From assembly GCF_031885415.1 (NCBI RefSeq), contig NZ_CP116871.1, positions 1,364,001 through 1,428,000 of the forward strand: DNA of 64,000 nt, written 5' to 3'. Within the stretch, counting starts at the first letter, position 1; the number at the start of each line of letters is the position of its first letter. The notes under the pieces are model-generated. The model was not told the origin of the DNA, made no database searches, and saw only the letters and a program-made list of their open reading frames with translations. Both the position numbers and the translations under genes were made by a program. This document shows positions 1 through 64,000 of this stretch, piece by piece. This DNA comes from Microbacterium forte. Lineage in GTDB: Bacteria; Actinomycetota; Actinomycetes; Actinomycetales; Microbacteriaceae.

Positions 1-19
1 ATGCGGCGGATTCGGACAT
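1..19 (-). CDS. Start of an unidentified gene running off the left edge
   Basis: Only the first six codons are inside the window (Met-Ser-Glu-Ser-Ala-Ala). I call it because the ATG at 19-17 is preceded, on the minus strand, by an AAGGAG ribosome binding site about seven bases upstream. It lies 147 bp downstream of the Lrp-type regulator gene on the same strand, so the two could be co-transcribed. Nothing can be said about the product. The 20-166 stretch between them shows no other gene. Confidence 0.45.
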
Positions 20-166
20 CGGGACTCTCCTTCGAGCGGGACGCGTGCCAAGGAACTGGCGGTCGTCTCATTGTCGGACGCCGTCGGGCGGCCCACTTGT
101 CGAGGAGTGCGCCGCAGATGTCCGAGTGCGAAGGGATGACCTCGGCGTCCCCGCTCGGACACCGGA

Positions 167-604
167 TCAGACGAGGGTGAAGTCCTCGAAGATGAGAGTG
201 GTGCGGGTGGACCTGATCGACGGGATCGCCTGGATGTCCTCCAGCACGATCCGACGGAGGTCGCGCGCGTCGCTCGCTCGGACGAGCAGGATCACGTCGA
301 AGTCTCCGCCGACGAGTGCCATGTGCTCGATCTCGGGGATGGCGCGGAGCCGGGCGCTGACCTCCTGCCACGTCGCCTGCTCGATCGCCAGCGTCACGTA
401 TGCGCTGGCGTGGTGGCCGAGCAGCACCGGATCCGTGCGCACCGAGTATCCGGTGATGATGCCCGCATCGGTGAGGCGCTTGATCCGCGCATGCGCGCCC
501 GCCCTCGAGATGTGCACCGCTTCGGCGATGGCGGTCATGGACGCACGCGCATCGGCCCTCAGCTCCGCGAGGATCGCGTGGTCGGTCTCGTCGAGCGTGA
601 TCAT
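167..604 (-). CDS. Lrp/AsnC-family transcriptional regulator (BkdR-like by context)
   Basis: 145 aa, the normal length for Lrp/AsnC proteins. An N-terminal winged helix-turn-helix (about residues 5-50, including the segment AEAVHISRAGAHARIKRL) is followed by an alpha/beta ligand-binding (RAM) domain that carries the typical GGDFDVILLV strand. Such proteins form octamers or hexadecamers and respond to amino acids. The gene is divergent from the E1alpha-E1beta-E2 operon that starts at 755. In many bacteria an Lrp-type BkdR activates branched-chain keto-acid dehydrogenase genes, so local control of that operon is the likely job. The family is clear; the target is inferred. The ATG at 604 was chosen because the HTH begins immediately after it. 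Confidence 0.9.
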   Translation of the reverse strand: MITLDETDHAILAELRADARASMTAIAEAVHISRAGAHARIKRLTDAGIITGYSVRTDPVLLGHHASAYVTLAIEQATWQEVSARLRAIPEIEHMALVGGDFDVILLVRASDARDLRRIVLEDIQAIPSIRSTRTTLIFEDFTLV

Positions 605-665
605 GGAACCCCTTCGTCCGTGCCTGAATTCTGACATTTCGTCGTACGGATGGGCAACCCGACAG

Positions 666-700
666 CAATCGTCCACGATCCGTCGATTGTTCTTGGACGA
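666..700. promoter_or_regulatory. Candidate Lrp-type operator between regulator and bkd-like operon
   Basis: The 150-bp divergent gap holds two nested inverted repeats: CAATCG (666-671) with CGATTG (684-689), and TCGTCCA (669-675) with TGGACGA (694-700). Interleaved short palindromes are usual at Lrp-family sites. No clear -35/-10 pair was recognised. Binding by the adjacent regulator is an inference from position. Confidence 0.4.
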
Positions 701-754
701 CTGTCTCCCGAGGCGCATGCTGTCCTCATCGGGTTCGGCAAGGAGGGCGAACGG

Positions 755-1855
755 ATGGAACATGCAGATCTGCTGCCGCGCGACACAGCGGTCCAGCTCA
801 TCGATGCAGACGGCAGGGTCATCGAGGACGAGCGCTACGCGCTCCCGGACGCCGACGCCCTGCTCGCCGCCTATCGGGGTCTCGTCGAGGGTCGACGCAT
901 CAACGACCAGGCCAGCGCTCTCGTGCGGCAGGGTCGCCTGGCCGTCTACCCGTCGTCGCACGGTCAGGAGGCGTGCCAGATCGGCGTCGCTCTCGCTCTC
1001 GCCGATGACGACTGGCTCTTCCCCACGTACCGCGACTCGGTGGCGGTCGTCGCGCGGGGCGTCGCCCCGGCCGACGCGATGGTGCTCCTCAAGGGCGACT
1101 GGCATTCGGGCTACGACGTGCGGGCGCACCACGTCGCTCCTCAGGCGACTCCCCTCGCCACGCAGCTCCTGCACGCGGTGGGCTTCGCGTATGCCGCGAA
1201 GAGGCGCGGCGAGAGCACCGTGGTCGTGGCCCTGTGCGGTGACGGCGCGACCAGCGAGGGCGACTTCCATGAGGCCATGAACTTTGCCGCGGTCTTCCAC
1301 GTGCCCGTCGTCTTCTTCGTGCAGAACAACGAGTTCGCGATCTCCGTGCCGCTCAGTCGTCAGACCGCGGCGCCCTCCCTCGCCCACAAGGCGATCGGCT
1401 ACGGGATGCCGGGGCAGCGCCTCGACGGCAACGACGTCGCCGCAGTGCTGGCAGTGCTCGGCGATGCGGTCGATCGGGCGCGCGCCGGCGGCGGACCGAC
1501 GCTCATCGAAGCGCACACCTACCGGATGCAGGCGCACACGAACGCCGACGACGACACCCGCTATCGCGAGCGCGCGGAGGTCCAGGCGTGGGTCGCGCGT
1601 GATCCGCTGACACGTCTGCGCACGTACCTCACCGGCACGGGCGCGCTCACGGAAGAGCTCGAGGCGGAGTACGCCGACGGAGCCGAGCAGACGGCTGCGG
1701 CGATGCGGGAGGCGCTCAACACGGACGCCGACATCGACCCCGAAGACCTCTTCCGCTTCGTCACCGAGTCTCGCTCGCCGCAGCGAGAAGAACAGTGGCA
1801 CCTGCTGAGGGGCGAGATCGAGCGCACGCACGAACCCGCAGGAGGTGCACGATGA
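755..1855 (+). CDS. 2-oxoacid dehydrogenase E1 component, alpha subunit (branched-chain/pyruvate type)
   Basis: 366 aa. With the next gene's product it forms the thiamine-diphosphate E1, which decarboxylates a 2-oxoacid and passes the acyl group to the lipoyl arm of E2. The ThDP motif is visible around residue 162 (CGDGATSEGDF ... VQNNEFAIS), and the phosphorylation-loop region (AHTNADDDTRYR) follows the E1alpha pattern. The ATG at 755 is preceded by a perfect AGGAGG at 741-746; an in-frame upstream ATG at 650 lacks this. The stop overlaps the E1beta start (ATGA). The substrate, branched-chain 2-oxoacids, is inferred from the two-subunit E1 and the adjacent Lrp-type regulator; pyruvate is possible. 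Confidence 0.93.
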   Translation: MEHADLLPRDTAVQLIDADGRVIEDERYALPDADALLAAYRGLVEGRRINDQASALVRQGRLAVYPSSHGQEACQIGVALALADDDWLFPTYRDSVAVVARGVAPADAMVLLKGDWHSGYDVRAHHVAPQATPLATQLLHAVGFAYAAKRRGESTVVVALCGDGATSEGDFHEAMNFAAVFHVPVVFFVQNNEFAISVPLSRQTAAPSLAHKAIGYGMPGQRLDGNDVAAVLAVLGDAVDRARAGGGPTLIEAHTYRMQAHTNADDDTRYRERAEVQAWVARDPLTRLRTYLTGTGALTEELEAEYADGAEQTAAAMREALNTDADIDPEDLFRFVTESRSPQREEQWHLLRGEIERTHEPAGGAR

Positions 1856-2880
1856 CCATCGCCCACGACGACGTCCGCGTCGACATGCGTGTCGCGGCCG
1901 TATCTACCATGAGCATGGCCGCCGCTCTGAATCTCGCCCTCGCGGACGCGATCGAGAGCGATCCGGAGGTCGTGGTGTTCGGCGAAGACGTCGGCGCGCT
2001 CGGAGGCGTCTTCCGGATCACCGACGGGCTCACCGCGCGGTTCGGCGAGGATCGCTGCTTCGACACCCCGCTCGCCGAATCCGGCATCGTCGGCACAGCC
2101 GTCGGCATGGCGATGAACGGCATGAGGCCCGTCGTCGAGCTGCAGTTCGACGCCTTCGCGCTTCCCGCGTTCGAGCAGATCGTCAGCCACGTCGCGAAGC
2201 TCGGCAACCGCACGCGCGGCGCCGTGCGGATGCCGCTCGTGATCCGCATCCCGTTCGGGGGCGGCATCGGAGGAGTCGAGCACCACTGCGACTCGTCCGA
2301 GGCGTATTACGCCCACACCCCCGGGCTCACGGTCGTGAGTCCGTCGACGCCGCAGGACGCGTACTCGATGCTGCGAGCGGCGATCGCCTCGCCCGACCCG
2401 GTGATCTTCCTCGAACCGAAGAAGCTGTATTGGACGAAGGGCGAGGTCGACACCTCGGTGGTCGCCGAGATCGGCACCGCCAGGGTCGCGCGCGAGGGCA
2501 CGGATGTCACCCTGATCGCCTATGGCGCCTCGGTGCCGCTCGCTCTCGAGGCGGCAGACGTCGCGGCATCCGAGGGGCGCAGCGTGCAGGTCATCGACAT
2601 CCGCTCGCTGTCTCCCTTCGATGACGAGACGGTGATGGCCGCCGTGCGTGCGACCGGACGAGCGGTCGTGATCGCCGAGGCCCCTGGTTTCGCCAGCGTC
2701 GCCTCCGAGATCCAGGCACGGGTGTTCGAGCGCTGCTTCGAATATCTGGAGGCGCCGGTGCGACGCGTCACCGGCTTCGACACCCCGTATGCGCCGCCGA
2801 AGCTCGAGCACTGGTACCTGCCCGATGTCGACCGCGTCCTCGACGCGATCGACTCGCTGCACTGGGAGGACGCGTCATGA
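1852..2880 (+). CDS. 2-oxoacid dehydrogenase E1 component, beta subunit
   Basis: 342 aa, a transketolase-like E1beta. The N-terminal pyrimidine-binding domain contains the VVVFGEDVGALGGVFR segment and a GIVGTAVGMAMNGMRPVVE motif. The C-terminal transketolase C domain carries VIDIRSLSPFD. The start codon overlaps the E1alpha stop by four bases and is preceded by GGAGG, so the two subunits are translationally coupled. Its own stop overlaps the E2 start in the same way. It supplies half of the alpha2beta2 E1 active site. Confidence 0.94.
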   Translation: MTIAHDDVRVDMRVAAVSTMSMAAALNLALADAIESDPEVVVFGEDVGALGGVFRITDGLTARFGEDRCFDTPLAESGIVGTAVGMAMNGMRPVVELQFDAFALPAFEQIVSHVAKLGNRTRGAVRMPLVIRIPFGGGIGGVEHHCDSSEAYYAHTPGLTVVSPSTPQDAYSMLRAAIASPDPVIFLEPKKLYWTKGEVDTSVVAEIGTARVAREGTDVTLIAYGASVPLALEAADVAASEGRSVQVIDIRSLSPFDDETVMAAVRATGRAVVIAEAPGFASVASEIQARVFERCFEYLEAPVRRVTGFDTPYAPPKLEHWYLPDVDRVLDAIDSLHWEDAS

Positions 2881-4286
2881 CCGCACTCACCACCCGCGTC
2901 TTCCGGCTCCCCGATCTCGGCGAGGGCCTGACCGAGGCGGGCCTCGTGCAGTGGCTGGTCGCGGTCGGCGACACCATCGTCACCGACCAGGCGATCGCCG
3001 AGGTCGAGACGGCCAAGAGCATCGTCGAGCTGCCCTCTCCCTTCGCGGGAGTCGTGACCGCCCTGCACGGAGAGCCTGGCGAGACGATCGACGTCGGCGC
3101 CCCGGTTCTCGAGGTCTCCGATGCGACGCAGCCGGCGAGCACGACCGACTCGGGCGCACCGAACGGTTCGGATGCCGCAGAGCACGCGGCCTACCGAGAA
3201 GAGGAGCGAGCGGGCTCGGGCAACGTCCTGATCGGCTACGGCACCTCCGACCGCGTGACGACCGGTCGTCGTCGTGCGCGGGCGACCGTGGTCCCGACGT
3301 CGAGCGTCCGTGATGCCGCTCCCTCAGCAGAAGCGACGCTGCCCGAGCCGACGCCGACGGAGCCTGGCGTTCCCGCCCCGCCGACGACCGCCTCGCGGCG
3401 CACGGTGGCCGTGCGCTCACCGCTCGTCCGACGCCTGGCGCGAGATCTCGGGCTCGACGTGCACGAGATCACCCCGACCGGACACGACGGCTCGATCACC
3501 CGCGCCGACGTCCTGGCCGCGGCCGTCGACGATGCCGTCGACGGCGCAGCCGCACAGCATCGCAGCGCGAGCGGGCAGAGCCTCGACGGCCTCGCCGTGG
3601 TCTCGCGCGAGCGTCTGTCGGCTCTGCGCCGCGCCGTGAGCGCGAAGCTCAGCCGCAGCCGCTCCGAGATCCCCGAGGCGACCGTGTGGGTCGACGTCGA
3701 CGCCACCGAGTTGTGGACGCTGCGCGCAGGCATGGCTCCCGAGGGCGGCAGATCCCCCTCGCTCACAGCCCTCATCGCGCGCTTCGTGCTGCTCGCCCTG
3801 GAGGATCATCCGGTGCTGGCATCTCGACTGAGCGACGACGCCTCAGAGCTCATCTCGTTCGAGGGCGTCAATCTCGGCGTCGCCGCCGACACCGCACGCG
3901 GGCTCGTCGTTCCGGTCATCCCCCGCGCCCACGAGCTCTCCGTCGAGCAGCTCGACGCGGCGCTGCGCGAGTTGACGACTGCAGCCCGCTCCGGGTCGAT
4001 GCCGCCGGAGCGCCTGCGCGGATCGACGTTCACCCTGAACAACTACGGCGGACTCGGGGTCGACGGCTCAGCCGCGATCATCAACCACCCCGACGTCGCG
4101 ATCCTCGGAATCGGTCGCATCATCGAGCGGCCGTGGGTGATCGACGGGCAGATCGTCCCCCGCCGCATCGTGCAGATCTCGCTGGTGTTCGACCACCGGG
4201 TGTGCGACGGCGGATACGCCGCCGGCTTCCTGCGTCGAGTGACCGAGCTCATCGAGCATCCTCTGCGTGCATTCGGGCGGGTGTGA
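2877..4286 (+). CDS. Dihydrolipoyl acyltransferase (E2) of the 2-oxoacid dehydrogenase complex
   Basis: 469 aa. Domain order: one lipoyl domain (about 8-80) with the lipoylated lysine K47 in VETAKSIVE; an Ala/Pro/Glu-rich linker; a peripheral-subunit-binding domain around 180-215 (SPLVRRLARDLGLDVHEI); and the catalytic domain to the C terminus, with the signature DHRVCDG containing the catalytic His and Asp. It moves the acyl group from lipoate to CoA and forms the core of the complex. No lipoamide dehydrogenase (E3) gene lies in the operon, so E3 is probably shared from elsewhere. A single lipoyl domain and an adjacent E1alpha/E1beta pair suit a branched-chain complex. Confidence 0.94.
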   Translation: MTALTTRVFRLPDLGEGLTEAGLVQWLVAVGDTIVTDQAIAEVETAKSIVELPSPFAGVVTALHGEPGETIDVGAPVLEVSDATQPASTTDSGAPNGSDAAEHAAYREEERAGSGNVLIGYGTSDRVTTGRRRARATVVPTSSVRDAAPSAEATLPEPTPTEPGVPAPPTTASRRTVAVRSPLVRRLARDLGLDVHEITPTGHDGSITRADVLAAAVDDAVDGAAAQHRSASGQSLDGLAVVSRERLSALRRAVSAKLSRSRSEIPEATVWVDVDATELWTLRAGMAPEGGRSPSLTALIARFVLLALEDHPVLASRLSDDASELISFEGVNLGVAADTARGLVVPVIPRAHELSVEQLDAALRELTTAARSGSMPPERLRGSTFTLNNYGGLGVDGSAAIINHPDVAILGIGRIIERPWVIDGQIVPRRIVQISLVFDHRVCDGGYAAGFLRRVTELIEHPLRAFGRV

Positions 4287-4366
4287 GGGCCGCGCACGTC
4301 GCACTCCCGCGCCGCCATGGACGCAGCGCTTGGGCCGCGGGTCGGCGTGCGCTACTCTCGTCAATT

Positions 4367-4388
4367 ACTGACCGATCATTCGGTAAGT
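4367..4388. promoter_or_regulatory. PaaR-like TetR operator upstream of permease gene
   Basis: Half-sites ACTGACCG and CGGTAAGT, separated by six bases, form a 22-bp palindrome. It fits the ACTNACCG-N6-CGGTNAGT form that I recall as the actinobacterial PaaR operator. It sits 57 bp before the permease ATG and about 8 kb from the TetR gene at 12329. A related site precedes paaA (22423-22444). Confidence 0.6.
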
Positions 4389-4445
4389 GATTCGGAGCGG
4401 CACGTCGTCGCTCTCTCCCCCCACCCGCAGAACAATGGAGTTCGC

Positions 4446-5765
4446 ATGACGTCAGCAGTCTCCGCAGACAGCACGAGAACGAGGATGCCCGCCGAGGAAC
4501 GGCGGGTGCTCGCCAGCACCCTGGTCGGCACCTCGATCGAGTGGTACGACTTCTTCATCTACGCGCAAGCCGCGGGCCTCGTGCTCGCTCCGCTCTTCCT
4601 CGCTCCGATCGCCGAGGAGAACAAGGGGTTCGCGCAGATCCTGTCCTTCGCCACGATCGGAATATCCTTCCTCTTCCGCCCCCTCGGAGCCATCGTCGCC
4701 GGGCACCTCGGCGACAAGCTGGGCCGCAAGAGGATGCTCGTCTTCACGCTCGTGATGATGGGGCTCTCCACCTCCCTGATCGGCCTGCTGCCGACCTATG
4801 CGGCGATCGGTGTCGCGGCGCCGATCCTGCTCATCGTGCTCCGCATCCTGCAGGGGTTCTCGGCCGGCGGTGAATGGGGCGGTGCGGCGCTGATGGCCGT
4901 CGAGCACGCGCCCACGAACCGACGCGGACTCTTCGGCGCCTTCCCGCAGATCGGTGTTCCGATCGGCATGATCCTCGCGACAGCGACACTCTGGGTGCTG
5001 ACGAGCTCGATGTCACCCGAGGCGTTCCTCGAGTGGGGCTGGCGGATCCCGTTCCTCATGTCGATCGTGCTGATCGCCGTCGGCTACGTGATCAGGCGCG
5101 CAGTCGATGAGAGCCCGGTCTTCGAAGATCTCCGGCGCCGCCGTCAGGAGGCCTCGGCACCGCTGGGCCGCCTGTTCCGCAAGAACACCAAGCAGGTCGT
5201 CCTCACCGCACTGATCTTCATCGGAAACAACGCCGCCGGCTACCTGCTCATCGCGTTCTTCGCCACCTACGCTGTCACCGCTCTCGGCATGGAGCGTCCT
5301 CCCGTGCTGCTGGCGACGACGCTGGCCTCGTTCGGATGGCTCATCTTCACGCTCTGGGGCGGTCACCTCTCCGATCGTCTCGGGCGGGTCCGCACCTTCC
5401 AGATCGGCTACATCGCACTCGCGCTCTGGGCTGTGCCGATGTGGTTCCTGATCGATACGGCGAACATCTTCTGGTACTTCGTGGCACTGTTCGTGATGAC
5501 GTTCGCACTCGGGCTCTCCTACGGCCCGCAGGCGGCCCTCTACGCCGAGATGTTCCCGGCCAACGTCCGCTACTCGGGCGTCTCCATCGGATATGCACTG
5601 GGTGCCATTCTCGGCGGGGCGTTCGCTCCGATGATCGCAGAGACGCTGATGAACCAGTTCCACGCGGCGTGGACGATCGGCGTCTACATCGCCGCCGCGG
5701 CGCTGATCTCCCTCATCGCAGTGACGATGGTGAAGGAGACGAAGGGCGTCGACCTGCACGCCTGA
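4446..5765 (+). CDS. MHS-family (MFS) metabolite:H+ symporter, candidate phenylacetate permease
   Basis: 439 aa with about 12 predicted membrane segments. Family motifs: the N-terminal SIEWYDFFIYA of the MHS (metabolite:H+ symporter) group, the loop 2-3 motif GHLGDKLGRKRML, the loop 4-5 region RILQGFSAGGEWGGAALM, and a second GHLSDRLGRVR after TM8. MHS members import carboxylates such as shikimate, 2-oxoglutarate, proline or aromatic acids. The substrate here is inferred: the PaaR-like operator just upstream suggests phenylacetate or a related acid. The ATG at 4446 was preferred over in-frame upstream starts because the conserved N terminus begins soon after it and GGAG lies just upstream. 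Confidence 0.9.
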   Translation: MTSAVSADSTRTRMPAEERRVLASTLVGTSIEWYDFFIYAQAAGLVLAPLFLAPIAEENKGFAQILSFATIGISFLFRPLGAIVAGHLGDKLGRKRMLVFTLVMMGLSTSLIGLLPTYAAIGVAAPILLIVLRILQGFSAGGEWGGAALMAVEHAPTNRRGLFGAFPQIGVPIGMILATATLWVLTSSMSPEAFLEWGWRIPFLMSIVLIAVGYVIRRAVDESPVFEDLRRRRQEASAPLGRLFRKNTKQVVLTALIFIGNNAAGYLLIAFFATYAVTALGMERPPVLLATTLASFGWLIFTLWGGHLSDRLGRVRTFQIGYIALALWAVPMWFLIDTANIFWYFVALFVMTFALGLSYGPQAALYAEMFPANVRYSGVSIGYALGAILGGAFAPMIAETLMNQFHAAWTIGVYIAAAALISLIAVTMVKETKGVDLHA

Positions 5766-5788
5766 CGGAGCCGCTGACAAGGCCGGGC

Positions 5789-5820
5789 GGCGGGTCGGTC
5801 GGTGGAACGACCGGCCCGCC
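5789..5820. terminator. Bidirectional hairpin terminator
   Basis: A 13-bp stem with one mismatch (GGCGGGTCGGTCG against CGACCGGCCCGCC) and a six-base loop. It lies between the convergent permease and lipoprotein genes. There is no long T tract, as is common in high-GC actinobacteria. Confidence 0.75.
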
Positions 5821-5821
5821 G

Positions 5822-7117
5822 TCAGCCGAAGACGAGCGGCGTGCGGGCTGTGGCGTCCTCGACCGTGATGCCGACGATCATCGACCCCTCCTCGGCGACA
5901 TCGCGGTCGGCCTGGAACCGGAAGACCTGGCCGTCGCGCGTCGTGACGGCGTAGAAGTCATCGCCTGCCGCCACGACATCGACGACGGTGCCCCCGGGGT
6001 AGGCGGCCATCGCATCCGCCACGGGAGCGCCGAGGCGGATGTCTCCCCGGTGCGGCAGCGCCGCTCCGTCGTCGACCGACTCATCGAGGCTGCGATCGCT
6101 TCCGACGGTGATCGACCACACCGCGTCACCGTCCTCGACGGGCTGCACCAGGATGGACCCCGCGCCCCCGGGCGCGACGAGCCTCCACGGTCCGCCGTCG
6201 TACTCCGGCTCCATGACCTGCGCGTCCTCGCCCGCCTTGGCGAGAGCGGCATCGACCGAGTCGCCGAGGCGGAGCGGACCCACCCCGCCGACACCGATCT
6301 GCCACTCGCTCCACACGGCTCCGGGGTCTCCCGACGGATCGGTCTCGGCGACAGGCGGGTTCTCGGTGAGCTCGTCGATCAGTCCCGACCTCGCCTCACC
6401 GGCGCGGGTCTGCAGCAGCAGGGCGGCGGCTTCGGCGTCGAAGTCGCGGTCACCGCTGAAGGGCTGCCAGAGCTGCACGATCACGTTGCCGGTCGACGCA
6501 AATGCGTCGAAAGACCGCCAGTCGAGCCCCGCATCGACCAGCGACCCCGCGAAGGCTCGAACGTCCTCGGAGGGTTCCGGAATCGCGGCATCGAAAGTGA
6601 TGGTTCCCTCCTTGGCGAACTCGGCGCACTGCTCGGCAGCCTGGAGCAGCTGATCCATTCGCCCCTGGGCCTGCGCCTCATCAGCGAACTGCATGATCGT
6701 CATCCGACCGGACCCGTTGGCGGGATCCGTCGGCACCTGCCATTCGACCGTTCTCGCCCCCACGCTGCCGAGCGACTGCTCGGCGTAGAGGGCATCGCAG
6801 ATCGGCGGATCCGCAGGGAGACTTCCGCCATCCGACACCTGCTCGAGCACCGGCGAAGGATCACCGACGTCGGTGGCCTCCGGCACGATCCCCACGATCT
6901 CCTCAGGGGTGAGCGCGAACGCGTCGAGTTCGTCTCCGACGAACACGATCGGTCCGGCGTAGGGCTCGGGGGACGCGGTCGACGGCGACGGCGAGGGCGA
7001 GGGCGAGGGCGACGACGAGGCCTGAGGAGTCGGGGCGCAGGCGCTCAGGGCGACCAGCGCGCCGATCCCGATCGATGCGAGCATCATTCGCGCTCGCCAC
7101 GTGGTGAAGACAGTCAT
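5822..7117 (-). CDS. Putative secreted lipoprotein, function unknown
   Basis: 431 aa. The N terminus is a type II signal peptide: TWRAR, a hydrophobic stretch, then the lipobox LSAC with the lipidated cysteine at residue 27. A Ser-Pro repeat linker (SPSPSPSPSPS) follows, typical of cell-wall-spanning tethers in Gram-positive bacteria. The rest is an acidic soluble region; the part from about residue 285 reads as a separate beta-rich domain (IGVGGVGPLRLGDSV ... GAPVADAMAAYPG). I do not recognise a family with confidence. The ATG at 7117 was chosen over one 21 bases upstream because GGAGG lies six bases before it. It faces the permease gene across a terminator. Confidence 0.8.
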   Translation of the reverse strand: MTVFTTWRARMMLASIGIGALVALSACAPTPQASSSPSPSPSPSPSTASPEPYAGPIVFVGDELDAFALTPEEIVGIVPEATDVGDPSPVLEQVSDGGSLPADPPICDALYAEQSLGSVGARTVEWQVPTDPANGSGRMTIMQFADEAQAQGRMDQLLQAAEQCAEFAKEGTITFDAAIPEPSEDVRAFAGSLVDAGLDWRSFDAFASTGNVIVQLWQPFSGDRDFDAEAAALLLQTRAGEARSGLIDELTENPPVAETDPSGDPGAVWSEWQIGVGGVGPLRLGDSVDAALAKAGEDAQVMEPEYDGGPWRLVAPGGAGSILVQPVEDGDAVWSITVGSDRSLDESVDDGAALPHRGDIRLGAPVADAMAAYPGGTVVDVVAAGDDFYAVTTRDGQVFRFQADRDVAEEGSMIVGITVEDATARTPLVFG

Positions 7118-7233
7118 GTGCATCCTCCGACTCGTCATGCGCCGCTGCGGGCGCCCCCTCCTCGGAGCCTATGGCGCTGCGGCACCCTCGACCAGGGGCG
7201 CGCGCATGTCGAGATCAGAACGAGAGGAAGAGC

Positions 7234-7293
7234 ATGCCGAAGATCGCATATATCCGCCTGATCGGACGACGTGAACTCTTCAGTCGCCACTGA
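7234..7293 (+). CDS. Possible 19-aa small protein
   Basis: An ATG preceded by GAGAGGAAGAGC opens a short frame encoding MPKIAYIRLIGRRELFSRH, ending at a TGA that overlaps the antisense 3' end of dhaM by 14 bp. The product is short and basic. The ribosome binding site is good, but a frame this short can arise by chance. Start may be off by one base. Confidence 0.2.
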   Translation: MPKIAYIRLIGRRELFSRH

Positions 7294-9763
7294 GCACAGC
7301 GGCCGCAGCGGCGCGCGCATCGGCCGCCGTCGCCGCTCTCAGCACCGCTTCCGCGGCTGCGTCGCACTGATCACCCGTGACGTCTGCCAGCGCGGCCGCG
7401 ACGCGGCCCAGCGCGCGGGGCGTCATCGACAGGGAGGTGACCCCGAGGCCGACCAGCACCGCGGCCAGTGTGGGATCGGCGCCGGCCTCGCCGCACACGC
7501 CCACCGGCAGGTTCCACCGGCGTCCGGCAGCACCCGCCTGGCCGATCAATCGCAGCACGGCCGGCTGCCACGGATCGTTCAGGTCGCCCAGCTCGCCCAG
7601 CAGTCGGTCCACGGCGAGCGTGTACTGGGCGAGATCGTTGGTTCCGATGCTGACGAAATCGACGACCTCGAGCATCTCTGAGGCGAGGAGCGCGGCGGAG
7701 GGCGTCTCGACCATCACTCCCACCTTCTCGAGTCCGGCCGCCCGCGCACGGTCCGCGAAGTCGCGCGCCTCATCGACCGTGGCCACCATCGGAGCCATCA
7801 CCTCGACGAGCGCCGACTCCGCCGCTGCCGCGAGCGCGAGGGCCCGCAGCTGATCATCGAGCAGCGCGGGTGATCGCCGTGCGATCCGCAGACCGCGGAC
7901 TCCGAGAGCGGGGTTCTCCTCCGTGTCGGCGTTGGCGAACGGCAGAGGCTTGTCGCTGCCCGCGTCGAGCGTGCGCACGACGACCTTCCGCCCCGGGAAA
8001 GCCGCGAGGACGCCTCGGTAGGCGTCGACCTGCTCGTCGACCGACGGCGCATCGGTGCGGTCGAGGAAGCAGAACTCGGTGCGGAAGAGACCCACTCCCT
8101 CTGCCTTCGATGCCGCAGCCGCCACCGCTTCGGCCGCGCCGCCGACGTTGGCGAGCAGTGCGATCCGGCGCCCGTCCGCGAGCACGCCCTCTCCGTCGAA
8201 GGGCACGACGATCGACGCGGCCTCCGCCTCGGCGATCCTGGAACGGCTCGGGTCGACCTCGACCGTTCCCCGGTCGCCGTCGACGAGCAGATCGGCGCCG
8301 GATGCGATGCCCGTGGCCCCGCCGACCCCGACGACCGCGGGGATTCCGAGTGAGCGGGCGATGATCGCGGTGTGCGATGTGGGCCCGCCCTGCTCGGTCA
8401 CCAGAGCGACGCAGTTGCCGCCGTCCAGGGCGGCCGTGTCGGCGGGTGCGAGGTCGGTGGCCACGAGCACGAAAGGCTCATCCCGCTCCGGAACACCGGG
8501 CATCTCGACCTCGAGGATCTCGGCGATGATCCGGTCTCGGACGTCACGGATGTCGGCGGCACGCTCGGCCATACGACCACCCAAGGCTCTGAGCGCCTTC
8601 TCGTGCGCGAGAGCCGTCTCCCAGACGGCGCGGGCGGCGGTGCGCCCCTTCGATCGGACGAGCGCCGTCGCATCTGCGACGAGCTCGGGGTCTGAGGCGA
8701 GCAGACGCGAAGCATCGAGGATCGCCCGAGCCTCTCCGGTCGCCGCCGATGTGCGGCGGCGGAGCTGATCGGCAACCGCGACGGCTGCCCACTCGATCGC
8801 CGACACCTCGCTCTCACGCTCAGTCGCATCGACCGTCAGGCCCGGGTCGGGCTCGTCGAGTGGCGCAGCCAGCAGCACGGCCTGCGCCGCTGCCCGCCCG
8901 GCGCTCACACCTCGCCCGCTCAGCACCGTCCCGGACACCACGGGCGCCGCACTCACCGCCGACTCGGTCGACCGCGTGTGCACGACCTCTCTCGGGGGCG
9001 CGGCGACCGCGGTTCCTTCACCGAACCCCTCGTCGAACAGCGCGACCAGTCGATGGATGGCGAGCTCGGCGTCCGCCCCGGTCGCGGAGAGCCGCACCTC
9101 GTCGCCCTGCCTGGCGCCGAGCATCAGCAGTCTCGACAGGCTGGCGCCCGCGGCCTCCGGCCCATCCGGCAGCCGCGTGAGCCGCACATCCGCCCCTGCG
9201 GAGGCCTCGGCGATCAGCGCAGCCGGACGAGCATGGATGCCGAGTGGGTTGAGGACGGTGACCACGCGAGTGACCGCCTCGCTCGGCCCGTGCGTCGGTG
9301 CGAGCGTCGGTGCGAGCGCCGCGGCGGTCGCGGCGGGCTCGTCCGGGTCGCCGAGCTGGCCGGTCTTCGCGCCGAGCGCAGCGGACGCCTCCTCAGCCAC
9401 GACCTCGAGCGATGCGCCCGCCGCCGCGGACACGACTGCGGCGAGCAGCCCTTCCACGAACGGCGCGGGCGTGAGGCGGACGGGCACGTCGCTCGTGCGC
9501 AGCTCGAGCGCGAGCTCCGCGCTCAGCACCGCCGAGCCGAGGTCCATCAGCACCAGGACTCCGTCGCAATCCGCGGCCAGTTCGTCGATGGCCGCGGCGA
9601 CCGCTACGGCATCCGTTCCGAGAACGGCTGCGCCGTCGGCATCCGTCCCCGCGCCGGCCGCCACCAGGACGCGCGCTCCCCCGCCTCGCACCATCTGCAG
9701 GGCAAGCTCCAGGGCCGCCTCCCCGAGTCGAGCGCTGTGGGAGACGGCGACGATGCCGATCAT
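7280..9763 (-). CDS. dhaM: PTS-dependent dihydroxyacetone kinase phosphoryl donor: DhaM-HPr-enzyme I fusion
   Basis: 827 aa with three phosphotransfer modules. The DhaM (EIIA-Man-like) domain occupies about 1-130, with active His9 in VSHSARLGEA. The HPr domain (about 163-245) has His177 in NPLGIHARPA. Enzyme I (about 275-827) has the phosphohistidine H464 in GGPTSHTAIIARS and retains the PEP-binding barrel with the C-terminal GVCGEAGADP cysteine motif. Phosphate passes from PEP through EI, HPr and DhaM to ADP bound on DhaL. The E. coli DhaM has only a shortened EI part; here EI looks complete, so the protein may phosphorylate itself directly from PEP and might also feed other PTS components. 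Its start overlaps the dhaL stop (TGATG). Confidence 0.92.
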   Translation of the reverse strand: MIGIVAVSHSARLGEAALELALQMVRGGGARVLVAAGAGTDADGAAVLGTDAVAVAAAIDELAADCDGVLVLMDLGSAVLSAELALELRTSDVPVRLTPAPFVEGLLAAVVSAAAGASLEVVAEEASAALGAKTGQLGDPDEPAATAAALAPTLAPTHGPSEAVTRVVTVLNPLGIHARPAALIAEASAGADVRLTRLPDGPEAAGASLSRLLMLGARQGDEVRLSATGADAELAIHRLVALFDEGFGEGTAVAAPPREVVHTRSTESAVSAAPVVSGTVLSGRGVSAGRAAAQAVLLAAPLDEPDPGLTVDATERESEVSAIEWAAVAVADQLRRRTSAATGEARAILDASRLLASDPELVADATALVRSKGRTAARAVWETALAHEKALRALGGRMAERAADIRDVRDRIIAEILEVEMPGVPERDEPFVLVATDLAPADTAALDGGNCVALVTEQGGPTSHTAIIARSLGIPAVVGVGGATGIASGADLLVDGDRGTVEVDPSRSRIAEAEAASIVVPFDGEGVLADGRRIALLANVGGAAEAVAAAASKAEGVGLFRTEFCFLDRTDAPSVDEQVDAYRGVLAAFPGRKVVVRTLDAGSDKPLPFANADTEENPALGVRGLRIARRSPALLDDQLRALALAAAAESALVEVMAPMVATVDEARDFADRARAAGLEKVGVMVETPSAALLASEMLEVVDFVSIGTNDLAQYTLAVDRLLGELGDLNDPWQPAVLRLIGQAGAAGRRWNLPVGVCGEAGADPTLAAVLVGLGVTSLSMTPRALGRVAAALADVTGDQCDAAAEAVLRAATAADARAAAAAVLSGD

Positions 9764-10403
9764 CAGGACGATTCCGCGGTGGCCCGGGCGAGCGCCTCGA
9801 ACAGCAGCGTCGTGGACGCCGCACCCGGATCGATGTGCCCTGCGCTGCGCTCACCGAGGTAGCTCGCGCGTCCCTTGCGTGCCACCAGGGGCTCCGTGGC
9901 GTCACGCCCCGCAGCCGCAGCATCGGCAGCCGCAGCCGTCGCCGCTGCGAGATCCGCCCCGCCTGCGATCTGCGCATCGAGTGCATCCACGGCGGGCGCC
10001 ATCGCATCGAACATGGTCTTGTCGCCGGCTTCGGCCTTGCCCCGGGCGACGATCCCGTCGAGACCCGCTCGCAGCGAGGCTGCGAGCCCGGCGGCATCGA
10101 GTTCGTCCACCGTGCCGGCCGCCATCCCCATCCGCAGGAACAGCGTGCCGTAGAGCGGCCCGCTGGCACCTCCGACCGAGCTCACGAGCGTCATGCCGAC
10201 GGTCTTGAGCAGTTCGTCGACGGTGGGCGGCACCGCCGAGTCGAGCTTCGCCACGACCGCGTCCATGCCACGGGCCATGTTCGCGCCGTGGTCCGCGTCG
10301 CCGATCGCCGAGTCGAGCTCGGTGAGCCATTCGCGCTTCTCGGCGATCACGTCGCGGAACCGCCGGATCCAGTCGACGAGGGCCGCGGTGTCGATCGCCG
10401 CCA

Positions 10404-10404
<1 letters not shown>
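9763..10404 (-). CDS. dhaL: Dihydroxyacetone kinase ADP-binding subunit DhaL
   Basis: 213 aa, as usual for DhaL. It holds a permanently bound ADP that is rephosphorylated by DhaM and passes phosphate to dihydroxyacetone on DhaK. Seen: the Mg-binding motif GDADHGANM near the N terminus, the SSVGGASGPLYGTLF segment and the C-terminal DPGAASTTLL helix. I chose the ATG at 10404, which overlaps the dhaK stop (TGATG) and has GGGGAG four bases upstream. An ATG one codon earlier (10407) is also possible but too close to the ribosome binding site. Confidence 0.92.
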
Positions 10405-11396
<992 letters not shown>

Positions 11397-11430
11397 CGTT
11401 CGATCTCCCTTGATCTCTGCGGTGGCGATC

Positions 11431-11500
11431 TTTCGCAATATTGGAAAGTCATTCGTCAATGTCGAATATGCTCGGGCGCAGTCGAGTTGTCAAGATCGAC
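11431..11500. promoter_or_regulatory. Divergent dhaK/IclR control region with three palindromes
   Basis: The region between dhaK and the IclR gene is locally AT-rich. It contains a 17-bp TTTC-N9-GAAA palindrome with CAATATTG in its centre (11431-11447), TTCG-N7-CGAA (11452-11466), and GTCGA-N10-TCGAC (11481-11500). The first two resemble IclR-type sites. Autoregulation and control of dhaKLM by the adjacent IclR protein is inferred. Confidence 0.4.
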
Positions 11501-11555
11501 TCGGACACACGACATGACGGCCCGGCTCGACGACGAACCGGAGGGAGGACGCACC

Positions 11556-12323
11556 GTGATCCAGGCCATCGATCGCGCCGCCAAGGTGCTCGAGCTGCTG
11601 CAGGGTGCGCGCCACCTCGGCATCACCGATCTCGCTCTCGCACTGAGCCTGCCGCCGTCGACCGTGCACGGGATCGTCAAGTCGCTGCGAGAGCACGGGC
11701 TGGTCGCGAAAGAGCGCGGCGGACAGCGCTACATGCTCGGACCGACGCTGCTGCGCCTCAGCAACGTGTACCTCGACACGCTCGATGTCAGGGCACGGGC
11801 GATGCGGTGGACGCAGGAGCTCGCGCGGCGCACCAATCTGCCTGTGCGCCTCGGTGCTCCGCATTTTCACGAGGTGCTCGTCATCCACCACGATCTGCGC
11901 CCGGACGACAGCCAGCAGATGCTCGAGACCGGCGTCGCGATCCCCGCTCACGCCTCGGCGATGGGAAAGGTGCTGCTCGCACATGACCTCGGCTTCCAGC
12001 GCACCGTCTTCGAACGACCGCTGCCCAGCCTCACCGGAGACACGATCACCGACATCGCCAGGCTGATGCTCGAGCTCCCCGCGATCGCCGAACGCGGCAG
12101 TGCGTCCGAGACGGACGAGGCGGTGCTCGGAGAATCGTCCGTCGCCGCACCGGTCTCCGACGCCTCGAACGACATCGTCGCCGCGGTCGCGGTCGTGATG
12201 CCCACCTCGCACGCGCCCGCCTCCGACGCCGTGCTGAACGCGCTCCGAGAGACGGCCCGCAACATCTCACGCGAGCTCGGAGCGACCAGCTGGCCGCCTC
12301 GGGTGGCTCCGGCCGACGACTAG
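11556..12323 (+). CDS. IclR-family transcriptional regulator, probably of dhaKLM
   Basis: 255 aa from a GTG start. An N-terminal winged HTH (about 10-65; ITDLALALSLPPSTVHGIVKSL) is followed by the IclR effector-binding domain with the motif IPAHASAMGKVLLA. GTG at 11556 was chosen because GGGAGGA lies six bases upstream; an in-frame ATG at 11514 lacks such a site. The gene is divergent from dhaK, so it probably controls dihydroxyacetone/glycerol use. The C terminus is slightly odd: the usual late IclR signature is degenerate (ASNDIVAAVAVVMP). Confidence 0.88.
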   Translation: MIQAIDRAAKVLELLQGARHLGITDLALALSLPPSTVHGIVKSLREHGLVAKERGGQRYMLGPTLLRLSNVYLDTLDVRARAMRWTQELARRTNLPVRLGAPHFHEVLVIHHDLRPDDSQQMLETGVAIPAHASAMGKVLLAHDLGFQRTVFERPLPSLTGDTITDIARLMLELPAIAERGSASETDEAVLGESSVAAPVSDASNDIVAAVAVVMPTSHAPASDAVLNALRETARNISRELGATSWPPRVAPADD

Positions 12324-12328
12324 TCGGC

Positions 12329-12940
12329 TCAGCGCGACTGCAGTCCGTCCAGGCTCACCCGCAGGATGTCCTCGCCCAGCTCATCGGGGTCGACGGGCCC
12401 GCCGGGGCGATACCACTCCACGACCGAGTTGATCATGCCGAAGATGAGCCTGGTCGCGACCGCGGCATCCACGTCGTCGCGGATCAGCCCCTCGGCCTGA
12501 GCCTCGGCCACGATCGCCGTCACCCGCTGATCGAACGCGCGCCGACGCACGAGCGCGGAGGTCTCGACGTCGCCGTTGCCGCGCACACGCAGCAACAGCG
12601 TCACCGAGGGCAACTTCTCGGTGAGCACACGCACGGCCCCGCGGATGATCGATCGCAGGCGATCGGAGGCGAGCGGATGCCGCGCCGTGGCGTCGTCCAC
12701 GACGGCCTCGAGAGCGTCGAGGGCATCGTTCAGCGCGAGCTCGAGGATCGCCGACTTCGACTCGAAGTGGTGGTACAGCGCCGACTTGGTGAGGCCGAGA
12801 GTGGCACTGAGATCGGCGACGCTGGTCGCGTCGTAGCCCTGTTCGTTGAACACCTTGACCGCGACCGCGAGCACCTGCTCACGGTCGTAGCCTGGCCGGC
12901 CGCGTTTGGGGGCCGGCGCGTCGAATCCGAGCTGCGCCAT
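12329..12940 (-). CDS. paaR: TetR-family regulator, candidate PaaR
   Basis: 203 aa. The N-terminal TetR HTH spans about 20-65 (FNEQGYDATSVADLSATLGLTKSALYHHF), followed by a TetR ligand domain (MINSVVEWYRPGG is typical of this subgroup). The GRPGYDREQVL lead-in is shared with TetR proteins that control aromatic-acid CoA pathways. It is divergent from the thiolase gene that starts the first paa block, with a palindrome in the gap (12997-13018). In actinobacteria PaaR is a TetR repressor released by phenylacetyl-CoA. The family is certain; the PaaR role is a strong inference from context. Confidence 0.85.
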   Translation of the reverse strand: MAQLGFDAPAPKRGRPGYDREQVLAVAVKVFNEQGYDATSVADLSATLGLTKSALYHHFESKSAILELALNDALDALEAVVDDATARHPLASDRLRSIIRGAVRVLTEKLPSVTLLLRVRGNGDVETSALVRRRAFDQRVTAIVAEAQAEGLIRDDVDAAVATRLIFGMINSVVEWYRPGGPVDPDELGEDILRVSLDGLQSR

Positions 12941-12996
12941 GGCCCCAGTCTGTCAGTCCCGATGAGTTGCCATCCGTCCGAGGATCTGAGATCGTA

Positions 12997-13018
12997 TTCC
13001 TGACCGATCGGTCTGAAA
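12997..13018. promoter_or_regulatory. TetR operator between regulator and paa operon 1
   Basis: A palindrome centred on the perfect 10-mer ACCGATCGGT, extended by imperfect arms (TTCCTG... and ...CTGAAA; 9 of 11 positions symmetrical). Half-sites match the ACCG/CGGT core of the sites at 4367 and 22423, but the spacer is two bases instead of six. It lies where a repressor would block both the regulator and the thiolase promoters. Confidence 0.55.
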
Positions 13019-13051
13019 TTATCGCCAGCGTGGGCGTTCGAGAGGATGACG

Positions 13052-14239
13052 ATGTCCGAGGCCTATCTCGTCGACGGGGTCCGCACCGCCGTCGGTCGGC
13101 ACGGCGGCGCACTCGCCGGCATCCGCCCCGATGATCTGGCAGCCCTCGTGGTCGGCGAGACCGTCACCCGGTCGGGGATCCCCGCCGAGGCGATCGACGA
13201 GGTCATCCTCGGTGCAGCGAACCAAGCGGGCGAAGACAACCGCAACGTCGCCCGCATGGCCGTGCTCCTCGCCGGCCTGCCCGATTCGATCCCCGGGCTC
13301 ACCGTGAACCGGCTGTGCGCCTCGGGGATGTCGGCCATAGCTCTCGCCGCGAACGCCGTGCGCGCGGACGACGCCGACCTCATCGTCGCCGGCGGCGTCG
13401 AGTCCATGACACGAGCCCCCTGGGTGCAGGCGAAGCCCGAGCGCGCATGGGCCAAGCCCGGCGCGGCCTTCGACACGTCGATCGGATGGCGCTTCACCAA
13501 TCCGCGGCTCGCCGCGCGCGAGAAGGCCACCTTCTCGATGCCCGAGACGGCGGAGGAGGTCGCACGCGTCGACGGCATCAGCCGGGCGGATGCCGATGCC
13601 TTCGCCCTGCAGAGCCATCTGCGCGCCGTCGCCGCGATCGACGCGGGGCGCTTCGCCCCCGAGATCGTCGGGGTCGAGACCGACCGCGGAATCGTCGACA
13701 CCGACGAAGGACCGCGACGCGACACCACCCTCGACGCTCTCGCGAAGCTGCGCGCCGTGGTCGCAGGCGGCGAGGTCGTCACGGCCGGCAACTCCAGCTC
13801 GCTGAACGACGGTGCCTCCGCGATCGTCGTGGCGAGCGCCGAGGCCGTCGAGCGACACGGACTGCGACCGCGTGCACGCATCATCGCCTCGGCGACCGCC
13901 GCACTCGCCCCCGAGATCATGGGACTCGGCCCCGTGCCCGCGACGCAGAAGGCTCTCGCGAAGGCAGGGCTGCAGATCGCCGATCTCGGCGCCGTCGAGC
14001 TGAACGAGGCCTTCGCGTCACAATCGCTCGCCTGCATCCGTCGCCTCGGCCTCGACCCGGCGATCGTCAACGCCGACGGCGGTGCGATCGCGCTCGGGCA
14101 TCCGCTCGGCTCCAGCGGATCCCGCCTGATCGTGACCCTGCTCGGTCGGCTCGAACGCGAGGGCGCTCGCTACGGCCTCGCCACGATGTGCGTCGGAGTC
14201 GGACAGGGCACGGCCATGATCGTGGAGCGTCTGACGTGA
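13052..14239 (+). CDS. paaJ: Acetyl-CoA C-acyltransferase (thiolase), 3-oxoadipyl-CoA/3-oxo-5,6-dehydrosuberyl-CoA thiolase
   Basis: 395 aa. Active-site residues: nucleophile C89 in NRLCASGMSA, His in GGAIALGHPLGSSG and the second Cys in MCVGVGQGTA. In the phenylacetate pathway PaaJ cleaves two thiolase steps and yields acetyl-CoA and succinyl-CoA. ATG 13052 is preferred to ATG 13046, since AGAGG at 13041-13045 directly abuts the earlier codon but is six bases from the later one. First gene of the block, and its stop overlaps the next start (GTGA). Beta-ketoadipate thiolase PcaF is an alternative name for the same fold; the neighbours decide for PaaJ. Confidence 0.9.
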   Translation: MSEAYLVDGVRTAVGRHGGALAGIRPDDLAALVVGETVTRSGIPAEAIDEVILGAANQAGEDNRNVARMAVLLAGLPDSIPGLTVNRLCASGMSAIALAANAVRADDADLIVAGGVESMTRAPWVQAKPERAWAKPGAAFDTSIGWRFTNPRLAAREKATFSMPETAEEVARVDGISRADADAFALQSHLRAVAAIDAGRFAPEIVGVETDRGIVDTDEGPRRDTTLDALAKLRAVVAGGEVVTAGNSSSLNDGASAIVVASAEAVERHGLRPRARIIASATAALAPEIMGLGPVPATQKALAKAGLQIADLGAVELNEAFASQSLACIRRLGLDPAIVNADGGAIALGHPLGSSGSRLIVTLLGRLEREGARYGLATMCVGVGQGTAMIVERLT

Positions 14240-14967
14240 GCCTGCAGATCGAGGAGCAGCGCGACAGGGTCATCGCGACGCTCGATCGCCCCGAGAAGCG
14301 CAACGCGATCGACCAGGAGACGGTCGACGCGCTGCACGAGCTGTGCGCAATGCTCGAACAGACCCCCCGCACCCTCATCCTCACCGGCTCCGGCGGTGTC
14401 TTCGCGGCGGGTGCCGACATCGCGCAGCTGCGCGATCGCACCGCAGATGACGCCAGGCGCGGCATCAACGCGACCGTGTTCATCCGCATCAACGAGCTGC
14501 CGATGCCGGTGATCGCGGCGATCGACGGCTACGCACTCGGGGGCGGAGCCGAGCTGGCCTACGCCGCCGACATCCGCATCGCGACGCCGTCCCTCCGAAT
14601 CGGCAACCCCGAGACCGGACTCGGCATCATCGCCGCGGCCGGTGCGACGTGGCGGCTTCCCGAGATCATCGGCGCGGCGCGAGCGAGCGAGATGCTTCTC
14701 ACCGGTCGAGCGCTCGATGGCGAGGAGGCACTGCGATGGGGACTCGTCTCGTCGCTGCATCCGTCCGACGAGCTGATCGCGACCGCGCACGCGATCGCCG
14801 ATCGCATCGCGAAGAACGACCCGCTGGCCACGCAGCACACGAAACACGCTCTGCGCACTCCGCGCTCGGGACATCCTGCGATCGAGCTCGAGCTGCAGGC
14901 CGAGCTCTTCGAGTCGCCGGAGAAGCACCGTCGCATGACCGCGTTCCTCGAGAGGAAGAACCGATGA
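14236..14967 (+). CDS. paaF: Enoyl-CoA hydratase, PaaF-like
   Basis: 243 aa, crotonase family. It starts at a GTG overlapping the thiolase stop. Oxyanion-hole segments are GSGGVFAAGADIAQL and DGYALGGGAELAYAADI; a glutamate in GNPETGLGIIAAAGATWRLP sits where hydratases carry a catalytic acid. Position beside PaaH and PaaJ suggests hydration of 2,3-dehydroadipyl-CoA. The other crotonase at 26275 has an Asp pattern more like the isomerase PaaG, so the two roles can be told apart. Confidence 0.85.
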   Translation: MSLQIEEQRDRVIATLDRPEKRNAIDQETVDALHELCAMLEQTPRTLILTGSGGVFAAGADIAQLRDRTADDARRGINATVFIRINELPMPVIAAIDGYALGGGAELAYAADIRIATPSLRIGNPETGLGIIAAAGATWRLPEIIGAARASEMLLTGRALDGEEALRWGLVSSLHPSDELIATAHAIADRIAKNDPLATQHTKHALRTPRSGHPAIELELQAELFESPEKHRRMTAFLERKNR

Positions 14968-15893
14968 GCGAGCAGCCCTCGTCCTCGAGCGACCCCCACC
15001 CCGGGACCTCGAGCGAACGGAGCGTGACGAGACGCCCGGACCACGTGCCCGCGGCCGTCGGCGTGCTCGGCGGAGGACGAATGGGCGCCGGCATCGCGCA
15101 TGCCTTCCTGCTCGCGGGATCCCGTGTCGCGGTCGTCGAACGCGACACGGCGAGCGCGGATGCCGCACTGCAGCGGATCCGCGAGAGCACCCGCCGATCC
15201 GTCGCCCGCGATCCCGCTCTGAACGAGGTCGAGATCACCGGCCGCCTGACGACTGGTCGCGACATCGCCGCCTTCGCCGTGGTCGACCTCGTGATCGAAG
15301 CCGTTCCCGAAGACCGCGAACTCAAGGAACACGCGCTCGCCCGTGCAGAGGCGGCGATGCCCGCCGACGCCACCCTGGCGAGCAACACGTCGTCGATCTC
15401 GATCGACGATCTCGCCGCGAGCCGCCGTCGTCCGGAGCGCTTCCTCGGCCTGCACTTCTTCAACCCTGTGCCCGCGTCTGCGCTCGTCGAGATCGTGCGA
15501 GGCGCAGCGACCGACACCGCGGTCGTCGAGAACGCGGCCGGATGGGTGAGCTCCCTCGGCAAGACCCCGATCGTCGTCACCGACTCCCCCGGGTTCGCAT
15601 CGTCTCGACTCGGCGTCATGCTCGGCCTCGAGGCGATCCGGATGCTCGAGGAGGGCGTCGCGTCGGCCGTCGACATCGACGCGGCGATGACGCTCGGATA
15701 CCGGCATCCGATGGGGCCGCTGCGCACGACCGACGTCGTCGGACTCGATGTGCGGCTCGGCATCGCCGAGGAGTTAGAACGCACTCTCGGTGAGCGGTTC
15801 TCTCCGCCGGATCTGCTGCGGCGGATGGTCGCCGAAGGAAAGCTCGGCCGCAAGAGCGGCGAGGGGTTCTACGCATGGAACGAGGAGAGATGA
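14964..15893 (+). CDS. paaH: 3-hydroxyacyl-CoA dehydrogenase, PaaH-like
   Basis: 309 aa. After a Ser/Pro-rich, probably disordered leader of about 30 residues, the NAD-binding Rossmann motif reads GVLGGGRMGAGIAHAF. The catalytic His is in LHFFNPVPASALVEIV, and the C-terminal dimerisation domain contains GLEAIRMLEEG and the terminal KLGRKSGEGFYAW. It would oxidise 3-hydroxyadipyl-CoA to 3-oxoadipyl-CoA. Shorter than E. coli PaaH, which carries a duplicated C-terminal domain; a single domain is the common short form. ATGA overlaps on both sides couple it to paaF and paaZ. Confidence 0.88.
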   Translation: MSEQPSSSSDPHPGTSSERSVTRRPDHVPAAVGVLGGGRMGAGIAHAFLLAGSRVAVVERDTASADAALQRIRESTRRSVARDPALNEVEITGRLTTGRDIAAFAVVDLVIEAVPEDRELKEHALARAEAAMPADATLASNTSSISIDDLAASRRRPERFLGLHFFNPVPASALVEIVRGAATDTAVVENAAGWVSSLGKTPIVVTDSPGFASSRLGVMLGLEAIRMLEEGVASAVDIDAAMTLGYRHPMGPLRTTDVVGLDVRLGIAEELERTLGERFSPPDLLRRMVAEGKLGRKSGEGFYAWNEER

Positions 15894-17971
15894 CCGAGTA
15901 TCTGCCGAGCTACATCCAGGGCGAGTGGTGGACGCCGACTTCGCCCGCACGATTCACCGAGGTCCGTGACGCGTCCACCGGCGATGTGGTCACGCTGGTC
16001 TCCACCGACGGCCTCGACCTCGCGGGGGCGCTTGCCCATGCCCGATCCGTGGGGCAGAAGAGCCTCGGTGCGCTCACCTTCCATCAGCGCGCGGTGCTGC
16101 TCAAGCAGTTCGCCCTGGCGCTCACCGAGCGCAAGGACGAGCTCTATGCGCTGTCGGCGCGCACGGGCGCGACGAAGAGCGACTCCTGGGTCGACATCGA
16201 CGGCGGCATCGGCGTGCTGTTCTCGTATTCCGGCAAGGGGCGGCGCGAACTGCCGAACAGCCGCGTGCACGTCGACGGCCCCGTCGAGCCGCTCTCGAAG
16301 GACGGCTCGTTCCTCGGGCGCCACGTCTACACGACGCTGCCGGGAGTCGCCGTGCAGATCAACGCCTTCAACTTCCCCGTGTGGGGGTCGCTGGAGAAGT
16401 TCGCACCGGCTTTCCTCGCCGGCATGCCGACGCTCGTGAAGCCCGCGACGCCGACCGGATATCTCGCCGAGGCGATGGTGCGCATCCTCGTCGAGTCGGG
16501 CCTGCTGCCGGACGGATCGCTGCAGCTGGTGAGCGGCAGCGTCCCCGACCTCTTCGAGAACCTGCGCCTCGGCGACATCGTCGGCTTCACCGGCAGCGCC
16601 TCGACAGCCGAGAGCCTGAAGGCCCACCCCGCCGTGCAGACCGGCGGAGTGCGGTTCACCGCGGAGACCGACTCGATCAACGCCTCGGTGCTCGGCACCG
16701 ACGCCATCGAGGGCACCCCGGAGTTCGACGCCTACGTCCGCCAGCTCGTCACCGAGATGACCACCAAGGCCGGGCAGAAGTGCACGGCGATCCGCCGGGC
16801 GATCGTGCCGACCGGGTCGGCGGATGCCGTGATCGCCGCCGTGCAGGCGCGCATCACCGAGAGGACGGTGCTGGGCGATCCCCGCGCCGAAGGTGCGACG
16901 ATGGGCCCCCTCGCCTCGACCGCGCAGCGCGACGAGGTGCTGCGTCAGGTCGCGAAGCTGCAGGACGCCGGCGGACAGATCGTGGTGGGGTCGACGGATG
17001 CTCCCGAGGTGCGGCTCGCAGACGGAACCACCGCGCTCTCGCCCGACGGCGCGTTCGTCTCGCCGCTGCTGCTGCGCTTCGACGATCCGCAGTCCGACGC
17101 CGCGCACTCGGTCGAGGCGTTCGGTCCGGTGTCGTCCCTGCTCACCTACGACACCATCGCCGACGCCGCCGCACTCGTCGCCCGCGGCGGCGGCTCGCTC
17201 GTCACCAGCATCGCGACGCACGATCCGGTGCAGGCGGTCGAGCTGGCCACGCGCATCGCGCCGTTCAACGGTCGGATGCTGCTGCTCGACCGCGACGACG
17301 CGCGCTCCTCGACCGGTCACGGGTCTCCCCTGCCGAACCTCGTGCACGGCGGGCCCGGTCGGGCAGGAGGCGGCGAGGAGCTCGGCGGCATCCGCGCGGT
17401 GCTGCACCACATGCAGCGCACTGCGGTGCAGGGATCGCCCGAGATGCTCACGGCGTTGACCGGTGTCTGGCACGCGGGAGCCGCGGCGCGCAGCGGCGGT
17501 CGGCATCCGTTCCGCAAGTCGCTCGCGGAGCTCCTGATCGGAGATCAGATCGTCTCGGCATCACGCGAGGTCACCCTCGACGACATCGAGACCTTCGCGC
17601 ACTTCACCGGTGACACGTTCTACGCCCACATGGACGACGCGGCGGCCGCAGCGAACCCGTTCTTCCCCGGCCGTGTGGCACACGGGTACCTGCTGGTCTC
17701 GTGGGCGGCCGGTCTGTTCGTCGACCCCGAACCGGGCCCCGTGCTCGCGAACTACGGTCTCGAGAATCTGCGGTTCATCACGCCGGTCTCCCCCGGTGAC
17801 ACGATCCGCGTCGAGCTCACCGCCAAGCAGATCACCCCCCGCGAGACCGATGACTACGGCGAGGTGCGCTGGGATGCGGTGATCCGCAACCAGGCCGACG
17901 AGCTCGTCGCGACCTACGACGTGCTCACGCTGGTCAGCAAGGAGTCCACCTCCGAGGTCGCGGCAGCATGA
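15890..17971 (+). CDS. paaZ: Bifunctional oxepin-CoA hydrolase / 3-oxo-5,6-dehydrosuberyl-CoA semialdehyde dehydrogenase PaaZ
   Basis: 693 aa in two domains. The N-terminal aldehyde dehydrogenase (about 1-520) has catalytic C298 in KAGQKCTAIR and E259 in RFTAETDS. The C-terminal MaoC-like hydratase (about 540-690) carries the hot-dog motif FTGDTFYAHMDD ... FFPGRVAHGYL. It opens the oxepin ring hydrolytically and oxidises the resulting aldehyde with NADP+. Length and domain order equal E. coli PaaZ. The start at 15890 overlaps the paaH stop, with GAGGAG just before. No residue of either active site appears missing. Confidence 0.95.
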   Translation: MTEYLPSYIQGEWWTPTSPARFTEVRDASTGDVVTLVSTDGLDLAGALAHARSVGQKSLGALTFHQRAVLLKQFALALTERKDELYALSARTGATKSDSWVDIDGGIGVLFSYSGKGRRELPNSRVHVDGPVEPLSKDGSFLGRHVYTTLPGVAVQINAFNFPVWGSLEKFAPAFLAGMPTLVKPATPTGYLAEAMVRILVESGLLPDGSLQLVSGSVPDLFENLRLGDIVGFTGSASTAESLKAHPAVQTGGVRFTAETDSINASVLGTDAIEGTPEFDAYVRQLVTEMTTKAGQKCTAIRRAIVPTGSADAVIAAVQARITERTVLGDPRAEGATMGPLASTAQRDEVLRQVAKLQDAGGQIVVGSTDAPEVRLADGTTALSPDGAFVSPLLLRFDDPQSDAAHSVEAFGPVSSLLTYDTIADAAALVARGGGSLVTSIATHDPVQAVELATRIAPFNGRMLLLDRDDARSSTGHGSPLPNLVHGGPGRAGGGEELGGIRAVLHHMQRTAVQGSPEMLTALTGVWHAGAAARSGGRHPFRKSLAELLIGDQIVSASREVTLDDIETFAHFTGDTFYAHMDDAAAAANPFFPGRVAHGYLLVSWAAGLFVDPEPGPVLANYGLENLRFITPVSPGDTIRVELTAKQITPRETDDYGEVRWDAVIRNQADELVATYDVLTLVSKESTSEVAAA

Positions 17972-18360
17972 GGGCCATGATGCAGCGCGATGCCGCGTCG
18001 GCGATGCTCGGCATGACCGTCGAGCTCGACGAGCCCGGCGAGGCCGTGGTGTCGATGACGGTGCGCGACGACATGCTGAACGGCTTCGCGATCACGCACG
18101 GCGGCCTGGTGTTCACTCTCGCCGACACGGCTTTCGCGATCGCCTGCAACGAGGACGAGCGCGTCACGGTCGCGGGCGGCGCGGACATCACCTTCCTGAA
18201 GTCGACGACCTCCGGGCAGCGGCTCACGGCACGTGCGAGTCGCCGCGTCGTCAGCGGTCGCAACGGCATCTACGACGTCACGGTGACCGATGAGTCCGGC
18301 GACGTCGTCGCCGAGGTGCGCGGCCGCTCGCTCACCACGAACCGATCGCACCCGGGCTGA
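17968..18360 (+). CDS. paaI: Hydroxyphenylacetyl-CoA thioesterase PaaI
   Basis: 130 aa, hot-dog fold. The PaaI signature ITHGGLVFTLADTAFAIACN is intact, with HGG at the substrate loop and the acidic residue in LAD. PaaI releases CoA from stalled phenylacetate intermediates and prevents CoA depletion. Its start overlaps the paaZ stop (ATGA), so it is translated with the pathway it protects. Length is normal. Confidence 0.92.
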   Translation: MRAMMQRDAASAMLGMTVELDEPGEAVVSMTVRDDMLNGFAITHGGLVFTLADTAFAIACNEDERVTVAGGADITFLKSTTSGQRLTARASRRVVSGRNGIYDVTVTDESGDVVAEVRGRSLTTNRSHPG

Positions 18361-18404
18361 CCGGCACACCTGACATGGCCCTGCCCGCGACGAAGGAGTC
18401 GACG

Positions 18405-19700
18405 ATGACCCACACCCGTGCCGAGATCGGCACCGAGATCGAGCTGCACTCCGCCAGTGCACTGGCCCAGCTGCAGCTGCAGCGCCTGCAGTGGACTGTG
18501 CGCCACGCCTACGAGAACGTGCCGACGTACCGTCGCAAGTTCGACGAGCACGGTGTCCACCCCGACGAGATCCGCACCCTCGACGACGTGCAGAGGCTGC
18601 CGTTCACCACCAAAGCCGACCTGCGAGAGAGCTACCCGTTCGGGATGTTCGCCGTGCCGATGGCCGACGTGCGCCGCATCCACGCGTCGTCCGGCACGAC
18701 CGGGCGGCCGACCGTCGTCGGCTACACCGAGGGCGACCTCGACAGGTGGGGCGACCTGATCGCGAGGTCGCTGCACGCCGCGGGGATCCGCGCCGGCATG
18801 AAGGTGCACAACGCCTACGGATACGGGCTGTTCACCGGTGGACTCGGGGCGCATGCCGGCATCGAACGTCTCGGCGCCACGGTGATACCCGTCTCCGGTG
18901 GTCAGACCGCGCGCCAGGTGCAGCTGATCGCCGACTTCGAGCCGGACGCCATCCTCTGCACGCCGAGCTACCTGCTCACGATCGCCGATGCGATGGAGGC
19001 GGCAGGCGTCGACCCGACGCGGACCTCGTTGCGGGTGGCCGTGCTCGGAGCCGAGCCGTGGACCAACGAGATGCGCCGCGAAATCGAGAAGCGACTGAAC
19101 ATCGACGCCGTCGACATCTACGGGCTCAGCGAGGTCATGGGGCCGGGCGTCGCAAGCGAGAGCGTGCTCACCAAAGACGGCCCGCACATCTGGGAAGACC
19201 ACTTCCTTCCGGAGATCATCGATGGCGACACCGGCGACCGCCTGCCGGACGGCGAACTGGGCGAACTGGTCTTCACCTCGCTCACCAAAGAGGCCTTCCC
19301 GGTGATCCGCTACCGCACACGGGATCTGACCCGCCTGCTGCCCGGAACGACGTATCCCGCCCTGCGGCGGATCGAGAAGATCACCGGGCGCAATGACGAC
19401 ATGATCATCCTGCGCGGAGTGAACCTCTTCCCCACACAGATCGAAGAGCTCGTGATGGGCATCGAGACCCTGACGCCGCACTTCGTGCTGGAGCTGCACC
19501 GTGCGGGCCAGCTCGACACCATGACGGTGCGCATCGAGCGGCACCCGTCGTTGAGCATCGAGGAGTGCGACGCCGCCGCTGCAGTGCTCACGCATCGCAT
19601 CAAGGTGCACATCGGCACCAGCGTCGACGTCAAGGTCGAGGAGCCCGGCGCTCTGCCGCGCAGCGAAGGCAAGTACAAGCGCGTGTACGACCTGCGCTGA
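18405..19700 (+). CDS. paaK: Phenylacetate-CoA ligase PaaK
   Basis: 431 aa, an ANL-superfamily adenylating enzyme that makes phenylacetyl-CoA from phenylacetate, ATP and CoA. Seen: the phosphate-binding loop SSGTTGRPTVVGYT near residue 95, DIYGLSEVMGPG in the middle, the hinge region YRTRDLTRLL, and the C-terminal RSEGKYKRV lysine motif. ATG 18405 was chosen because AAGGAG is six bases upstream; an ATG ten codons earlier would give a non-conserved extension. It is the last gene of the first paa block. Confidence 0.95.
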   Translation: MTHTRAEIGTEIELHSASALAQLQLQRLQWTVRHAYENVPTYRRKFDEHGVHPDEIRTLDDVQRLPFTTKADLRESYPFGMFAVPMADVRRIHASSGTTGRPTVVGYTEGDLDRWGDLIARSLHAAGIRAGMKVHNAYGYGLFTGGLGAHAGIERLGATVIPVSGGQTARQVQLIADFEPDAILCTPSYLLTIADAMEAAGVDPTRTSLRVAVLGAEPWTNEMRREIEKRLNIDAVDIYGLSEVMGPGVASESVLTKDGPHIWEDHFLPEIIDGDTGDRLPDGELGELVFTSLTKEAFPVIRYRTRDLTRLLPGTTYPALRRIEKITGRNDDMIILRGVNLFPTQIEELVMGIETLTPHFVLELHRAGQLDTMTVRIERHPSLSIEECDAAAAVLTHRIKVHIGTSVDVKVEEPGALPRSEGKYKRVYDLR

Positions 19701-19729
19701 AGTCTTCCCATCGGAATGGATCGCCGACC

Positions 19730-21850
19730 TCAGCCGCGAAGCGCGAGCACGAACGGAAGCACGTCTGTGGCGCCGGCCTGGCGCAGTGTGCGGGCGGCGA
19801 CCGTCAGAGTCCACCGGCTGTCGGCCAGGTCGTCGACGAGGAGAACCGGCCCCTCGGGGATGTCGAGGCCCTGCGCGCTGAACCTGTCCCACAGACCTGC
19901 GAGACGGAACACGCTGTTGCCTCCGGGTTGACCGCTCGGGCCGCCATCGACCGGGTCGAGCGCACCGAGGTACGGCAGCCGACCGATGTCGGCGATCCCT
20001 CGGGCAAGGGAGTCGACGAGCAGCGGATGCGACCGTGAAGGCATCGCGACCACCGCGACAGGGCGCTCTGTCCAGCCCCAGTCTGCGAGCACTCGCACGC
20101 AGCCGCCGAGCACCTGGGGCGTCACGGCGGCATCGGGCGCTCCGGCGGCGAACAGCTCGCGCAGGGTGCCGCCCCAGCCGAGGTCGGTGAGCCGGGCGAG
20201 CGCCCTCCCCTCTCCCGCCTGCTCACCCGGCGCGATGCGCCCCTTGACGGGCACGTCGAGCTTGTCGGCGCCGGTCGGCCAGGCCCGGCGCGGCTCGACG
20301 GGAACGCCCACTCGGTCGAGCGACTCCGCAGCCTGAGTCGTCGCCGATTCGCCGATCTCGCTCGGGAACCAGATGCCGGCGCAGTTGTCGCATCTGCCGC
20401 AGGGCGCTGCCGTGTCGTCGTCGAGCGAGCGCTGGAGGAACTCCATGCGGCATCCGTCGGTCTGCTCGTAGTCGATCATGTGCTGCTGCTCGGCTCGGCG
20501 CTCGCCCGCGATCCGCTCGTAACGCTCGGCGTCGTAGCTCCAGGGCTCGCCCGTGGCGACCCACCCGCCCTGCACACGTCGCACCGCGCCGTCGACATCG
20601 AGCACCTTGAGCAGCAGCTCGAGAGGTGTGCGGCGGATGTCGACCATCGCCTCGAGCGCCGGCGTCGAGATCGGCTGATCGCCGAGCGCAGCGATCACCC
20701 TCTCGGCGCGCTCACGGTCGGGCATCGACGCGGTGGCGAAGTAGTGCCAGATATCGCGGTCTTCGACGCCCGGCAGCAGGAGCACGTCTGCGCTCTCGCT
20801 CGCGCGCCCGGCGCGACCGACCTGCTGGTAGTACGCGACCGGCGACGACGGCGCACCGAGGTGCAGCACGAATCCGAGGTCGGGTTTGTCGAAGCCCATG
20901 CCGAGTGCGCTCGTCGCGACGAGGGCCTTGACCTCGTTGCGCTTCAGCATCCCTTCTGACTCCGTGCGCTCGTCGGTGTCTGTCTGCCCCGTGTACGCAC
21001 GCACGTCGTGGCCGTGGTCGCGCAGCAGCCGAGCGGTGTCGACCGCTGCAGCGACGGTGAGCGTGTAGATGATGCCCGAGCCGGGCAGGTCGTCGATGTG
21101 GCTCAGCAGCCAGGCGAGCCGGCTCGCCGAGGTCGGCAGACGCAGCACCCCGAGCCGCAGCGAGGTGCGGGCGAGCGGGCCACGGATCGTGAGCACCTCG
21201 GAGGCCCCGTCGCCCGATGAGCCTCCCGTGCCGAGCTGCTCGGCGACGTCGGCCACGACCCTGCTGTTGGCGGTCGCCGTGGTCGCGAGCACCGGAACCT
21301 CTGGCGGCATCTGCTCGATGAGATCGCGCAACCGACGATAGTCGGGGCGGAAGTCGTGCCCCCAGTCGCTGATGCAGTGCGCCTCGTCGACCACCAGCAT
21401 GCCGATCCGTCGCACGAGCGCCGGCAGCTGCTGCTCGCGGAACGCCGGGTTGTTGAGTCGCTCGGGAGAGACGAGCAGCACGTCGACCTCGTCTCGGTCG
21501 AGCTGCTGCATCACCTCCGACCATTCGTGCGCGTTGGTGGAATTGATCGCCACGGCTCGGACGCCTGCGCGCTCGGCGGCGGCGATCTGGTCGCGCATGA
21601 GAGCCAGCAGCGGCGAGACGAGCACGGTCGGTCCCGCCCCCTGCCGACGCAGCAGCAGCGTCGCGACGAAGTACACCGCCGATTTGCCCCAGCCGGTGCG
21701 CTGCACGACGAGCGCGCGGCGGCGCCCCTCGACCAGCGCCTCGATCGCCTCGTACTGGCCGTCGTGGAAATCGGCGTCGGGGCGGCCGACCAGTTCGCGC
21801 AAGGCGGCGAGCGCAGCAGTGCGGGTGTCGACAGCAGAGGGGGAAGTCAT
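19730..21850 (-). CDS. RecQ-family ATP-dependent DNA helicase with phosphoribosyltransferase-like C terminus
   Basis: 706 aa. Walker A motif GWGKS at 53-57, DEAH box 155-158 (VVDEAHCISDWGHDF), and a motif VI region YYQQVGRAGRA. RecQ-type zinc-binding cysteines lie in CRMEFLQRS ... CGRCDNC. The last 200 residues are unlike RQC/HRDC: they include a PRPP-loop-like VLLVDDLADSRWTL, typical of phosphoribosyltransferases. This RecQ plus PRTase-like architecture is known in actinobacteria but its purpose is unclear. It is the only minus-strand gene between the two paa blocks, has no metabolic link to them and shares no operon. The start at 21850 is supported by a nearby GGAG; 21868 is an alternative. 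Confidence 0.9.
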   Translation of the reverse strand: MTSPSAVDTRTAALAALRELVGRPDADFHDGQYEAIEALVEGRRRALVVQRTGWGKSAVYFVATLLLRRQGAGPTVLVSPLLALMRDQIAAAERAGVRAVAINSTNAHEWSEVMQQLDRDEVDVLLVSPERLNNPAFREQQLPALVRRIGMLVVDEAHCISDWGHDFRPDYRRLRDLIEQMPPEVPVLATTATANSRVVADVAEQLGTGGSSGDGASEVLTIRGPLARTSLRLGVLRLPTSASRLAWLLSHIDDLPGSGIIYTLTVAAAVDTARLLRDHGHDVRAYTGQTDTDERTESEGMLKRNEVKALVATSALGMGFDKPDLGFVLHLGAPSSPVAYYQQVGRAGRASESADVLLLPGVEDRDIWHYFATASMPDRERAERVIAALGDQPISTPALEAMVDIRRTPLELLLKVLDVDGAVRRVQGGWVATGEPWSYDAERYERIAGERRAEQQHMIDYEQTDGCRMEFLQRSLDDDTAAPCGRCDNCAGIWFPSEIGESATTQAAESLDRVGVPVEPRRAWPTGADKLDVPVKGRIAPGEQAGEGRALARLTDLGWGGTLRELFAAGAPDAAVTPQVLGGCVRVLADWGWTERPVAVVAMPSRSHPLLVDSLARGIADIGRLPYLGALDPVDGGPSGQPGGNSVFRLAGLWDRFSAQGLDIPEGPVLLVDDLADSRWTLTVAARTLRQAGATDVLPFVLALRG

Positions 21851-21966
21851 GTCTCCACTGTGCCTCATGTCACCGACGTCGGGCCCGAGGCCGCCGACAC
21901 CCGGGGCATCGTCATCCACTGGTGAGATCCGCGCCACCGACCCACCCCGTCGTCTAGCGTGGAACG

Positions 21967-22386
21967 ATGATCACCCGAGAACTGGCCGTATCCCTGCGCG
22001 ATGCCGGGCTCGTGTGGCATCCCTCCGAGGGCGATCGCTTTCAGCTCGACCTCCCGAACGATGTCGAGCTCGAAGCCGAGGCCGACGTCTTCACGGTCAG
22101 CGCGATGACGATCGAGGCGAGGCAGACTCCGAGCGGCACCGACCTCGCCTTCAACGGCACCACAGAGTGGGCGCTCGACGCGGTCACCCTCGCGGACGCG
22201 GTGTGGCTGCCCCGCGAGGATCAGCTGCGCGAACTGCTGCGGGGCACGTTCCGGGCACTCACCCGCCTTCCCGACGCCTTCGTCGTCGATGTCGAGATCG
22301 CCGGCGAGACGCTGCGTTTCGAGCACCCGGACCCCTCGGAGGCCTACGGGCTCGCCCTTCTCGACCTGGTCTCCCGCTCGCGCTGA
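21967..22386 (+). CDS. Small conserved hypothetical protein
   Basis: 139 aa, soluble and acidic, with no signal peptide or membrane segment. I recognise no catalytic motif. The N-terminal ELAVSLRDAGLVWHPSEGDRF and the following alternating hydrophobic strands suggest a small alpha/beta fold. Similar short proteins in this group of actinobacteria are sometimes labelled as pilus-assembly-like, but nothing here supports that. It lies between the divergent RecQ gene and paaA and ends 85 bp before paaA, just upstream of the PaaR-like operator. Confidence 0.7.
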   Translation: MITRELAVSLRDAGLVWHPSEGDRFQLDLPNDVELEAEADVFTVSAMTIEARQTPSGTDLAFNGTTEWALDAVTLADAVWLPREDQLRELLRGTFRALTRLPDAFVVDVEIAGETLRFEHPDPSEAYGLALLDLVSRSR

Positions 22387-22422
22387 GCGCCGCTTCTTGC
22401 GCACGGCGGACCGGCATGTCAG

Positions 22423-22444
22423 AATTACCTAACGACCGGTCAGT
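22423..22444. promoter_or_regulatory. PaaR-like operator upstream of paaABCDE
   Basis: Half-sites AATTACCT and CGGTCAGT separated by six bases (AACGAC). Two mismatches against ACTNACCG-N6-CGGTNAGT. It lies 27 bp before the paaA start, a position suited to repression. Confidence 0.6.
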
Positions 22445-22470
22445 AAAGCGGATCGGATACCGAGGAGTCG

Positions 22471-23451
22471 ATGATGACAAGCCCCGCAGATCTCTCCCTA
22501 GTCGATGGCGAGCTCTCAGACGACGAGCGCCTATTCGACGAGCTCATCGCGAACGAGCAGCGCATCGAGCCGCGCGACTGGATGCCCGACGCCTACCGCA
22601 AGACGCTGATCCGTCAGATCTCGCAGCACGCGCACTCCGAGATCATCGGCATGCAGCCCGAGGGCAACTGGATCACCCGGGCGCCGAGCCTCAAGCGCAA
22701 GGCGATCCTGATGGCCAAGGTGCAGGACGAGGCGGGCCACGGCCTGTACCTCTACTCGGCGGCGCAGACCCTCGGCATCACCCGTGACGAGATGATGGAC
22801 CAGCTCATCAGCGGCAAGGCCAAGTACTCCTCGATCTTCAACTACCCCACCCCCACCTGGGCCGACATGGGCGCTATCGGGTGGCTCGTCGACGGCGCCG
22901 CGATCTGCAATCAGGTGCCGCTGTGCCGCGCCTCCTACGGCCCGTACGGCCGCGCCATGGTGCGCGTGTGCAAGGAGGAGTCGTTCCACCAGCGTCAGGG
23001 TTTCGAGATCCTGCTCTCGCTGATGCAGGGAACCGACGAGCAGAAGCAGATGGCGCAGGACGCCGTGAACCGCTGGTACTGGCCGAGCCTGGCGATGTTC
23101 GGCCCGCCCGACGACCAGTCGCCGAACTCGGCCCAGTCGATGAAGTGGAAGATCAAGCGCTTCACCAACGACGAGCTGCGCCAGCGCTTCGTCGGGATGC
23201 TGGTGCCGCAGGCCGAGATCCTGGGCGTCACCCTGCCCGACCCCGATCTGCGCTTCGACGACGAGACGGGCCAGTACGTGATCGGCGAGATCGACTGGGA
23301 CGAGTTCTTCGAGGTGCTGCGGGGCAACGGCCCCTGCAACGCCGAGCGTCTCGAACGTCGCCGCACGGCGCACGAGGAGGGCGCGTGGGTGCGCGAGGCC
23401 GCAGCCGAGTACGCCCGCAAGCAGGCGCTGAAGACGAAGGCGGCGGCGTGA
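22471..23451 (+). CDS. paaA: Phenylacetyl-CoA 1,2-epoxidase catalytic subunit PaaA
   Basis: 326 aa. PaaA is the di-iron monooxygenase subunit that epoxidises the ring of phenylacetyl-CoA. Diagnostic segments: MPEGNW-like [18 protein letters not shown], the iron-ligand motif [12 protein letters not shown] and [12 protein letters not shown] (Glu-x-x-His pairs). Two ATGs stand in tandem (22471 and 22474) behind GAGGAG; either may be used. First gene of a tightly coupled operon (TGATG into paaB), directly downstream of a PaaR-like operator. Confidence 0.96.
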
Positions 23452-23756
23452 TGGCGACGCCCGGTGCCGACGAACGCGAACCCTGGCCCCTCTGGGAGAT
23501 CTTCGTCCGTGCGAATCGCGGCCTGAGCCACGTGCACGTCGGATCGCTGCACGCCCCGGATGCCGATATGGCGATCCGCAATGCCCGAGACCTCTACACG
23601 CGCCGTGGCGAGGGCGTGTCGATCTGGGCCGTGCCCGCCGACGCGATCACCACGAGCGACCCCGACGCCAAGGGCGCCTACTTCGAGAGCCCCGCGGGCA
23701 AGAACTACCGGCACGCCGTCTATTACACGGCCTCCGAGGGGGTGCCGCACCTGTGA
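23451..23756 (+). CDS. paaB: Phenylacetyl-CoA epoxidase subunit PaaB
   Basis: 101 aa. The short PaaB fold is recognisable from PLWEIFVRANRGLSHVHVGSLHA, DMAIRNARDLYTRR and the end KNYRHAVYYT. It bridges PaaAC heterodimers in the epoxidase and has no catalytic metal of its own. The start overlaps the paaA stop (TGATG), and the paaC GTG overlaps its stop. Confidence 0.95.
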   Translation: MATPGADEREPWPLWEIFVRANRGLSHVHVGSLHAPDADMAIRNARDLYTRRGEGVSIWAVPADAITTSDPDAKGAYFESPAGKNYRHAVYYTASEGVPHL

Positions 23757-24595
23757 ACGACATCCGCACGGACGTCCATGGAGACATGCACGGGGATGTC
23801 TCGGTCGACGAGCTACGACTGAGCGAGGAGCTCACGGGAACCGGCTCCGCGGCGGCATCCGCCGACATCGCCGAGTACGCACTGTGGTTGGGCGACGACG
23901 CCCTGATCCTCTCGCAGCAGCTCGGCGAATGGATCTCCCGCGCGCCCGAACTCGAAGAGGATGTCGCGCTCGGCAACATCGCCCTCGATCTGCTCGGTCA
24001 TGCCCGCTCGTTCCTGCACTTCGCCGGTTCCTACGACGGACGCTCCGAAGACGACCTCGCGTACTTCCGCGACGAGCCGGAGTTCCGCAGCGCCTGGATC
24101 GTCGAGCAGCCCAACGGCGACTTCGCGCAGACGATCGGACGTCAGTTCGTCGTGTCGACCTACATGTTCGAGCTGTACTCCGGGCTGAGGGCCAGCACAG
24201 ACGAGACGTTCGCGGCGATCGCCGAGAAGTCGCTCAAAGAGGTCGACTACCACCGCGACCACTCGGTGCAGTGGGTGCTGCGCCTCGCCGGAGGCACCGA
24301 CGAATCGCGGCAGCGGATGGTGCGCGCGCTCGGCGACGTCTGGCCGTACGTCGACGAGCTCTTCCGCGATGAGCCACTGATCGACCGTCTCGGCGATGCC
24401 GCCGTGCGCCCGTCCACCCTTCGCGCCGGTTTCGACGCGGTCGTCGACACCGTCTTCACAGAGGCGGAGTTGACCGCGCCCTCAGTGGCGGCATCGTCAG
24501 CGGGAGGGCGCCGAGGTGCGCACGCGACCCCGATGGGCCATCTGCTCGCCGAGATGCAGGTTCTCGCGCGACGTCATCCGGGGGCGTCATGGTGA
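23753..24595 (+). CDS. paaC: Phenylacetyl-CoA epoxidase structural subunit PaaC
   Basis: 280 aa from a GTG that overlaps the paaB stop. PaaC is a ferritin-like partner of PaaA that lost the di-iron site. Typical segments: YALWLGDDALILSQQLGEW, EEDVALGNIALDLLGHAR and LKEVDYHRDHSVQWVLRL. The first 35 residues are acidic and variable, and a downstream start is conceivable, but overlap with paaB favours the GTG. It overlaps paaD by seven bases. Confidence 0.94.
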   Translation: MNDIRTDVHGDMHGDVSVDELRLSEELTGTGSAAASADIAEYALWLGDDALILSQQLGEWISRAPELEEDVALGNIALDLLGHARSFLHFAGSYDGRSEDDLAYFRDEPEFRSAWIVEQPNGDFAQTIGRQFVVSTYMFELYSGLRASTDETFAAIAEKSLKEVDYHRDHSVQWVLRLAGGTDESRQRMVRALGDVWPYVDELFRDEPLIDRLGDAAVRPSTLRAGFDAVVDTVFTEAELTAPSVAASSAGGRRGAHATPMGHLLAEMQVLARRHPGASW

Positions 24596-25083
24596 CCGAC
24601 ACGCTGCAGACCGACGCCTGGCGGATCGCCGCTGCCGTGGCGGACCCCGAAGTCCCCGTGCTCACGATCGAAGACCTCGGAGTGCTCCGAGCCGTCACGG
24701 TCGACGGCGACGTCGTGCGTGTCGACATCACCCCCACCTACAGCGGGTGCCCGGCGATGGACACGATCCGCGACGATGTCATCCTGGCCCTCACCGCTGC
24801 CGGTCACTCGCAGGTCGAGGTGCGTCTCGTGCTCTCCCCCGCGTGGACGACGGACTGGATGTCGGATGCCGGCAAGCAGAAGCTCTCGCAGTACGGCATC
24901 GCGCCTCCTTCGGGGCGCTCCGCGCTGTCGTCCGGCCCGATCCGCCTCGCGATCAGCGTGCGCTGCCCGCGGTGCGGCTCGCTCGACACCCGCGAGGTCT
25001 CGCGCTTCGGTTCCACCTCGTGCAAGGCGCTGTTCGAGTGCCGCGCATGCCTCGAACCCTTCGACCACTTCAAGGTGCACTGA
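24589..25083 (+). CDS. paaD: PaaD, iron-sulfur/epoxidase maturation protein
   Basis: 164 aa. An N-terminal MIP18/DUF59 domain (VPVLTIEDLGVLR ... ITPTYSGCPAMDTI) is followed by a C-terminal zinc ribbon with four cysteines (CPRCGS ... CKALFECRAC). PaaD is needed for an active epoxidase and probably helps iron or Fe-S assembly for PaaE or PaaA. Overlaps paaC upstream and paaE downstream (TGATG). Confidence 0.94.
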   Translation: MVTDTLQTDAWRIAAAVADPEVPVLTIEDLGVLRAVTVDGDVVRVDITPTYSGCPAMDTIRDDVILALTAAGHSQVEVRLVLSPAWTTDWMSDAGKQKLSQYGIAPPSGRSALSSGPIRLAISVRCPRCGSLDTREVSRFGSTSCKALFECRACLEPFDHFKVH

Positions 25084-26264
25084 TGTCGCTGTTCGCCCCG
25101 TCCGGTGCCGTCGCACCGACATCCGTTCGTTCGCCCTCCGCATCGACGGCGAAGAAGCGCGCGCGGTTCCACACTCTCGTGGTCGACGAGGTGAGGCCGC
25201 TCACCGAGGACTCGGTCGAGGTGTCCTTCACGGTTCCCGCCGAGCTCGCCGACGACTACGACCACCTGCCGGGCCAGTACGTGGCGCTGCGCACCACCCT
25301 CGACGGCACCGAGGTGCGCCGATCGTATTCGCTGTGCCGCGCGCCCGAGCATCGCACGGCCGAGCAGATCGCGGCGGGCACGCCCACCCGGCTGAGTGTC
25401 GCGGTGAAGCGCGACGAGGGCGGCCTCTTCTCCACGTGGGCCCAGACCGGGTTGCACGCCGGGTTCGAGATCGACGTGATGAGTCCGCAGGGCACATTCA
25501 CCTCGGGGCTCGACGATCTCGATCATCGCCACGTCGTCGGCATCGCCGCGGGCTCGGGCATCACCCCGCTGATGGCGCTCGCGCACACCGTGCTGACGCG
25601 CTCGGACTCGTCGCGCTTCACACTGCTCTACACGAACCGGTCGACACTCGACGTGATGTTCCTCGAGGACCTCGCCGACCTCAAGGACCGGTATCCGACG
25701 CGAGTGACGCTGCACCATGTGCTGTCCCGTGAGCAGCGCACGGCTCCCGTGCTGTCGGGGCGTATCGACGAGGAGAAGCTGCGCACCATCCTGAGGATGC
25801 TCATCGACCCGAGCGACGTCGACGAGTGGTTCCTCTGCGGTCCTCTCTCGCTCGTCGACCTGTGCCGTGAGGTGCTCGCCGACGTCGGCGTGCCGCGGGA
25901 GCACATCCGGTTCGAGCTCTTCACCACCGGCGACGAACCTGTGCGCGCCGCGCGCCCGGTCGAGGTGCGGGCGGGCGCGAAGACGATACGCATCGAGGTG
26001 AACCTCGACGGCGTCTCGTCGACCGTCGAGAGCCCCGTCGACGCGCACGAGTCGGTGCTGAACGCGGCTCTGCGGGTGCGGCCGGACGCCCCGTTCGCGT
26101 GCGCCGGCGGCGTGTGCGGCACGTGCCGCGCCAGGGTCATCGAGGGCAGCGTGACGATGACGGAGAACTATGCGCTCGAGCCCGACGAGCTGGACCGCGG
26201 CTATGTGCTGACCTGCCAGTCCCACCCGACGAGCGACCGCGTCGTGGTCGACTACGACGTCTGA
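25083..26264 (+). CDS. paaE: Phenylacetyl-CoA epoxidase reductase PaaE
   Basis: 393 aa. An FAD/NAD(P)H reductase module (FAD motif RRSYSLCRAP; NAD motif GIAAGSGITPLMAL; later WFLCGP) precedes a plant-type [2Fe-2S] ferredoxin domain with C340, C345, C348 and C378. It passes electrons from NADPH to the di-iron centre of PaaA. About 30 residues of low-complexity sequence precede the reductase domain. Last of paaABCDE; paaG follows after 10 bp. Confidence 0.95.
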   Translation: MSLFAPSGAVAPTSVRSPSASTAKKRARFHTLVVDEVRPLTEDSVEVSFTVPAELADDYDHLPGQYVALRTTLDGTEVRRSYSLCRAPEHRTAEQIAAGTPTRLSVAVKRDEGGLFSTWAQTGLHAGFEIDVMSPQGTFTSGLDDLDHRHVVGIAAGSGITPLMALAHTVLTRSDSSRFTLLYTNRSTLDVMFLEDLADLKDRYPTRVTLHHVLSREQRTAPVLSGRIDEEKLRTILRMLIDPSDVDEWFLCGPLSLVDLCREVLADVGVPREHIRFELFTTGDEPVRAARPVEVRAGAKTIRIEVNLDGVSSTVESPVDAHESVLNAALRVRPDAPFACAGGVCGTCRARVIEGSVTMTENYALEPDELDRGYVLTCQSHPTSDRVVVDYDV

Positions 26265-26274
26265 GGAGCATCCG

Positions 26275-27045
26275 ATGATCGATCTCACCATCTCCGACGA
26301 CGTCGCGACGGTCGTGCTGAATGCACCGTCCACGCTGAACTCCCTCGACGAGCAGGCGCTGCGCGATCTCGGCCGTGCATACGACGAGGCCGACGCGGCG
26401 GGAGTGCGCGCACTCGTGCTCCGGGGCGAGGGGCGCGCGTTCTGCGCCGGACGCGACATCTCGGCGGTCGACCCGCGCGACGACGACGTGATGGGCTACC
26501 TCGGCGGGCTCGTGACTCCGCTGCTGCAGCGGATGGCGCGCTTTCCCGCGCCGACGTTCGCGGCCGCCCACGGTGCATGCCTGGGCGTCGGGCTGGGACT
26601 GCTGATCGCCACGGACGTCGTCTACGTCGCGGAGTCGGCGAAGATCGGCTCGCCGTTCGCAGCGCTGGGCGCCACGCTCGACTCGGGCGGACACGCCCTG
26701 TTCGTCGACCGCCTCGGCGCGCACAAGACGCTCGACCTCATCTACACGGGGCGCCTGATGAGCGGCACCGAGGCCGTGGCCTCGGGTCTCTTCTCACGTG
26801 TGCTCCCCGACGACGAGGTCCTCCAGACGACGACGGATGCCGCCGCCACCGCCGCGCGCGGTGCCACCGCCGCGTTCCTCGCGAGCAAGCAGCTCGTCTC
26901 GCGCATCCGCGACGAGAGGCTGGCGCTGTGGGAATCGATCGAGGTCGAGAACACCGCTCAGGCGGCGCTGTGCGACAGCGACGACTACCGCGAGGGCTTC
27001 GCCGCCTTCCAGGAGAAACGGAAGCCTGAGTTCCACGGGCGCTGA
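26275..27045 (+). CDS. paaG: 1,2-epoxyphenylacetyl-CoA isomerase PaaG (crotonase family)
   Basis: 256 aa. Oxyanion-hole segments are GEGRAFCAGRDIS and AAHGACLGVGLGLLIATD. The catalytic-acid region reads LGATLDSGGHALFVDRLG: an Asp-Ser-Gly-Gly is characteristic of PaaG isomerases rather than hydratases. It would convert the ring epoxide to oxepin-CoA, the substrate of PaaZ. It follows paaE by 10 bp and ends the second paa block. A generic enoyl-CoA hydratase is the alternative reading, less likely given the DSGG and the context. Confidence 0.88.
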   Translation: MIDLTISDDVATVVLNAPSTLNSLDEQALRDLGRAYDEADAAGVRALVLRGEGRAFCAGRDISAVDPRDDDVMGYLGGLVTPLLQRMARFPAPTFAAAHGACLGVGLGLLIATDVVYVAESAKIGSPFAALGATLDSGGHALFVDRLGAHKTLDLIYTGRLMSGTEAVASGLFSRVLPDDEVLQTTTDAAATAARGATAAFLASKQLVSRIRDERLALWESIEVENTAQAALCDSDDYREGFAAFQEKRKPEFHGR

Positions 27046-27124
27046 GCTCTCGCTGCTCTACTGCGACGGAGAGGGCGAAGGCAAGGGCTTCGCCGATGTC
27101 GGATGCCGGTGACAGACTGCATCC

Positions 27125-28648
27125 ATGTTGCTCTCGGAGCTCGTCTCCACCGCTGAAGAGGTCACCGCCACCGCATCGCGTCTCGCCAAGGTCGATGCAC
27201 TCTCGCGGTTGCTCGCGCGCGCGGACGCGGACGACGTCCCCGCCCTCGTAGGGCTGCTTCTCGCGACGCCGCGTCAGGGACGCCTGGGTGTGGGCTGGCG
27301 CGGGATCTCCGCCCTCGAGGTGATGCACGCCGACGAGCCGTCCCTGTCGATCGGTGACGTCGACGCGGCGTTCGAAGCGCTGGCCGGCGCTTCGGGCTCG
27401 GGGTCTGCGGCCGCCCGGACAGATCTGCTCTCCGCTCTCGCCGGCCGCGCCACGGCCACCGAATGGGACTTCCTGTCGCGCGCGATGCTCGGCGAGCTGC
27501 GCACCGGTGCGCTCGGCGGCGTGCTGCTCGATGCGATCGCTCGCGCCTCGGATCGCCCTGCGGCATCCGTGCGACGAGCAGCGATGCTGTCCGGCGACCT
27601 GGGTGACACGGCGGTCATCGCCCTCACAGGCACCGCGGCCGAGCTCGACGAGGTCGGCCTCGTGGTCGGCCGTGCCGTGCTGCCGATGCTGGCCTCGACC
27701 GCGGCGACTCCGACTGCGGCTCTCGAGGTCACGGGCAGGGCATCCGTCGAATACAAGCTCGACGGAGCGCGCATCCAGGTGCATCGCCGCGGAGACGACG
27801 TGAGCGTGTACACCCGCAGCCTGGCCGACATCACCCACCGCGTGCCCGAGATCGTCGAGATCGTGCGAGGCCTTCCCGCCCACGACCTGATCCTCGATGG
27901 CGAAACGCTGTCGCTCGATGAGGACGGCGGTCCGCGGCCGTTCCAGGAGACGATGTCACGGTTCGGGGCCGACGTGTCGCGCGAGCTCGTGCTGCGCCCC
28001 TGGTTCTTCGACATCCTGCACATCGACGGACGCGATCTGCTCGACGAACCGCTCTCGATCCGGCTGGCCGAACTCGAGAAGACCGTCGGCGAGTGGCGCA
28101 TGCCGGGGGTCGTCACCGACGACCCGGCTGCTGCCGAGCAGCTGTCACGAGAGGCGCTGGCGGCCGGGCACGAGGGCGTCGTCGTCAAGGGCGTCGATGC
28201 GCCCTATGCGGCGGGCAGGCGCGGCAAGTCCTGGGTCAAGGTCAAGCCCGTGCTCACCTATGACCTCGTCGTGCTCGCAGCCGAGTGGGGCTCGGGTCGA
28301 CGACAGGGGTGGCTGTCGAATCTCCATCTCGGCGCTCTCGATCCGAACGGAGAGTTCGGCGAGCCGGGCGGACTCGTGATGGTCGGAAAGACGTTCAAAG
28401 GTCTGACCGACGAGCTGCTGCGCTGGCAGACCGAGCAGTTCCCGTCGTTCGAGACACGACGCACGCAGTCGACCGTGTTCCTGCGCCCCGAGTTCGTGGT
28501 CGAGATCGCGATCGACGGGGTGCAGCGCTCTCCGCGCTACCCCGGTGGCATCGCGCTGCGCTTCGCACGCGTCAAGGCCTACCGCCCCGACAAGAGCGTC
28601 GCAGACGCCGACACGATCCAGACTCTTCGCGCACTGCAGCGCGGCTGA
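27125..28648 (+). CDS. ATP-dependent DNA ligase (LigB/archaeal-type)
   Basis: 507 aa. An N-terminal DNA-binding domain (about 1-195) precedes the adenylation domain with lysine K211 in EYKLDGARIQ, motif III-like LDGETLSLDEDG, motif IV EGVVVKG and motif V SWVKVKP. A C-terminal OB fold contains KTFKGLTDE. Length fits mycobacterial LigB rather than LigC/LigD. It probably serves a repair or accessory role, since replication uses NAD-dependent LigA. Stands alone 80 bp after paaG, and converges with the phosphoribosyltransferase gene with only 7 bp between the stops. Confidence 0.93.
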   Translation: MLLSELVSTAEEVTATASRLAKVDALSRLLARADADDVPALVGLLLATPRQGRLGVGWRGISALEVMHADEPSLSIGDVDAAFEALAGASGSGSAAARTDLLSALAGRATATEWDFLSRAMLGELRTGALGGVLLDAIARASDRPAASVRRAAMLSGDLGDTAVIALTGTAAELDEVGLVVGRAVLPMLASTAATPTAALEVTGRASVEYKLDGARIQVHRRGDDVSVYTRSLADITHRVPEIVEIVRGLPAHDLILDGETLSLDEDGGPRPFQETMSRFGADVSRELVLRPWFFDILHIDGRDLLDEPLSIRLAELEKTVGEWRMPGVVTDDPAAAEQLSREALAAGHEGVVVKGVDAPYAAGRRGKSWVKVKPVLTYDLVVLAAEWGSGRRQGWLSNLHLGALDPNGEFGEPGGLVMVGKTFKGLTDELLRWQTEQFPSFETRRTQSTVFLRPEFVVEIAIDGVQRSPRYPGGIALRFARVKAYRPDKSVADADTIQTLRALQRG

Positions 28649-28655
28649 GACGAGG

Positions 28656-29165
28656 TCAGGCCGACGGCGCGAGCCCGAGATCCTCTTCACGCACCGTGCC
28701 CTGGAACGACCAGGGGAAGTTGATCCACAGATCGGTGTCCTTCCACGCGTAGTCGGGCTGGATGATGGTCGACGGCTTCGTGTAGATCGTCACCGAGCGC
28801 ACGTCGGCGCCCTTGTCCTTCAGCAGCTGCACCGCGAGCGCGAGCGTCCGGCCCGAGTCGGCGACGTCGTCGACGAGGAGCACGCGACGACCGTCGAGAT
28901 AGGCCATGTCGAGTTCGGGCGGCAGCACCTCCGGGGCATCGAGCACGGTGCCGATGCCGGTGTAGAACTCGACGTTGATCGCGCCGCAGTTCTTGACACC
29001 CAGGCCGTACGCGATGGCGCCGGCGGGAAGCAGACCACCGCGGGCGATGGCCACCACGACCTCGGGCACGAAGCCGCTCTCGAGGATGCTGCGCGCGAGA
29101 TCTCGCGTCGCGGATCCGAAGCCGTCCCAGGTGAGCGTCTCGCGCTCGATCGATGCATCCGTCAT
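28656..29165 (-). CDS. Phosphoribosyltransferase-family protein (Gpt-like)
   Basis: 169 aa, type I PRTase fold. The PRPP loop reads VLLVDDVADSGRTL; an N-terminal VVVAIARGGLLPAG segment is typical of purine/xanthine-type enzymes. The base specificity cannot be told. The ATG at 29165 was chosen; a GTG six codons upstream is also in frame. It is 49 bp downstream of the transglutaminase gene on the same strand, so it may be the last gene of that cassette. Confidence 0.85.
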   Translation of the reverse strand: MTDASIERETLTWDGFGSATRDLARSILESGFVPEVVVAIARGGLLPAGAIAYGLGVKNCGAINVEFYTGIGTVLDAPEVLPPELDMAYLDGRRVLLVDDVADSGRTLALAVQLLKDKGADVRSVTIYTKPSTIIQPDYAWKDTDLWINFPWSFQGTVREEDLGLAPSA

Positions 29166-29213
29166 CGTCTCATTCTTCCCCACTGCCGTGCGTCGTCAGG
29201 CCATGCAGTCGCC

Positions 29214-30059
29214 TCAGCCGAGGCGCGTGATCTCCACCGAGACGAACAGCTCCGACGCGCTGGGTCCGGCATACACCCCGCGGAGCGGAGCCACATCGGC
29301 ATAGTCGCGGCCGTGGCCGACATAGACATGGGATTCGCCGATGTCGACGAGGTTGGTGGGGTCGTATCCGCGCCACTCCCCGGAGTACCACTCCACCCAG
29401 GCGTGCGATTCCCCCGTCACGGCCTGCCCGATCGCGGCCGTCGGGTCGGGGTGCAGGTATCCCGACACATAGCGTGCCGGAATCCCCGCGGCGCGCAGCA
29501 CCCCGAGAGCCACGTGAGCGATGTCCTGGCAGACCCCTGATCGCGCAGGCCAGGCGTCACGAGCCGTCGAGCTCACGCCGGTGACGCCGCTGCGGTACTC
29601 CATCGCCTCCCCGACCGCGCGGCAGATGTCGAGGGCGGTCTCGTCCACTCCGCCGCCCTCCGCTTCGAAGTGCAGGGCGAGATCGCGCATCTCGTCATCC
29701 GGGGCGGTGGCGGGAGTCTGCGCGACGCACTCGGCCAGAGCGAGCGACTGCGGGATCCGGGATTCGAGCTCGTCCCAGTCGATTCCGGCGGTCGCCGTCG
29801 GGAGCGGCCTGACGTCGACCACGCTCGTCGCGGTGACCGAGAGCACCTGATGAGGGGTCAGCAGCTCGAAAGTCGAGACCCGCGTGTCCCAGTAGTCGGA
29901 GTACGAGTGCTGGGTGGCCGTCGGCGAGATGTCGAGCGTCGCCTGCAGCACGAACTGCCCCTCTCGGGAGTGCGGCAGCATGCGCGCCTCGTTGTACGAC
30001 GCCGTCGCCGGCTGCTCGTAGCGGAAGCCGGTGCGATGCACGATCTTGAGGCGGCTCAC
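29214..30059 (-). CDS. Transglutaminase-like cysteine protease family protein
   Basis: 281 aa from a GTG overlapping the alpha-E gene stop (GTGA). An N-terminal bacterial transglutaminase domain (KIVHRTGFRYEQPATASYNEARM) precedes the core with catalytic Cys in ARSGVCQDIAHVAL, His in ESHAWVEWY and Asp in GYDPTNLVDIG. Members with this architecture sit beside alpha-E and circularly permuted ATP-grasp proteins and are predicted to act as peptidases or amidases in a peptide-tagging pathway. No substrate is known for this one. Confidence 0.9.
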   Translation of the reverse strand: MSRLKIVHRTGFRYEQPATASYNEARMLPHSREGQFVLQATLDISPTATQHSYSDYWDTRVSTFELLTPHQVLSVTATSVVDVRPLPTATAGIDWDELESRIPQSLALAECVAQTPATAPDDEMRDLALHFEAEGGGVDETALDICRAVGEAMEYRSGVTGVSSTARDAWPARSGVCQDIAHVALGVLRAAGIPARYVSGYLHPDPTAAIGQAVTGESHAWVEWYSGEWRGYDPTNLVDIGESHVYVGHGRDYADVAPLRGVYAGPSASELFVSVEITRLG

Positions 30060-30982
30060 AGCGCCTCTCCGATCCACACCGGCATCGCGATCGACGGGAA
30101 GTACCGCTCCCTGATCGCGTCACTCGCCACTGACATCCCCACCTGGACCTCCTCCATGCTCTCCGACAGACGATGCACGGTGTCGCCGATCGGTCGGTAC
30201 TCCAGCTCCGACCGCATGCGACCGAGCACGCGATGAGCCCGGTCGGGCACGCCGAATGCGCCGGCCGGATCGATGCCGCGCAGGCATTCCTCGGCCTGCA
30301 GGATGCTCGAGAGCACCGATCGGGGGAACAGGCGGTCGATCAGCAGGAACTCCACTGCCGACGCGCCTGTCGGCACCGCTCGGTGGCTGCGCAGGTGGGC
30401 TTCGTATGCGCCGCAGCTGCGCAGCAGCGTCGTCCAGCTCGGCCCACCGGCCTCGGTCAGCGAGCGCGTCGCCAGCAGACGCGCGGTCATGTCGGCGCGC
30501 TCGATCGACCGGCCGAGAACGAAGAAGTGCCATGCCTCGTCACGGCTCGTCGAGGAGTCGACGACGCCGAAGGCCAGCGCCGAGCGGTCGCGCACCCAGC
30601 GGAAGAACGGATGCGTCTTGTCCGAGGCGATACGACGTGGCATGCGCGCATTCGACTCGTTGAGCGTCTCCCAGAGGTCGGTCGAGATGATCTCCCTGGC
30701 GCGCCGGGCGTTCTCCCTGGCGGATGCGATCGAGTGGGCGATCGACGCCGAGTGCTCGCGGTCGAGCGCGAGAAGCCGCACCACGTCGTCACGACTCAGC
30801 ACGGTGTCGGCATCCGCTGTGGTGCCCATCACCGAGAGCAGCGCACGGCAGGCCGTGTCCTCCTCGACCCACGGGTCTTCGAGCAGCAGCTGCAGGTGCA
30901 CGTCGAGGATGCGCGCGGTGCCATCGGCCCGCTCGACGTAGCGGCCGATCCAGAACAGCGCCTCGGCGATGCGGCTCAGCAT
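30056..30982 (-). CDS. Alpha-E domain protein
   Basis: 308 aa, all-helical alpha-E domain. Starts with the conserved MLSRIAEALFWIGRYVERADGT, and a second similar segment VLGRSIERADMTARLL lies near the centre, giving a repeat-like layout of helical bundles. No enzymatic motif is established for the family. A strong GGAGGAACAGG lies directly before the ATG, inside the end of the upstream ATP-grasp gene. Translationally coupled to both neighbours. Proposed partner of the ATP-grasp ligase, on family context only. Confidence 0.9.
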   Translation of the reverse strand: MLSRIAEALFWIGRYVERADGTARILDVHLQLLLEDPWVEEDTACRALLSVMGTTADADTVLSRDDVVRLLALDREHSASIAHSIASARENARRAREIISTDLWETLNESNARMPRRIASDKTHPFFRWVRDRSALAFGVVDSSTSRDEAWHFFVLGRSIERADMTARLLATRSLTEAGGPSWTTLLRSCGAYEAHLRSHRAVPTGASAVEFLLIDRLFPRSVLSSILQAEECLRGIDPAGAFGVPDRAHRVLGRMRSELEYRPIGDTVHRLSESMEEVQVGMSVASDAIRERYFPSIAMPVWIGEAL

Positions 30983-32661
30983 CCTGTTCCTCCCCGCTGC
31001 TGTTGCTGCTGTTGCTGCTGCTGCTGGTGATGGCGCAGCTCGAGGTCCTCGTCCTGCGGCGATGACAGGAACGGCGGGTGCGGTTCTTCGCGCGCCGGCG
31101 CCACGACGGCGATCGCCCCGGTGGCGAGCGACACCTCGTCCGCCGCCGCATCGGGGTCGCCCTCCACGGTCGTCGTCGGCCCGGTGAACAGCGAAGGGTC
31201 CAGCACCCAGGTGTCCTTCGAGCCGCCACCCTGGCTGGAGTTCACGACGAGCTGTCCCTCGGGCAGAGCGACCCTGGTGAGACCGCCGGGCAGCACCCAG
31301 ATGTCGTGCCCGTCGTTGACGGCGAAGGGACGCAGATCGACGTGCCGCGGGCGGAATCCGTCTTCCACGAGTGTGGGAATGGTCGACAGCTGCACGACCG
31401 GCTGGGCGATCCACCCCCGAGGGTCGGCCCGCAACGACTTGCGCAGAGCCTCCAACGTCTCGCGCGACGCATCGGGCCCGACGACCAGCCCCTTTCCTCC
31501 CGAGCCGTCGACCGGCTTCACCACCAGCTCGTCGAGCCTGTCGAGCACCTCCTCGAGCGCACCCGGATCCTCGAGCCGCCAGGTGTCGACGTTCGGGATC
31601 ACCGGCTCCTCGCCCAGGTAGTAGCGGATCAGGTCGGGGACGTACGTGTAGACCAGCTTGTCGTCGGCCACGCCGTTGCCCACGGCGTTGGCGAGCGTGA
31701 CATTGCCGAGGCGAGCAGCGAGCATCAGCCCGGGGGCGCCCAGCACGGAATCGGGGCGGAAGCTCTGCGGGTCGAGGAACTCGTCGTCGACCCGTCGGTA
31801 GATCACGTCCACCCGCGTGGGGCCGGAGGTGGTGTGCATCCACACCCGCCCGCCCGAGCAGAACAGGTCGCGCCCCTCGACGAGCTCGATGCCCATCATC
31901 CGCGCGAGCAGGGTGTGCTCGTAGTACGCGGAATTGTGCACGCCGGGGGTCAACACCACGACGGTCGGATCATCGACGCCGTCAGGCGCGGCGGCACGCA
32001 GCGCCTGCAGGAGGCGGCTCGGGTAGTCGACGACCGGGCGGACTCTGAGACTGGTGAACAGCTCGGGGAGCGTCTGCGCCATCACGCGGCGATTCGCCAG
32101 CACATAGCTCACACCGCTCGGCACGCGCACGTTGTCTTCGAGCACACGCCAGGCTCCGCGCTCGTCACGGATGACATCGATGCCGGCGACATGGATGCGC
32201 ACCCCGTTCGCCCCGACGATGCCGGCCGCCTGACGGTGGAAGTGAGCGGACGAGCTGATCAGCGACGCGGGGATCACACCGTCCTGCACCGCGAGCTGCG
32301 GACCGTAGACATCGGCGAGGAATGCCTCGAGAGCCCGCACGCGCTGCTTCACCCCCGACTCGACATAGCGCCAGTCATCGGCGGCGACAACGCGCGGAAC
32401 CACATCGAGCGGGAACGGACGCTCCTCCCCGGCGAAATCGAACGTGACTCCCTGTGCGAGATACGAGCTGGCGAGGGCGTCGGTGCGAGCCCTCAGCTCT
32501 GCGTCGTCCATGGCCGCGAGCGCCGGATACATGTCCTGGTAGGGCAGGCGCACGCCCTCGCCGCCGGATGGCGCGTCTGAGGGGAACATCTCGTCCCACG
32601 GTGCGGCGCCTGCTCGGCGCGGCGACCGGCGCGAGGTGTATCCGTCGAACAGTGACTCCAT
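30976..32661 (-). CDS. Circularly permuted ATP-grasp protein with poly-Gln tail
   Basis: 561 aa. Family landmarks: LPYQDMYPALAAMDD near the N terminus, PFPLDVVPRVV, VLEDNVRVPSGVSYVLANR, and the ATP-binding part VVKPVDGSGGKGLVVGP. Such proteins are predicted amide ligases. The C terminus is unusual: after about residue 535 an acidic stretch leads to two His and ten consecutive Gln (codons at 30997-31026), then RGGTGC. First gene of the ATP-grasp/alpha-E/transglutaminase cassette; the stop overlaps the alpha-E start. The ATG at 32661 begins with MESLFDGY, which fits the family start; the frame is open upstream but lacks homology-like features. Confidence 0.9.
   Translation of the reverse strand: MESLFDGYTSRRSPRRAGAAPWDEMFPSDAPSGGEGVRLPYQDMYPALAAMDDAELRARTDALASSYLAQGVTFDFAGEERPFPLDVVPRVVAADDWRYVESGVKQRVRALEAFLADVYGPQLAVQDGVIPASLISSSAHFHRQAAGIVGANGVRIHVAGIDVIRDERGAWRVLEDNVRVPSGVSYVLANRRVMAQTLPELFTSLRVRPVVDYPSRLLQALRAAAPDGVDDPTVVVLTPGVHNSAYYEHTLLARMMGIELVEGRDLFCSGGRVWMHTTSGPTRVDVIYRRVDDEFLDPQSFRPDSVLGAPGLMLAARLGNVTLANAVGNGVADDKLVYTYVPDLIRYYLGEEPVIPNVDTWRLEDPGALEEVLDRLDELVVKPVDGSGGKGLVVGPDASRETLEALRKSLRADPRGWIAQPVVQLSTIPTLVEDGFRPRHVDLRPFAVNDGHDIWVLPGGLTRVALPEGQLVVNSSQGGGSKDTWVLDPSLFTGPTTTVEGDPDAAADEVSLATGAIAVVAPAREEPHPPFLSSPQDEDLELRHHQQQQQQQQQQRGGTGC
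30997..31026 (-). repeat. CAG/CAA trinucleotide run encoding poly-Gln
   Basis: Ten glutamine codons in a row (eight CAG, two CAA in minus-strand sense) at the 3' end of the ATP-grasp gene. On the plus strand it reads as a CTG/TTG run. Interruptions by CAA would make it more stable than a pure repeat. Confidence 0.9.
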
Positions 32662-32748
32662 GACGGCATGTTTCCGCGTCGCGGTTTCGGCGGTGTTACG
32701 CGCGCAAGTCGGCGCCGCGTCGGCCCGGGAGCGATAGGATCTACCTGT

Positions 32749-32853
32749 CCGGCGCTCTCTGACGCCGGTGCCTGAAAAAGAGGCACGAAGCTCCCCACGA
32801 AGACGCGGGGGCGAGACACATACGGAATACGAATGTTCTCCGTCCCTGTCTCG
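32749..32853 (+). promoter_or_regulatory. Structured 5' leader with four consecutive hairpins
   Basis: Before the ThDP-enzyme gene four stems follow one another: CCGGCG/CGCCGG (32749-32768); GTGCCT/AGGCAC (32768-32786); CCCC-CG/CG-GGGG (32793-32810); and a composite stem CGAGACA/TGTCTCG with inner ACGGA/TCCGT (32812-32853). The last stem ends one base before the AAAGG ribosome binding site of the ATG at 32866. A weak -10-like TAGGAT is at 32735-32740. I could not match the whole to a riboswitch class I know. Regulation is an inference from structure. Confidence 0.5.
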
Positions 32854-32865
32854 AAAGGCTTTCGC

Positions 32866-34620
32866 ATGCCCTCCGTCTCCGCGCACGTCGCACTCACTCT
32901 CGCTCAGCACATCGACGCCGTCTTCGGCGTGATGGGCAACGGCAACGCCTACTTCCTCGACGCGATCGAGACCCGGACGGACGCGGTCTTCACGGCCGTC
33001 CGCCACGAGCAGGGCGCCGTGGTCGCCGCCGACGCGCACTTCCGCGCCTCCGGGCGGATCGCCGCCGGCACCTCGACCTACGGCGCAGGCTTCACCAACA
33101 CCCTCACGGCCCTCGCCGAGGCCGTGCAGGCCCACGTGCCGCTCGTGCTCGTGGTGGGCGACGAGCCGACCTCCGGCCCTCGCCCGTGGGATGTCGACCA
33201 GATCGCCCTGGCATCCGCCGTCGGTGCCCGCACCTATACGGTCGGGCGTGCCGATGCCGCAGCGACCACCGTCATCGCGATCGAGCACGCCCTGACCTAC
33301 CGCGTGCCCGTCGTCCTCGCCATCCCCTACGACGTCGCATCGCTCGAGGCCGGCCCTGTGCCGGAGGCGCCCGCGCCCGGCATCCCGGCGCCGCTCGCTC
33401 CGCGCGGGGAGTTCGCCGAGGGCACGCTCGACGATATCGCCGAGGCGCTGCGCGGCGCATCGCGCCCGTTCCTGCTCGCCGGCCGCGGCGCCTGGTTGGC
33501 CGGAGCCGGCTCGGCGCTCGGCGAACTGGCGGCGCTGACCGGCGCACTGACCGCCTCGTCCGCTCTCGGTCGCGGCGTCTTTCCCGAGACGCAGTACGAC
33601 CTCGGAGTCACGGGTGGATTCGGCGCGGACGGCGCGATGGAGCTCGTGCGCACGGCAGACGTCGCCGTCGTCTTCGGCGCGTCACTGAACCAGTTCACGA
33701 TGCGGTTCGGTGAACTCTTCGCGCCCGGCACCAGGGTCTTCCAGGTCGACATCGCGCCGGCGGCCACGCACCCGCACGTCGGCGGCTTCGTTCGTGCCGA
33801 CGCGCGTCTCGCCGCGGAGGCGCTGGTCGCCAGGGTCGGCTCGCTCGGCTCCGCTCTCAGCCCCGCAGTCGAGCACGACTGGGGAGCAGCGGCCCGCCCC
33901 GCCGAGACGACGGCGATCATGCGCGGCGCGTCGACGCCGGCATCCGACGCCGTGCCCGGGCAGCCGTGGCGCGAGACCGTCGATGTCGCGGCCGCCCGAG
34001 CCTACGACGAGGGAGACGAACTCGCCCCCGACGGCCGTCTCGACCCCCGCTCGGCCGCGCGCCGCATCGCCGAGCTGCTGCCCGCAGACCGGGTCGTCGT
34101 CTCGGACGGCGGTCACTTCATCGGCTGGGCGAACATGTACTGGCCGGTCGAGGCACCCGATCGGATGATGATGGTCGGCACCGCCTTCCAGTCGATCGGC
34201 CAGGGCTGGCCGAGCGTCGTCGGTGCGGCTCTCGCCCGCCGGGATTCGACGGTCGTCCTCACCTCGGGCGACGGAGGCGGGCTCATGGCGATCGCCGACC
34301 TCGAGTCCGCCGTCCGCGCGGCAGCGGGACGCGGCATCGCCGTGATCTGGAACGACGCCGCCTACGGCGCCGAGGTCAACCTCTACGGGCTGAAGGGACT
34401 CGCCGAAGGTCCGATGCTGATCCCCGAGGTCGACTTCGCGGCGTTCGGTGCTGCGGTCGGCGCAGAGGGCGTCGTCGTCACGTCCCTCGCCGACCTCGAG
34501 CGGCTCGGCACGTGGGCGCAGGAGGATGCCGCGACACGGCGCTTCCTGCTGCTCGACCTCCGGATCTCGGGCGAGGTCATCGCGCCCTACCAGCAGGAGA
34601 TCATCCGCGTGAACTCGTGA
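32866..34620 (+). CDS. Thiamine-diphosphate-dependent enzyme, acetolactate synthase-like, substrate unknown
   Basis: 584 aa with the three-domain ThDP layout. The N-terminal pyrimidine domain has the activating Glu in VRHEQGAVVAADA. A central domain (about 195-330) carries FLLAGRGAWLAGAG. The C-terminal PP domain has the metal motif GDGGGLMAI ... WNDAAYG. Closest in style to acetolactate synthase/benzoylformate decarboxylase proteins, but no small regulatory subunit or ilvC follows, so it is unlikely to be the biosynthetic AHAS. ATG 32866 was chosen because AAAGG precedes it and the conserved domain starts at once; an in-frame ATG at 32833 falls inside a leader hairpin. Next gene (PhzF) is 27 bp away. 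Confidence 0.85.
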   Translation: MPSVSAHVALTLAQHIDAVFGVMGNGNAYFLDAIETRTDAVFTAVRHEQGAVVAADAHFRASGRIAAGTSTYGAGFTNTLTALAEAVQAHVPLVLVVGDEPTSGPRPWDVDQIALASAVGARTYTVGRADAAATTVIAIEHALTYRVPVVLAIPYDVASLEAGPVPEAPAPGIPAPLAPRGEFAEGTLDDIAEALRGASRPFLLAGRGAWLAGAGSALGELAALTGALTASSALGRGVFPETQYDLGVTGGFGADGAMELVRTADVAVVFGASLNQFTMRFGELFAPGTRVFQVDIAPAATHPHVGGFVRADARLAAEALVARVGSLGSALSPAVEHDWGAAARPAETTAIMRGASTPASDAVPGQPWRETVDVAAARAYDEGDELAPDGRLDPRSAARRIAELLPADRVVVSDGGHFIGWANMYWPVEAPDRMMMVGTAFQSIGQGWPSVVGAALARRDSTVVLTSGDGGGLMAIADLESAVRAAAGRGIAVIWNDAAYGAEVNLYGLKGLAEGPMLIPEVDFAAFGAAVGAEGVVVTSLADLERLGTWAQEDAATRRFLLLDLRISGEVIAPYQQEIIRVNS

Positions 34621-34647
34621 CCCCGAGGCATCGCTAGGCTCCTCGTC

Positions 34648-35502
34648 ATGACCGATGATCTGAGTGTCCTGCGATACAGCGCCTTCGCCGCGACTCCGGA
34701 GGGCGGCAACCCCGCGGGAGTCGTGCTCGATGCCGGCGGCATGACGGAAGAGCGGATGCAGCAGATCGCCGCGGACGTCGGATTCTCAGAGACCGCGTTC
34801 CTCGTCGGTCGCACGGACGAGTCCGGTGTGCCGCGATATCGGGCACGCTACTTCTCGCCCGCGGCGGAGGTGCCGTTCTGCGGACACGCGACGGTGGCGA
34901 CGGCTGTCGCCCTCGCGGAGCGTGACGGACCGGGCGAGGTGGTGTTCGACACGAACGCGGGTGCCGTGACGCTGCGGTCGGTCGTGGACGCGCACAGCGG
35001 TGTGACCGTGTCGTTCACCAGTGTCGAACCCCAGGTGCGCGACCTCGACCCCGACGTGCTCGAGCGCCTGCTCGGAATGCTCGGCCTCACCGGGTCAGAC
35101 CTCGACGACCGCTTCCCTGCGAGGGAGGCGTTCGCCGGGAACTGGCATCCGATCCTGGTCGTCGACGACCGCGAGCTGTTCGACCAGTTCCGCTTCTCCC
35201 CCGACGAGGTGGCCGCGCTCATGCGAGAGAACGGCTGGCTCGGCACCATCACCGTGCTGCATTCCGTCGGCCCCGCCGACTTCGACGCCCGGAACCTCTT
35301 CCCGGTCGGTCGCATCACCGAAGACCCGGCGACCGGCTCGGCCGCGGCATCCACCGGGGCCTACCTGCGCGCGCTCGGCCACCCGGAGACGACCGTGCGA
35401 ATCCATCAGGGAGCCCATGTGCGCCGACCGAGCCTGCTCACCGTGACCATCCCTCCCCGCGGCGGGATCGTCGTGTCCGGAGGCGCGACGCAGATCGTCT
35501 GA
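34648..35502 (+). CDS. PhzF-family isomerase/epimerase
   Basis: 284 aa, two diaminopimelate-epimerase-like halves. The catalytic glutamate is in VGFSETAFLV; other family motifs are PFCGHATVAT and the phosphate-binding-like loop EDPATGSAAASTGAYL. PhzF proper works in phenazine synthesis, but most family members are of unknown substrate, and no phenazine genes are present here. It follows the ThDP enzyme closely and may share its transcript. Confidence 0.88.
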   Translation: MTDDLSVLRYSAFAATPEGGNPAGVVLDAGGMTEERMQQIAADVGFSETAFLVGRTDESGVPRYRARYFSPAAEVPFCGHATVATAVALAERDGPGEVVFDTNAGAVTLRSVVDAHSGVTVSFTSVEPQVRDLDPDVLERLLGMLGLTGSDLDDRFPAREAFAGNWHPILVVDDRELFDQFRFSPDEVAALMRENGWLGTITVLHSVGPADFDARNLFPVGRITEDPATGSAAASTGAYLRALGHPETTVRIHQGAHVRRPSLLTVTIPPRGGIVVSGGATQIV

Positions 35503-35536
35503 ACCTCCGAGCCCGGCGGTGCGTTAGTGTTCCGGG

Positions 35537-35971
35537 ATGCCTGCCATCCGGAACATCGCTGTCGGCCTGCCTGTGAAGGACGGGCACCTGCTCGCCCTCG
35601 AGGGACACGACAGCTCGCGCCGGCTCGATTTCCTGCGCGCGATCGGCGGAGGCATCGAGTTCGGCGAGACGGCGGGCGACGCGCTGCGCCGTGAATTCAT
35701 GGAAGAGCTCGGCGTCACACTCGAGGATGCCGAGCCACTCGGCGTCTTCGAGAACATCTTCACGTACGAGGGCGAACCCGGACACGAGATCGCCCACGTC
35801 TTCGCCGTGACCTGTTCGGAGCTGGACGCGGTGCCCCTGGACGCCGAGCTCCGCATCCTCGACGAGGGCAGCCCTGTGCGCTGGGTGCCCATCGACGACA
35901 TCCGCTCCGGCGCACGAGTGCTGTTCCCCTCGGGCGCACCCGAGGCACTGTTCTCAATCGCCGGACGCTGA
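35537..35971 (+). CDS. Nudix hydrolase
   Basis: 144 aa. The Nudix box is complete: GGIEFGETAGDALRREFMEE followed by LGV, with the metal-binding REFxEE core. The substrate, a nucleoside diphosphate linked to another group, cannot be predicted. It starts 34 bp after phzF, and its stop faces the VOC protein gene 18 bp away. Confidence 0.9.
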   Translation: MPAIRNIAVGLPVKDGHLLALEGHDSSRRLDFLRAIGGGIEFGETAGDALRREFMEELGVTLEDAEPLGVFENIFTYEGEPGHEIAHVFAVTCSELDAVPLDAELRILDEGSPVRWVPIDDIRSGARVLFPSGAPEALFSIAGR

Positions 35972-35989
35972 ACTCGACGCCCGCGGAAC

Positions 35990-36370
35990 TCAGGCCTGAG
36001 CGCTGTAGTCCGGCAGCTCCTGCAGCGTCCACGTGTTGCCGTCGGGGTCGTCGAAGGTCACGAACCGGCCCCACGCCTGCTCATCGACACCCTGCGCTGC
36101 GACCCCGAGCCCCTGAAGATGGGCGAGCGCCTCATCGGCATCCGGAACGACGACCTGGATCGTGTTCTGCTGCCCGGGCAGCAGCCCCTCGCCCAGATTG
36201 GTGCCGAAGGCGATCGAGCAGGCTGAGCCGGGCGGGGTCATCTGCACGAACCGCAGGCCCTCGTAGGGAACCTGATCGTGATCGGCATGGAAACCGATCT
36301 TCTCGTAGAACTCCTTCGACCGGTCGACATCCGAGACCGGGACGAAGATCAGCTCGATCTTCCAGTCCAT
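35990..36370 (-). CDS. VOC-superfamily (glyoxalase/bleomycin-resistance-like) protein
   Basis: 126 aa with two beta-alpha-beta-beta-beta modules. Typical segments: ELIFVPVSDVDRSKEFYEKIGF at the start, and FVTFDDPDGNTWTLQEL at the end, where the last Glu is the usual metal ligand. The start is fixed by AGGAGGAGCGTGTG just before ATG 36370. Function within the superfamily is not clear. Confidence 0.88.
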   Translation of the reverse strand: MDWKIELIFVPVSDVDRSKEFYEKIGFHADHDQVPYEGLRFVQMTPPGSACSIAFGTNLGEGLLPGQQNTIQVVVPDADEALAHLQGLGVAAQGVDEQAWGRFVTFDDPDGNTWTLQELPDYSAQA

Positions 36371-36472
36371 CACACGCTCCTCCTGTCGGGGCGACTTCGC
36401 CCATCGGCCCTCAGAGTACGCGCGGGCTCCGACGCTCGCCAGAGGTGCCTCACTCGCCGGAGATGACTCGCT

Positions 36473-36505
36473 CGTGCGAGGCATCCGACCCGTGCGAGGC
36501 ATCCG
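36473..36505. repeat. Two 15-bp direct repeats in intergenic DNA
   Basis: CGTGCGAGGCATCCG occurs at 36473-36487 and 36491-36505, an 18-bp period, upstream of the VOC gene and downstream of the monooxygenase gene. No role is evident. Confidence 0.7.
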
Positions 36506-36553
36506 GCCCTCGCGAGCCGTCTCCCCGACCAGTGCGTCGCCGCACCCGTACGC

Positions 36554-36630
36554 CCTCGGGAGGAGAACTGCGCCTCGGGAGGAGATCCCGCTGGAGATCC
36601 TCCTCCCGAGGGGATATCTCCTCCCGAAGG
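36554..36630. repeat. Nested inverted-repeat cluster downstream of the monooxygenase gene
   Basis: CCTCGGGAGGAG occurs at 36554-36565 and 36573-36584. Its exact reverse complement is at 36600-36611, and a near copy (CTCCTCCCGA) is at 36618-36627. Copy two and copy three can form a perfect 12-bp stem with a 15-base loop, with copies one and four as an outer stem. It lies just after the stop of the minus-strand monooxygenase gene and may be a terminator. The 36371-36652 gap holds no gene. Confidence 0.65.
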
Positions 36631-36652
36631 ACCCAGGGCCCCCGCGGCAGAG

Positions 36653-38524
36653 TCAGGATGCCGGCAGCAGTGCCCCGCCGAAGAAGTCCCCCAACTGGTC
36701 CGTCGCATCCAAGGGCAGGATCGCGGCGACGTACTGGTCGGGACGCACCACGATCACGACGCCGTCGCGCGACAGCTCCCGCGCGTCGAAGATGTCGGTC
36801 TCCGTCCACTTCGACGGCCCCGCCGCATAGACCTTCTCCCAGTCGGTGAGCCCGAGCGGACCGGTCTTCGGCTGGAACAGAGCCGGAGTCGAGGTCACCT
36901 CGATCTCTTCATACGGCTGCTGGTAGATCGCCTTCACATCGAACACCGCATCGGTGTCGGCATCTGCGGGCGTGAACCGTTCGAAGACGGGCGCAGCTGC
37001 GGCCGCCCACGCGTCGAGCGTCGCGGCTTCGCGGCCCGCGAAGGCGTACACGCGCCAGCGACCGTCGGCCTTCGCGTGGTGGCCGAGGTGGATCGCGTTG
37101 CCGTCGCCGACCCTCACGACCTCGGCGGACTTGAAGCGCTTGCCGAGCGGGTAGCCGACCGCGAGACTCTGATGCGCGTCCGAGCCGGTGATCATCGACG
37201 ACGTGTACTGGGTCATGAACCCGGAGGGGAACTCGGCCGTGGCGAGATAGTACGTCGCGAGGTCGGTCGGGTCGGTGATCTCCGAGGGCTTGCGCGCCAT
37301 GAGCGTCGACCACTCCCGGTCGAAGTCGATGAGCTGCTGGGCGACGGGCCGACGCTCGGCACCGTATGTCGCGAGCAGCGCCTCGGGCGCGCGCCCGGTG
37401 AGCACCGACCCGAGCTTCCACCCGAGGTTGAAGCCGTCCTGCATCGACACGTTCATGCCCTGGCCCGCCTTGGCGCTGTGCGTGTGGCAGGCATCGCCCG
37501 TGAGGAACACTCGCGGCGTGCGGCCCGACCCGTCGATCACGTCGTCGAACCCGTCGGTGACCCGGTGCCCGACCTCGTAGACGCTGTGCCAGGCGACCTC
37601 CTTCACATCGAGCGTGTAGGGGCTGAGGATCGCGTTCGCCTTGGCAATGATCTCGTCGATCGGCGTCTGGCGCACGCGGTGGTCGTCGTCCTCGGCGACC
37701 TCGCCGAGGTCGATGTACATGCGGCTGAGGTAGCCGCCCTCGCGAGGGATGTGCAGGATGTTGCCCGCCTCCGAGTTGATCGCGCACTTGGTGCGCCAGT
37801 CGGGGAAGTCCGTGTTGACGAGCACGTCCATGACACCCCAGGCGTGCGCGGCGCTGCCGCCGACGTGCGTGCGTCCGATCGCCTGGCGTACGCCGCTGCG
37901 CGCGCCGTCGCACCCGGCGACGTACTTGGCACGGATCGTGCGCTCCTCCCCCGCCCGCTCACCCGCGACGTAGCGCAGCGAGACCTCGACCGGGTACTCG
38001 CCCTCGTCGTGCACGGTGAGTCCTGCGAACTCGATGCCGTAGTCGGGGGCGATGCGGCCAGGGCCGTTCACCGCGGCCTCGGCGAAGTAGTCGAGCACGC
38101 GCGCCTGGTTGACGATCAGGTGCGGGAACTCGCAGATGTCGTAGGCGTAGTCGGCGGTCCGCGAGGTGCGGACGATCTCGTTCGGCCGCTCGGGGTTCGG
38201 GCCCCAGAAGTTCATCCAGCCGATGTTGTAGGCCTCCGCGATGATGCGCTCGGCGAAGCCGAACGCCTGGAACGTCTCGACGCTCCGCGGCTGGATGCCG
38301 TCTGCCTGGCCGAGCACCAGACGACCCTCGCGCTTCTCGATGATGCGCGTCGAGACATCGGGGTATTGCGACATCTGGGCGGCGAGCAGCATGCCGGCGG
38401 GGCCGGAGCCGACGATCAGCACATCGATCTCGTCGGGGATGTCTGCGGGCCGCTCGGTGCCGATGCCTGCGGCATCCTTCACACGCGGGTCTCCCGAGAC
38501 ATAGCCGTGGTGGTGGAACTGCAT
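36653..38524 (-). CDS. FAD-dependent aromatic monooxygenase (phenol 2-monooxygenase / 3-hydroxybenzoate 4-monooxygenase type)
   Basis: 623 aa. Class A flavoprotein hydroxylase: GXGXXG motif in VLIVGSGPAGMLLAAQM (about residue 35), a DG region CDGARSGVRQAIG, and the FAD-ribityl motif LTGDACHTHSAKAGQGMN. A C-terminal thioredoxin-like domain ends the protein, as in phenol hydroxylase and MobA. Length fits that group. It would hydroxylate a phenolic acid using NADPH and O2. Divergent from an IclR regulator across a region with twin operators, and close to the homoprotocatechuate operon. Candidate substrates are 3-hydroxybenzoate, phenol, or (by context) 3-hydroxyphenylacetate; the choice is inference. 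Confidence 0.88.
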   Translation of the reverse strand: MQFHHHGYVSGDPRVKDAAGIGTERPADIPDEIDVLIVGSGPAGMLLAAQMSQYPDVSTRIIEKREGRLVLGQADGIQPRSVETFQAFGFAERIIAEAYNIGWMNFWGPNPERPNEIVRTSRTADYAYDICEFPHLIVNQARVLDYFAEAAVNGPGRIAPDYGIEFAGLTVHDEGEYPVEVSLRYVAGERAGEERTIRAKYVAGCDGARSGVRQAIGRTHVGGSAAHAWGVMDVLVNTDFPDWRTKCAINSEAGNILHIPREGGYLSRMYIDLGEVAEDDDHRVRQTPIDEIIAKANAILSPYTLDVKEVAWHSVYEVGHRVTDGFDDVIDGSGRTPRVFLTGDACHTHSAKAGQGMNVSMQDGFNLGWKLGSVLTGRAPEALLATYGAERRPVAQQLIDFDREWSTLMARKPSEITDPTDLATYYLATAEFPSGFMTQYTSSMITGSDAHQSLAVGYPLGKRFKSAEVVRVGDGNAIHLGHHAKADGRWRVYAFAGREAATLDAWAAAAAPVFERFTPADADTDAVFDVKAIYQQPYEEIEVTSTPALFQPKTGPLGLTDWEKVYAAGPSKWTETDIFDARELSRDGVVIVVRPDQYVAAILPLDATDQLGDFFGGALLPAS

Positions 38525-38559
38525 CGTCGTCGATTCCTTCCGGACGTCACTGTCGGGTG

Positions 38560-38613
38560 TTGCGATCGAATCGATCGTGTTCTATATTCGAACACGACGT
38601 TCTACTATTGAAC
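38560..38613 (+). promoter_or_regulatory. IclR gene promoter overlapped by twin palindromic operators
   Basis: TTGCGA (38560-38565), 17 bp, then TATATT (38583-38588) gives a good promoter for the IclR gene. Two GTTC-N7-GAAC palindromes, at 38579-38593 and 38599-38613, lie 20 bp apart (two helical turns). The first covers the -10 box. The divergent monooxygenase promoter must lie in the same stretch, so one protein could control both genes. Confidence 0.65.
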
Positions 38614-38656
38614 ACAGCTTAGGGACGCCTGTCCCGAAACGCAAGGGAGCGCACGC

Positions 38657-39358
38657 ATGCCCGAAGGCACTCCGGCCTCGCAGACCCTCAGCCGTGGCAT
38701 CCGGATCCTCGAGGTGCTCGCCGATGCGCGGATCCCGCTCACGATCGACGAGATCGCCGTGAGACTCGACGTCCATCGCTCGGTCGCATACCGGCTTCTG
38801 CGCACGCTGGAAGACCACCGACTGATCGGGAGAGACGCGTCAGGCGCTGTGACGCTGGGCCCGCGCATGGCAGCGCTGGCCGCCGGCGTCGCCCACGATC
38901 TGCAGGCCGAGGCGATCCCCGAGCTGACCGCGATCGCGAACGAACTCGGCATGACCTGCTTCCTCGGCGTGCTCGACGGAGACGACTGCATCACACTCGC
39001 GAGCATCGAGCCTCGTCACGCGATCGCGAGCGTCGCACAGCGGCCGGGCGCCCGGCATCCGGTCACGGTGGGGGCACCTGGCAAGGCGATCCTCACGCAG
39101 CTCCCGATCTCGCAATGGCCGGGTGATGCCCGCGCGGCCCTGCACGCAGAGGTCGACGAGGCGCGCGTGCGCGGATACGCGACGAGTCACGACGAGGTCA
39201 TCCCCACCGTGCAGTCGGTCGCCGTGCCGCTCGCGCTTCGCGGTCAGCGCCCTGCGGCGATCGCGGTCGTGCATGTCGCCACCGACCTCGACGACGCAGA
39301 GATCGCGGCGCGTCTGCGACGCTCTGCAGCATCGATCCGCGAAGCCCTCGACGGCTGA
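38657..39358 (+). CDS. IclR-family regulator of the divergent monooxygenase gene
   Basis: 233 aa. Winged HTH about 10-65 (LTIDEIAVRLDVHRSVAYRLL), then the IclR effector domain with VTVGAPGKAILTQLP and a C-terminal QSVAVPLAL. AAGGGAG precedes the ATG by seven bases. IclR proteins often control aromatic-acid catabolism (PcaR, PobR, MhpR). Divergence from the flavin monooxygenase and the twin palindromes make local control likely. The gene ends before a shared terminator. Confidence 0.9.
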   Translation: MPEGTPASQTLSRGIRILEVLADARIPLTIDEIAVRLDVHRSVAYRLLRTLEDHRLIGRDASGAVTLGPRMAALAAGVAHDLQAEAIPELTAIANELGMTCFLGVLDGDDCITLASIEPRHAIASVAQRPGARHPVTVGAPGKAILTQLPISQWPGDARAALHAEVDEARVRGYATSHDEVIPTVQSVAVPLALRGQRPAAIAVVHVATDLDDAEIAARLRRSAASIREALDG

Positions 39359-39370
39359 GTCGCAGATAAG

Positions 39371-39405
39371 CCGAACGCACGCCCGCGAGGCGGACGTGCG
39401 TTCGG
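39371..39405. terminator. Bidirectional hairpin terminator
   Basis: A perfect 11-bp stem, CCGAACGCACG with CGTGCGTTCGG, and a 13-base loop between the convergent IclR and permease genes. Confidence 0.8.
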
Positions 39406-39419
39406 CGTGAGGGCGTGCG

Positions 39420-40799
39420 TCAGACCTTGGCGAGCCCACGGATCGGGCTCACCGACTGCTCCTCCTCGTGATCCGGACCCAGGGGGATGCCGGAGCGATC
39501 ACGCAGCAGCAGCGTCGCGATGAGTCCGAGCAGTGTCATGCCGGCGAGGTACCAGGTGACGGCCTGCGTCGAACCGGTGGCCTGCACGATCGCGGTCGCG
39601 ATGGTCGGCGCGAACGCCCCGCCGGCGATCGCGCCGATGGCGTACGAGATCGAGACGCCCGAGAAGCGGATGCTCGCAGGGAAGAGCTCGGTGTAGAGAG
39701 CCGCCTGAGGTCCGTACGTGAAGCCGAGACCGATCGTCAGGATCGCGAGCCCTGCGAAGAGCAGCCCGACGTCGCCGGTGTTGACGAGCGGGAACAGCGC
39801 GAACACACCGACGAGCTGCATCACCCAGCCGATGATGTAGGTGGTGCGTCGGCCGATGCGGTCCGACAGCCACCCTGCGATGAGAGTCGTGATGAGCCAC
39901 GTGACGGCCGACCCGGTGACCGCCCACAGCACGGGTCCGCGCTCGAGGCCGATCGGGCCCTCGGGGTTGGTGGCGTATCCCTGGATGTATCCACCGGTCG
40001 TCATGTAGCCGACCGCGTTGTTGCCGGCGAAGACGAGTGCAGCGACGATCACGAGCAGGAGGTGCTTGCGGAACAGCTGCACGATCGGCATGCTCGCCTT
40101 CTCCTTGCGCTCCGCGAGCTCGATGAAGACCGGGCTCTCCTCGACCTTCCGGCGCACGTAGTAGCCGACGAGGATCAGGACGACGCTCAGGAGGAACGGG
40201 ATGCGCCAGCCCCACTGCAGGAACTGATCTCCCGGTGCGATCGCCGTCATCAGCGCCATCACTCCCGACGCGAGCAGCAGGCCGAGCGGCACGCCGATCT
40301 GCGGCGATGCGCCGAAGATCCCGCGCTTCGCCTTGGGAGCGTGCTCGACGGCCATCAGCACCGCGCCGCCCCACTCGCCACCGGCCGAGATGCCCTGCAG
40401 GATGCGCAGCAGCACCAGCAGGATCGGCGCAGCGACACCGATCGCGTCGTATGTCGGCAGCACACCGATGAGGGCGGTCGCGGCACCCATCAGGATCAGG
40501 GTCCACATGAGCACGGCCTTGCGGCCGAACTTGTCACCGTAGTGGCCGGCGAGGAACGCCCCGAGAGGACGGAAGAGGAAGCTCACGCCGACGGTCGCGA
40601 ACGCGACGATGGCGCTGTTCGCTCCGAGCGGCTCGAAGAACAGCTGCCCGAAGACCAGGCCGACGGCCGTGGCGTAGATGAAGAAGTCGTACCACTCGAC
40701 GGTGGTGCCGACGACGGTGGCGAAGACGACGCGGCGCCGATCCGCCGGTGTCGCGATGGTTCCGGTGGGCGTGAACCCAGCCTGTGACTGCCCGCTCAT
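39420..40799 (-). CDS. MHS-family (MFS) transporter, candidate aromatic-acid permease
   Basis: 459 aa, about 12 membrane segments. MHS signatures: TTVEWYDFFIYATAVGL at the start, GHYGDKFGRKAVLMW after TM2, RILQGISAGGEWGGAVLM, and GWLSDRIGRRTTY in the second half. Similar overall to the permease at 4446 but clearly a separate gene. Divergent from the homoprotocatechuate operon, so hydroxyphenylacetate or homoprotocatechuate import is the likely role. AAAGGAGACACCCC precedes the ATG. Confidence 0.9.
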   Translation of the reverse strand: MSGQSQAGFTPTGTIATPADRRRVVFATVVGTTVEWYDFFIYATAVGLVFGQLFFEPLGANSAIVAFATVGVSFLFRPLGAFLAGHYGDKFGRKAVLMWTLILMGAATALIGVLPTYDAIGVAAPILLVLLRILQGISAGGEWGGAVLMAVEHAPKAKRGIFGASPQIGVPLGLLLASGVMALMTAIAPGDQFLQWGWRIPFLLSVVLILVGYYVRRKVEESPVFIELAERKEKASMPIVQLFRKHLLLVIVAALVFAGNNAVGYMTTGGYIQGYATNPEGPIGLERGPVLWAVTGSAVTWLITTLIAGWLSDRIGRRTTYIIGWVMQLVGVFALFPLVNTGDVGLLFAGLAILTIGLGFTYGPQAALYTELFPASIRFSGVSISYAIGAIAGGAFAPTIATAIVQATGSTQAVTWYLAGMTLLGLIATLLLRDRSGIPLGPDHEEEQSVSPIRGLAKV

Positions 40800-40817
40800 G
40801 GGGTGTCTCCTTTGATT

Positions 40818-40833
40818 GTGACCGCATTGTCAC
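40818..40833. promoter_or_regulatory. GTGAC-N6-GTCAC palindrome, candidate operator
   Basis: A perfect 5+5 bp inverted repeat 19 bp upstream of the permease ATG (minus strand) and upstream of the hpa promoter. The half-site spacing suits a GntR-type or other dimeric regulator; it is not the TGTGA-N6-TCACA of CRP-like proteins. Confidence 0.35.
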
Positions 40834-40860
40834 GGCTCGCGCACGAGGTGTTCGAGTTGC

Positions 40861-40890
40861 TTGCCGAGGGGTGACACGATGATATATGAT
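40861..40890 (+). promoter_or_regulatory. Putative sigma-70-type promoter of the hpa operon
   Basis: TTGCCG (40861-40866), an 18-bp spacer and TATGAT (40885-40890). It lies in the only AT-rich patch of the divergent gap and gives a leader of about 40 nt to the GTG start at 40939. Confidence 0.5.
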
Positions 40891-40938
40891 TTCGAATACG
40901 ACGCACAAGGCGTCGACCAAAGCGCGAGGAGGCGCCCC

Positions 40939-42420
40939 GTGACGGCATCCATGACCCGCCCCGGCAAGATCATCGCGATCCACCTGAGCTACGCCTCCCG
41001 TGCCGATCAGCGCGGCCGTCGCCCCGCAGCCCCCTCCTACTTCTTCAAGCCGGCCAGTTCGGTCGCCGCCTCGGGCGGCACGGTCGAACGCCCGGCCGGC
41101 ACGGAGCTCCTCGCCTTCGAGGGGGAGATCGCGCTCGTGATCGGGACCCCCGCGCGTCGCGTCTCGCTCGACGACGCCTGGAGCCACGTCGGCTGGGTCA
41201 CCGCCTCGAACGACCTGGGGCTCTACGACCTGCGCGCCAACGACAAGGGCTCGAACGTGCGCTCCAAGGGCGGCGATGGCTACACGCCTCTCGGCCCGGA
41301 GCTCATCGACGCCCGCATCGTCGATCCCGCCGCACTGCGCGTGCGCGCCTGGGTCAACGGCGACCTGCGTCAGGACGACACCACGGCCGGACTCATCTTC
41401 CCTCTGGCTCAGCTCGTCGCGGATCTCTCTCAGCACTTCACACTCGAACCGGGCGACGTCATACTCACCGGCACCCCCGCTGGGTCCTCCGTGATCGTCC
41501 CGGGTGACGTGGTCGAGATCGAGGTCGATGCTCCGGATGCCCCGGGCGCGCCGTCCTCCGGTCGGCTCGTCACGACGGTGACACAGGGCGACGTGCCCTT
41601 CGACGGCGATCTCGGATCGCTTCCGGCCGTCGACGACCTGCAGCGCACCGAGGCCTGGGGGTCGCGCGAAGAGGCCGGCCTGCCCGCCGAGGCGACAGCG
41701 CCGGCCCTCTCCCCCGAGCTGCGCGCCAAGCTGCTCGAGGCCCCCACCGCCGGTCTCTCGGCGCAGCTGCGCAAACGAGGACACCACTCGTGCTTCATCG
41801 ACGGGGTGGCCGCGAACATCCCGGGCAGCAAGATCGTCGGCACGGCCAAGACGCTGCGCTTCGTCCCGTTCCGTGAAGACCTCTTCAGGACCCACGGAGG
41901 CGGCTACAACGCCCAGAAGCGCGCGTTCGACGCCGTCGACGAGGGCGAGATCATCGTGATCGAGGCCCGCGGCGATGCGACCACAGGCACGCTCGGTGAC
42001 ATCCTCGCGCTGCGCGCTCGTGCCCGCGGCGCAGCCGGCGTCGTCACCGACGGCGGTGTGCGCGACTTCGACGCGGTCACCGAGATCGGGCTCCCGGTGT
42101 TCTCGCAGGGCGCGCACCCCTCGGTCCTCGGCCGCAAGCACGTGCCGTGGGACTCCGACATCACCATCTCCTGCGGCGGCGCGACCGTGCAGCCCGGCGA
42201 CATCATCGTCGGCGACAGCGACGGCGTCATCGCCATCCCGCCCGCTCTCGCCGAGCAGATCGCCGACGACACTCTCGCGCAGGAGATCGAGGACGCCTGG
42301 ATCGCCGAGCAGGTCGCGGCCGGGCACCCCGTCGACGGGCTGTTCCCGCTCAATGCGGAATGGCGCGCCAGATACGAGGCCGCGACGGGCGCAGGGTCCG
42401 ACACCGGGTCCCGCTCATGA
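40939..42420 (+). CDS. Fusion of FAH-family isomerase/decarboxylase (HpaG-like) with an RraA-like domain
   Basis: 493 aa from a GTG with AGGAGG seven bases upstream. Residues about 1-240 form a fumarylacetoacetate-hydrolase (FAH) domain with the metal ligands in AFEGEIALVIG and the Asp in TASNDLGLYDLR, followed by TGTPAGSS. A linker leads to an RraA/HMG-aldolase-like domain (about 265-480) with RGDATTGTLGDILALRA and VTDGGVRDFDAV. E. coli HpaG has two FAH domains for decarboxylation of 5-carboxymethyl-2-oxo-hexenedioate and isomerisation. Here only one is present and the second is replaced by RraA. RraA-fold aldolases can decarboxylate oxaloacetate, so the fusion may keep both steps. First gene of the operon, coupled by ATGA to the GntR gene. 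Confidence 0.88.
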   Translation: MTASMTRPGKIIAIHLSYASRADQRGRRPAAPSYFFKPASSVAASGGTVERPAGTELLAFEGEIALVIGTPARRVSLDDAWSHVGWVTASNDLGLYDLRANDKGSNVRSKGGDGYTPLGPELIDARIVDPAALRVRAWVNGDLRQDDTTAGLIFPLAQLVADLSQHFTLEPGDVILTGTPAGSSVIVPGDVVEIEVDAPDAPGAPSSGRLVTTVTQGDVPFDGDLGSLPAVDDLQRTEAWGSREEAGLPAEATAPALSPELRAKLLEAPTAGLSAQLRKRGHHSCFIDGVAANIPGSKIVGTAKTLRFVPFREDLFRTHGGGYNAQKRAFDAVDEGEIIVIEARGDATTGTLGDILALRARARGAAGVVTDGGVRDFDAVTEIGLPVFSQGAHPSVLGRKHVPWDSDITISCGGATVQPGDIIVGDSDGVIAIPPALAEQIADDTLAQEIEDAWIAEQVAAGHPVDGLFPLNAEWRARYEAATGAGSDTGSRS

Positions 42421-43103
42421 CCACGGTTGCGAACTCGAGCAAATCGGAGCAGGCGTACGTCTGGATCCGTTCGCGCATCTCCGGCCACACGTTCGGCCCC
42501 GGCTACCGCCTCGTTCTGGGGTCGCTGGCCGAAGAGCTCGGCATGAGCGTCGTGCCGGTGCGCGAAGCCATCCGCCGCCTCGAAGCCGAAGGCCTCGTGA
42601 CCTTCGAGCGCAACGTCGGCGCCCGCGTCACCCTCGTCGACGAGAGCGAGTACGCGCACACCATGCAGACGCTCGGGCTCGTCGAAGGCGCGGCCACCGC
42701 CCTCTCGGCACCGCTGCTCGACTCCGAGACGCTCGATGCGGCCGAGGCGGTCAACGAGCGGATGACGCAGATGCTCGGTCACCTCGATGCGCACGCGTTC
42801 ACCGAGCTCAACCGGCAGTTCCATTCGCTGCTCTTCGAGCCGTGCCCGAACCCGCATCTGCTCGACCTCGTCCACCGCGGCTGGGCGCGACTGTCCGGCA
42901 TCCGCGACTCGACGTTCGCCTATGTGCCGGGCCGCGCGCAGCACTCGGTCGAAGAGCACACCCAGATCCTCGAGCTCATCCGAGCGGGTGCCGACCCGCT
43001 CGAGATCGAACTCGCCGCCCGCAACCACAGGCTGCGCACGAGGGACGCGTTCCTCGACGCGCTGCACGCCCGTTCTCACCACAACTCAGGAGACGAGTCA
43101 TGA
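42417..43103 (+). CDS. GntR-family (FadR/FCD-type) regulator of the hpa operon
   Basis: 228 aa. Winged HTH about 12-75 (GSLAEELGMSVVPVREAIRRLEAEGLV), then a helical FCD ligand domain with metal-binding His pattern (LNRQFHSLLFE ... HTQILELI). It is embedded inside the operon between the HpaG fusion and hpaE, overlapping both by four bases, so it is co-expressed with the pathway and probably represses it until an aromatic intermediate accumulates. E. coli uses a MarR-type HpaR instead. Confidence 0.9.
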   Translation: MTTVANSSKSEQAYVWIRSRISGHTFGPGYRLVLGSLAEELGMSVVPVREAIRRLEAEGLVTFERNVGARVTLVDESEYAHTMQTLGLVEGAATALSAPLLDSETLDAAEAVNERMTQMLGHLDAHAFTELNRQFHSLLFEPCPNPHLLDLVHRGWARLSGIRDSTFAYVPGRAQHSVEEHTQILELIRAGADPLEIELAARNHRLRTRDAFLDALHARSHHNSGDES

Positions 43104-44596
43104 CCGATTCCCGCATCCCCGCCGATCTGCCCGACCACATCCAGCACTACATCGACGGCGCGTTCGTCGACTCGGTCGACGGCGACACGTTCGATGTGCT
43201 CGACCCCGTGACCAACAAGACCTACACGACGGCCGCCGCCGGCAAGAAGGCCGACATCGAGCTCGCCGTCGCCGCAGCGAAGCGCGCGTTCGACGAGGGC
43301 CCGTGGCCGCGGATGCTCCCCCGTGAGCGCTCGCGCGTGCTGCACAGGATCGCCGACCTCGTCGAGTCGCGCGATGCCCGTCTGGCAGAGCTCGAGTCCT
43401 ACGACTCGGGCCTCCCGATCACCCAGGCCCTCGGCCAGGCCCGCCGCGCCGCCGAGAACTTCCGCTTCTTCGCCGATCTGATCGTCGCGCAGTCCGATGA
43501 CGCCTTCAAGGTGCCCGGCAAGCAGATGAACTACGTCAACCGCAAGCCGATCGGCGTCGCGGGGCTCATCACGCCGTGGAACACGCCCTTCATGCTCGAG
43601 TCATGGAAGCTCGGCCCCGCACTCGCGACCGGCAACACCGTGGTGCTCAAGCCCGCCGAGTTCACACCTCTCTCCGCCTCGCTCTGGGCCGGGATCTTCG
43701 AGGAGGCCGGTCTGCCGAAGGGGGTCTTCAACCTCGTGAACGGCCTCGGCGAGGATGCCGGAGACGCGCTCGTGAAGCATCCGGACGTGCCGCTCATCTC
43801 GTTCACGGGCGAGAGCTCGACCGGACAGCTGATCTTCGGCAACGCCGCCCCGTTCCTCAAGGGACTCTCGATGGAGCTCGGCGGCAAGTCGCCCGCCGTC
43901 GTCTTCGCCGACGCCGACCTCGAAGCGGCGGTCGACGCCACGATCTTCGGTGTCTTCTCGCTCAACGGCGAGCGCTGCACCGCAGGATCCCGCATCCTCG
44001 TCGAGCGCTCGATCTACGAGGAGTTCGTCGAGAAGTACGCCGCGCAGGCGAAGCGCGTCAAGGTCGGCTACCCGCACGACCCCGCGACCGAGGTCGGCGC
44101 CCTCGTGCACCCCGAGCACTACGACAAGGTGATGAGCTACGTCGAGATCGGCAAGACCGAGGGTCGGCTCGTCGCCGGTGGAGGACGCCCCGAAGGATTC
44201 GACGAGGGCAACTTCGTCGCCCCCACGGTGTTCGCGGACGTCTCCCCCGACGCCCGCATCTTCCAGGAGGAGATCTTCGGTCCGGTCGTCGCGATCACCC
44301 CGTTCGACTCCGACGACGAGGCGCTCGCCCTCGCGAACAACACGAAGTACGGCCTCGCCGCCTACATCTGGACGAACGATCTGAAGCGCGCGCACAACTT
44401 CGCGCAGTCCGTCGAGGCCGGCATGGTGTGGCTGAACAGCAACAACGTGCGCGACCTGCGCACCCCGTTCGGCGGCGTCAAGGCCTCGGGCCTCGGCCAC
44501 GAGGGCGGCTACCGGTCGATCGACTTCTACACCGACCAGCAGAGCGTGCACATCACGCTCGGCGGCGCTCACAACCCGACCTTCGGCAAGAACTGA
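43100..44596 (+). CDS. hpaE: 5-carboxymethyl-2-hydroxymuconate semialdehyde dehydrogenase HpaE
   Basis: 498 aa aldehyde dehydrogenase. Catalytic Cys in FSLNGERCTAGSRILVE and Glu in MELGGKSPAVVF; NAD-binding region ITPWNTPFMLESWKLGPAL. The GERCTAGSR context is typical of HpaE and close homologues. It oxidises the ring-cleavage semialdehyde to 5-carboxymethyl-2-hydroxymuconate. Located between the GntR regulator and the ring-cleavage dioxygenase; ATGA overlap upstream, 14-bp gap downstream. Confidence 0.93.
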   Translation: MTDSRIPADLPDHIQHYIDGAFVDSVDGDTFDVLDPVTNKTYTTAAAGKKADIELAVAAAKRAFDEGPWPRMLPRERSRVLHRIADLVESRDARLAELESYDSGLPITQALGQARRAAENFRFFADLIVAQSDDAFKVPGKQMNYVNRKPIGVAGLITPWNTPFMLESWKLGPALATGNTVVLKPAEFTPLSASLWAGIFEEAGLPKGVFNLVNGLGEDAGDALVKHPDVPLISFTGESSTGQLIFGNAAPFLKGLSMELGGKSPAVVFADADLEAAVDATIFGVFSLNGERCTAGSRILVERSIYEEFVEKYAAQAKRVKVGYPHDPATEVGALVHPEHYDKVMSYVEIGKTEGRLVAGGGRPEGFDEGNFVAPTVFADVSPDARIFQEEIFGPVVAITPFDSDDEALALANNTKYGLAAYIWTNDLKRAHNFAQSVEAGMVWLNSNNVRDLRTPFGGVKASGLGHEGGYRSIDFYTDQQSVHITLGGAHNPTFGKN

Positions 44597-44610
44597 TCAA
44601 GGACCCTGAC

Positions 44611-45774
44611 ATGACCGACAAGACTGCGAAGACGCTGACCTCATCGGGCTACTACGTGAGCCAGGAGGCTCCGATCCAGACCGACAACCCCATCGCGACG
44701 CCCGAGAGCACGCCTCCGGATGTGCTCCGTTGCGCCTACATGGAACTGGTCGTGACCGACCTCGCCGCCTCGCGGGTGTTCTATGTCGACGTCCTGGGCC
44801 TGTACGTCACCGAGGAGGACGACGAGGCGATCTACCTCCGCTCGACGGAGGAGTTCATCCACCACAATCTCGTGCTGCGCAAGGGCCCGATCGCCGCAGT
44901 CGCCGCGTTCTCGTACCGCGTCCGCGACGCCTCCGACCTCGACCGGGCCGTCGCGTTCTACACCGAGCTCGGCTGTGACGTGCGCCGCAACCCCGACGGC
45001 TTCGTCAAGGGCGTCGGCGACTCGGTGCGCGTGGTCGACCCGCTCGGCTTCCCGATCGAGTTCTTCCACCAGTCCGACCACGTCGAGCGCATGTCGTGGC
45101 GCTACGACCTGCACATCCCGGGCGAGCTCGTGCGTCTCGACCACTTCAACCAGGTCACCCCCGACGTCCCCCGTGCGGTCAAGTTCATGCAGGATCTGGG
45201 CTTCCGCGTCACGGAGGACATCCAGGACGACGAGGGCACCGTCTACGCGGCGTGGATGCGCCGCAAGCCGACCGTGCACGACACGGCGATGACCGGCGGC
45301 GACGGACCGCGCATGCACCACGTGTGCTTCGCGACCCACGAGAAGCACAACATCCTCGCGATCTGCGACAAGCTCGGAGCCCTGCGCCGCTCCGACGCCA
45401 TCGAGCGCGGCCCCGGCCGCCACGGCGTCTCGAACGCGTTCTACCTGTACCTGCGCGACCCCGACGGCCACCGCGTCGAGGTGTACACGCAGGACTACTA
45501 CACCGGCGACCCCGACAACCCCGTCATCACGTGGGACGTGCATGACAACCAGCGCCGCGACTGGTGGGGCAACCCGGTCGTGCCCTCCTGGTACACCGAG
45601 GCCTCGCTCGTGCTCGACCTCGACGGCAACCCCCAGCCCGTCGTGGCTCGCACCGACGACTCCGAGATGGCCGTGACGATCGGGGCGGACGGGTTCTCGT
45701 ACACTCGCCCGGACGACGACAAGGACATGCCCGAGTACAAGCAGGGCGAGTACAAGCTCGGTCACCAGCTCTGA
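44611..45774 (+). CDS. hpaD: 3,4-dihydroxyphenylacetate (homoprotocatechuate) 2,3-dioxygenase
   Basis: 387 aa, two-domain vicinal-oxygen-chelate extradiol dioxygenase. The 2-His-1-Glu metal site is H178 (RLDHFNQV), H237 (RMHHVCFATH) and E290 (HRVEVYTQDYY). The spacing of 59 and 53 residues equals that of the Brevibacterium/Arthrobacter homoprotocatechuate dioxygenases (H155, H214, E267 as I recall), shifted by 23. The extra residues form an N-terminal extension before the VOC domain. It opens the ring using Fe(II) or Mn(II). AAGGA is eight bases before the ATG. A strong hairpin follows the stop. Confidence 0.95.
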   Translation: MTDKTAKTLTSSGYYVSQEAPIQTDNPIATPESTPPDVLRCAYMELVVTDLAASRVFYVDVLGLYVTEEDDEAIYLRSTEEFIHHNLVLRKGPIAAVAAFSYRVRDASDLDRAVAFYTELGCDVRRNPDGFVKGVGDSVRVVDPLGFPIEFFHQSDHVERMSWRYDLHIPGELVRLDHFNQVTPDVPRAVKFMQDLGFRVTEDIQDDEGTVYAAWMRRKPTVHDTAMTGGDGPRMHHVCFATHEKHNILAICDKLGALRRSDAIERGPGRHGVSNAFYLYLRDPDGHRVEVYTQDYYTGDPDNPVITWDVHDNQRRDWWGNPVVPSWYTEASLVLDLDGNPQPVVARTDDSEMAVTIGADGFSYTRPDDDKDMPEYKQGEYKLGHQL

Positions 45775-45777
45775 GAC

Positions 45778-45812
45778 GCTTCGTGCCCCGCTCATCGAGC
45801 GGGGCACGAAGC
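45778..45812 (+). terminator. Perfect 16-bp hairpin inside the hpa operon
   Basis: GCTTCGTGCCCCGCTC, loop ATC, then the exact complement. It lies three bases after the hpaD stop and 36 bp before hpaH, with no T tract. It may cause partial termination or protect the 3' end of the upstream message, giving more hpaGED than hpaHI. Confidence 0.6.
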
Positions 45813-45848
45813 ACCGAGACGAAACGCACCCACAGGAAGCAGGAACGG

Positions 45849-46634
45849 ATGCTGTCAGCAGACACCGTCGCGCAGATCGCCGCGGAACTGGCCGAGGCCG
45901 ACCGGAACCACGCGGTGATCCCGCGCATCACGGCGCGCTACCCCGAGGCCACCGTCGAGGACTCGTATGCGATCCAGGGCGTGTGGCGCGATTCGCAGAT
46001 CGCCACAGGGCGTCGTCTCGTCGGTCGCAAGATCGGGCTGACGTCGAAGGCGATGCAGCAGGCCACGGGCATCACCGAGCCCGACTACGGCGTGATGTTC
46101 GACGACACCGTCTACGAGTCCGGCGCCGAGATCCCGGTCGACCACTTCTCGAACGTGCGCATCGAGGTCGAGCTCGCGTTCGTGCTCAAGCATCCGCTCG
46201 AGGGCCCTGACTGCACGCTCGAGGACGCACTCGCGGCGATCGACTACGCGGTTCCGGCGCTCGAGGTGCTGAACTCGCACATCGAGCTCGAGGGCCGGAC
46301 GATCGTCGACACGATCAGCGACAACGCCGCGTACGGCGCGATGGTCCTCGGCACGGTGCGCAAACGCCCGGACGAGATCGACCTGCGCTGGGTGCCCGGA
46401 GTGCTGTCACGCAACGGCGAGATCGAGGAGACCGGCGTCGCGGCCGGTGTGCTCGGTCATCCGGCGACAGGTGTGGCGTGGCTCGCGAACAAGTTCCACC
46501 AGCACGGCGCGCGGCTCGAGGCCGGGGAGATCATCCTGGCAGGATCGTTCACACGCCCGATGTGGGTGTCGCGCGGCGACGAGGTGCTGTGCGACTACGG
46601 ACCGATGGGAACGATCGCATGCCGCTTCATCTGA
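45849..46634 (+). CDS. hpaH: 2-oxo-hept-4-ene-1,7-dioate hydratase HpaH
   Basis: 261 aa, hydratase branch of the FAH superfamily (MhpD-like). Conserved segments: [17 protein letters not shown], the acidic metal motif [14 protein letters not shown], and the end [15 protein letters not shown]. It adds water to the dienoate in a Mg-dependent reaction, producing 2,4-dihydroxy-hept-2-ene-1,7-dioate. The ATG at 45849 has GCAGGAACGG just before. Overlaps hpaI by 16 bp. Confidence 0.93.
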
Positions 46635-47422
46635 GCCCCTCCTTCCGCGAGCAGCTCGCCGCCTCCGACCGATCGCTCGTCGGGATGTGGGCGTGCTCGG
46701 GCAGCCCGCTCGTCACCGAGGTCGCCGCCGGATCCGGTCTCGACTGGCTGCTCATCGACATGGAGCACTCGGCCAACACGCTCGAGTCCACTCTGCTGCA
46801 GCTGCAGGTCGCGGCCGCCTACCCCATCGTCCCCGTCGTGCGCGTCCCGTTCAACGATGCCGTCGCGATCAAGCAGGTCCTCGACCTCGGTGCGCAGAAC
46901 ATCATCGTCCCGATGGTGTCGTCTGCCGATGAAGCGCGCGCCGCGGTCGCCGCGACGCGCTACCCGCCGCACGGTGTGCGCGGAGTCGGCAGCGCGCTCG
47001 CCCGCAGCGCCCGCTGGAACCGCGTCGACGGCTACCTGCAGGATTCGGCACGGCACACCTCGCTGACCGTGCAGATCGAGACGAGGGCCGGAGTCGACGC
47101 CGCCGCCGAGATCGCTTCGGTCGACGGCGTGGATGCGGTGTTCGTCGGCCCGTCCGACCTCTCGGCATCGATGGGGCTCCTCGGCCAGCAGACGCACCCT
47201 GATGTCGTCGGCGCGGTCGAGCGGGTCTTCGCTGCAGTCAAGGGCGCGGGCACTCCCGTGGGCGTGAACGCCTTCGACCCCGCCACCGCCGATTCGTACA
47301 TCGCAGCCGGCGCCGATTTCGTGGCCGTCGGCGCCGACGTGGCGATGCTCGCACGAGCATCCGAGGCTCTCGCCGCGCGCTTCATCCCGGCCTCCGACGA
47401 CGCCGCCCGCGCCAGCTACTGA
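46619..47422 (+). CDS. hpaI: 4-hydroxy-2-oxoheptanedioate aldolase HpaI
   Basis: 267 aa, class II (metal-dependent) aldolase of the HpcH/HpaI family. Motifs: DWLLIDMEHSANTLES, VPVVRVPFND with the catalytic Arg, and VFVGPSDLSASMG. It splits the C7 intermediate to pyruvate and succinic semialdehyde. Last gene of the operon. The start lies inside the 3' end of hpaH. No succinic semialdehyde dehydrogenase gene follows. Confidence 0.94.
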   Translation: MPLHLSPSFREQLAASDRSLVGMWACSGSPLVTEVAAGSGLDWLLIDMEHSANTLESTLLQLQVAAAYPIVPVVRVPFNDAVAIKQVLDLGAQNIIVPMVSSADEARAAVAATRYPPHGVRGVGSALARSARWNRVDGYLQDSARHTSLTVQIETRAGVDAAAEIASVDGVDAVFVGPSDLSASMGLLGQQTHPDVVGAVERVFAAVKGAGTPVGVNAFDPATADSYIAAGADFVAVGADVAMLARASEALAARFIPASDDAARASY

Positions 47423-47483
47423 CGCCGACCGCCCGGCCAGGGGCGTGGCAGGATTGACGGATGCAGAGAAGCGAGGCGCCGTC

Positions 47484-48731
47484 ATGATCCGCGCCCTCGC
47501 CGCGATGCAGGACCGCGGATTCCGCTGGTTCTTCCTCGCCCGAGCCATCACCCTGATCGCCGGCTCGATGTCGTCGATCGCTCTCGCCTTCGCGGTGCTG
47601 GAGATCGACAACGATGCGCGATCGCTGTCGCTCGTGCTGGCTGCCTTCACGGTCAGCAACATCGTGTTCCTGCTGTTCGGCGGGGTGATAGCCGACCGGC
47701 TCCCGCGCGCGCTGATCATCCAGTCCTGCTACGTCATCGACATCATCACGGTCGGGGTCATGGCCGCGCTGCTGTTCACCGGCACGGCCACGGTTCCGCT
47801 GCTGGCGCTGCTCTCCGTCGTCAACGGCGCATCGACCGCGTTCGTGCTGCCGGCGATGCAGGGCATCATCCCGCAGCTGACCTCTGCTGAGCACCTGCAG
47901 CAGGCCAACGCCATGCTCTCGTTCGTGCGCTCGGCGACGACGATCGGCGGGCCGATCATCGCGGGCATCGTGGTCGCCACCGCAGGGCCCGCCTGGGCGA
48001 TGGTCGTGCAGGCGATCGGATGGGTCATCGCGATCCCCGTTCTCGCGATGGTGCGGCTGCCGCCACCCGATCACGGCGGCGGGACCACGATGTTCCACGA
48101 CCTCCGCGTCGGCTGGCAGGAGTTCTGGAGCCGCACGTGGCTCTGGGTCATCGTGATCGCGTTCATGGTGATGAACGCGATCCACATCGGGGCGTGGGGT
48201 GTCGTCGGCCCGTACATCGCGAAGAACGACGAGCGACTCGGCATCGCGGGCTGGGGGTGGGTCGTCAGCGCCGAAGGCGTCGGCATCCTGCTGATGACCC
48301 TCATCCTGATGTGGCTGCCCCTGAAGCGACCGCTGCGCTACGGGATGATCGGCATGGCCGCGTTCGCGATTCCCCTGACTGTTCTCGGGGTGCACCCGGC
48401 CGTGGTCCTCCTGGCGATCGCCGCGTTCATCGCGGGTGCCGGCGTCGAGCTCTTCAGCACCGGCTGGAATCTCGCGATGATGGAGAACATCCCCGGAGAC
48501 AAGCTCTCGCGCGTCTCGAGCTACGACATGCTCGGCAGCTACGTCGTGATGCCGATCGGCACTCTCGTTTACGGCTGGCTGATCACCCACAGCGACGTCG
48601 AGACGGTGCTCGTCACCTCGGCGATCCTCTATGCGTCGATCGCCGTCGCAACTCTGATCGTGCCCAGCGTCTGGCGCATGGGTCGGCCGGCAGGTGCCCT
48701 CTCCGCACAGGAGAAGTTGGCGGATTCATAG
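47484..48731 (+). CDS. MFS transporter, EntS/macrolide-exporter-like
   Basis: 415 aa, about 12 membrane segments. The N-terminal RWFFLARAITLIAGSMSSIALAFAVLEI and FGGVIADRLPRALII are typical of the exporter branch that includes EntS. A helix-4/5 region LLSVVNGASTAFVLPAMQGIIPQL follows. The exported compound is unknown. The start at 47484 is preceded by GCGAGG. It is 61 bp after hpaI and could be read through from it, but an independent promoter is more likely. Confidence 0.85.
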   Translation: MIRALAAMQDRGFRWFFLARAITLIAGSMSSIALAFAVLEIDNDARSLSLVLAAFTVSNIVFLLFGGVIADRLPRALIIQSCYVIDIITVGVMAALLFTGTATVPLLALLSVVNGASTAFVLPAMQGIIPQLTSAEHLQQANAMLSFVRSATTIGGPIIAGIVVATAGPAWAMVVQAIGWVIAIPVLAMVRLPPPDHGGGTTMFHDLRVGWQEFWSRTWLWVIVIAFMVMNAIHIGAWGVVGPYIAKNDERLGIAGWGWVVSAEGVGILLMTLILMWLPLKRPLRYGMIGMAAFAIPLTVLGVHPAVVLLAIAAFIAGAGVELFSTGWNLAMMENIPGDKLSRVSSYDMLGSYVVMPIGTLVYGWLITHSDVETVLVTSAILYASIAVATLIVPSVWRMGRPAGALSAQEKLADS

Positions 48732-48753
48732 CAATCCGGGCGAGACTGTGGGC

Positions 48754-49476
48754 ATGACCTTCGCCGCGCTCCAGCCGCTCGCAGACCGTGCTGCACTGTT
48801 CTCCGCCCTCCGTCAGGATTCCCTGGCCACCGCCCTCGAGGACCTCGGCGACAACCGCTGGGATGCCGACATGGCCGCCGGAACGCTGACCTTCACGTCG
48901 AACGCCGACTCCGCGCGCCAGCTCGTCACCCGCGCCCACCTCGTCGCGACGATCGCTCCGGGGCCGCGATCGCTGCTCTGGGCATGGGCGCACCCGCAGG
49001 GCGACCCTGCAGGCGTCGCAGCCCAGCTCCGCGACTACGGCGTCCAGCACGGCATCGTCGAGCTGAGCGAGACCGAGCTCCCCTTCCCCGCCGACGCCGC
49101 GGGCGACGCCGAGTGGATCGCCGCCGCCGCCCACACCGTCGGCACGGTGGCCGTCGAGCTCACCGGCCGCGCCCCCTACTACCTGGCTCCGGTGGGCGGT
49201 GGCACCTACGCGGTGTTCCTGCTCGATGCACCGCTCCCGCCGCTCACGGTCGCCTCTGCCGCGATCGTCCTCCCTCGCATCCTCTCGACCGTGGCTCTGC
49301 CCGATGCCCGCACGGCCGTGTGGGATGCCGCGCGCCTCGCCGGGTGGAACCTCACCTGGTCCGACGAGGCCTTCTCGGGCGCCACGGTCGCCGATGCGAC
49401 AGGAACCGCGACGTTCCGCTTCGACGAGCAGGCGCGCATCACGAACATCGAGAGCAGCCTGCACCCGCAGGCCTGA
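48754..49476 (+). CDS. DUF6882-like protein
   Basis: 240 aa, soluble. The N-terminal half has the pattern DLGDNRWDADMAAGTLTF followed by a SLLWAWAHPQGDP strand, which I associate with the DUF6882 family. The second half contains further alternating strands (AVELTGRAPYYLAPVGGGTYAVF). No catalytic motif. Starts 22 bp after the transporter, with a GTG six bases upstream as an alternative start. Ends at a terminator shared with the convergent DUF4188 gene. Confidence 0.75.
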   Translation: MTFAALQPLADRAALFSALRQDSLATALEDLGDNRWDADMAAGTLTFTSNADSARQLVTRAHLVATIAPGPRSLLWAWAHPQGDPAGVAAQLRDYGVQHGIVELSETELPFPADAAGDAEWIAAAAHTVGTVAVELTGRAPYYLAPVGGGTYAVFLLDAPLPPLTVASAAIVLPRILSTVALPDARTAVWDAARLAGWNLTWSDEAFSGATVADATGTATFRFDEQARITNIESSLHPQA

Positions 49477-49489
49477 CCCCTCGCGAGAA

Positions 49490-49522
49490 CAGCGCGTCAG
49501 CGACCCAGTCGCTGGCGCGCTG
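49490..49522. terminator. Bidirectional terminator hairpin
   Basis: A 12-bp stem with one mismatch (CAGCGCGTCAGC against GCTGGCGCGCTG), nine-base loop. It overlaps the last codons of the minus-strand DUF4188 gene. Confidence 0.65.
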
Positions 49523-49973
49523 TCTTCGTCCCGGAGCCGACCGGCGCATGTGCCGTGGCCGCCGCCAGCCCGAATGCCGGCATGTCGACGTACACCGCCT
49601 CGAGGTCGGCGACGGGCACCTGGTAGGTCTCATGCCAGACGCCCACGCTTCCCGTGCCCTGCAGCGTCCGCATGAAGTCCCGCCAGGGCTGCAGATGCGG
49701 CGCATCGCGGTCGGCCGCGAATCGCTGCAGGTGCTCCGGACTCTCCCAGTACGACAGCAGGATCGTCGTGCGCCCGAACCAGCTGTGCGCACCGAGCATC
49801 CCCGCGTCCGGATGGGTCGCGAGGTGCTGCAGCATCGGCGGCATCTTGCTGGCGGTCCACCACACCTTGCCGAGCTGCCGCCAGCGGTTGGCACGCATCC
49901 CGATCAGGAAGACCGTGACATCCGATCGGTCGGGGGCCGCGGTGAATCGACCGGGGAAGACCTGCTGAGCCAT
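49497..49973 (-). CDS. DUF4188-family protein
   Basis: 158 aa. Matches the DUF4188 pattern: VFLIGMRANRWRQLGKVWW near the N terminus, LGAHSWFGRTTILLSYWES in the middle and WHETYQVPVADLEAVYVDMP at the end. The fold is dimeric-barrel-like, related to small monooxygenase/ABM domains; a role in detoxification is plausible but unproven. Divergent from a TetR regulator, which probably represses it. Confidence 0.85.
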   Translation of the reverse strand: MAQQVFPGRFTAAPDRSDVTVFLIGMRANRWRQLGKVWWTASKMPPMLQHLATHPDAGMLGAHSWFGRTTILLSYWESPEHLQRFAADRDAPHLQPWRDFMRTLQGTGSVGVWHETYQVPVADLEAVYVDMPAFGLAAATAHAPVGSGTKTARQRLGR

Positions 49974-49992
49974 GAGCCACTCCTTGGAACGT

Positions 49993-50025
49993 CGTTATGT
50001 AACTGCGTTATGCAACAACGTTACG
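49993..50025. promoter_or_regulatory. TetR operator region
   Basis: Between the divergent DUF4188 and TetR genes, GTTATGTAAC (49994-50003) and the CGTTATG direct repeat lie in a 33-bp imperfect palindrome (outer arms CGTTATGTAACTGC and GCAACAACGTTACG, 9 of 14 symmetrical). It is the AT-rich part of the gap. Confidence 0.45.
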
Positions 50026-50039
50026 ATAGGATCGATCGC

Positions 50040-50600
50040 ATGGCAAGACCTCCTCTGTATGACGACGCTCTGCGCGATCGTCTGCTCGCCGCGACAGCCG
50101 AGATGGTCGACGACAAGGGGCCCGAGCGGATCAGCCTGCGCGATATCGCACAGAACGCCGGCACGTCGACCTCGGCCGTCTACGCCCTGTTCGGCGGCAA
50201 GGCCGAGCTGCTCGTCTCCGTCATCGAGCACGGCTTCGCCTCGTTCGGTGAGGCGCAGGCTGCGGCCGAGTCCGAGGGGCTGCGCGCGCTCGGACTCGCC
50301 TATCGGTCATGGGCGATGGCCAACCCTGCGCTCTACCGCCTGATGTTCGGCGGGGGCGTGGCGACCGAGGACTGCCGACCCGACGAGGCGACCATGAGCA
50401 CGGCGATGGCTCCGCTGATGCGCGCACTCGCGGCACGCGTCGATGAGCCGGACGTAGCGACCGCCGCCCTCACCGTCTGGGCACAGGTGCACGGCGCTGT
50501 GAGCCTCGAGCTCGCCGGTGTGACTCCCCCGCTGGTTCCGTGGGACTCGGTCTACGGCGCGGTGGTGGATGCGGTCGAACGCGCCTTTCCTGCACGCTGA
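50040..50600 (+). CDS. TetR-family regulator (WHG-domain type)
   Basis: 186 aa. HTH about 25-55 (ISLRDIAQNAGTSTSAVYALFGGKAELL). The C-terminal region has SWAMANPALYRLMFGG and WAQVHGAVSLELAG, as in TetR proteins with the WHG (TetR_C_33) domain. It likely represses the divergent DUF4188 gene and itself. The start at 50040 follows GATAGGATCGATCGC. Confidence 0.88.
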   Translation: MARPPLYDDALRDRLLAATAEMVDDKGPERISLRDIAQNAGTSTSAVYALFGGKAELLVSVIEHGFASFGEAQAAAESEGLRALGLAYRSWAMANPALYRLMFGGGVATEDCRPDEATMSTAMAPLMRALAARVDEPDVATAALTVWAQVHGAVSLELAGVTPPLVPWDSVYGAVVDAVERAFPAR

Positions 50601-50655
50601 TCCGTCTGCACCATCGGAGATGCCGCGGCACCCGAGAGTGTGGAATTCTGGTCAA

Positions 50656-51234
50656 ATGAAGAACGGAATCGTCCGATTCGCCGCGCTCTACGTGTTCAAC
50701 GTGGCGGTCCTGCTGCTCATCGGCCTGCTGTCCGCCGGGGTCTCGGTAGGATTCAACGCGCTCTGGGCCGCGGTCGTCCTCACCCTTGCGGCGCTCTTCG
50801 TGAAGCCGCTGCTCACCGGCGCGTTCCGCAAGGCCGCGGCCAAGTCCGCCGCCGACCGCACGAAGACCGGAGAGAAGGTCGTCCAGTACGTCCTCGTCTA
50901 CCTCGTCGAGCTCATCATCTGGGTGGCCGTCGTGTGGCTGAGCGGCGTCCGAGCCTCCGGATTCTGGAGCTACGCGCTTCCCCCGCTCTTCCTGCTGTTC
51001 GGCTGGATGATCTACGACCAGGTCGACGACAGGCTCCGCGCGAAGGCGAATGAACTGTACGACGTCGTGCAGGCGAAGGTCTCGGGTTCCGGAAAGAGGT
51101 CCGCGCCCGCCTCCACCGCCGCGCCCGCTTCCACGGCACCCTCCGCGGAGTCACCCGCCACCGCCGACGCGCGCGCGGAACTCTCCGACGGACTGACCCC
51201 CGAACAGCGTCGGATGCTGGACGAACTGGGTTGA
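50656..51234 (+). CDS. Hypothetical membrane protein
   Basis: 192 aa. Four hydrophobic segments (about 5-27, 32-50, 80-102, 108-124) are followed by a charged cytoplasmic tail with an Ala/Ser/Pro-rich linker (APASTAAPASTAPSA) and a terminal short helix LTPEQRRMLDELG. The layout suggests a small helical membrane protein with a soluble C-terminal peptide. No family recognised. The ATG at 50656 starts directly before the first helix. Confidence 0.75.
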   Translation: MKNGIVRFAALYVFNVAVLLLIGLLSAGVSVGFNALWAAVVLTLAALFVKPLLTGAFRKAAAKSAADRTKTGEKVVQYVLVYLVELIIWVAVVWLSGVRASGFWSYALPPLFLLFGWMIYDQVDDRLRAKANELYDVVQAKVSGSGKRSAPASTAAPASTAPSAESPATADARAELSDGLTPEQRRMLDELG

Positions 51235-51279
51235 CCGCCCTATCGGATCCTCGGCATCCGCGTCGCCTCGCAGGTATGC

Positions 51280-51320
51280 AGAGAGGTCGCAGGGATCCGT
51301 GGATTCCCTGCGACCTCTCT
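51280..51320. terminator. Strong bidirectional terminator
   Basis: A perfect 16-bp stem AGAGAGGTCGCAGGGA with its complement and a nine-base loop. It sits between the convergent membrane-protein and folD genes. Confidence 0.8.
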
Positions 51321-51371
51321 GGTGTCCTGGGGCTGCTCCGATCTTCTGGAGCTCCGAGACCGCCCAGCGAC

Positions 51372-52250
51372 TCAGACGAGCCGCTCGGCCGCCTCCACGA
51401 CGTTGGTCATGAGAAGCGCGACCGTCATCGGGCCGACGCCGCCGGGGTTGGGTGAGACCCAGCCCGCGACCTCCGCGACATCGGGATGCACGTCTCCGAA
51501 GACCAGGTTCTTGCCCGTCTCGGGGTCGACCTCGCGCGTCACCCCCACGTCGAGCACGGCGGCTCCCGGCTTGACATCCTCGGCACGGATGAGGTGCTTC
51601 ACGCCGGCTGCGGCGACGATCACATCGGCCTCCCGCAGGTAGCGCGGCATGTCGACCGTGCCGGTGTGCGTGAGCGTGACCGTCGCGTTCAGGTCACGCC
51701 TCGTCAGCAGCAACCCGATCGAACGACCGATGGTCACCCCGCGTCCGACCACCACGACGTGCTTGCCCGTGAGGTCGTAGTCGTTGCGCAGCAGCAGCTC
51801 GATCACACCGCGCGGCGTGCACGGCAGCGGGGTGTGGATCGGGTTGTTGACGTTGAGCACGAGCCTGCCGAGGTTGGTCGGATGCAGACCGTCGGCATCC
51901 TTCGCGGGGTCGATCCGCTCGAGGATCGCATCCGTGTCGATGTGCTTCGGCAGCGGCAGCTGCACGATGTAGCCGTGGCACTCCGGGTCGGCATTGAGCT
52001 CGTCGATCAGCGCTTCGACGTCGGCCTGGGTGGCGTCGGCCGGCAGCTCGCGCTGGATCGAGTTCATTCCGATCGCCTCGGACTGACGGTGCTTCATGCC
52101 GACGTAGAGCTGGGATGCCGGGTCGGCGCCGACCAGCACGGTCGCGATGCCCGGGACGATGCCCTTCGCCTTCAGTGCGGCGACACGCTCGGTCAGCTCG
52201 GCCTTGATCGCGGCCGACGCCGCCTTGCCGTCGAGGATCTTCGCGGTCAC
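51372..52250 (-). CDS. folD: Bifunctional methylene-THF dehydrogenase / methenyl-THF cyclohydrolase FolD
   Basis: 292 aa from a GTG overlapping the glyA stop (GTGA). Catalytic lysine in [16 protein letters not shown], folate site in [13 protein letters not shown], and the NADP motif [17 protein letters not shown]; the end reads [16 protein letters not shown]. It interconverts methylene-, methenyl- and 10-formyl-THF, feeding purine synthesis. Co-transcribed with glyA behind a ZTP riboswitch. Confidence 0.96.
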
Positions 52251-53521
52251 TGCTGCAGGTCCGGGTAGAGCGGGAAGACGGCGGCGAGCGCGTCGACACG
52301 AGCACGGAGCGCCTCGACGTCGGCCCCGGGCAGCAGCGCGAGAGCGATCACATCGGCGACCTCGGTGAACTCGGCGTCGCCGAAACCGCGGGTCGCGAGT
52401 GCCGGAGTTCCGATGCGCAGGCCCGAGGTGACCATCGGCGGACGAGGGTCGTTGGGCACGGCGTTGCGGTTCACCGTGATGTGGATGTCGTGCAGCAGGT
52501 CTTCGGCCTGCTTGCCGTCGATCTCCGCCTCACGAAGGTCGACCAGCACCAGGTGCACGTCGGTGCCGCCGGAGCGCACTCCGATGCCGGCATCCTTCAC
52601 ATCCTGCTGCGACAGACGCTCGGCGAGGATCGCTGCTCCGCGCAGCGTGCGCTCCTGGCGTTCCTTGAACTCGGGGGTGCCTGCGAGCTTGAACGCGGTC
52701 GCCTTGGCGGCGATCACGTGCATGAGCGGGCCGCCCTGCTGTCCGGGGAAGACTGCCGTGTTGATCTTCTTCGCGATCTCGGGGTCGTTCGTCAGGATGA
52801 AGCCCGAACGGGGTCCGCCGATGGTCTTGTGCACGGTCGAGGAGACGACATGTGCGTGCGGCACCGGGTTCGGGTGCAGGCCTGCGGCGACGAGGCCGGC
52901 GAAGTGCGCCATGTCGACCCAGAGCAGGGCGCCGACCTCGTCGGCGATCGCACGGAAGGCGGCGAAGTCGAGAGTGCGGGGGTAGGCCGACCAGCCGGCG
53001 ATGATGACCTTGGGCTTGTGCTCGACCGCGAGGCGACGCACCTCGTCCATGTCGATCGTCGAGGTCTCGGGGTCCACTCCGTAGGCGACGATGTCGTAGA
53101 GGCGGCCCGAGAAGTTGATCTTCATGCCGTGCGTCAGATGACCGCCCTGGTCGAGAGCGAGGCCGAGCAGTGTGTCGCCGGGGCGGGCGATCGCGTGCAG
53201 CACGGCGGCGTTGGCCGATGCTCCCGAGTGCGGCTGGACGTTGGCGAACTCCGAGCCGAAGAGGTTCTTGGCACGCTGGATCGCCAGTGACTCGGCGACG
53301 TCGACCTCTTCGCAGCCGCCGTAGTAGCGGCGTCCGGGGTAGCCCTCGGCGTACTTGTTGGTGAGCACCGAACCCTGCGCCTGAAGCACAGAGACGGGGA
53401 CGAAGTTCTCGGATGCGATCATCTCGAGGAACGTCTGCTGACGCTTCAGCTCGCGGTCGAGAACCTGTGCGATCTCGGGGTCGACCTCGGCGAGCGGGGC
53501 GTTGAAGTAACGATCGGTCAT
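52247..53521 (-). CDS. glyA: Serine hydroxymethyltransferase GlyA
   Basis: 424 aa. PLP lysine K232 in [14 protein letters not shown]; other signatures are [22 protein letters not shown] and the [14 protein letters not shown] segment. It transfers the serine hydroxymethyl group to THF, giving glycine and methylene-THF, the FolD substrate. AGGAGCAAGTC before ATG 53521 sets the start. The leader contains a ZTP/ZMP riboswitch, linking expression to 10-formyl-THF shortage. Confidence 0.97.
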
Positions 53522-53559
53522 GACTTGCTCCTCTGACGACGGATTCGAAGGGGTATACC

Positions 53560-53640
53560 TATCGGCCCAGGCGCGCGGTCGAATTCCGTGGTCAGTCGCT
53601 CCCCGGTGGTAGTCCACCCAGACGCCAGTCGCGACGTGAG
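53560..53640 (-). ncRNA. ZTP/ZMP riboswitch (pfl motif) of glyA-folD
   Basis: Read on the minus strand: the conserved core GCGACTGGCG, a GGTGG/CCACC hairpin with ACTA loop, GGGGAGCGAC closing with an upstream GTCGC, and downstream CGCCTGGGC. These are the hallmark pieces of the pfl RNA in the right order. The class senses the purine intermediate ZMP/ZTP and raises expression of one-carbon genes; glyA and folD are standard targets. About 40 bases separate it from the glyA ATG. Confidence 0.88.
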
Positions 53641-53694
53641 AAAGCATAGCGGATTTCCCTGTGCTGCCGACTCGGCGCAGGGTAGGTTTTGTTC

Positions 53695-55212
53695 ATGGTC
53701 CTTCCCCATTCCATGCCCCTTGTTCCCCTCCCCTCCTCCGCCGTCGCCGGCGACGGCCGGTGGCCCGTCTCCGAGAACACGCGAGTCATCGGTGACTCGC
53801 CGGCCGCGCGGCAGCTGATCGATGCCGCAGAGCGACGCAGCGGCATCCGCTTCTCCCACTCCACGGACACGACAGACCCGACTTCGGCGATCGTGCTGCG
53901 CGTCGACCCCGCCGTCGCCCCCGAGGGCTACACGCTCACGGTCGCCGACTCCGTCGAGGTCGTCGGCGGCGACGAGGCAGGACTCTTCTACGGGGTGCAG
54001 ACTCTGCTGCAGCTGCTCCGAGACGGCGACGAGGGGTGGGCGCTGCTGCACGCCGAGATCACGGACGCGCCGCGATTCGAGCGCCGCGGCGTGATGCTCG
54101 ACGTCACACGGCACTTCTTCGACGTCGCCGAGGTCAAGAAGTTCATCGACAGCACCAGCGCTCTGAAGTTCAACCATCTGCACCTGCACCTCAGCGACGA
54201 CCAGGGCTGGCGCATCCAGATCGACTCATGGCCCAAGCTCACCGAACTCGCGTCATCGACCGCATCGCTCGGCGATCCCGGAGGTTTCTACACGAAGGAC
54301 GACTATCGCGAGATCGTGGCCTACGCGGCCGAGCGGCACATGCTCGTCATCCCCGAGATCGACCTTCCCGGCCACACGCACGCCATCGGCGTCGCGTATC
54401 CCGAGCTCGTCGAGGACCCGGTCATGAACGACAGCCTGATCGCCGAATCGGCGCGCCTCGGTCAGCCGCTCCCCGTGGCCGGCGAGCCCTACCTCGGGTG
54501 GGGCGTCGGACACTCGAGCGTCCGCATCCACGAGGAGCGCACGTACGAGTTCGTGCGCGACGTGGCGCGGGAGCTCGCCGAGATGACACCCGGTCCGTTC
54601 ATCCACATCGGCGGAGACGAGTCGCTCGGCACCCCGCAGGCCGATTTCGATCACTTCGTCGAGCGCGCGACCGCGATCGTCTTCGAGGAGGGCAAGATCC
54701 CCCTGGCGTGGCACGAGGTCGGCGCGGCGAAGGACATCGCCGAGGGCACGATCGGCCAGTACTGGGGCAAGACCACGCCCGAGGGATCGCATGCCGCGGA
54801 GGCCGCGCACTTCGTCGAGCGCGGCGGCGCGCTCATCATGTCGACCGCCGACGTCGCCTACCTCGACATGAAGTACTCCGCGGACTTCCCGCTCGGGTTG
54901 ACCTGGGCCGCGATCATCGACGTCCGCACGGCATACGAATGGGAACCGACCGCGGCGCTCGACGTGCCTGAGGCGGCGATCCTCGGCATCGAGGCTCCGT
55001 TGTGGAGCGAGACGACCCGCAGCCTCAGCGATGTCGAGCGGCTCGTGTTCCCGCGGGCCGCCGCCCACGCCGAGGTCGCCTGGTCGCCACAGCGCGCGTC
55101 CGGCCGCGACTGGGAGTCGTTCCGCGCACGGCTCGGCGGGCTGGCCCCGTTGTGGAAGGCTGAAGGCGTCGATTTCCACCCCGCAGCCGAGATTCCCTGG
55201 AGCGAACGATGA
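53695..55212 (+). CDS. Beta-N-acetylhexosaminidase, glycoside hydrolase family 20
   Basis: 505 aa, no signal peptide seen, so probably cytoplasmic. A GH20b-like N-terminal domain (about 1-120) precedes the catalytic barrel beginning FERRGVMLDVTRHFF. Catalytic Asp-Glu in FIHIGGDES; substrate-pocket motifs are HLHLSDDQGWRI and the later tryptophans (LAWHEVG, LTWAAIID). It removes terminal GlcNAc (or GalNAc) from chitobiose or muropeptide-type oligomers. ATGA overlap with nagA shows a shared operon for GlcNAc use. An ATG six codons later is an alternative start. Confidence 0.92.
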   Translation: MVLPHSMPLVPLPSSAVAGDGRWPVSENTRVIGDSPAARQLIDAAERRSGIRFSHSTDTTDPTSAIVLRVDPAVAPEGYTLTVADSVEVVGGDEAGLFYGVQTLLQLLRDGDEGWALLHAEITDAPRFERRGVMLDVTRHFFDVAEVKKFIDSTSALKFNHLHLHLSDDQGWRIQIDSWPKLTELASSTASLGDPGGFYTKDDYREIVAYAAERHMLVIPEIDLPGHTHAIGVAYPELVEDPVMNDSLIAESARLGQPLPVAGEPYLGWGVGHSSVRIHEERTYEFVRDVARELAEMTPGPFIHIGGDESLGTPQADFDHFVERATAIVFEEGKIPLAWHEVGAAKDIAEGTIGQYWGKTTPEGSHAAEAAHFVERGGALIMSTADVAYLDMKYSADFPLGLTWAAIIDVRTAYEWEPTAALDVPEAAILGIEAPLWSETTRSLSDVERLVFPRAAAHAEVAWSPQRASGRDWESFRARLGGLAPLWKAEGVDFHPAAEIPWSER

Positions 55213-56375
55213 CCACCGATTCCGCAGCGACAGGATCGCTCGTCATCCACTCCGCCCGACTGATCGACCACGGCGCCGAGGTCGCAGACTCCTGGGTGCG
55301 GATCGAAGACGGCCGAGTCGTCGCCGTCGGAACCGGACAGTCGTGGAGCAGGGCAGACGAGGTCGTCGATGCGACCGTCGTCGCCGGACCGGATGCCGTG
55401 CTCACGCCCGGCTTCATCGACATCCACTGCCACGGCGGCGCGGGCGCCTCATTCGACGACGGCGCGGAGGCGATCCGCGCGGCTCGTGCTCTGCACCGTT
55501 CGCACGGCACCACGCGATCGGTGATCTCGCTCGTCACGGCACCGGTCGACGCCCTCGCGCAACGCGTCGCCGAGATCGCCGACCTGATGGAGACGGATGC
55601 CGACATCCTCGGGTCGCATCTGGAGGGACCGTTCCTCGACCCTGCGCACCACGGAGCACATGAGCCGACGTTGCTGCTGGCTCCGGCGCGCGACGATGTC
55701 GCCCGACTGCTCGATGCCGGCCGCGGCACGATCCGGCAGGTGACGATCGCGCCCGAGCTGCCCGGTGGCCTCGACGCGATCCGGCTGATCGTCGATGCCG
55801 GCGCTGTCGCTGCGGTGGGGCACACGAGCGCGGATGCCGAGACAGCGGTCGCCGCGTTCGACTCAGGCGCGACCGTGCTGACACACGCATTCAACGCCAT
55901 GCCCGGCATCCACCATCGCGCGCCAGGACCGGTGCTGGCCGCGGCCGGCGACCGCCGCGTGGTGCTCGAGGTGATCGCCGACGGCGTTCACCTCGATCCG
56001 CACGTGATCAAGCTCGTGTTCGACTCGGCACCCGGCCGCGTGGCGCTCGTCACCGACGCCATGGCCGCCGCGGGCAGTGCCGACGGCCACTACGACCTGG
56101 GCGCCGTGAGCGTGACGGTCGAAGACGGCGTAGCGCGCGCGGACGACACCGGCTCGATCGCCGGATCGACCCTCACCCAGGACGACGCGCTGCGCCGGGC
56201 GGTCGCTGCGGGGGCACCGCTCACGGAGGCCGTGCGCGCACTCACGGAGACTCCGGCGGCCGCCATCGGATACGGTGACCGACTCGGCCGCCTCGCGGTC
56301 GGGTACCTCGGTGACGCCGTGCTCATGGATGCGCAGCTGCAGGTCGTGCGCGTGTGGGTGGGCGATCGCCCGTAG
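55209..56375 (+). CDS. nagA: N-acetylglucosamine-6-phosphate deacetylase NagA
   Basis: 388 aa amidohydrolase. Metal/active-site motifs: FIDIHCHGGAG, SHLEGPFLDP, VGHTSADAE, LTHAFNAMPGIHHR and the catalytic Asp in LVTDAMAAAG. It yields glucosamine-6-phosphate, the NagB substrate, and acetate. Coupled to the GH20 gene. nagB and the kinase lie about 5 kb downstream on the other strand. Confidence 0.94.
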   Translation: MTTDSAATGSLVIHSARLIDHGAEVADSWVRIEDGRVVAVGTGQSWSRADEVVDATVVAGPDAVLTPGFIDIHCHGGAGASFDDGAEAIRAARALHRSHGTTRSVISLVTAPVDALAQRVAEIADLMETDADILGSHLEGPFLDPAHHGAHEPTLLLAPARDDVARLLDAGRGTIRQVTIAPELPGGLDAIRLIVDAGAVAAVGHTSADAETAVAAFDSGATVLTHAFNAMPGIHHRAPGPVLAAAGDRRVVLEVIADGVHLDPHVIKLVFDSAPGRVALVTDAMAAAGSADGHYDLGAVSVTVEDGVARADDTGSIAGSTLTQDDALRRAVAAGAPLTEAVRALTETPAAAIGYGDRLGRLAVGYLGDAVLMDAQLQVVRVWVGDRP

Positions 56376-56835
56376 TCGGATGTCGCGAGCGTGATGTCGA
56401 GCGACCCGGTGTCGCGCGGTCCGACGCCGCGAGCGAAGCGAAGTGCAGTGGTGCTCTGCCGCCACGCCGCCGAAGTGGGTGAAGGGCCGCCGTTCCCCAG
56501 ATCGGCGGCCCTGTCACATTTCCCTCCCCTGCGCGAGAGCTGGCGGGCCGAGCGCTCCTCCCCCGAGGTGCCCGACCCGCCATGCCGGTGCACTTACCCC
56601 TTGCACCAGCGCCTGAGCTCCGCCCCCCGGTGGAGCCCCATGGCTGCCTCACCTGATGAGACGAAGGCGATGCCGATTCATTACGCGGTTCCCCGGATCT
56701 TTTTTTGAGGTTGTTCTCCAGAATCGATCGATCTGGGCGTGACCAGGGCTTTATCGGGGCGGGCAGTTCGCGGCCAGTTTCTCGGAAGGGGTGGCAAGCC
56801 TGGGAGATTGGAGAGAGAATGGGAGACGGCGCGTG
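56376..56835. other. 460-bp intergenic region between nagA and the sigma-fusion gene
   Basis: No credible gene. It holds a terminator (56484-56511) and, further right, a run of seven Ts at 56699-56706 just after GGATC. The rest is ordinary high-GC DNA. The promoter of the sigma-fusion gene should lie in its last 150 bp, but no clear boxes were recognised. Confidence 0.5.
56484..56511 (+). terminator. Terminator after nagA
   Basis: A perfect 9-bp stem GGGCCGCCG/CGGCGGCCC with a 10-base loop, 109 bp after the nagA stop. Confidence 0.7.
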
Positions 56836-59067
56836 ATGAAAATGGGGTTCACGCGTCTCTTCATGTGGACGCGCACTCGCGCTCCACGACAGATGGACGA
56901 CATGGATCAGGACAGCACTTCGCACGAGGAAACGATCGCCGACGCCGATCTCGTCCTGCGCACCCGCTCGGGTGACGCAGCGGCCTTCGGCGAACTCTGG
57001 AGGCGGCACTACCCCTCCGGCATGTCCGTCGCCCGGTCGATCACGTCGTCGATCGACCCGGACGATCTCGTGCAGGAGTCCTACACCCGCATCTATCAGG
57101 CGATCGTCAAGGGCGGCGGGCCCAACGGCTCGTTCCGCGCGTATCTGTTCACGAGCATCCGCAACACCGCCGCGGCCTGGGGCCGCTCTCGCCGCGAGTC
57201 GGCCATCGACGAGCTCGACAGCGTGGCCGACCCCGACAGCACCGACCAGGCGGCCAACGAGGCCCTCGATCGCAGCCTGACCGCGCAGGCGTTCCGCAGC
57301 CTTCCCTCCCGTTGGCAGGAGGTGCTCTGGTACACCGAGATCGAGCAGATGAAGCCGCAGGAGGCGGCGACCCTGCTCGGCATGAAGGCGGGCGCCGTCT
57401 CGCAGCTCGCGTTCCGCGCGCGCGAAGGGCTTCGCGAAGCATGGATCCAGGCCCATCTCCGCAGCGCAGCCGCGGGCTCCGACTGCCAGTGGACCATCGA
57501 GCATCTGGGCGCCTACTCGCGCGGCAACCTCAGCAATCGAGACCACAACCGTCTCGAGCAGCACCTCGAAGAGTGCGCACGCTGCATGATCGTCGCCGCC
57601 GAGGCCAAGGACGTGTCGAAGCGGCTGGCGCTCGTGCTGCTCCCGCTCGTCCTCGGCATCACGGGTTCCGCAGGTTATCTCGCCACGCTGCAGGGCGGCG
57701 GCACCCCGATCGTCGCGCTCGCGGCCATGCCTTCGGGAATCACCGAGGGCGCGGTCGTCGTCGCCGGAGGCGCGACAGCGGCGTCCTCGAGCGGTGCAGC
57801 AGGCAGCGGCACGACGGGCGGTGGCGGGGCAGCAGGCGGCGGGGCAGCAGGCGGCGGTGCAGCAGGCGGCGGAGCCGGTGGTGCGACCAGCGGCGGCATC
57901 TTCAGCGGTGTCGGCGCGCTCGTGGGCGCTGGCTCAGCCGCTCTCGTGGTCGCGGGTGTCGTAGCGGCTGCCACCATCATCCCGAGCCTCACCGGCGCGT
58001 CACCAGCGGCATCGCTGCCCAGTGCCGGCGACAGCGACTCCTCGTCGATCAGTGCCGATGTCGGACCCGACGAATCGATGTCCGACGAGAAGACGCCGAT
58101 CGTCGACGATGCGGAGACCGAACCCGAACCGGTCACGCCGCCGGTCGAGGCGCCCGTCACCCCTGAGCCAGCCGAGGACATCGCGCCCGCTATCGTCGCG
58201 CCGTCGGCTCCGGTCGAGACATCGGAGCCGGCTCCGGAAGAGGATGTCCCCGGAGAAGAGACTCCCGGTGAAGAAACTCCCGGAGAAGAGAACCCCGGCG
58301 GCGAAACCCCCGGAGAAGAGAACCCCGGCGGCGAAACCCCCGGAGAAGAGAACCCCGGCGGCGAAACCCCCGGAGAAGAAAACCCCGGGGAGGAGAACCC
58401 CGGCGAACCGGCGGTCCCGACGACTCCGATCGTGGTCAGCCTCGCCGACCTGTGTCTCGACGCTCGAGCCATCACCTATGTGACCCTGAACGTGTCCGGT
58501 GAAGCGGGCGCCGACATCGAGGCCCTGCTCGGTGGCAGTCACGGTGGTGCCGACAGCACATCGCTGGGTGACGCCGGAACCGGAACGATCGAGCTGCGAC
58601 CCGGACTCGTGCAGATCCTCCTCGGCGCGACGGTCGAGATCCACTATGCGACAGAGGCCGGTCCGGTCCTGCCGGTCACCACCAGCCTCTCGGCGCTCGG
58701 GGTGACCCTCGAATCCGTCCTGCTCGCGCCTGCCTGCGGTGCGCCAGCCGAAGATCCCGTCGAGGACGCGCCGGCGGTCCCGACCCCGGACGACACGGTC
58801 GTGCCTGCACCGGAGCCGACGGACGAGGCCGCCCCCGCTGCACCCGACGAGGCCGCCCCCGCGGCTCCCGTCGAGGCTCCCGACGCGGAGGTCGCTCCCG
58901 AGACTCCGGCTCCCGAACCGGCCGCGCCCGTCGAGCCCTCCGCTCCGGTGGAGACGGCTCCTCCGGCCGAGCCGGCGGTCGAAGAAGAGACCGCTCCCGT
59001 CGACGAGACTGCACCCGCAGTCGACGAGGCCGTCCCCGCGGCAGACGAGGCCGTCCCCGCGCTCTGA
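56836..59067 (+). CDS. ECF-type sigma factor fused to a zinc-finger anti-sigma-like segment, membrane helices and a repeat-rich tail
   Basis: 743 aa. Sigma region 2 spans about 38-120 (LVLRTRSGDAAAFGELW ... DPDDLVQESYTRIYQAI) and region 4 about 150-205 (LPSRWQEVLWYTEIEQM, then EAATLLGMKAGAVSQLAFR). A zinc-finger pattern as in anti-sigma factors follows: H243, C247, C250 (QHLEECARC). Then come a membrane helix (about 263-285), a Gly/Ala repeat, a second hydrophobic helix (about 355-385), a long acidic Pro-rich region with ten-residue PGEENPGGET repeats, a small folded module with two Cys (LADLCLDARAIT ... LLAPACG), and a Pro/Glu/Ala-rich end. The start is uncertain: GTG 56833 or ATG 56836, with GGGAG upstream; ATG 56893 is also possible. 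Operation as a membrane-held regulator is inferred. Confidence 0.85.
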   Translation: MKMGFTRLFMWTRTRAPRQMDDMDQDSTSHEETIADADLVLRTRSGDAAAFGELWRRHYPSGMSVARSITSSIDPDDLVQESYTRIYQAIVKGGGPNGSFRAYLFTSIRNTAAAWGRSRRESAIDELDSVADPDSTDQAANEALDRSLTAQAFRSLPSRWQEVLWYTEIEQMKPQEAATLLGMKAGAVSQLAFRAREGLREAWIQAHLRSAAAGSDCQWTIEHLGAYSRGNLSNRDHNRLEQHLEECARCMIVAAEAKDVSKRLALVLLPLVLGITGSAGYLATLQGGGTPIVALAAMPSGITEGAVVVAGGATAASSSGAAGSGTTGGGGAAGGGAAGGGAAGGGAGGATSGGIFSGVGALVGAGSAALVVAGVVAAATIIPSLTGASPAASLPSAGDSDSSSISADVGPDESMSDEKTPIVDDAETEPEPVTPPVEAPVTPEPAEDIAPAIVAPSAPVETSEPAPEEDVPGEETPGEETPGEENPGGETPGEENPGGETPGEENPGGETPGEENPGEENPGEPAVPTTPIVVSLADLCLDARAITYVTLNVSGEAGADIEALLGGSHGGADSTSLGDAGTGTIELRPGLVQILLGATVEIHYATEAGPVLPVTTSLSALGVTLESVLLAPACGAPAEDPVEDAPAVPTPDDTVVPAPEPTDEAAPAAPDEAAPAAPVEAPDAEVAPETPAPEPAAPVEPSAPVETAPPAEPAVEEETAPVDETAPAVDEAVPAADEAVPAL
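57829..57873 (+). repeat. Three 15-bp tandem repeats encoding Gly/Ala linker
   Basis: GCAGCAGGCGGCGGN is repeated three times head to tail inside the sigma-fusion gene, encoding a Gly/Ala-rich linker (AAGGG units). The reading frame is kept by the 15-bp period. Confidence 0.85.
58291..58380 (+). repeat. Three 30-bp tandem repeats encoding the NPGGETPGEE unit
   Basis: Three head-to-tail copies of a 30-bp unit, the first two identical and the third differing at its last base, inside the sigma-fusion gene (residues about 486-515). Shorter related units flank it (PGEET, PGEEN). The period is in frame, so copy-number change would not disrupt the protein. Confidence 0.9.
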
Positions 59068-59097
59068 CCCGTCATCTGCGGCGAATAGACTGGATCC

Positions 59098-59469
59098 ATG
59101 CCCCAGGATCCCGCCTCCGTCCCCGGCGTCGACCGCCCGAACATCACCGCCCTCGACATCGTCCGATCGGTCGTCCTGATCGTCGCCGTGGGCACGCTCG
59201 CGCTGTGGGGATTCGCCCTGTGGCCGTTCCCGTGGAACGTCGTCATCGGCATCGGTGCTCCCCTGGTCGTGATCCTGGTCTGGGCTCTCTTCCTCTCCCC
59301 GCGTCCCGTGCTGCGCCTGCACCCGTTCCTGCGGGTCGTCGTCGAGCTGTTGATCTACGTCGGGGTCACGATCGCGTGGTGGCTGATGGATCAGCCGATC
59401 ATCGGCACCGCATTCGCCGTGGTCGCAGTCGGCGCCGGAGTGGTGAGCGGGCGGCGTCGCATCCGATGA
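59098..59469 (+). CDS. YrdB/DUF2568-like small membrane protein
   Basis: 123 aa with four hydrophobic helices (about 18-40, 45-65, 77-95, 98-115). The layout resembles the YrdB/DUF2568 family of four-helix membrane proteins, whose function is unknown. It starts 30 bp after the sigma-fusion gene and overlaps the flavoprotein gene by four bases (ATGA). Confidence 0.75.
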   Translation: MPQDPASVPGVDRPNITALDIVRSVVLIVAVGTLALWGFALWPFPWNVVIGIGAPLVVILVWALFLSPRPVLRLHPFLRVVVELLIYVGVTIAWWLMDQPIIGTAFAVVAVGAGVVSGRRRIR

Positions 59470-60830
59470 GCGCTCTCGACCAGCTCGTCGCCGCACTCGG
59501 CGACATCGTCGACACCGATGCCGCGATCCTCGAAGAAGCCCGCGCCGACCGGTCAGGGCACGCAGCGCCAGGTCAGCCCCTCGCGGTCGTGCATGCCGAG
59601 ACCGTCGAACACGTCCAGACCGTGATGCGCATAGCCACCCGCACGGCCACGCCCGTCGTGGTGCGCGGGGCCGGCACCGGTCTCGCCGGTGCCGCGAACG
59701 GCGGCGAGGGAGAGATCGTGCTCTCCACCCGCCGTATGACCGCGATCCGCGAGATCCGCGCCGATGACCTGCTCGCCGTCGTCGAACCCGGCATCCTCAA
59801 CTCCGACCTCAACGACGTCCTCGCAGAGCACGGACTCTGGTGGGCCCCCGACCCCGCCAGCCGGGCGATCTCGACCGTCGGCGGCAACATCGCCACTGGA
59901 GCAGGCGGGCTGCTCTGCGCGAAGTACGGCGTCGTGAAGGACGCCGTCCTCGGGGTAGACCTGGTGCTCGCGGACGGCCGCCTGATGCGCCTCGGTCACC
60001 GCAGCGTCAAGGGCGTGACGGGGCTCGACCTCACCTCGCTCGTGATCGGCTCGGAAGGCACTCTCGGCGTGGTCGTCGGCGCCACGCTGAAGCTGCGCCG
60101 ACTCGTCGAGGGAACCACCTGCACGGTGACGACGATCTTCCCCGACGTGCGCACAGCGGCATCCGCATCCGCCGCGGTCACCGCGTCCGGTGTGCAGCCG
60201 GCGATCATGGAGCTGATGGACTCGGCGAGCCTCGCGGCTGTCGCCGCCCTGCTGGAGCTGCCCTCCCCCGCCGCCGGAAGCGCGCAGCTGACGATCCAGA
60301 CGGATGGCCCGGCCGCCGTCGCCGAGGCGACGACGATCGCCGAGATCCTGACTTCTCACCGCGGTGTGACTCAGGTCTCGCACGACCGCGACGAAGGCGA
60401 GCGCCTGCTGGCGATACGTCGCGCCATGCACCCTGCGATGTCCGCTCTCGGCACGACCCTCATCGAGGACGTGTCGGTGCCGCGCAGTGCGATGCCCGCG
60501 ATGTTCGACGAGATCGCCCGTATCGAGAAGGCCTACTCGATGACCATCCCCACGGTGGCGCACGCGGGAGACGGAAACCTGCACCCGAACTTCATCTTCG
60601 AGGGCGCCGAGCCACCCGCTGAGGTCTGGGCCGCCGCAGACGAGCTGTTCCGGGCCGCGATCGCCCTCGGTGGCACGCTGACCGGCGAGCACGGGATCGG
60701 AACCCTGAAGAGCCGCTGGCTGGCCGACGAGCTCGGAGACGACCAGTGGGAGCTGCAGCGTCAGATCACCCGGGTGTTCGACCCGCTCGGCATCCTCAAC
60801 CCCGGCAAGGTGTTCGCACCCGATGCCTGA
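59466..60830 (+). CDS. FAD-binding oxidoreductase, GlcD/D-lactate dehydrogenase-like
   Basis: 454 aa. A PCMH-type FAD domain (about 35-215; VVVRGAGTGLAGAANGGEGEIVLS and TVGGNIATGAGGLLCAKYG) is followed by the FAD-oxidase C domain with a VAHAGDGNLHPNF metal/substrate motif and the terminal HGIGTLKSRWL ... GILNPGKVF. It oxidises a 2-hydroxy acid such as glycolate or D-lactate; the substrate is not determinable. No GlcE/GlcF partner is adjacent. Overlaps the Nudix gene by eight bases. Confidence 0.9.
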   Translation: MSALDQLVAALGDIVDTDAAILEEARADRSGHAAPGQPLAVVHAETVEHVQTVMRIATRTATPVVVRGAGTGLAGAANGGEGEIVLSTRRMTAIREIRADDLLAVVEPGILNSDLNDVLAEHGLWWAPDPASRAISTVGGNIATGAGGLLCAKYGVVKDAVLGVDLVLADGRLMRLGHRSVKGVTGLDLTSLVIGSEGTLGVVVGATLKLRRLVEGTTCTVTTIFPDVRTAASASAAVTASGVQPAIMELMDSASLAAVAALLELPSPAAGSAQLTIQTDGPAAVAEATTIAEILTSHRGVTQVSHDRDEGERLLAIRRAMHPAMSALGTTLIEDVSVPRSAMPAMFDEIARIEKAYSMTIPTVAHAGDGNLHPNFIFEGAEPPAEVWAAADELFRAAIALGGTLTGEHGIGTLKSRWLADELGDDQWELQRQITRVFDPLGILNPGKVFAPDA

Positions 60831-61230
60831 CATCCACGTCAGCGCGGCGGTCATCGTCGACGACACCGGCCGGGTGCTGGTGGTCCGCAAGCAGGGCACG
60901 ACGCGCTTCATGCAGCCCGGCGGCAAACCGGAGCCCGGCGAGACGCCGTCGCAGACACTGATCCGCGAATTGCACGAAGAGCTCGGCCTGCGACTCGACG
61001 AGGCCGACCTCGAGCCCCTCGGCACGTTCGTCTCCGAGGCGGCGAACGAGCCGGGTCACCGGGTCGTGGCCGAGGCGTTCTCGGTGTCCATCGCCGCCGC
61101 CGAGGTGGTCGTGCAGGCCGAGCTCGCCGAGCTGCGGTGGATCACCCCCGCCGACGCCGAGACGCTGCCGCTCGCGCCGCTCAGCGTCGAGCACCTGCTG
61201 CCGCTCGCGTGGCCCGCGACGCGGGCCTGA
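60823..61230 (+). CDS. Nudix hydrolase
   Basis: 135 aa. Nudix box: GGKPEPGETPSQTLIRELHEE then LGL. The N-terminal AAVIVDDTGRVLVVRKQGT and FMQPGGK resemble MutT-like NUDIX proteins. Coupled to the flavoprotein gene by overlap. Substrate unknown. Confidence 0.92.
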   Translation: MPDIHVSAAVIVDDTGRVLVVRKQGTTRFMQPGGKPEPGETPSQTLIRELHEELGLRLDEADLEPLGTFVSEAANEPGHRVVAEAFSVSIAAAEVVVQAELAELRWITPADAETLPLAPLSVEHLLPLAWPATRA

Positions 61231-61242
61231 GGGCCGATCGGA

Positions 61243-62022
61243 TCAGATGCCCTGCCAGCTCGGCTTGTTGGCGTAGGTGTAGCGGTAGTAGTCGGAGAGC
61301 TTGAGGCGAGACGCGGCGGCTTCGTCGACCACGACGGTGGCGTGCGGATGCAGTTGGATGGCCGAACCGGGGAGGATGGCCGACAGCGGCCCCTCGACGG
61401 CGTCCGCGACCGCCTGAGCCTTGCCCTCGCCGAAGGCGAGCAGCACGAGGTGACGCGCGCGAAGGATCGTTCCCAGACCCTGCGTGATGCAGTGCTTCGG
61501 CACGTCGTCGATCGAGTCGAAGAAGCGCGCGTTGTCTTCGCGCGTCTGCACGGTGAGTGTCTTGACGCGTGTCCGCGAAGCGAACGACGACCCCGGCTCG
61601 TTGAATCCGATGTGTCCGTCGGTGCCGATGCCGAGGATCTGCAGGTCGACTCCTCCGGCTGCCTCGATGGCGGTCTCGTAGTCGTCGCCCGCGTGCTGGA
61701 TCGTCTCCTGTGCGCCGTTGGGCACGTGGATCCGGCGCGGGTCGAGCCCGAGGGGCTCCACGACCTCGCGGGTGATGACCGAGCGGTAGCTCTCGGGATG
61801 AGCCGGGTCGAGTCCCACGTACTCGTCCAGCGCGAAACCGCGCACCTGCGAGACATCGCGACCCGTGAGCTTCTCGCGCAACGCCTTGTAGACGGGAAGG
61901 GGCGTCGAGCCGGTGGCGAGGCCGAGCACGGCGTCCGGACGCCCGTCGATCAACTCGACGATCTCGGCGGCGACCAGTGCGCCCGCTGCTTCTGCGTTCT
62001 CGACGATGACGACTTCAGCCAT
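61243..62022 (-). CDS. nagB: Glucosamine-6-phosphate deaminase NagB
   Basis: 259 aa. Signatures: LGLATGSTPLPVYKAL, FALDEYVGLDP, and the core GIGTDGHIGFNEPGSSF with catalytic Asp and His. It makes fructose-6-phosphate and ammonia. AGGAGAT eight bases before ATG 62022 sets the start. It overlaps the ROK kinase gene by eight bases. Confidence 0.95.
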   Translation of the reverse strand: MAEVVIVENAEAAGALVAAEIVELIDGRPDAVLGLATGSTPLPVYKALREKLTGRDVSQVRGFALDEYVGLDPAHPESYRSVITREVVEPLGLDPRRIHVPNGAQETIQHAGDDYETAIEAAGGVDLQILGIGTDGHIGFNEPGSSFASRTRVKTLTVQTREDNARFFDSIDDVPKHCITQGLGTILRARHLVLLAFGEGKAQAVADAVEGPLSAILPGSAIQLHPHATVVVDEAAASRLKLSDYYRYTYANKPSWQGI

Positions 62023-62980
62023 GGGAAACGATCTCCTTGGAGGGGGTGGTTGCGCCGACGACCGCTGCCCCGAAGGCCGCGGCGGGAGAGCCGGCAGGGA
62101 GCAGTTCGATCCTGTCATCCAGGTGCAGCGAGCGCATGAAGGGCGAAGCCTCGGCGCCGGTCTGGAGGGCTCTGCGGACGCCCGCGAAGAGTCTCTCTCC
62201 GAGCGAGGTGAGGCCGCCGCCGATGATCACACGTTCGACGTCTGCGGAGAGCACGAGGGCCCTGACCGCCGCCGCTGCGCCGTGGAACAGGTCGGCGCGC
62301 AGGCCCGCGGCGCGCTCATCGCCCGCCTCGGCCGCGTCGAGGATGTCGCGCACCGGCAACGCCCCCGGTCGATCCCAGGCACGGGCGAGCGCGCCACCGC
62401 CGCAGAAGGTCTCGATGCATCCGCGCTGCCCGCAGCCGCAGAGCCGTCCGTTCGGGTCGACCGAGAGGTGTCCGACCTCGCCGGCGGTCCCCCGCGCGCC
62501 ACGCCAGATCGTGCCGTCGATGACGATGCCGGCAGCGACACCCGTGCCGAGGTTGAGATAGGCCATCGAGCCGTCGACGCCGCGCAGCACCGCAGCACCG
62601 AGCGCGGCTGCCTTCACATCGTTCTCGACCCGCACCGGGATCCCCAGCTGTCGACCGGCGAGACCGGCGAGATCCAGCGACTCGACACCGAGGTTCACGG
62701 CATGCAGGACTCTGCCGGTGTCCGCGTCGACGAGCCCGGGGATGCCGACGCCCACCGATTCGACGGCGGAACGGGCGAACCCTCCGTCGACGGCGAGTGC
62801 GTCGACGGCGTCGATGATGCTGACCACGACCGCCTCCTCGCCCCATCCGGTCGGACGGCGCAGGCGCGCCAGGATGTCTCCGTCGGGCGACACGGCCACG
62901 GCATCGATCTTGGTTCCGCCGACGTCCAGGCCCACTCGAACGGGTCGACCGGACAGGCCGACGGGGATCGCACCCGTCAT
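62015..62980 (-). CDS. ROK-family sugar kinase, likely N-acetylglucosamine kinase
   Basis: 321 aa. ATP motif VGLDVGGTKIDAVAV, sugar site ENDVKAAALGA, phosphate-2 region NLGTGVAAGIVIDG and the ROK zinc motif CGCGQRGCIE with the upstream His. It would phosphorylate GlcNAc (or glucose) at O6. Placement with nagB and a ROK regulator favours GlcNAc, complementing NagA. Confidence 0.88.
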   Translation of the reverse strand: MTGAIPVGLSGRPVRVGLDVGGTKIDAVAVSPDGDILARLRRPTGWGEEAVVVSIIDAVDALAVDGGFARSAVESVGVGIPGLVDADTGRVLHAVNLGVESLDLAGLAGRQLGIPVRVENDVKAAALGAAVLRGVDGSMAYLNLGTGVAAGIVIDGTIWRGARGTAGEVGHLSVDPNGRLCGCGQRGCIETFCGGGALARAWDRPGALPVRDILDAAEAGDERAAGLRADLFHGAAAAVRALVLSADVERVIIGGGLTSLGERLFAGVRRALQTGAEASPFMRSLHLDDRIELLPAGSPAAAFGAAVVGATTPSKEIVSHG

Positions 62981-63038
62981 CGGATGGCGCTCCTGCTCGT
63001 CTTCGTGTCGAGGCTGCGGTCACGTCCGCAGATGCAGG

Positions 63039-64000
63039 TCACGAGACGCCCAGCTGGCTGGAGAGCACCATCACGGCAGCGCCGCGCAGAACGATGTCCT
63101 CCTGATGCGTGCGTCGGATGAGCGCATCCTCGAAGACGCCCTCGAGCGTCCGTGCGTGCAGGGTCTCGACCGCGGCGTCGATCAGCACGCCGTCGAGCAG
63201 ATCCTCCGGGCCTGAGAGCACGACTTCGGACAGATCCAGGGCCGCCACGATCGGGGCTATCGCGATGCCCATGCGTGTTCCGGCGTCGCGGAGGATCTCG
63301 TCACGTGACTCGGGAGCGGCCGCGATGGCCGGGCGCAGTCGCGTCTCGCTCAACCAGGCTTCGAGACAGCCGTCCTTGCCGCACGCACAGCGGGGACCGC
63401 CGTCTGTGCCGACGACGACGTGCCCGATCTCGCCTGCGGCGAAGCGGCTGCCGAGAAGCGGCTGGCTGCCGGTGATGACCCCTGCTCCGACGCCTCGACC
63501 GATCTTGATGAGCATGAAGTCGGCCTTCGCCTCGCCGAACGTGTATTCGGCGAGCACGGCGGCGTTGGCGTCATTGCGCACGAGCACCGGCAGGTCGAGA
63601 TCGATGCCGAGCTTCGCCTCGAGAGGCAGGTTGCTCCACCCCAGGTTCGGCGAGCTGAGCACGACGCCGTCTGGGCGCACGACACCCGGGCTGCCGATTC
63701 CGACGCCGAGGATGGGCTGTGTCGCCGTCTCGGCGAGCGCGCGCGCCAGCTCGAGGGTGGCGGCGTAGGCGGCGTCGCCGTCTGCGCTCTCGGGCCGTGG
63801 CACTTCGCGGCGCTCGAGCACGTCGCCGTCGAGACTGAGCAGAGCGCCCACGAACGCATGGGGGCCCGAGAGATCGAGTCCGATGATCTGGTGACCGACG
63901 CGGTCGATGTCGATGAGGATCGGAGGCTTGCCCGGTCCGACCGTCTCGCGCACTCCCATCTCGACGACGATGCCGTCGGCGATGAACTCGGCGACGAGGT
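63039..64000 (-). CDS. ROK-family transcriptional repressor (NagC-like), 5' end cut by window
   Basis: The ROK domain is complete (IGLDLSGPHAFVGALLSLDG ... VRNDANAAVLAEY ... CACGKDGCLE), and the frame continues to the window edge. The residues before it (LVAEFIADGIVVEMGVRE) are the end of a winged HTH, so this is a regulator rather than a kinase. About 70 N-terminal residues are missing. It probably controls the adjacent kinase and nagB, responding to an amino sugar. The zinc-binding cysteine cluster is kept. Confidence 0.9.
   Translation of the reverse strand, partial: LVAEFIADGIVVEMGVRETVGPGKPPILIDIDRVGHQIIGLDLSGPHAFVGALLSLDGDVLERREVPRPESADGDAAYAATLELARALAETATQPILGVGIGSPGVVRPDGVVLSSPNLGWSNLPLEAKLGIDLDLPVLVRNDANAAVLAEYTFGEAKADFMLIKIGRGVGAGVITGSQPLLGSRFAAGEIGHVVVGTDGGPRCACGKDGCLEAWLSETRLRPAIAAAPESRDEILRDAGTRMGIAIAPIVAALDLSEVVLSGPEDLLDGVLIDAAVETLHARTLEGVFEDALIRRTHQEDIVLRGAAVMVLSSQLGVS

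Follow-up and report, generated by a model that had tools for sequence, protein, structure and literature searches.

An ECF52-like sigma factor fused to a zinc anti-sigma domain and carrying a modelled Ig-like domain in Microbacterium forte

The locus and its reading frame

We analysed a window of 64,000 nucleotides from Microbacterium forte (contig NZ_CP116871.1, positions 1,364,001 to 1,428,000, forward strand), to which the coordinates below refer unless a contig or locus is named. It contains a gene for a sigma/anti-sigma fusion protein that sits in an amino-sugar cluster, between nagA and a DUF2568 gene:

53689..55212, + strand: GH20 hexosaminidase (Pfam)
55209..56375, + strand: NagA-like amidohydrolase (Pfam Amidohydro_1)
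56893..59067, + strand: sigma/anti-sigma/membrane/Ig-like fusion gene, 724 aa; a start at 56902 is also possible
59098..59469, + strand: DUF2568 protein (Pfam), 30 nt behind the fusion gene
59466..60830, + strand: FAD-linked oxidase (Pfam)
60823..61230, + strand: NUDIX hydrolase (Pfam)
61243..62022, - strand: NagB-like glucosamine-6-phosphate isomerase (Pfam Glucosamine_iso)
62015..62935, - strand: ROK-family kinase (Pfam)

The names NagA (55209..56375) and NagB (61243..62022) are our assumption from context. On the far side of the cluster, a ZMP/ZTP riboswitch (53558-53642, - strand, 50.3 bits) lies ahead of a minus-strand gene starting at 53521, which we take from its first residues to code for serine hydroxymethyltransferase.

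The frame of the fusion gene is open from 56791 to the stop codon at 59067 with no internal stop in its translation, and a codon-usage gene finder calls a single gene, 56893-59067. A first-pass annotation of this DNA had placed the start at 56836, which is unlikely in view of this call and of the relative L077 (97% identical), where the D of DADLV, the first conserved residue, is preceded at 34 codons by an in-frame stop and has its only upstream start codons at 13 and 15 codons. The window starts matching those of L077 are 56902 (13 codons) and 56893 (16 codons), and the true start is probably one of these two.

Sigma and anti-sigma domains

The protein encoded by the gene is made up of the following parts:

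56941..57195, + strand: sigma region 2 (Sigma70_r2, 33.4 bits, Pfam cut-off 24)
57289..57459, + strand: sigma region 4 (Sigma70_r4_2, 27.9 bits, Pfam cut-off 25.7)
57484..57585, + strand: anti-sigma zinc finger C-x25-H-x3-C-x2-C (zf-HC2, 32.6 bits, Pfam cut-off 22.2)
57625..57690, + strand: hydrophobic segment 1, with a conserved Pro and an invariant Gly, continuing the anti-sigma domain (hydrophobicity, alignment)
57691..57912, + strand: Gly/Ala/Ser-rich linker
57913..57981, + strand: hydrophobic segment 2, the likely membrane crossing (hydrophobicity)
57982..58416, + strand: Pro/Glu-rich acidic stalk, with PGEE(T/N) repeats at 58249-58410
58417..58773, + strand: modelled Ig-like beta-sandwich module, with cysteines at 58453-58455 and 58735-58737
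58774..59064, + strand: Pro/Ala/Glu-rich C-terminal tail

Sigma regions 2 and 4 had been read in one chain with an HxxxCxxC segment resembling anti-sigma factors, and both readings are borne out, since region 2, region 4 and the finger follow each other in this order, each above its Pfam cut-off. The NCBIfam model sigma70-ECF scores 73.3 against a cut-off of 42.9. The full ligand motif of the finger, C-x25-H-x3-C-x2-C, carries the signature of class I zinc anti-sigma domains (ZAS), namely H-x3-C-x2-C with an upstream C or H ligand. The ligands H, C and C are invariant and the first ligand is C or H in 14/14 sequences; in a 74-sequence alignment H, C, C and the segment-1 Gly are invariant, and the segment-1 Pro is kept in at least 90%.

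AlphaFold models the sigma and anti-sigma domains with confidence, giving block means of 85-97 across the zinc-finger domain and a whole-protein pTM of 0.41. When compared with solved structures, the sigma part has an ECF sigma fold, and a search with the zinc-finger profile picks out the RslA chain in entry 3hug (E 7e-4); DdvA, RsiW and ChrR were matched too, below significance. The modelled arrangement of sigma regions 2 and 4 lies at 9.5-10.1 A rmsd from the sigmaE/RseA and AlgU/MucA chains, against 17-22 A from the listed polymerase-bound ECF sigmas, a weak comparison with an inter-domain linker modelled at 53-79. The finger profile and the ECF fold give good sequence-based support to the earlier proposal of a sigma/anti-sigma pair tethered in cis, and the fused zinc domain would be expected to inhibit the sigma part in cis.

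Distribution of the fusion and paralogues

A protein search returned at least 822 relatives at E <= 0.001 among 7999 candidates scored. All of the 120 listed homologues contain HxxxCxxC. In 110 of them this is joined by both the second hydrophobic segment and a tail exceeding 150 residues, and six of the ten others are entered as partial. The survey of fusion conservation that had been called for therefore finds one common plan in 110/120 listed homologues, indicating that the fusion is neither a frameshift artefact nor a chance product and, together with the frame open to 59067, upholding the view of a single polypeptide with no stop or frameshift between sigma part and tail. Within the genus sample, the stretch from sigma part to segment 1 was matched in 88/119 genomes, and 77 genomes, counted from the matches listed, have a full-length match at >=59% identity. 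Across the class, matches were found in 87/246 genomes and 20/103 genera, the weaker ones including short non-fusion frames. The best 80 loci include ones from Microbacterium, Plantibacter, Compostimonas, Agromyces, Leifsonia, Subtercola, Humibacter, Agreia, Rathayibacter, Salinibacterium, Glaciihabitans, Cellulosimicrobium and Nocardiopsis.

The window genome has 18 sigma region 2 matches, three of which are further fusions with the same plan (C1:1751547-1755943 and 2654357-2655109, both on the minus strand, loci L048 and L049), two of them close together. These paralogues have diverged, as judged by scores below the Pfam cut-offs for zf-HC2 in all three (14.7-17.0 against 22.2 bits) and for Sigma70_r2 in two of the three. 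Over about 178 residues, the sigma parts of fused proteins are 40-76% identical to that of the window protein, compared with 24-26% for the four usable sigmas of this genome that are not fused. In a maximum-likelihood tree with 24 fused sigmas and 4 unfused ones, built without the unfused sigmas L005 and L006 (not extracted), L007 and the one at 2343k (24-26 aligned residues), the fused proteins fall on one branch (UFBoot 75), in which the window group and the paralogues join NPCBM-bearing Streptomyces-type proteins (UFBoot 95).

Some loci showed peculiarities of their own. The tail of L121 (Agromyces subbeticus) turns Arg-rich and looks out of register, and the match at G091 C1:810843-811599 is split over two frames; each may reflect decay or a sequencing error. 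L096, in a record named Planococcus sp. (JASDDH010000017.1), is a Microbacterium-type locus from a probably mislabelled assembly. Near the two neighbouring paralogues, L048 12907-14535 (- strand) holds a long ORF ending in what we take to be an LPxTG-like sorting signal.

Membrane segments and topology

No segment of the window protein or of its three paralogues is more strongly hydrophobic than segment 2, and segment 1 of the three paralogues falls under the hydrophobicity threshold used. Among 99 proteins, counted after dropping those too short or without the motif, the Kyte-Doolittle medians are 1.87 for segment 1 and 2.26 for segment 2; both are hydrophobic enough to cross. AlphaFold confidence falls from 60 to 48 in segment 1 and is near 45 in segment 2, so the membrane part is not modelled.

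If both segments crossed, the tail would lie inside. Its cysteines suggest otherwise. Of the 110 listed homologues, 57 have two cysteines in the tail, 51 have none and 2 have one. Exactly two in 57 of the 59 having any means that the tail is most likely outside, with one segment crossing. In a second set of 80 proteins, from partly overlapping species, 49 tails have no cysteine, 27 have two, and single proteins have three, four, five and six, the last being L121. The number is even in 29 of the 31 having any and, with zero included, in 78/80, compared with 58% under a Poisson law. Pair spacings in this set are mostly about 94-100 or 35-42 residues, and the pairs therefore probably arose more than once. 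Since related sequences are not independent, we take the pairing as good, not final, evidence.

The charges around segment 2 were also counted. The 20 residues behind it hold 180 D/E against 48 K/R in the 99 proteins, in which the positive-inside rule gives no net signal, with 44 K/R before and 48 behind the segment. In L058, L060 and L156, a 19-residue loop before segment 2 has 3-4 K/R and no D/E, and the stretch behind it has 4-5 D/E and no K/R. Altogether, we infer that the tail is outside and the number of crossings odd, most simply one, and that the crossing segment is most likely segment 2. The two membrane helices of the first-pass annotation are thus present as hydrophobic segments, but the paired tail cysteines conflict with both of them crossing.

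Stalk and outer module

The tail of the window protein has 361 residues and 17% Pro; for the 110 listed homologues the mean is 17% Pro and the median length 325 residues. Its module is modelled by AlphaFold at pLDDT 87.6 with seven strands of >=3 residues, and the structural neighbours of this model are beta-sandwiches. Relatives carry Big-type Ig domains or NPCBM at the same position, and hhalign relates the module to their Big-type domains with P 1.7e-4 and a probability of 50%. A Pfam search found no Big domain in the window protein itself; the Pfam Big cut-off is passed by 3/9 proteins tested, the paralogue parB, L124 and L149 (Streptomyces protein excluded). Pfam detected no carbohydrate-binding domain in the window protein up to E 1, and the module sequence gave one match among solved structures, at E 0.83, taken as chance. 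The Ig-like module may bind sugars, and its two cysteines presumably form a disulfide. A literature search for an Ig-like domain in an ECF fusion found no report.

The small two-cysteine module noticed earlier in the Pro/Glu/Gly-rich tail does exist and models as an Ig-like beta-sandwich, but as a universal feature it is ruled out by the 51/110 listed homologues without any tail cysteine. This count supersedes one made with a strict pattern, which cut out 33 distinct modules with >=2 cysteines in 1 and none in 22; that pattern missed the window's own module and gave pieces too short for wide cysteine pairs.

Amino-sugar genes next to the fusion gene

A nagA relative is present in 51 of the best 80 loci, some of which are cut short, and in eight named genera. 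Of the genomes in the sample, 34 of the 88 having the fusion gene were used for the motif counts below, and 18 of the 31 without it for those counts and for nagA. A nagA relative, 37-74% identical and not necessarily an orthologue in every case, was found in 16/18 genomes without the fusion gene, ruling out that nagA needs the sigma factor. Six of the 18 loci from these genomes (L255, L256, L258, L260, L262 and L263) show an empty site, with nagA followed directly by the DUF2568 gene. The link between nagA and the fusion gene is therefore positional.

A conserved motif upstream of the gene

Three elements were recognized upstream of the fusion gene:

56658..56687, + strand: motif copy 1, GAGAYG-N14-TYATNACGCG, 0 mismatches
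56791..56820, + strand: probable housekeeping promoter GTGGCA-N18-GAGAAT, aligned by eye (TTGGCA-like/NANAAT in many relatives)
56830..56859, - strand: inverted motif copy 2, matching the combined consensus with 0 mismatches and located in what is probably the 5' leader

Copy 2 lies just behind the housekeeping-like promoter, so that the two inverted copies flank it; a consensus scan for promoters and terminators found nothing, including at 56791..56820. The motif occurs with <=1 mismatch within about 450 nt upstream in 49/79 loci, those with enough upstream DNA and part of which served to derive the consensus, against 0/395 shuffles. A sense copy is present at 43 loci, an inverted copy at 34 and both at 28. 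Only 6/83 sites lie elsewhere in 1,177 kb, three of these being a further copy slightly upstream. The spacer is exactly 14 nt; spacers of 13 and 15 were tried and gave no match. G052 has the fusion gene and no motif site within one mismatch. Pairing of the two copies in RNA was rejected, as judged by eye from a variable position that does not covary within loci, and Rfam at gathering scores reports no family at the copies.

In its own genome, the two copies at the fusion gene are the sole perfect ones, and a looser form gives 16 matches with <=2 mismatches against 10 for a reversed control. Within the window, <=3 mismatches yield 3 matches, a chance level (11/100 shuffles reach 3), and none of them precedes the hexosaminidase-nagA or nagB-ROK genes, which gives no support to their control via the motif. 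Elsewhere in the 34 genomes having the fusion gene there are 12 perfect copies, against 0 in the 18 without, showing that the motif goes with the gene; one-mismatch sites in the latter number 10, against 4 for the reversed control. Four of the 12 extra sites point towards a gene start at a distance of 56-142 nt, that of an amino-acid ABC transporter (G014, by eye), a zinc dehydrogenase (G034), a DUF347 protein (G088) or anmK (G071). The perfect copy of G071 (L248 2662-2691) precedes by 142 nt the gene anmK, for a kinase that recycles wall amino sugars. The other eight are mostly intergenic, in opposite orientation or between convergent genes. The motif is asymmetric with a fixed spacer, as befits an ECF promoter; an operator would also agree with the mixed orientation of the extra sites.

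Discussion

We think it likely that this protein signals on its own, an ECF sigma masked in cis and bound to an Ig-like outer domain by a chain that crosses the membrane once, until a wall event frees the sigma. At rest, the sigma would be held at the membrane and masked by the fused zinc anti-sigma domain, the chain crossing most likely by segment 2. The Pro/Glu stalk would carry the Ig-like domain, stapled in this species by a putative disulfide, so that it reaches into the cell wall or through it. Some event at the wall, acting on this domain, could then result in a cut or a conformational change freeing the sigma part, which would direct RNA polymerase to its promoters, its own promoter first. 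A bolder version, to which we give little credence, holds that the Ig-like domain on its wall-spanning stalk reports the state of the wall by freeing a sigma with a private bipartite promoter, segment 1 coupling release to the membrane. Were it true, the private promoter would be present as the facing pair around the gene's own housekeeping promoter and also, in one relative so far, ahead of anmK, and segment 1, in which a Pro is conserved and a Gly invariant, would represent a novel type of helix touching the membrane.

The promoter part of this proposal has a close competitor, in which another transcription factor uses the upstream motif as its operator; we give it slightly less than an even chance. 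It would account for two inverted copies flanking a probable housekeeping promoter and for the 8/12 extra perfect sites that do not face a nearby gene start, and the second half of the motif is longer than the usual -10 element of ECF promoters, which also counts for an operator. However, the asymmetric halves and the exact 14-nt spacer fit a -35/-10 geometry, and perfect extra sites restricted to gene-bearing genomes (12 in 34, 0 in 18) tie the motif to the fused sigma. That the frame is a decayed or misassembled one without function is hardly conceivable: its tail is repetitive and of low complexity, and that of L121 looks out of register, but the plan is kept in 110/120 listed homologues, with relatives in other genera.

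Two further alternatives concern how the sigma would be held and activated. Both segments might cross as a hairpin, leaving stalk and Ig-like domain in the cytoplasm to sense an inside signal or bind a partner. Both are indeed hydrophobic, and the available text of PMC8999054 gives one to two transmembrane helices for the ECF48/52/53 kind, but this topology is made quite improbable by the cysteine pairs of the tail, the acidic residues that follow segment 2, the K/R before and D/E behind this segment in L058, L060 and L156, and the presence of NPCBM or Big-type domains at that position in relatives. A little less doubtful, though still unlikely, is an activation without cutting, where a conformational change of the outer domain loosens the anti-sigma and the sigma keeps its tether close to the membrane. 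Activation by a conformational change is reported for ECF41 and ECF238, other ECF proteins with extensions, in the same text (PMC8999054), whereas a tethered sigma would need promoters near the membrane, and the proposals quoted for ECF52 in the passages available from PMC5826349 allow both routes.

Comparison with known systems

The sigma/anti-sigma fusion plan itself is already published for actinobacterial proteins of the ECF52/53 type, e.g. SCO4117. ECF52 proteins are described with a zinc finger, a variable number of transmembrane helices, a Pro-rich extension and a carbohydrate-binding domain (PMC5826349, available passages), and some ECF52/53 proteins with glycosyl hydrolase or carbohydrate-binding domains (PMC10766802, available passages). 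The window protein has ECF regions 2 and 4, the fused zinc finger, predicted membrane segments and a long Pro-rich extension, but not the carbohydrate-binding domain; we therefore call it ECF52-like, not ECF52, a placement made by its plan and tree neighbours. With SCO4117 of Streptomyces coelicolor, likened here by description, it shares ECF sigma, zinc finger, membrane segment, Pro-rich extension, an outer domain and its occurrence in Actinobacteria. The NPCBM-bearing Streptomyces-type relatives L070, L071 and L076 are 41-43% identical to it over aligned sigma, zinc finger and segment 1. The outer domain differs, being Ig-like in the window protein and the carbohydrate-binding NPCBM in ECF52, and so does the setting, since SCO4117 adjoins atrA (PMC5826349, available passages) and the window gene amino-sugar genes.

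ECF48 and ECF53 fusions, also likened by description, share the C-terminal zinc anti-sigma domain and one to two transmembrane helices, and ECF48/52/53 are presented as anti-sigma fusions expected to be activated by proteolysis (PMC8999054, available text). The release by a protease upon an envelope signal that the first-pass annotation put forward as a possibility is thus already proposed in print for such fusions. According to the same text of this 2022 review, IutY is the only fused case with an experimentally characterized proteolytic activation; its release involves Prc and RseP (PMC8999054 and PMC7593790, both in available passages). IutY of Pseudomonas putida (ECF243) likewise joins a sigma and a membrane anti-sigma in one chain, but it is an unrelated protein that serves iron-starvation cell-surface signalling in a Gram-negative, and the available passages on it mention neither a zinc finger nor an Ig-like domain. 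Fused sigma/anti-sigma proteins thus recur in Actinobacteria, yet the sole characterized activation is that of the Gram-negative IutY, as given in the available text of PMC8999054. The window family occurs in a genus rich in species, has four members in a single genome, and comes with natural empty sites and with a candidate promoter that is conserved, making it a good setting for finding signal, topology and regulon.

The SigL-RslA, SigW-RsiW and SigE-ChrR pairs have the same sigma fold, with a finger match that is significant for RslA and weak for RsiW and ChrR, but they are separate proteins whereas the window protein is one chain. Most likely it works by the same mechanism as the known fusions of sigma and anti-sigma, with a different outer domain.
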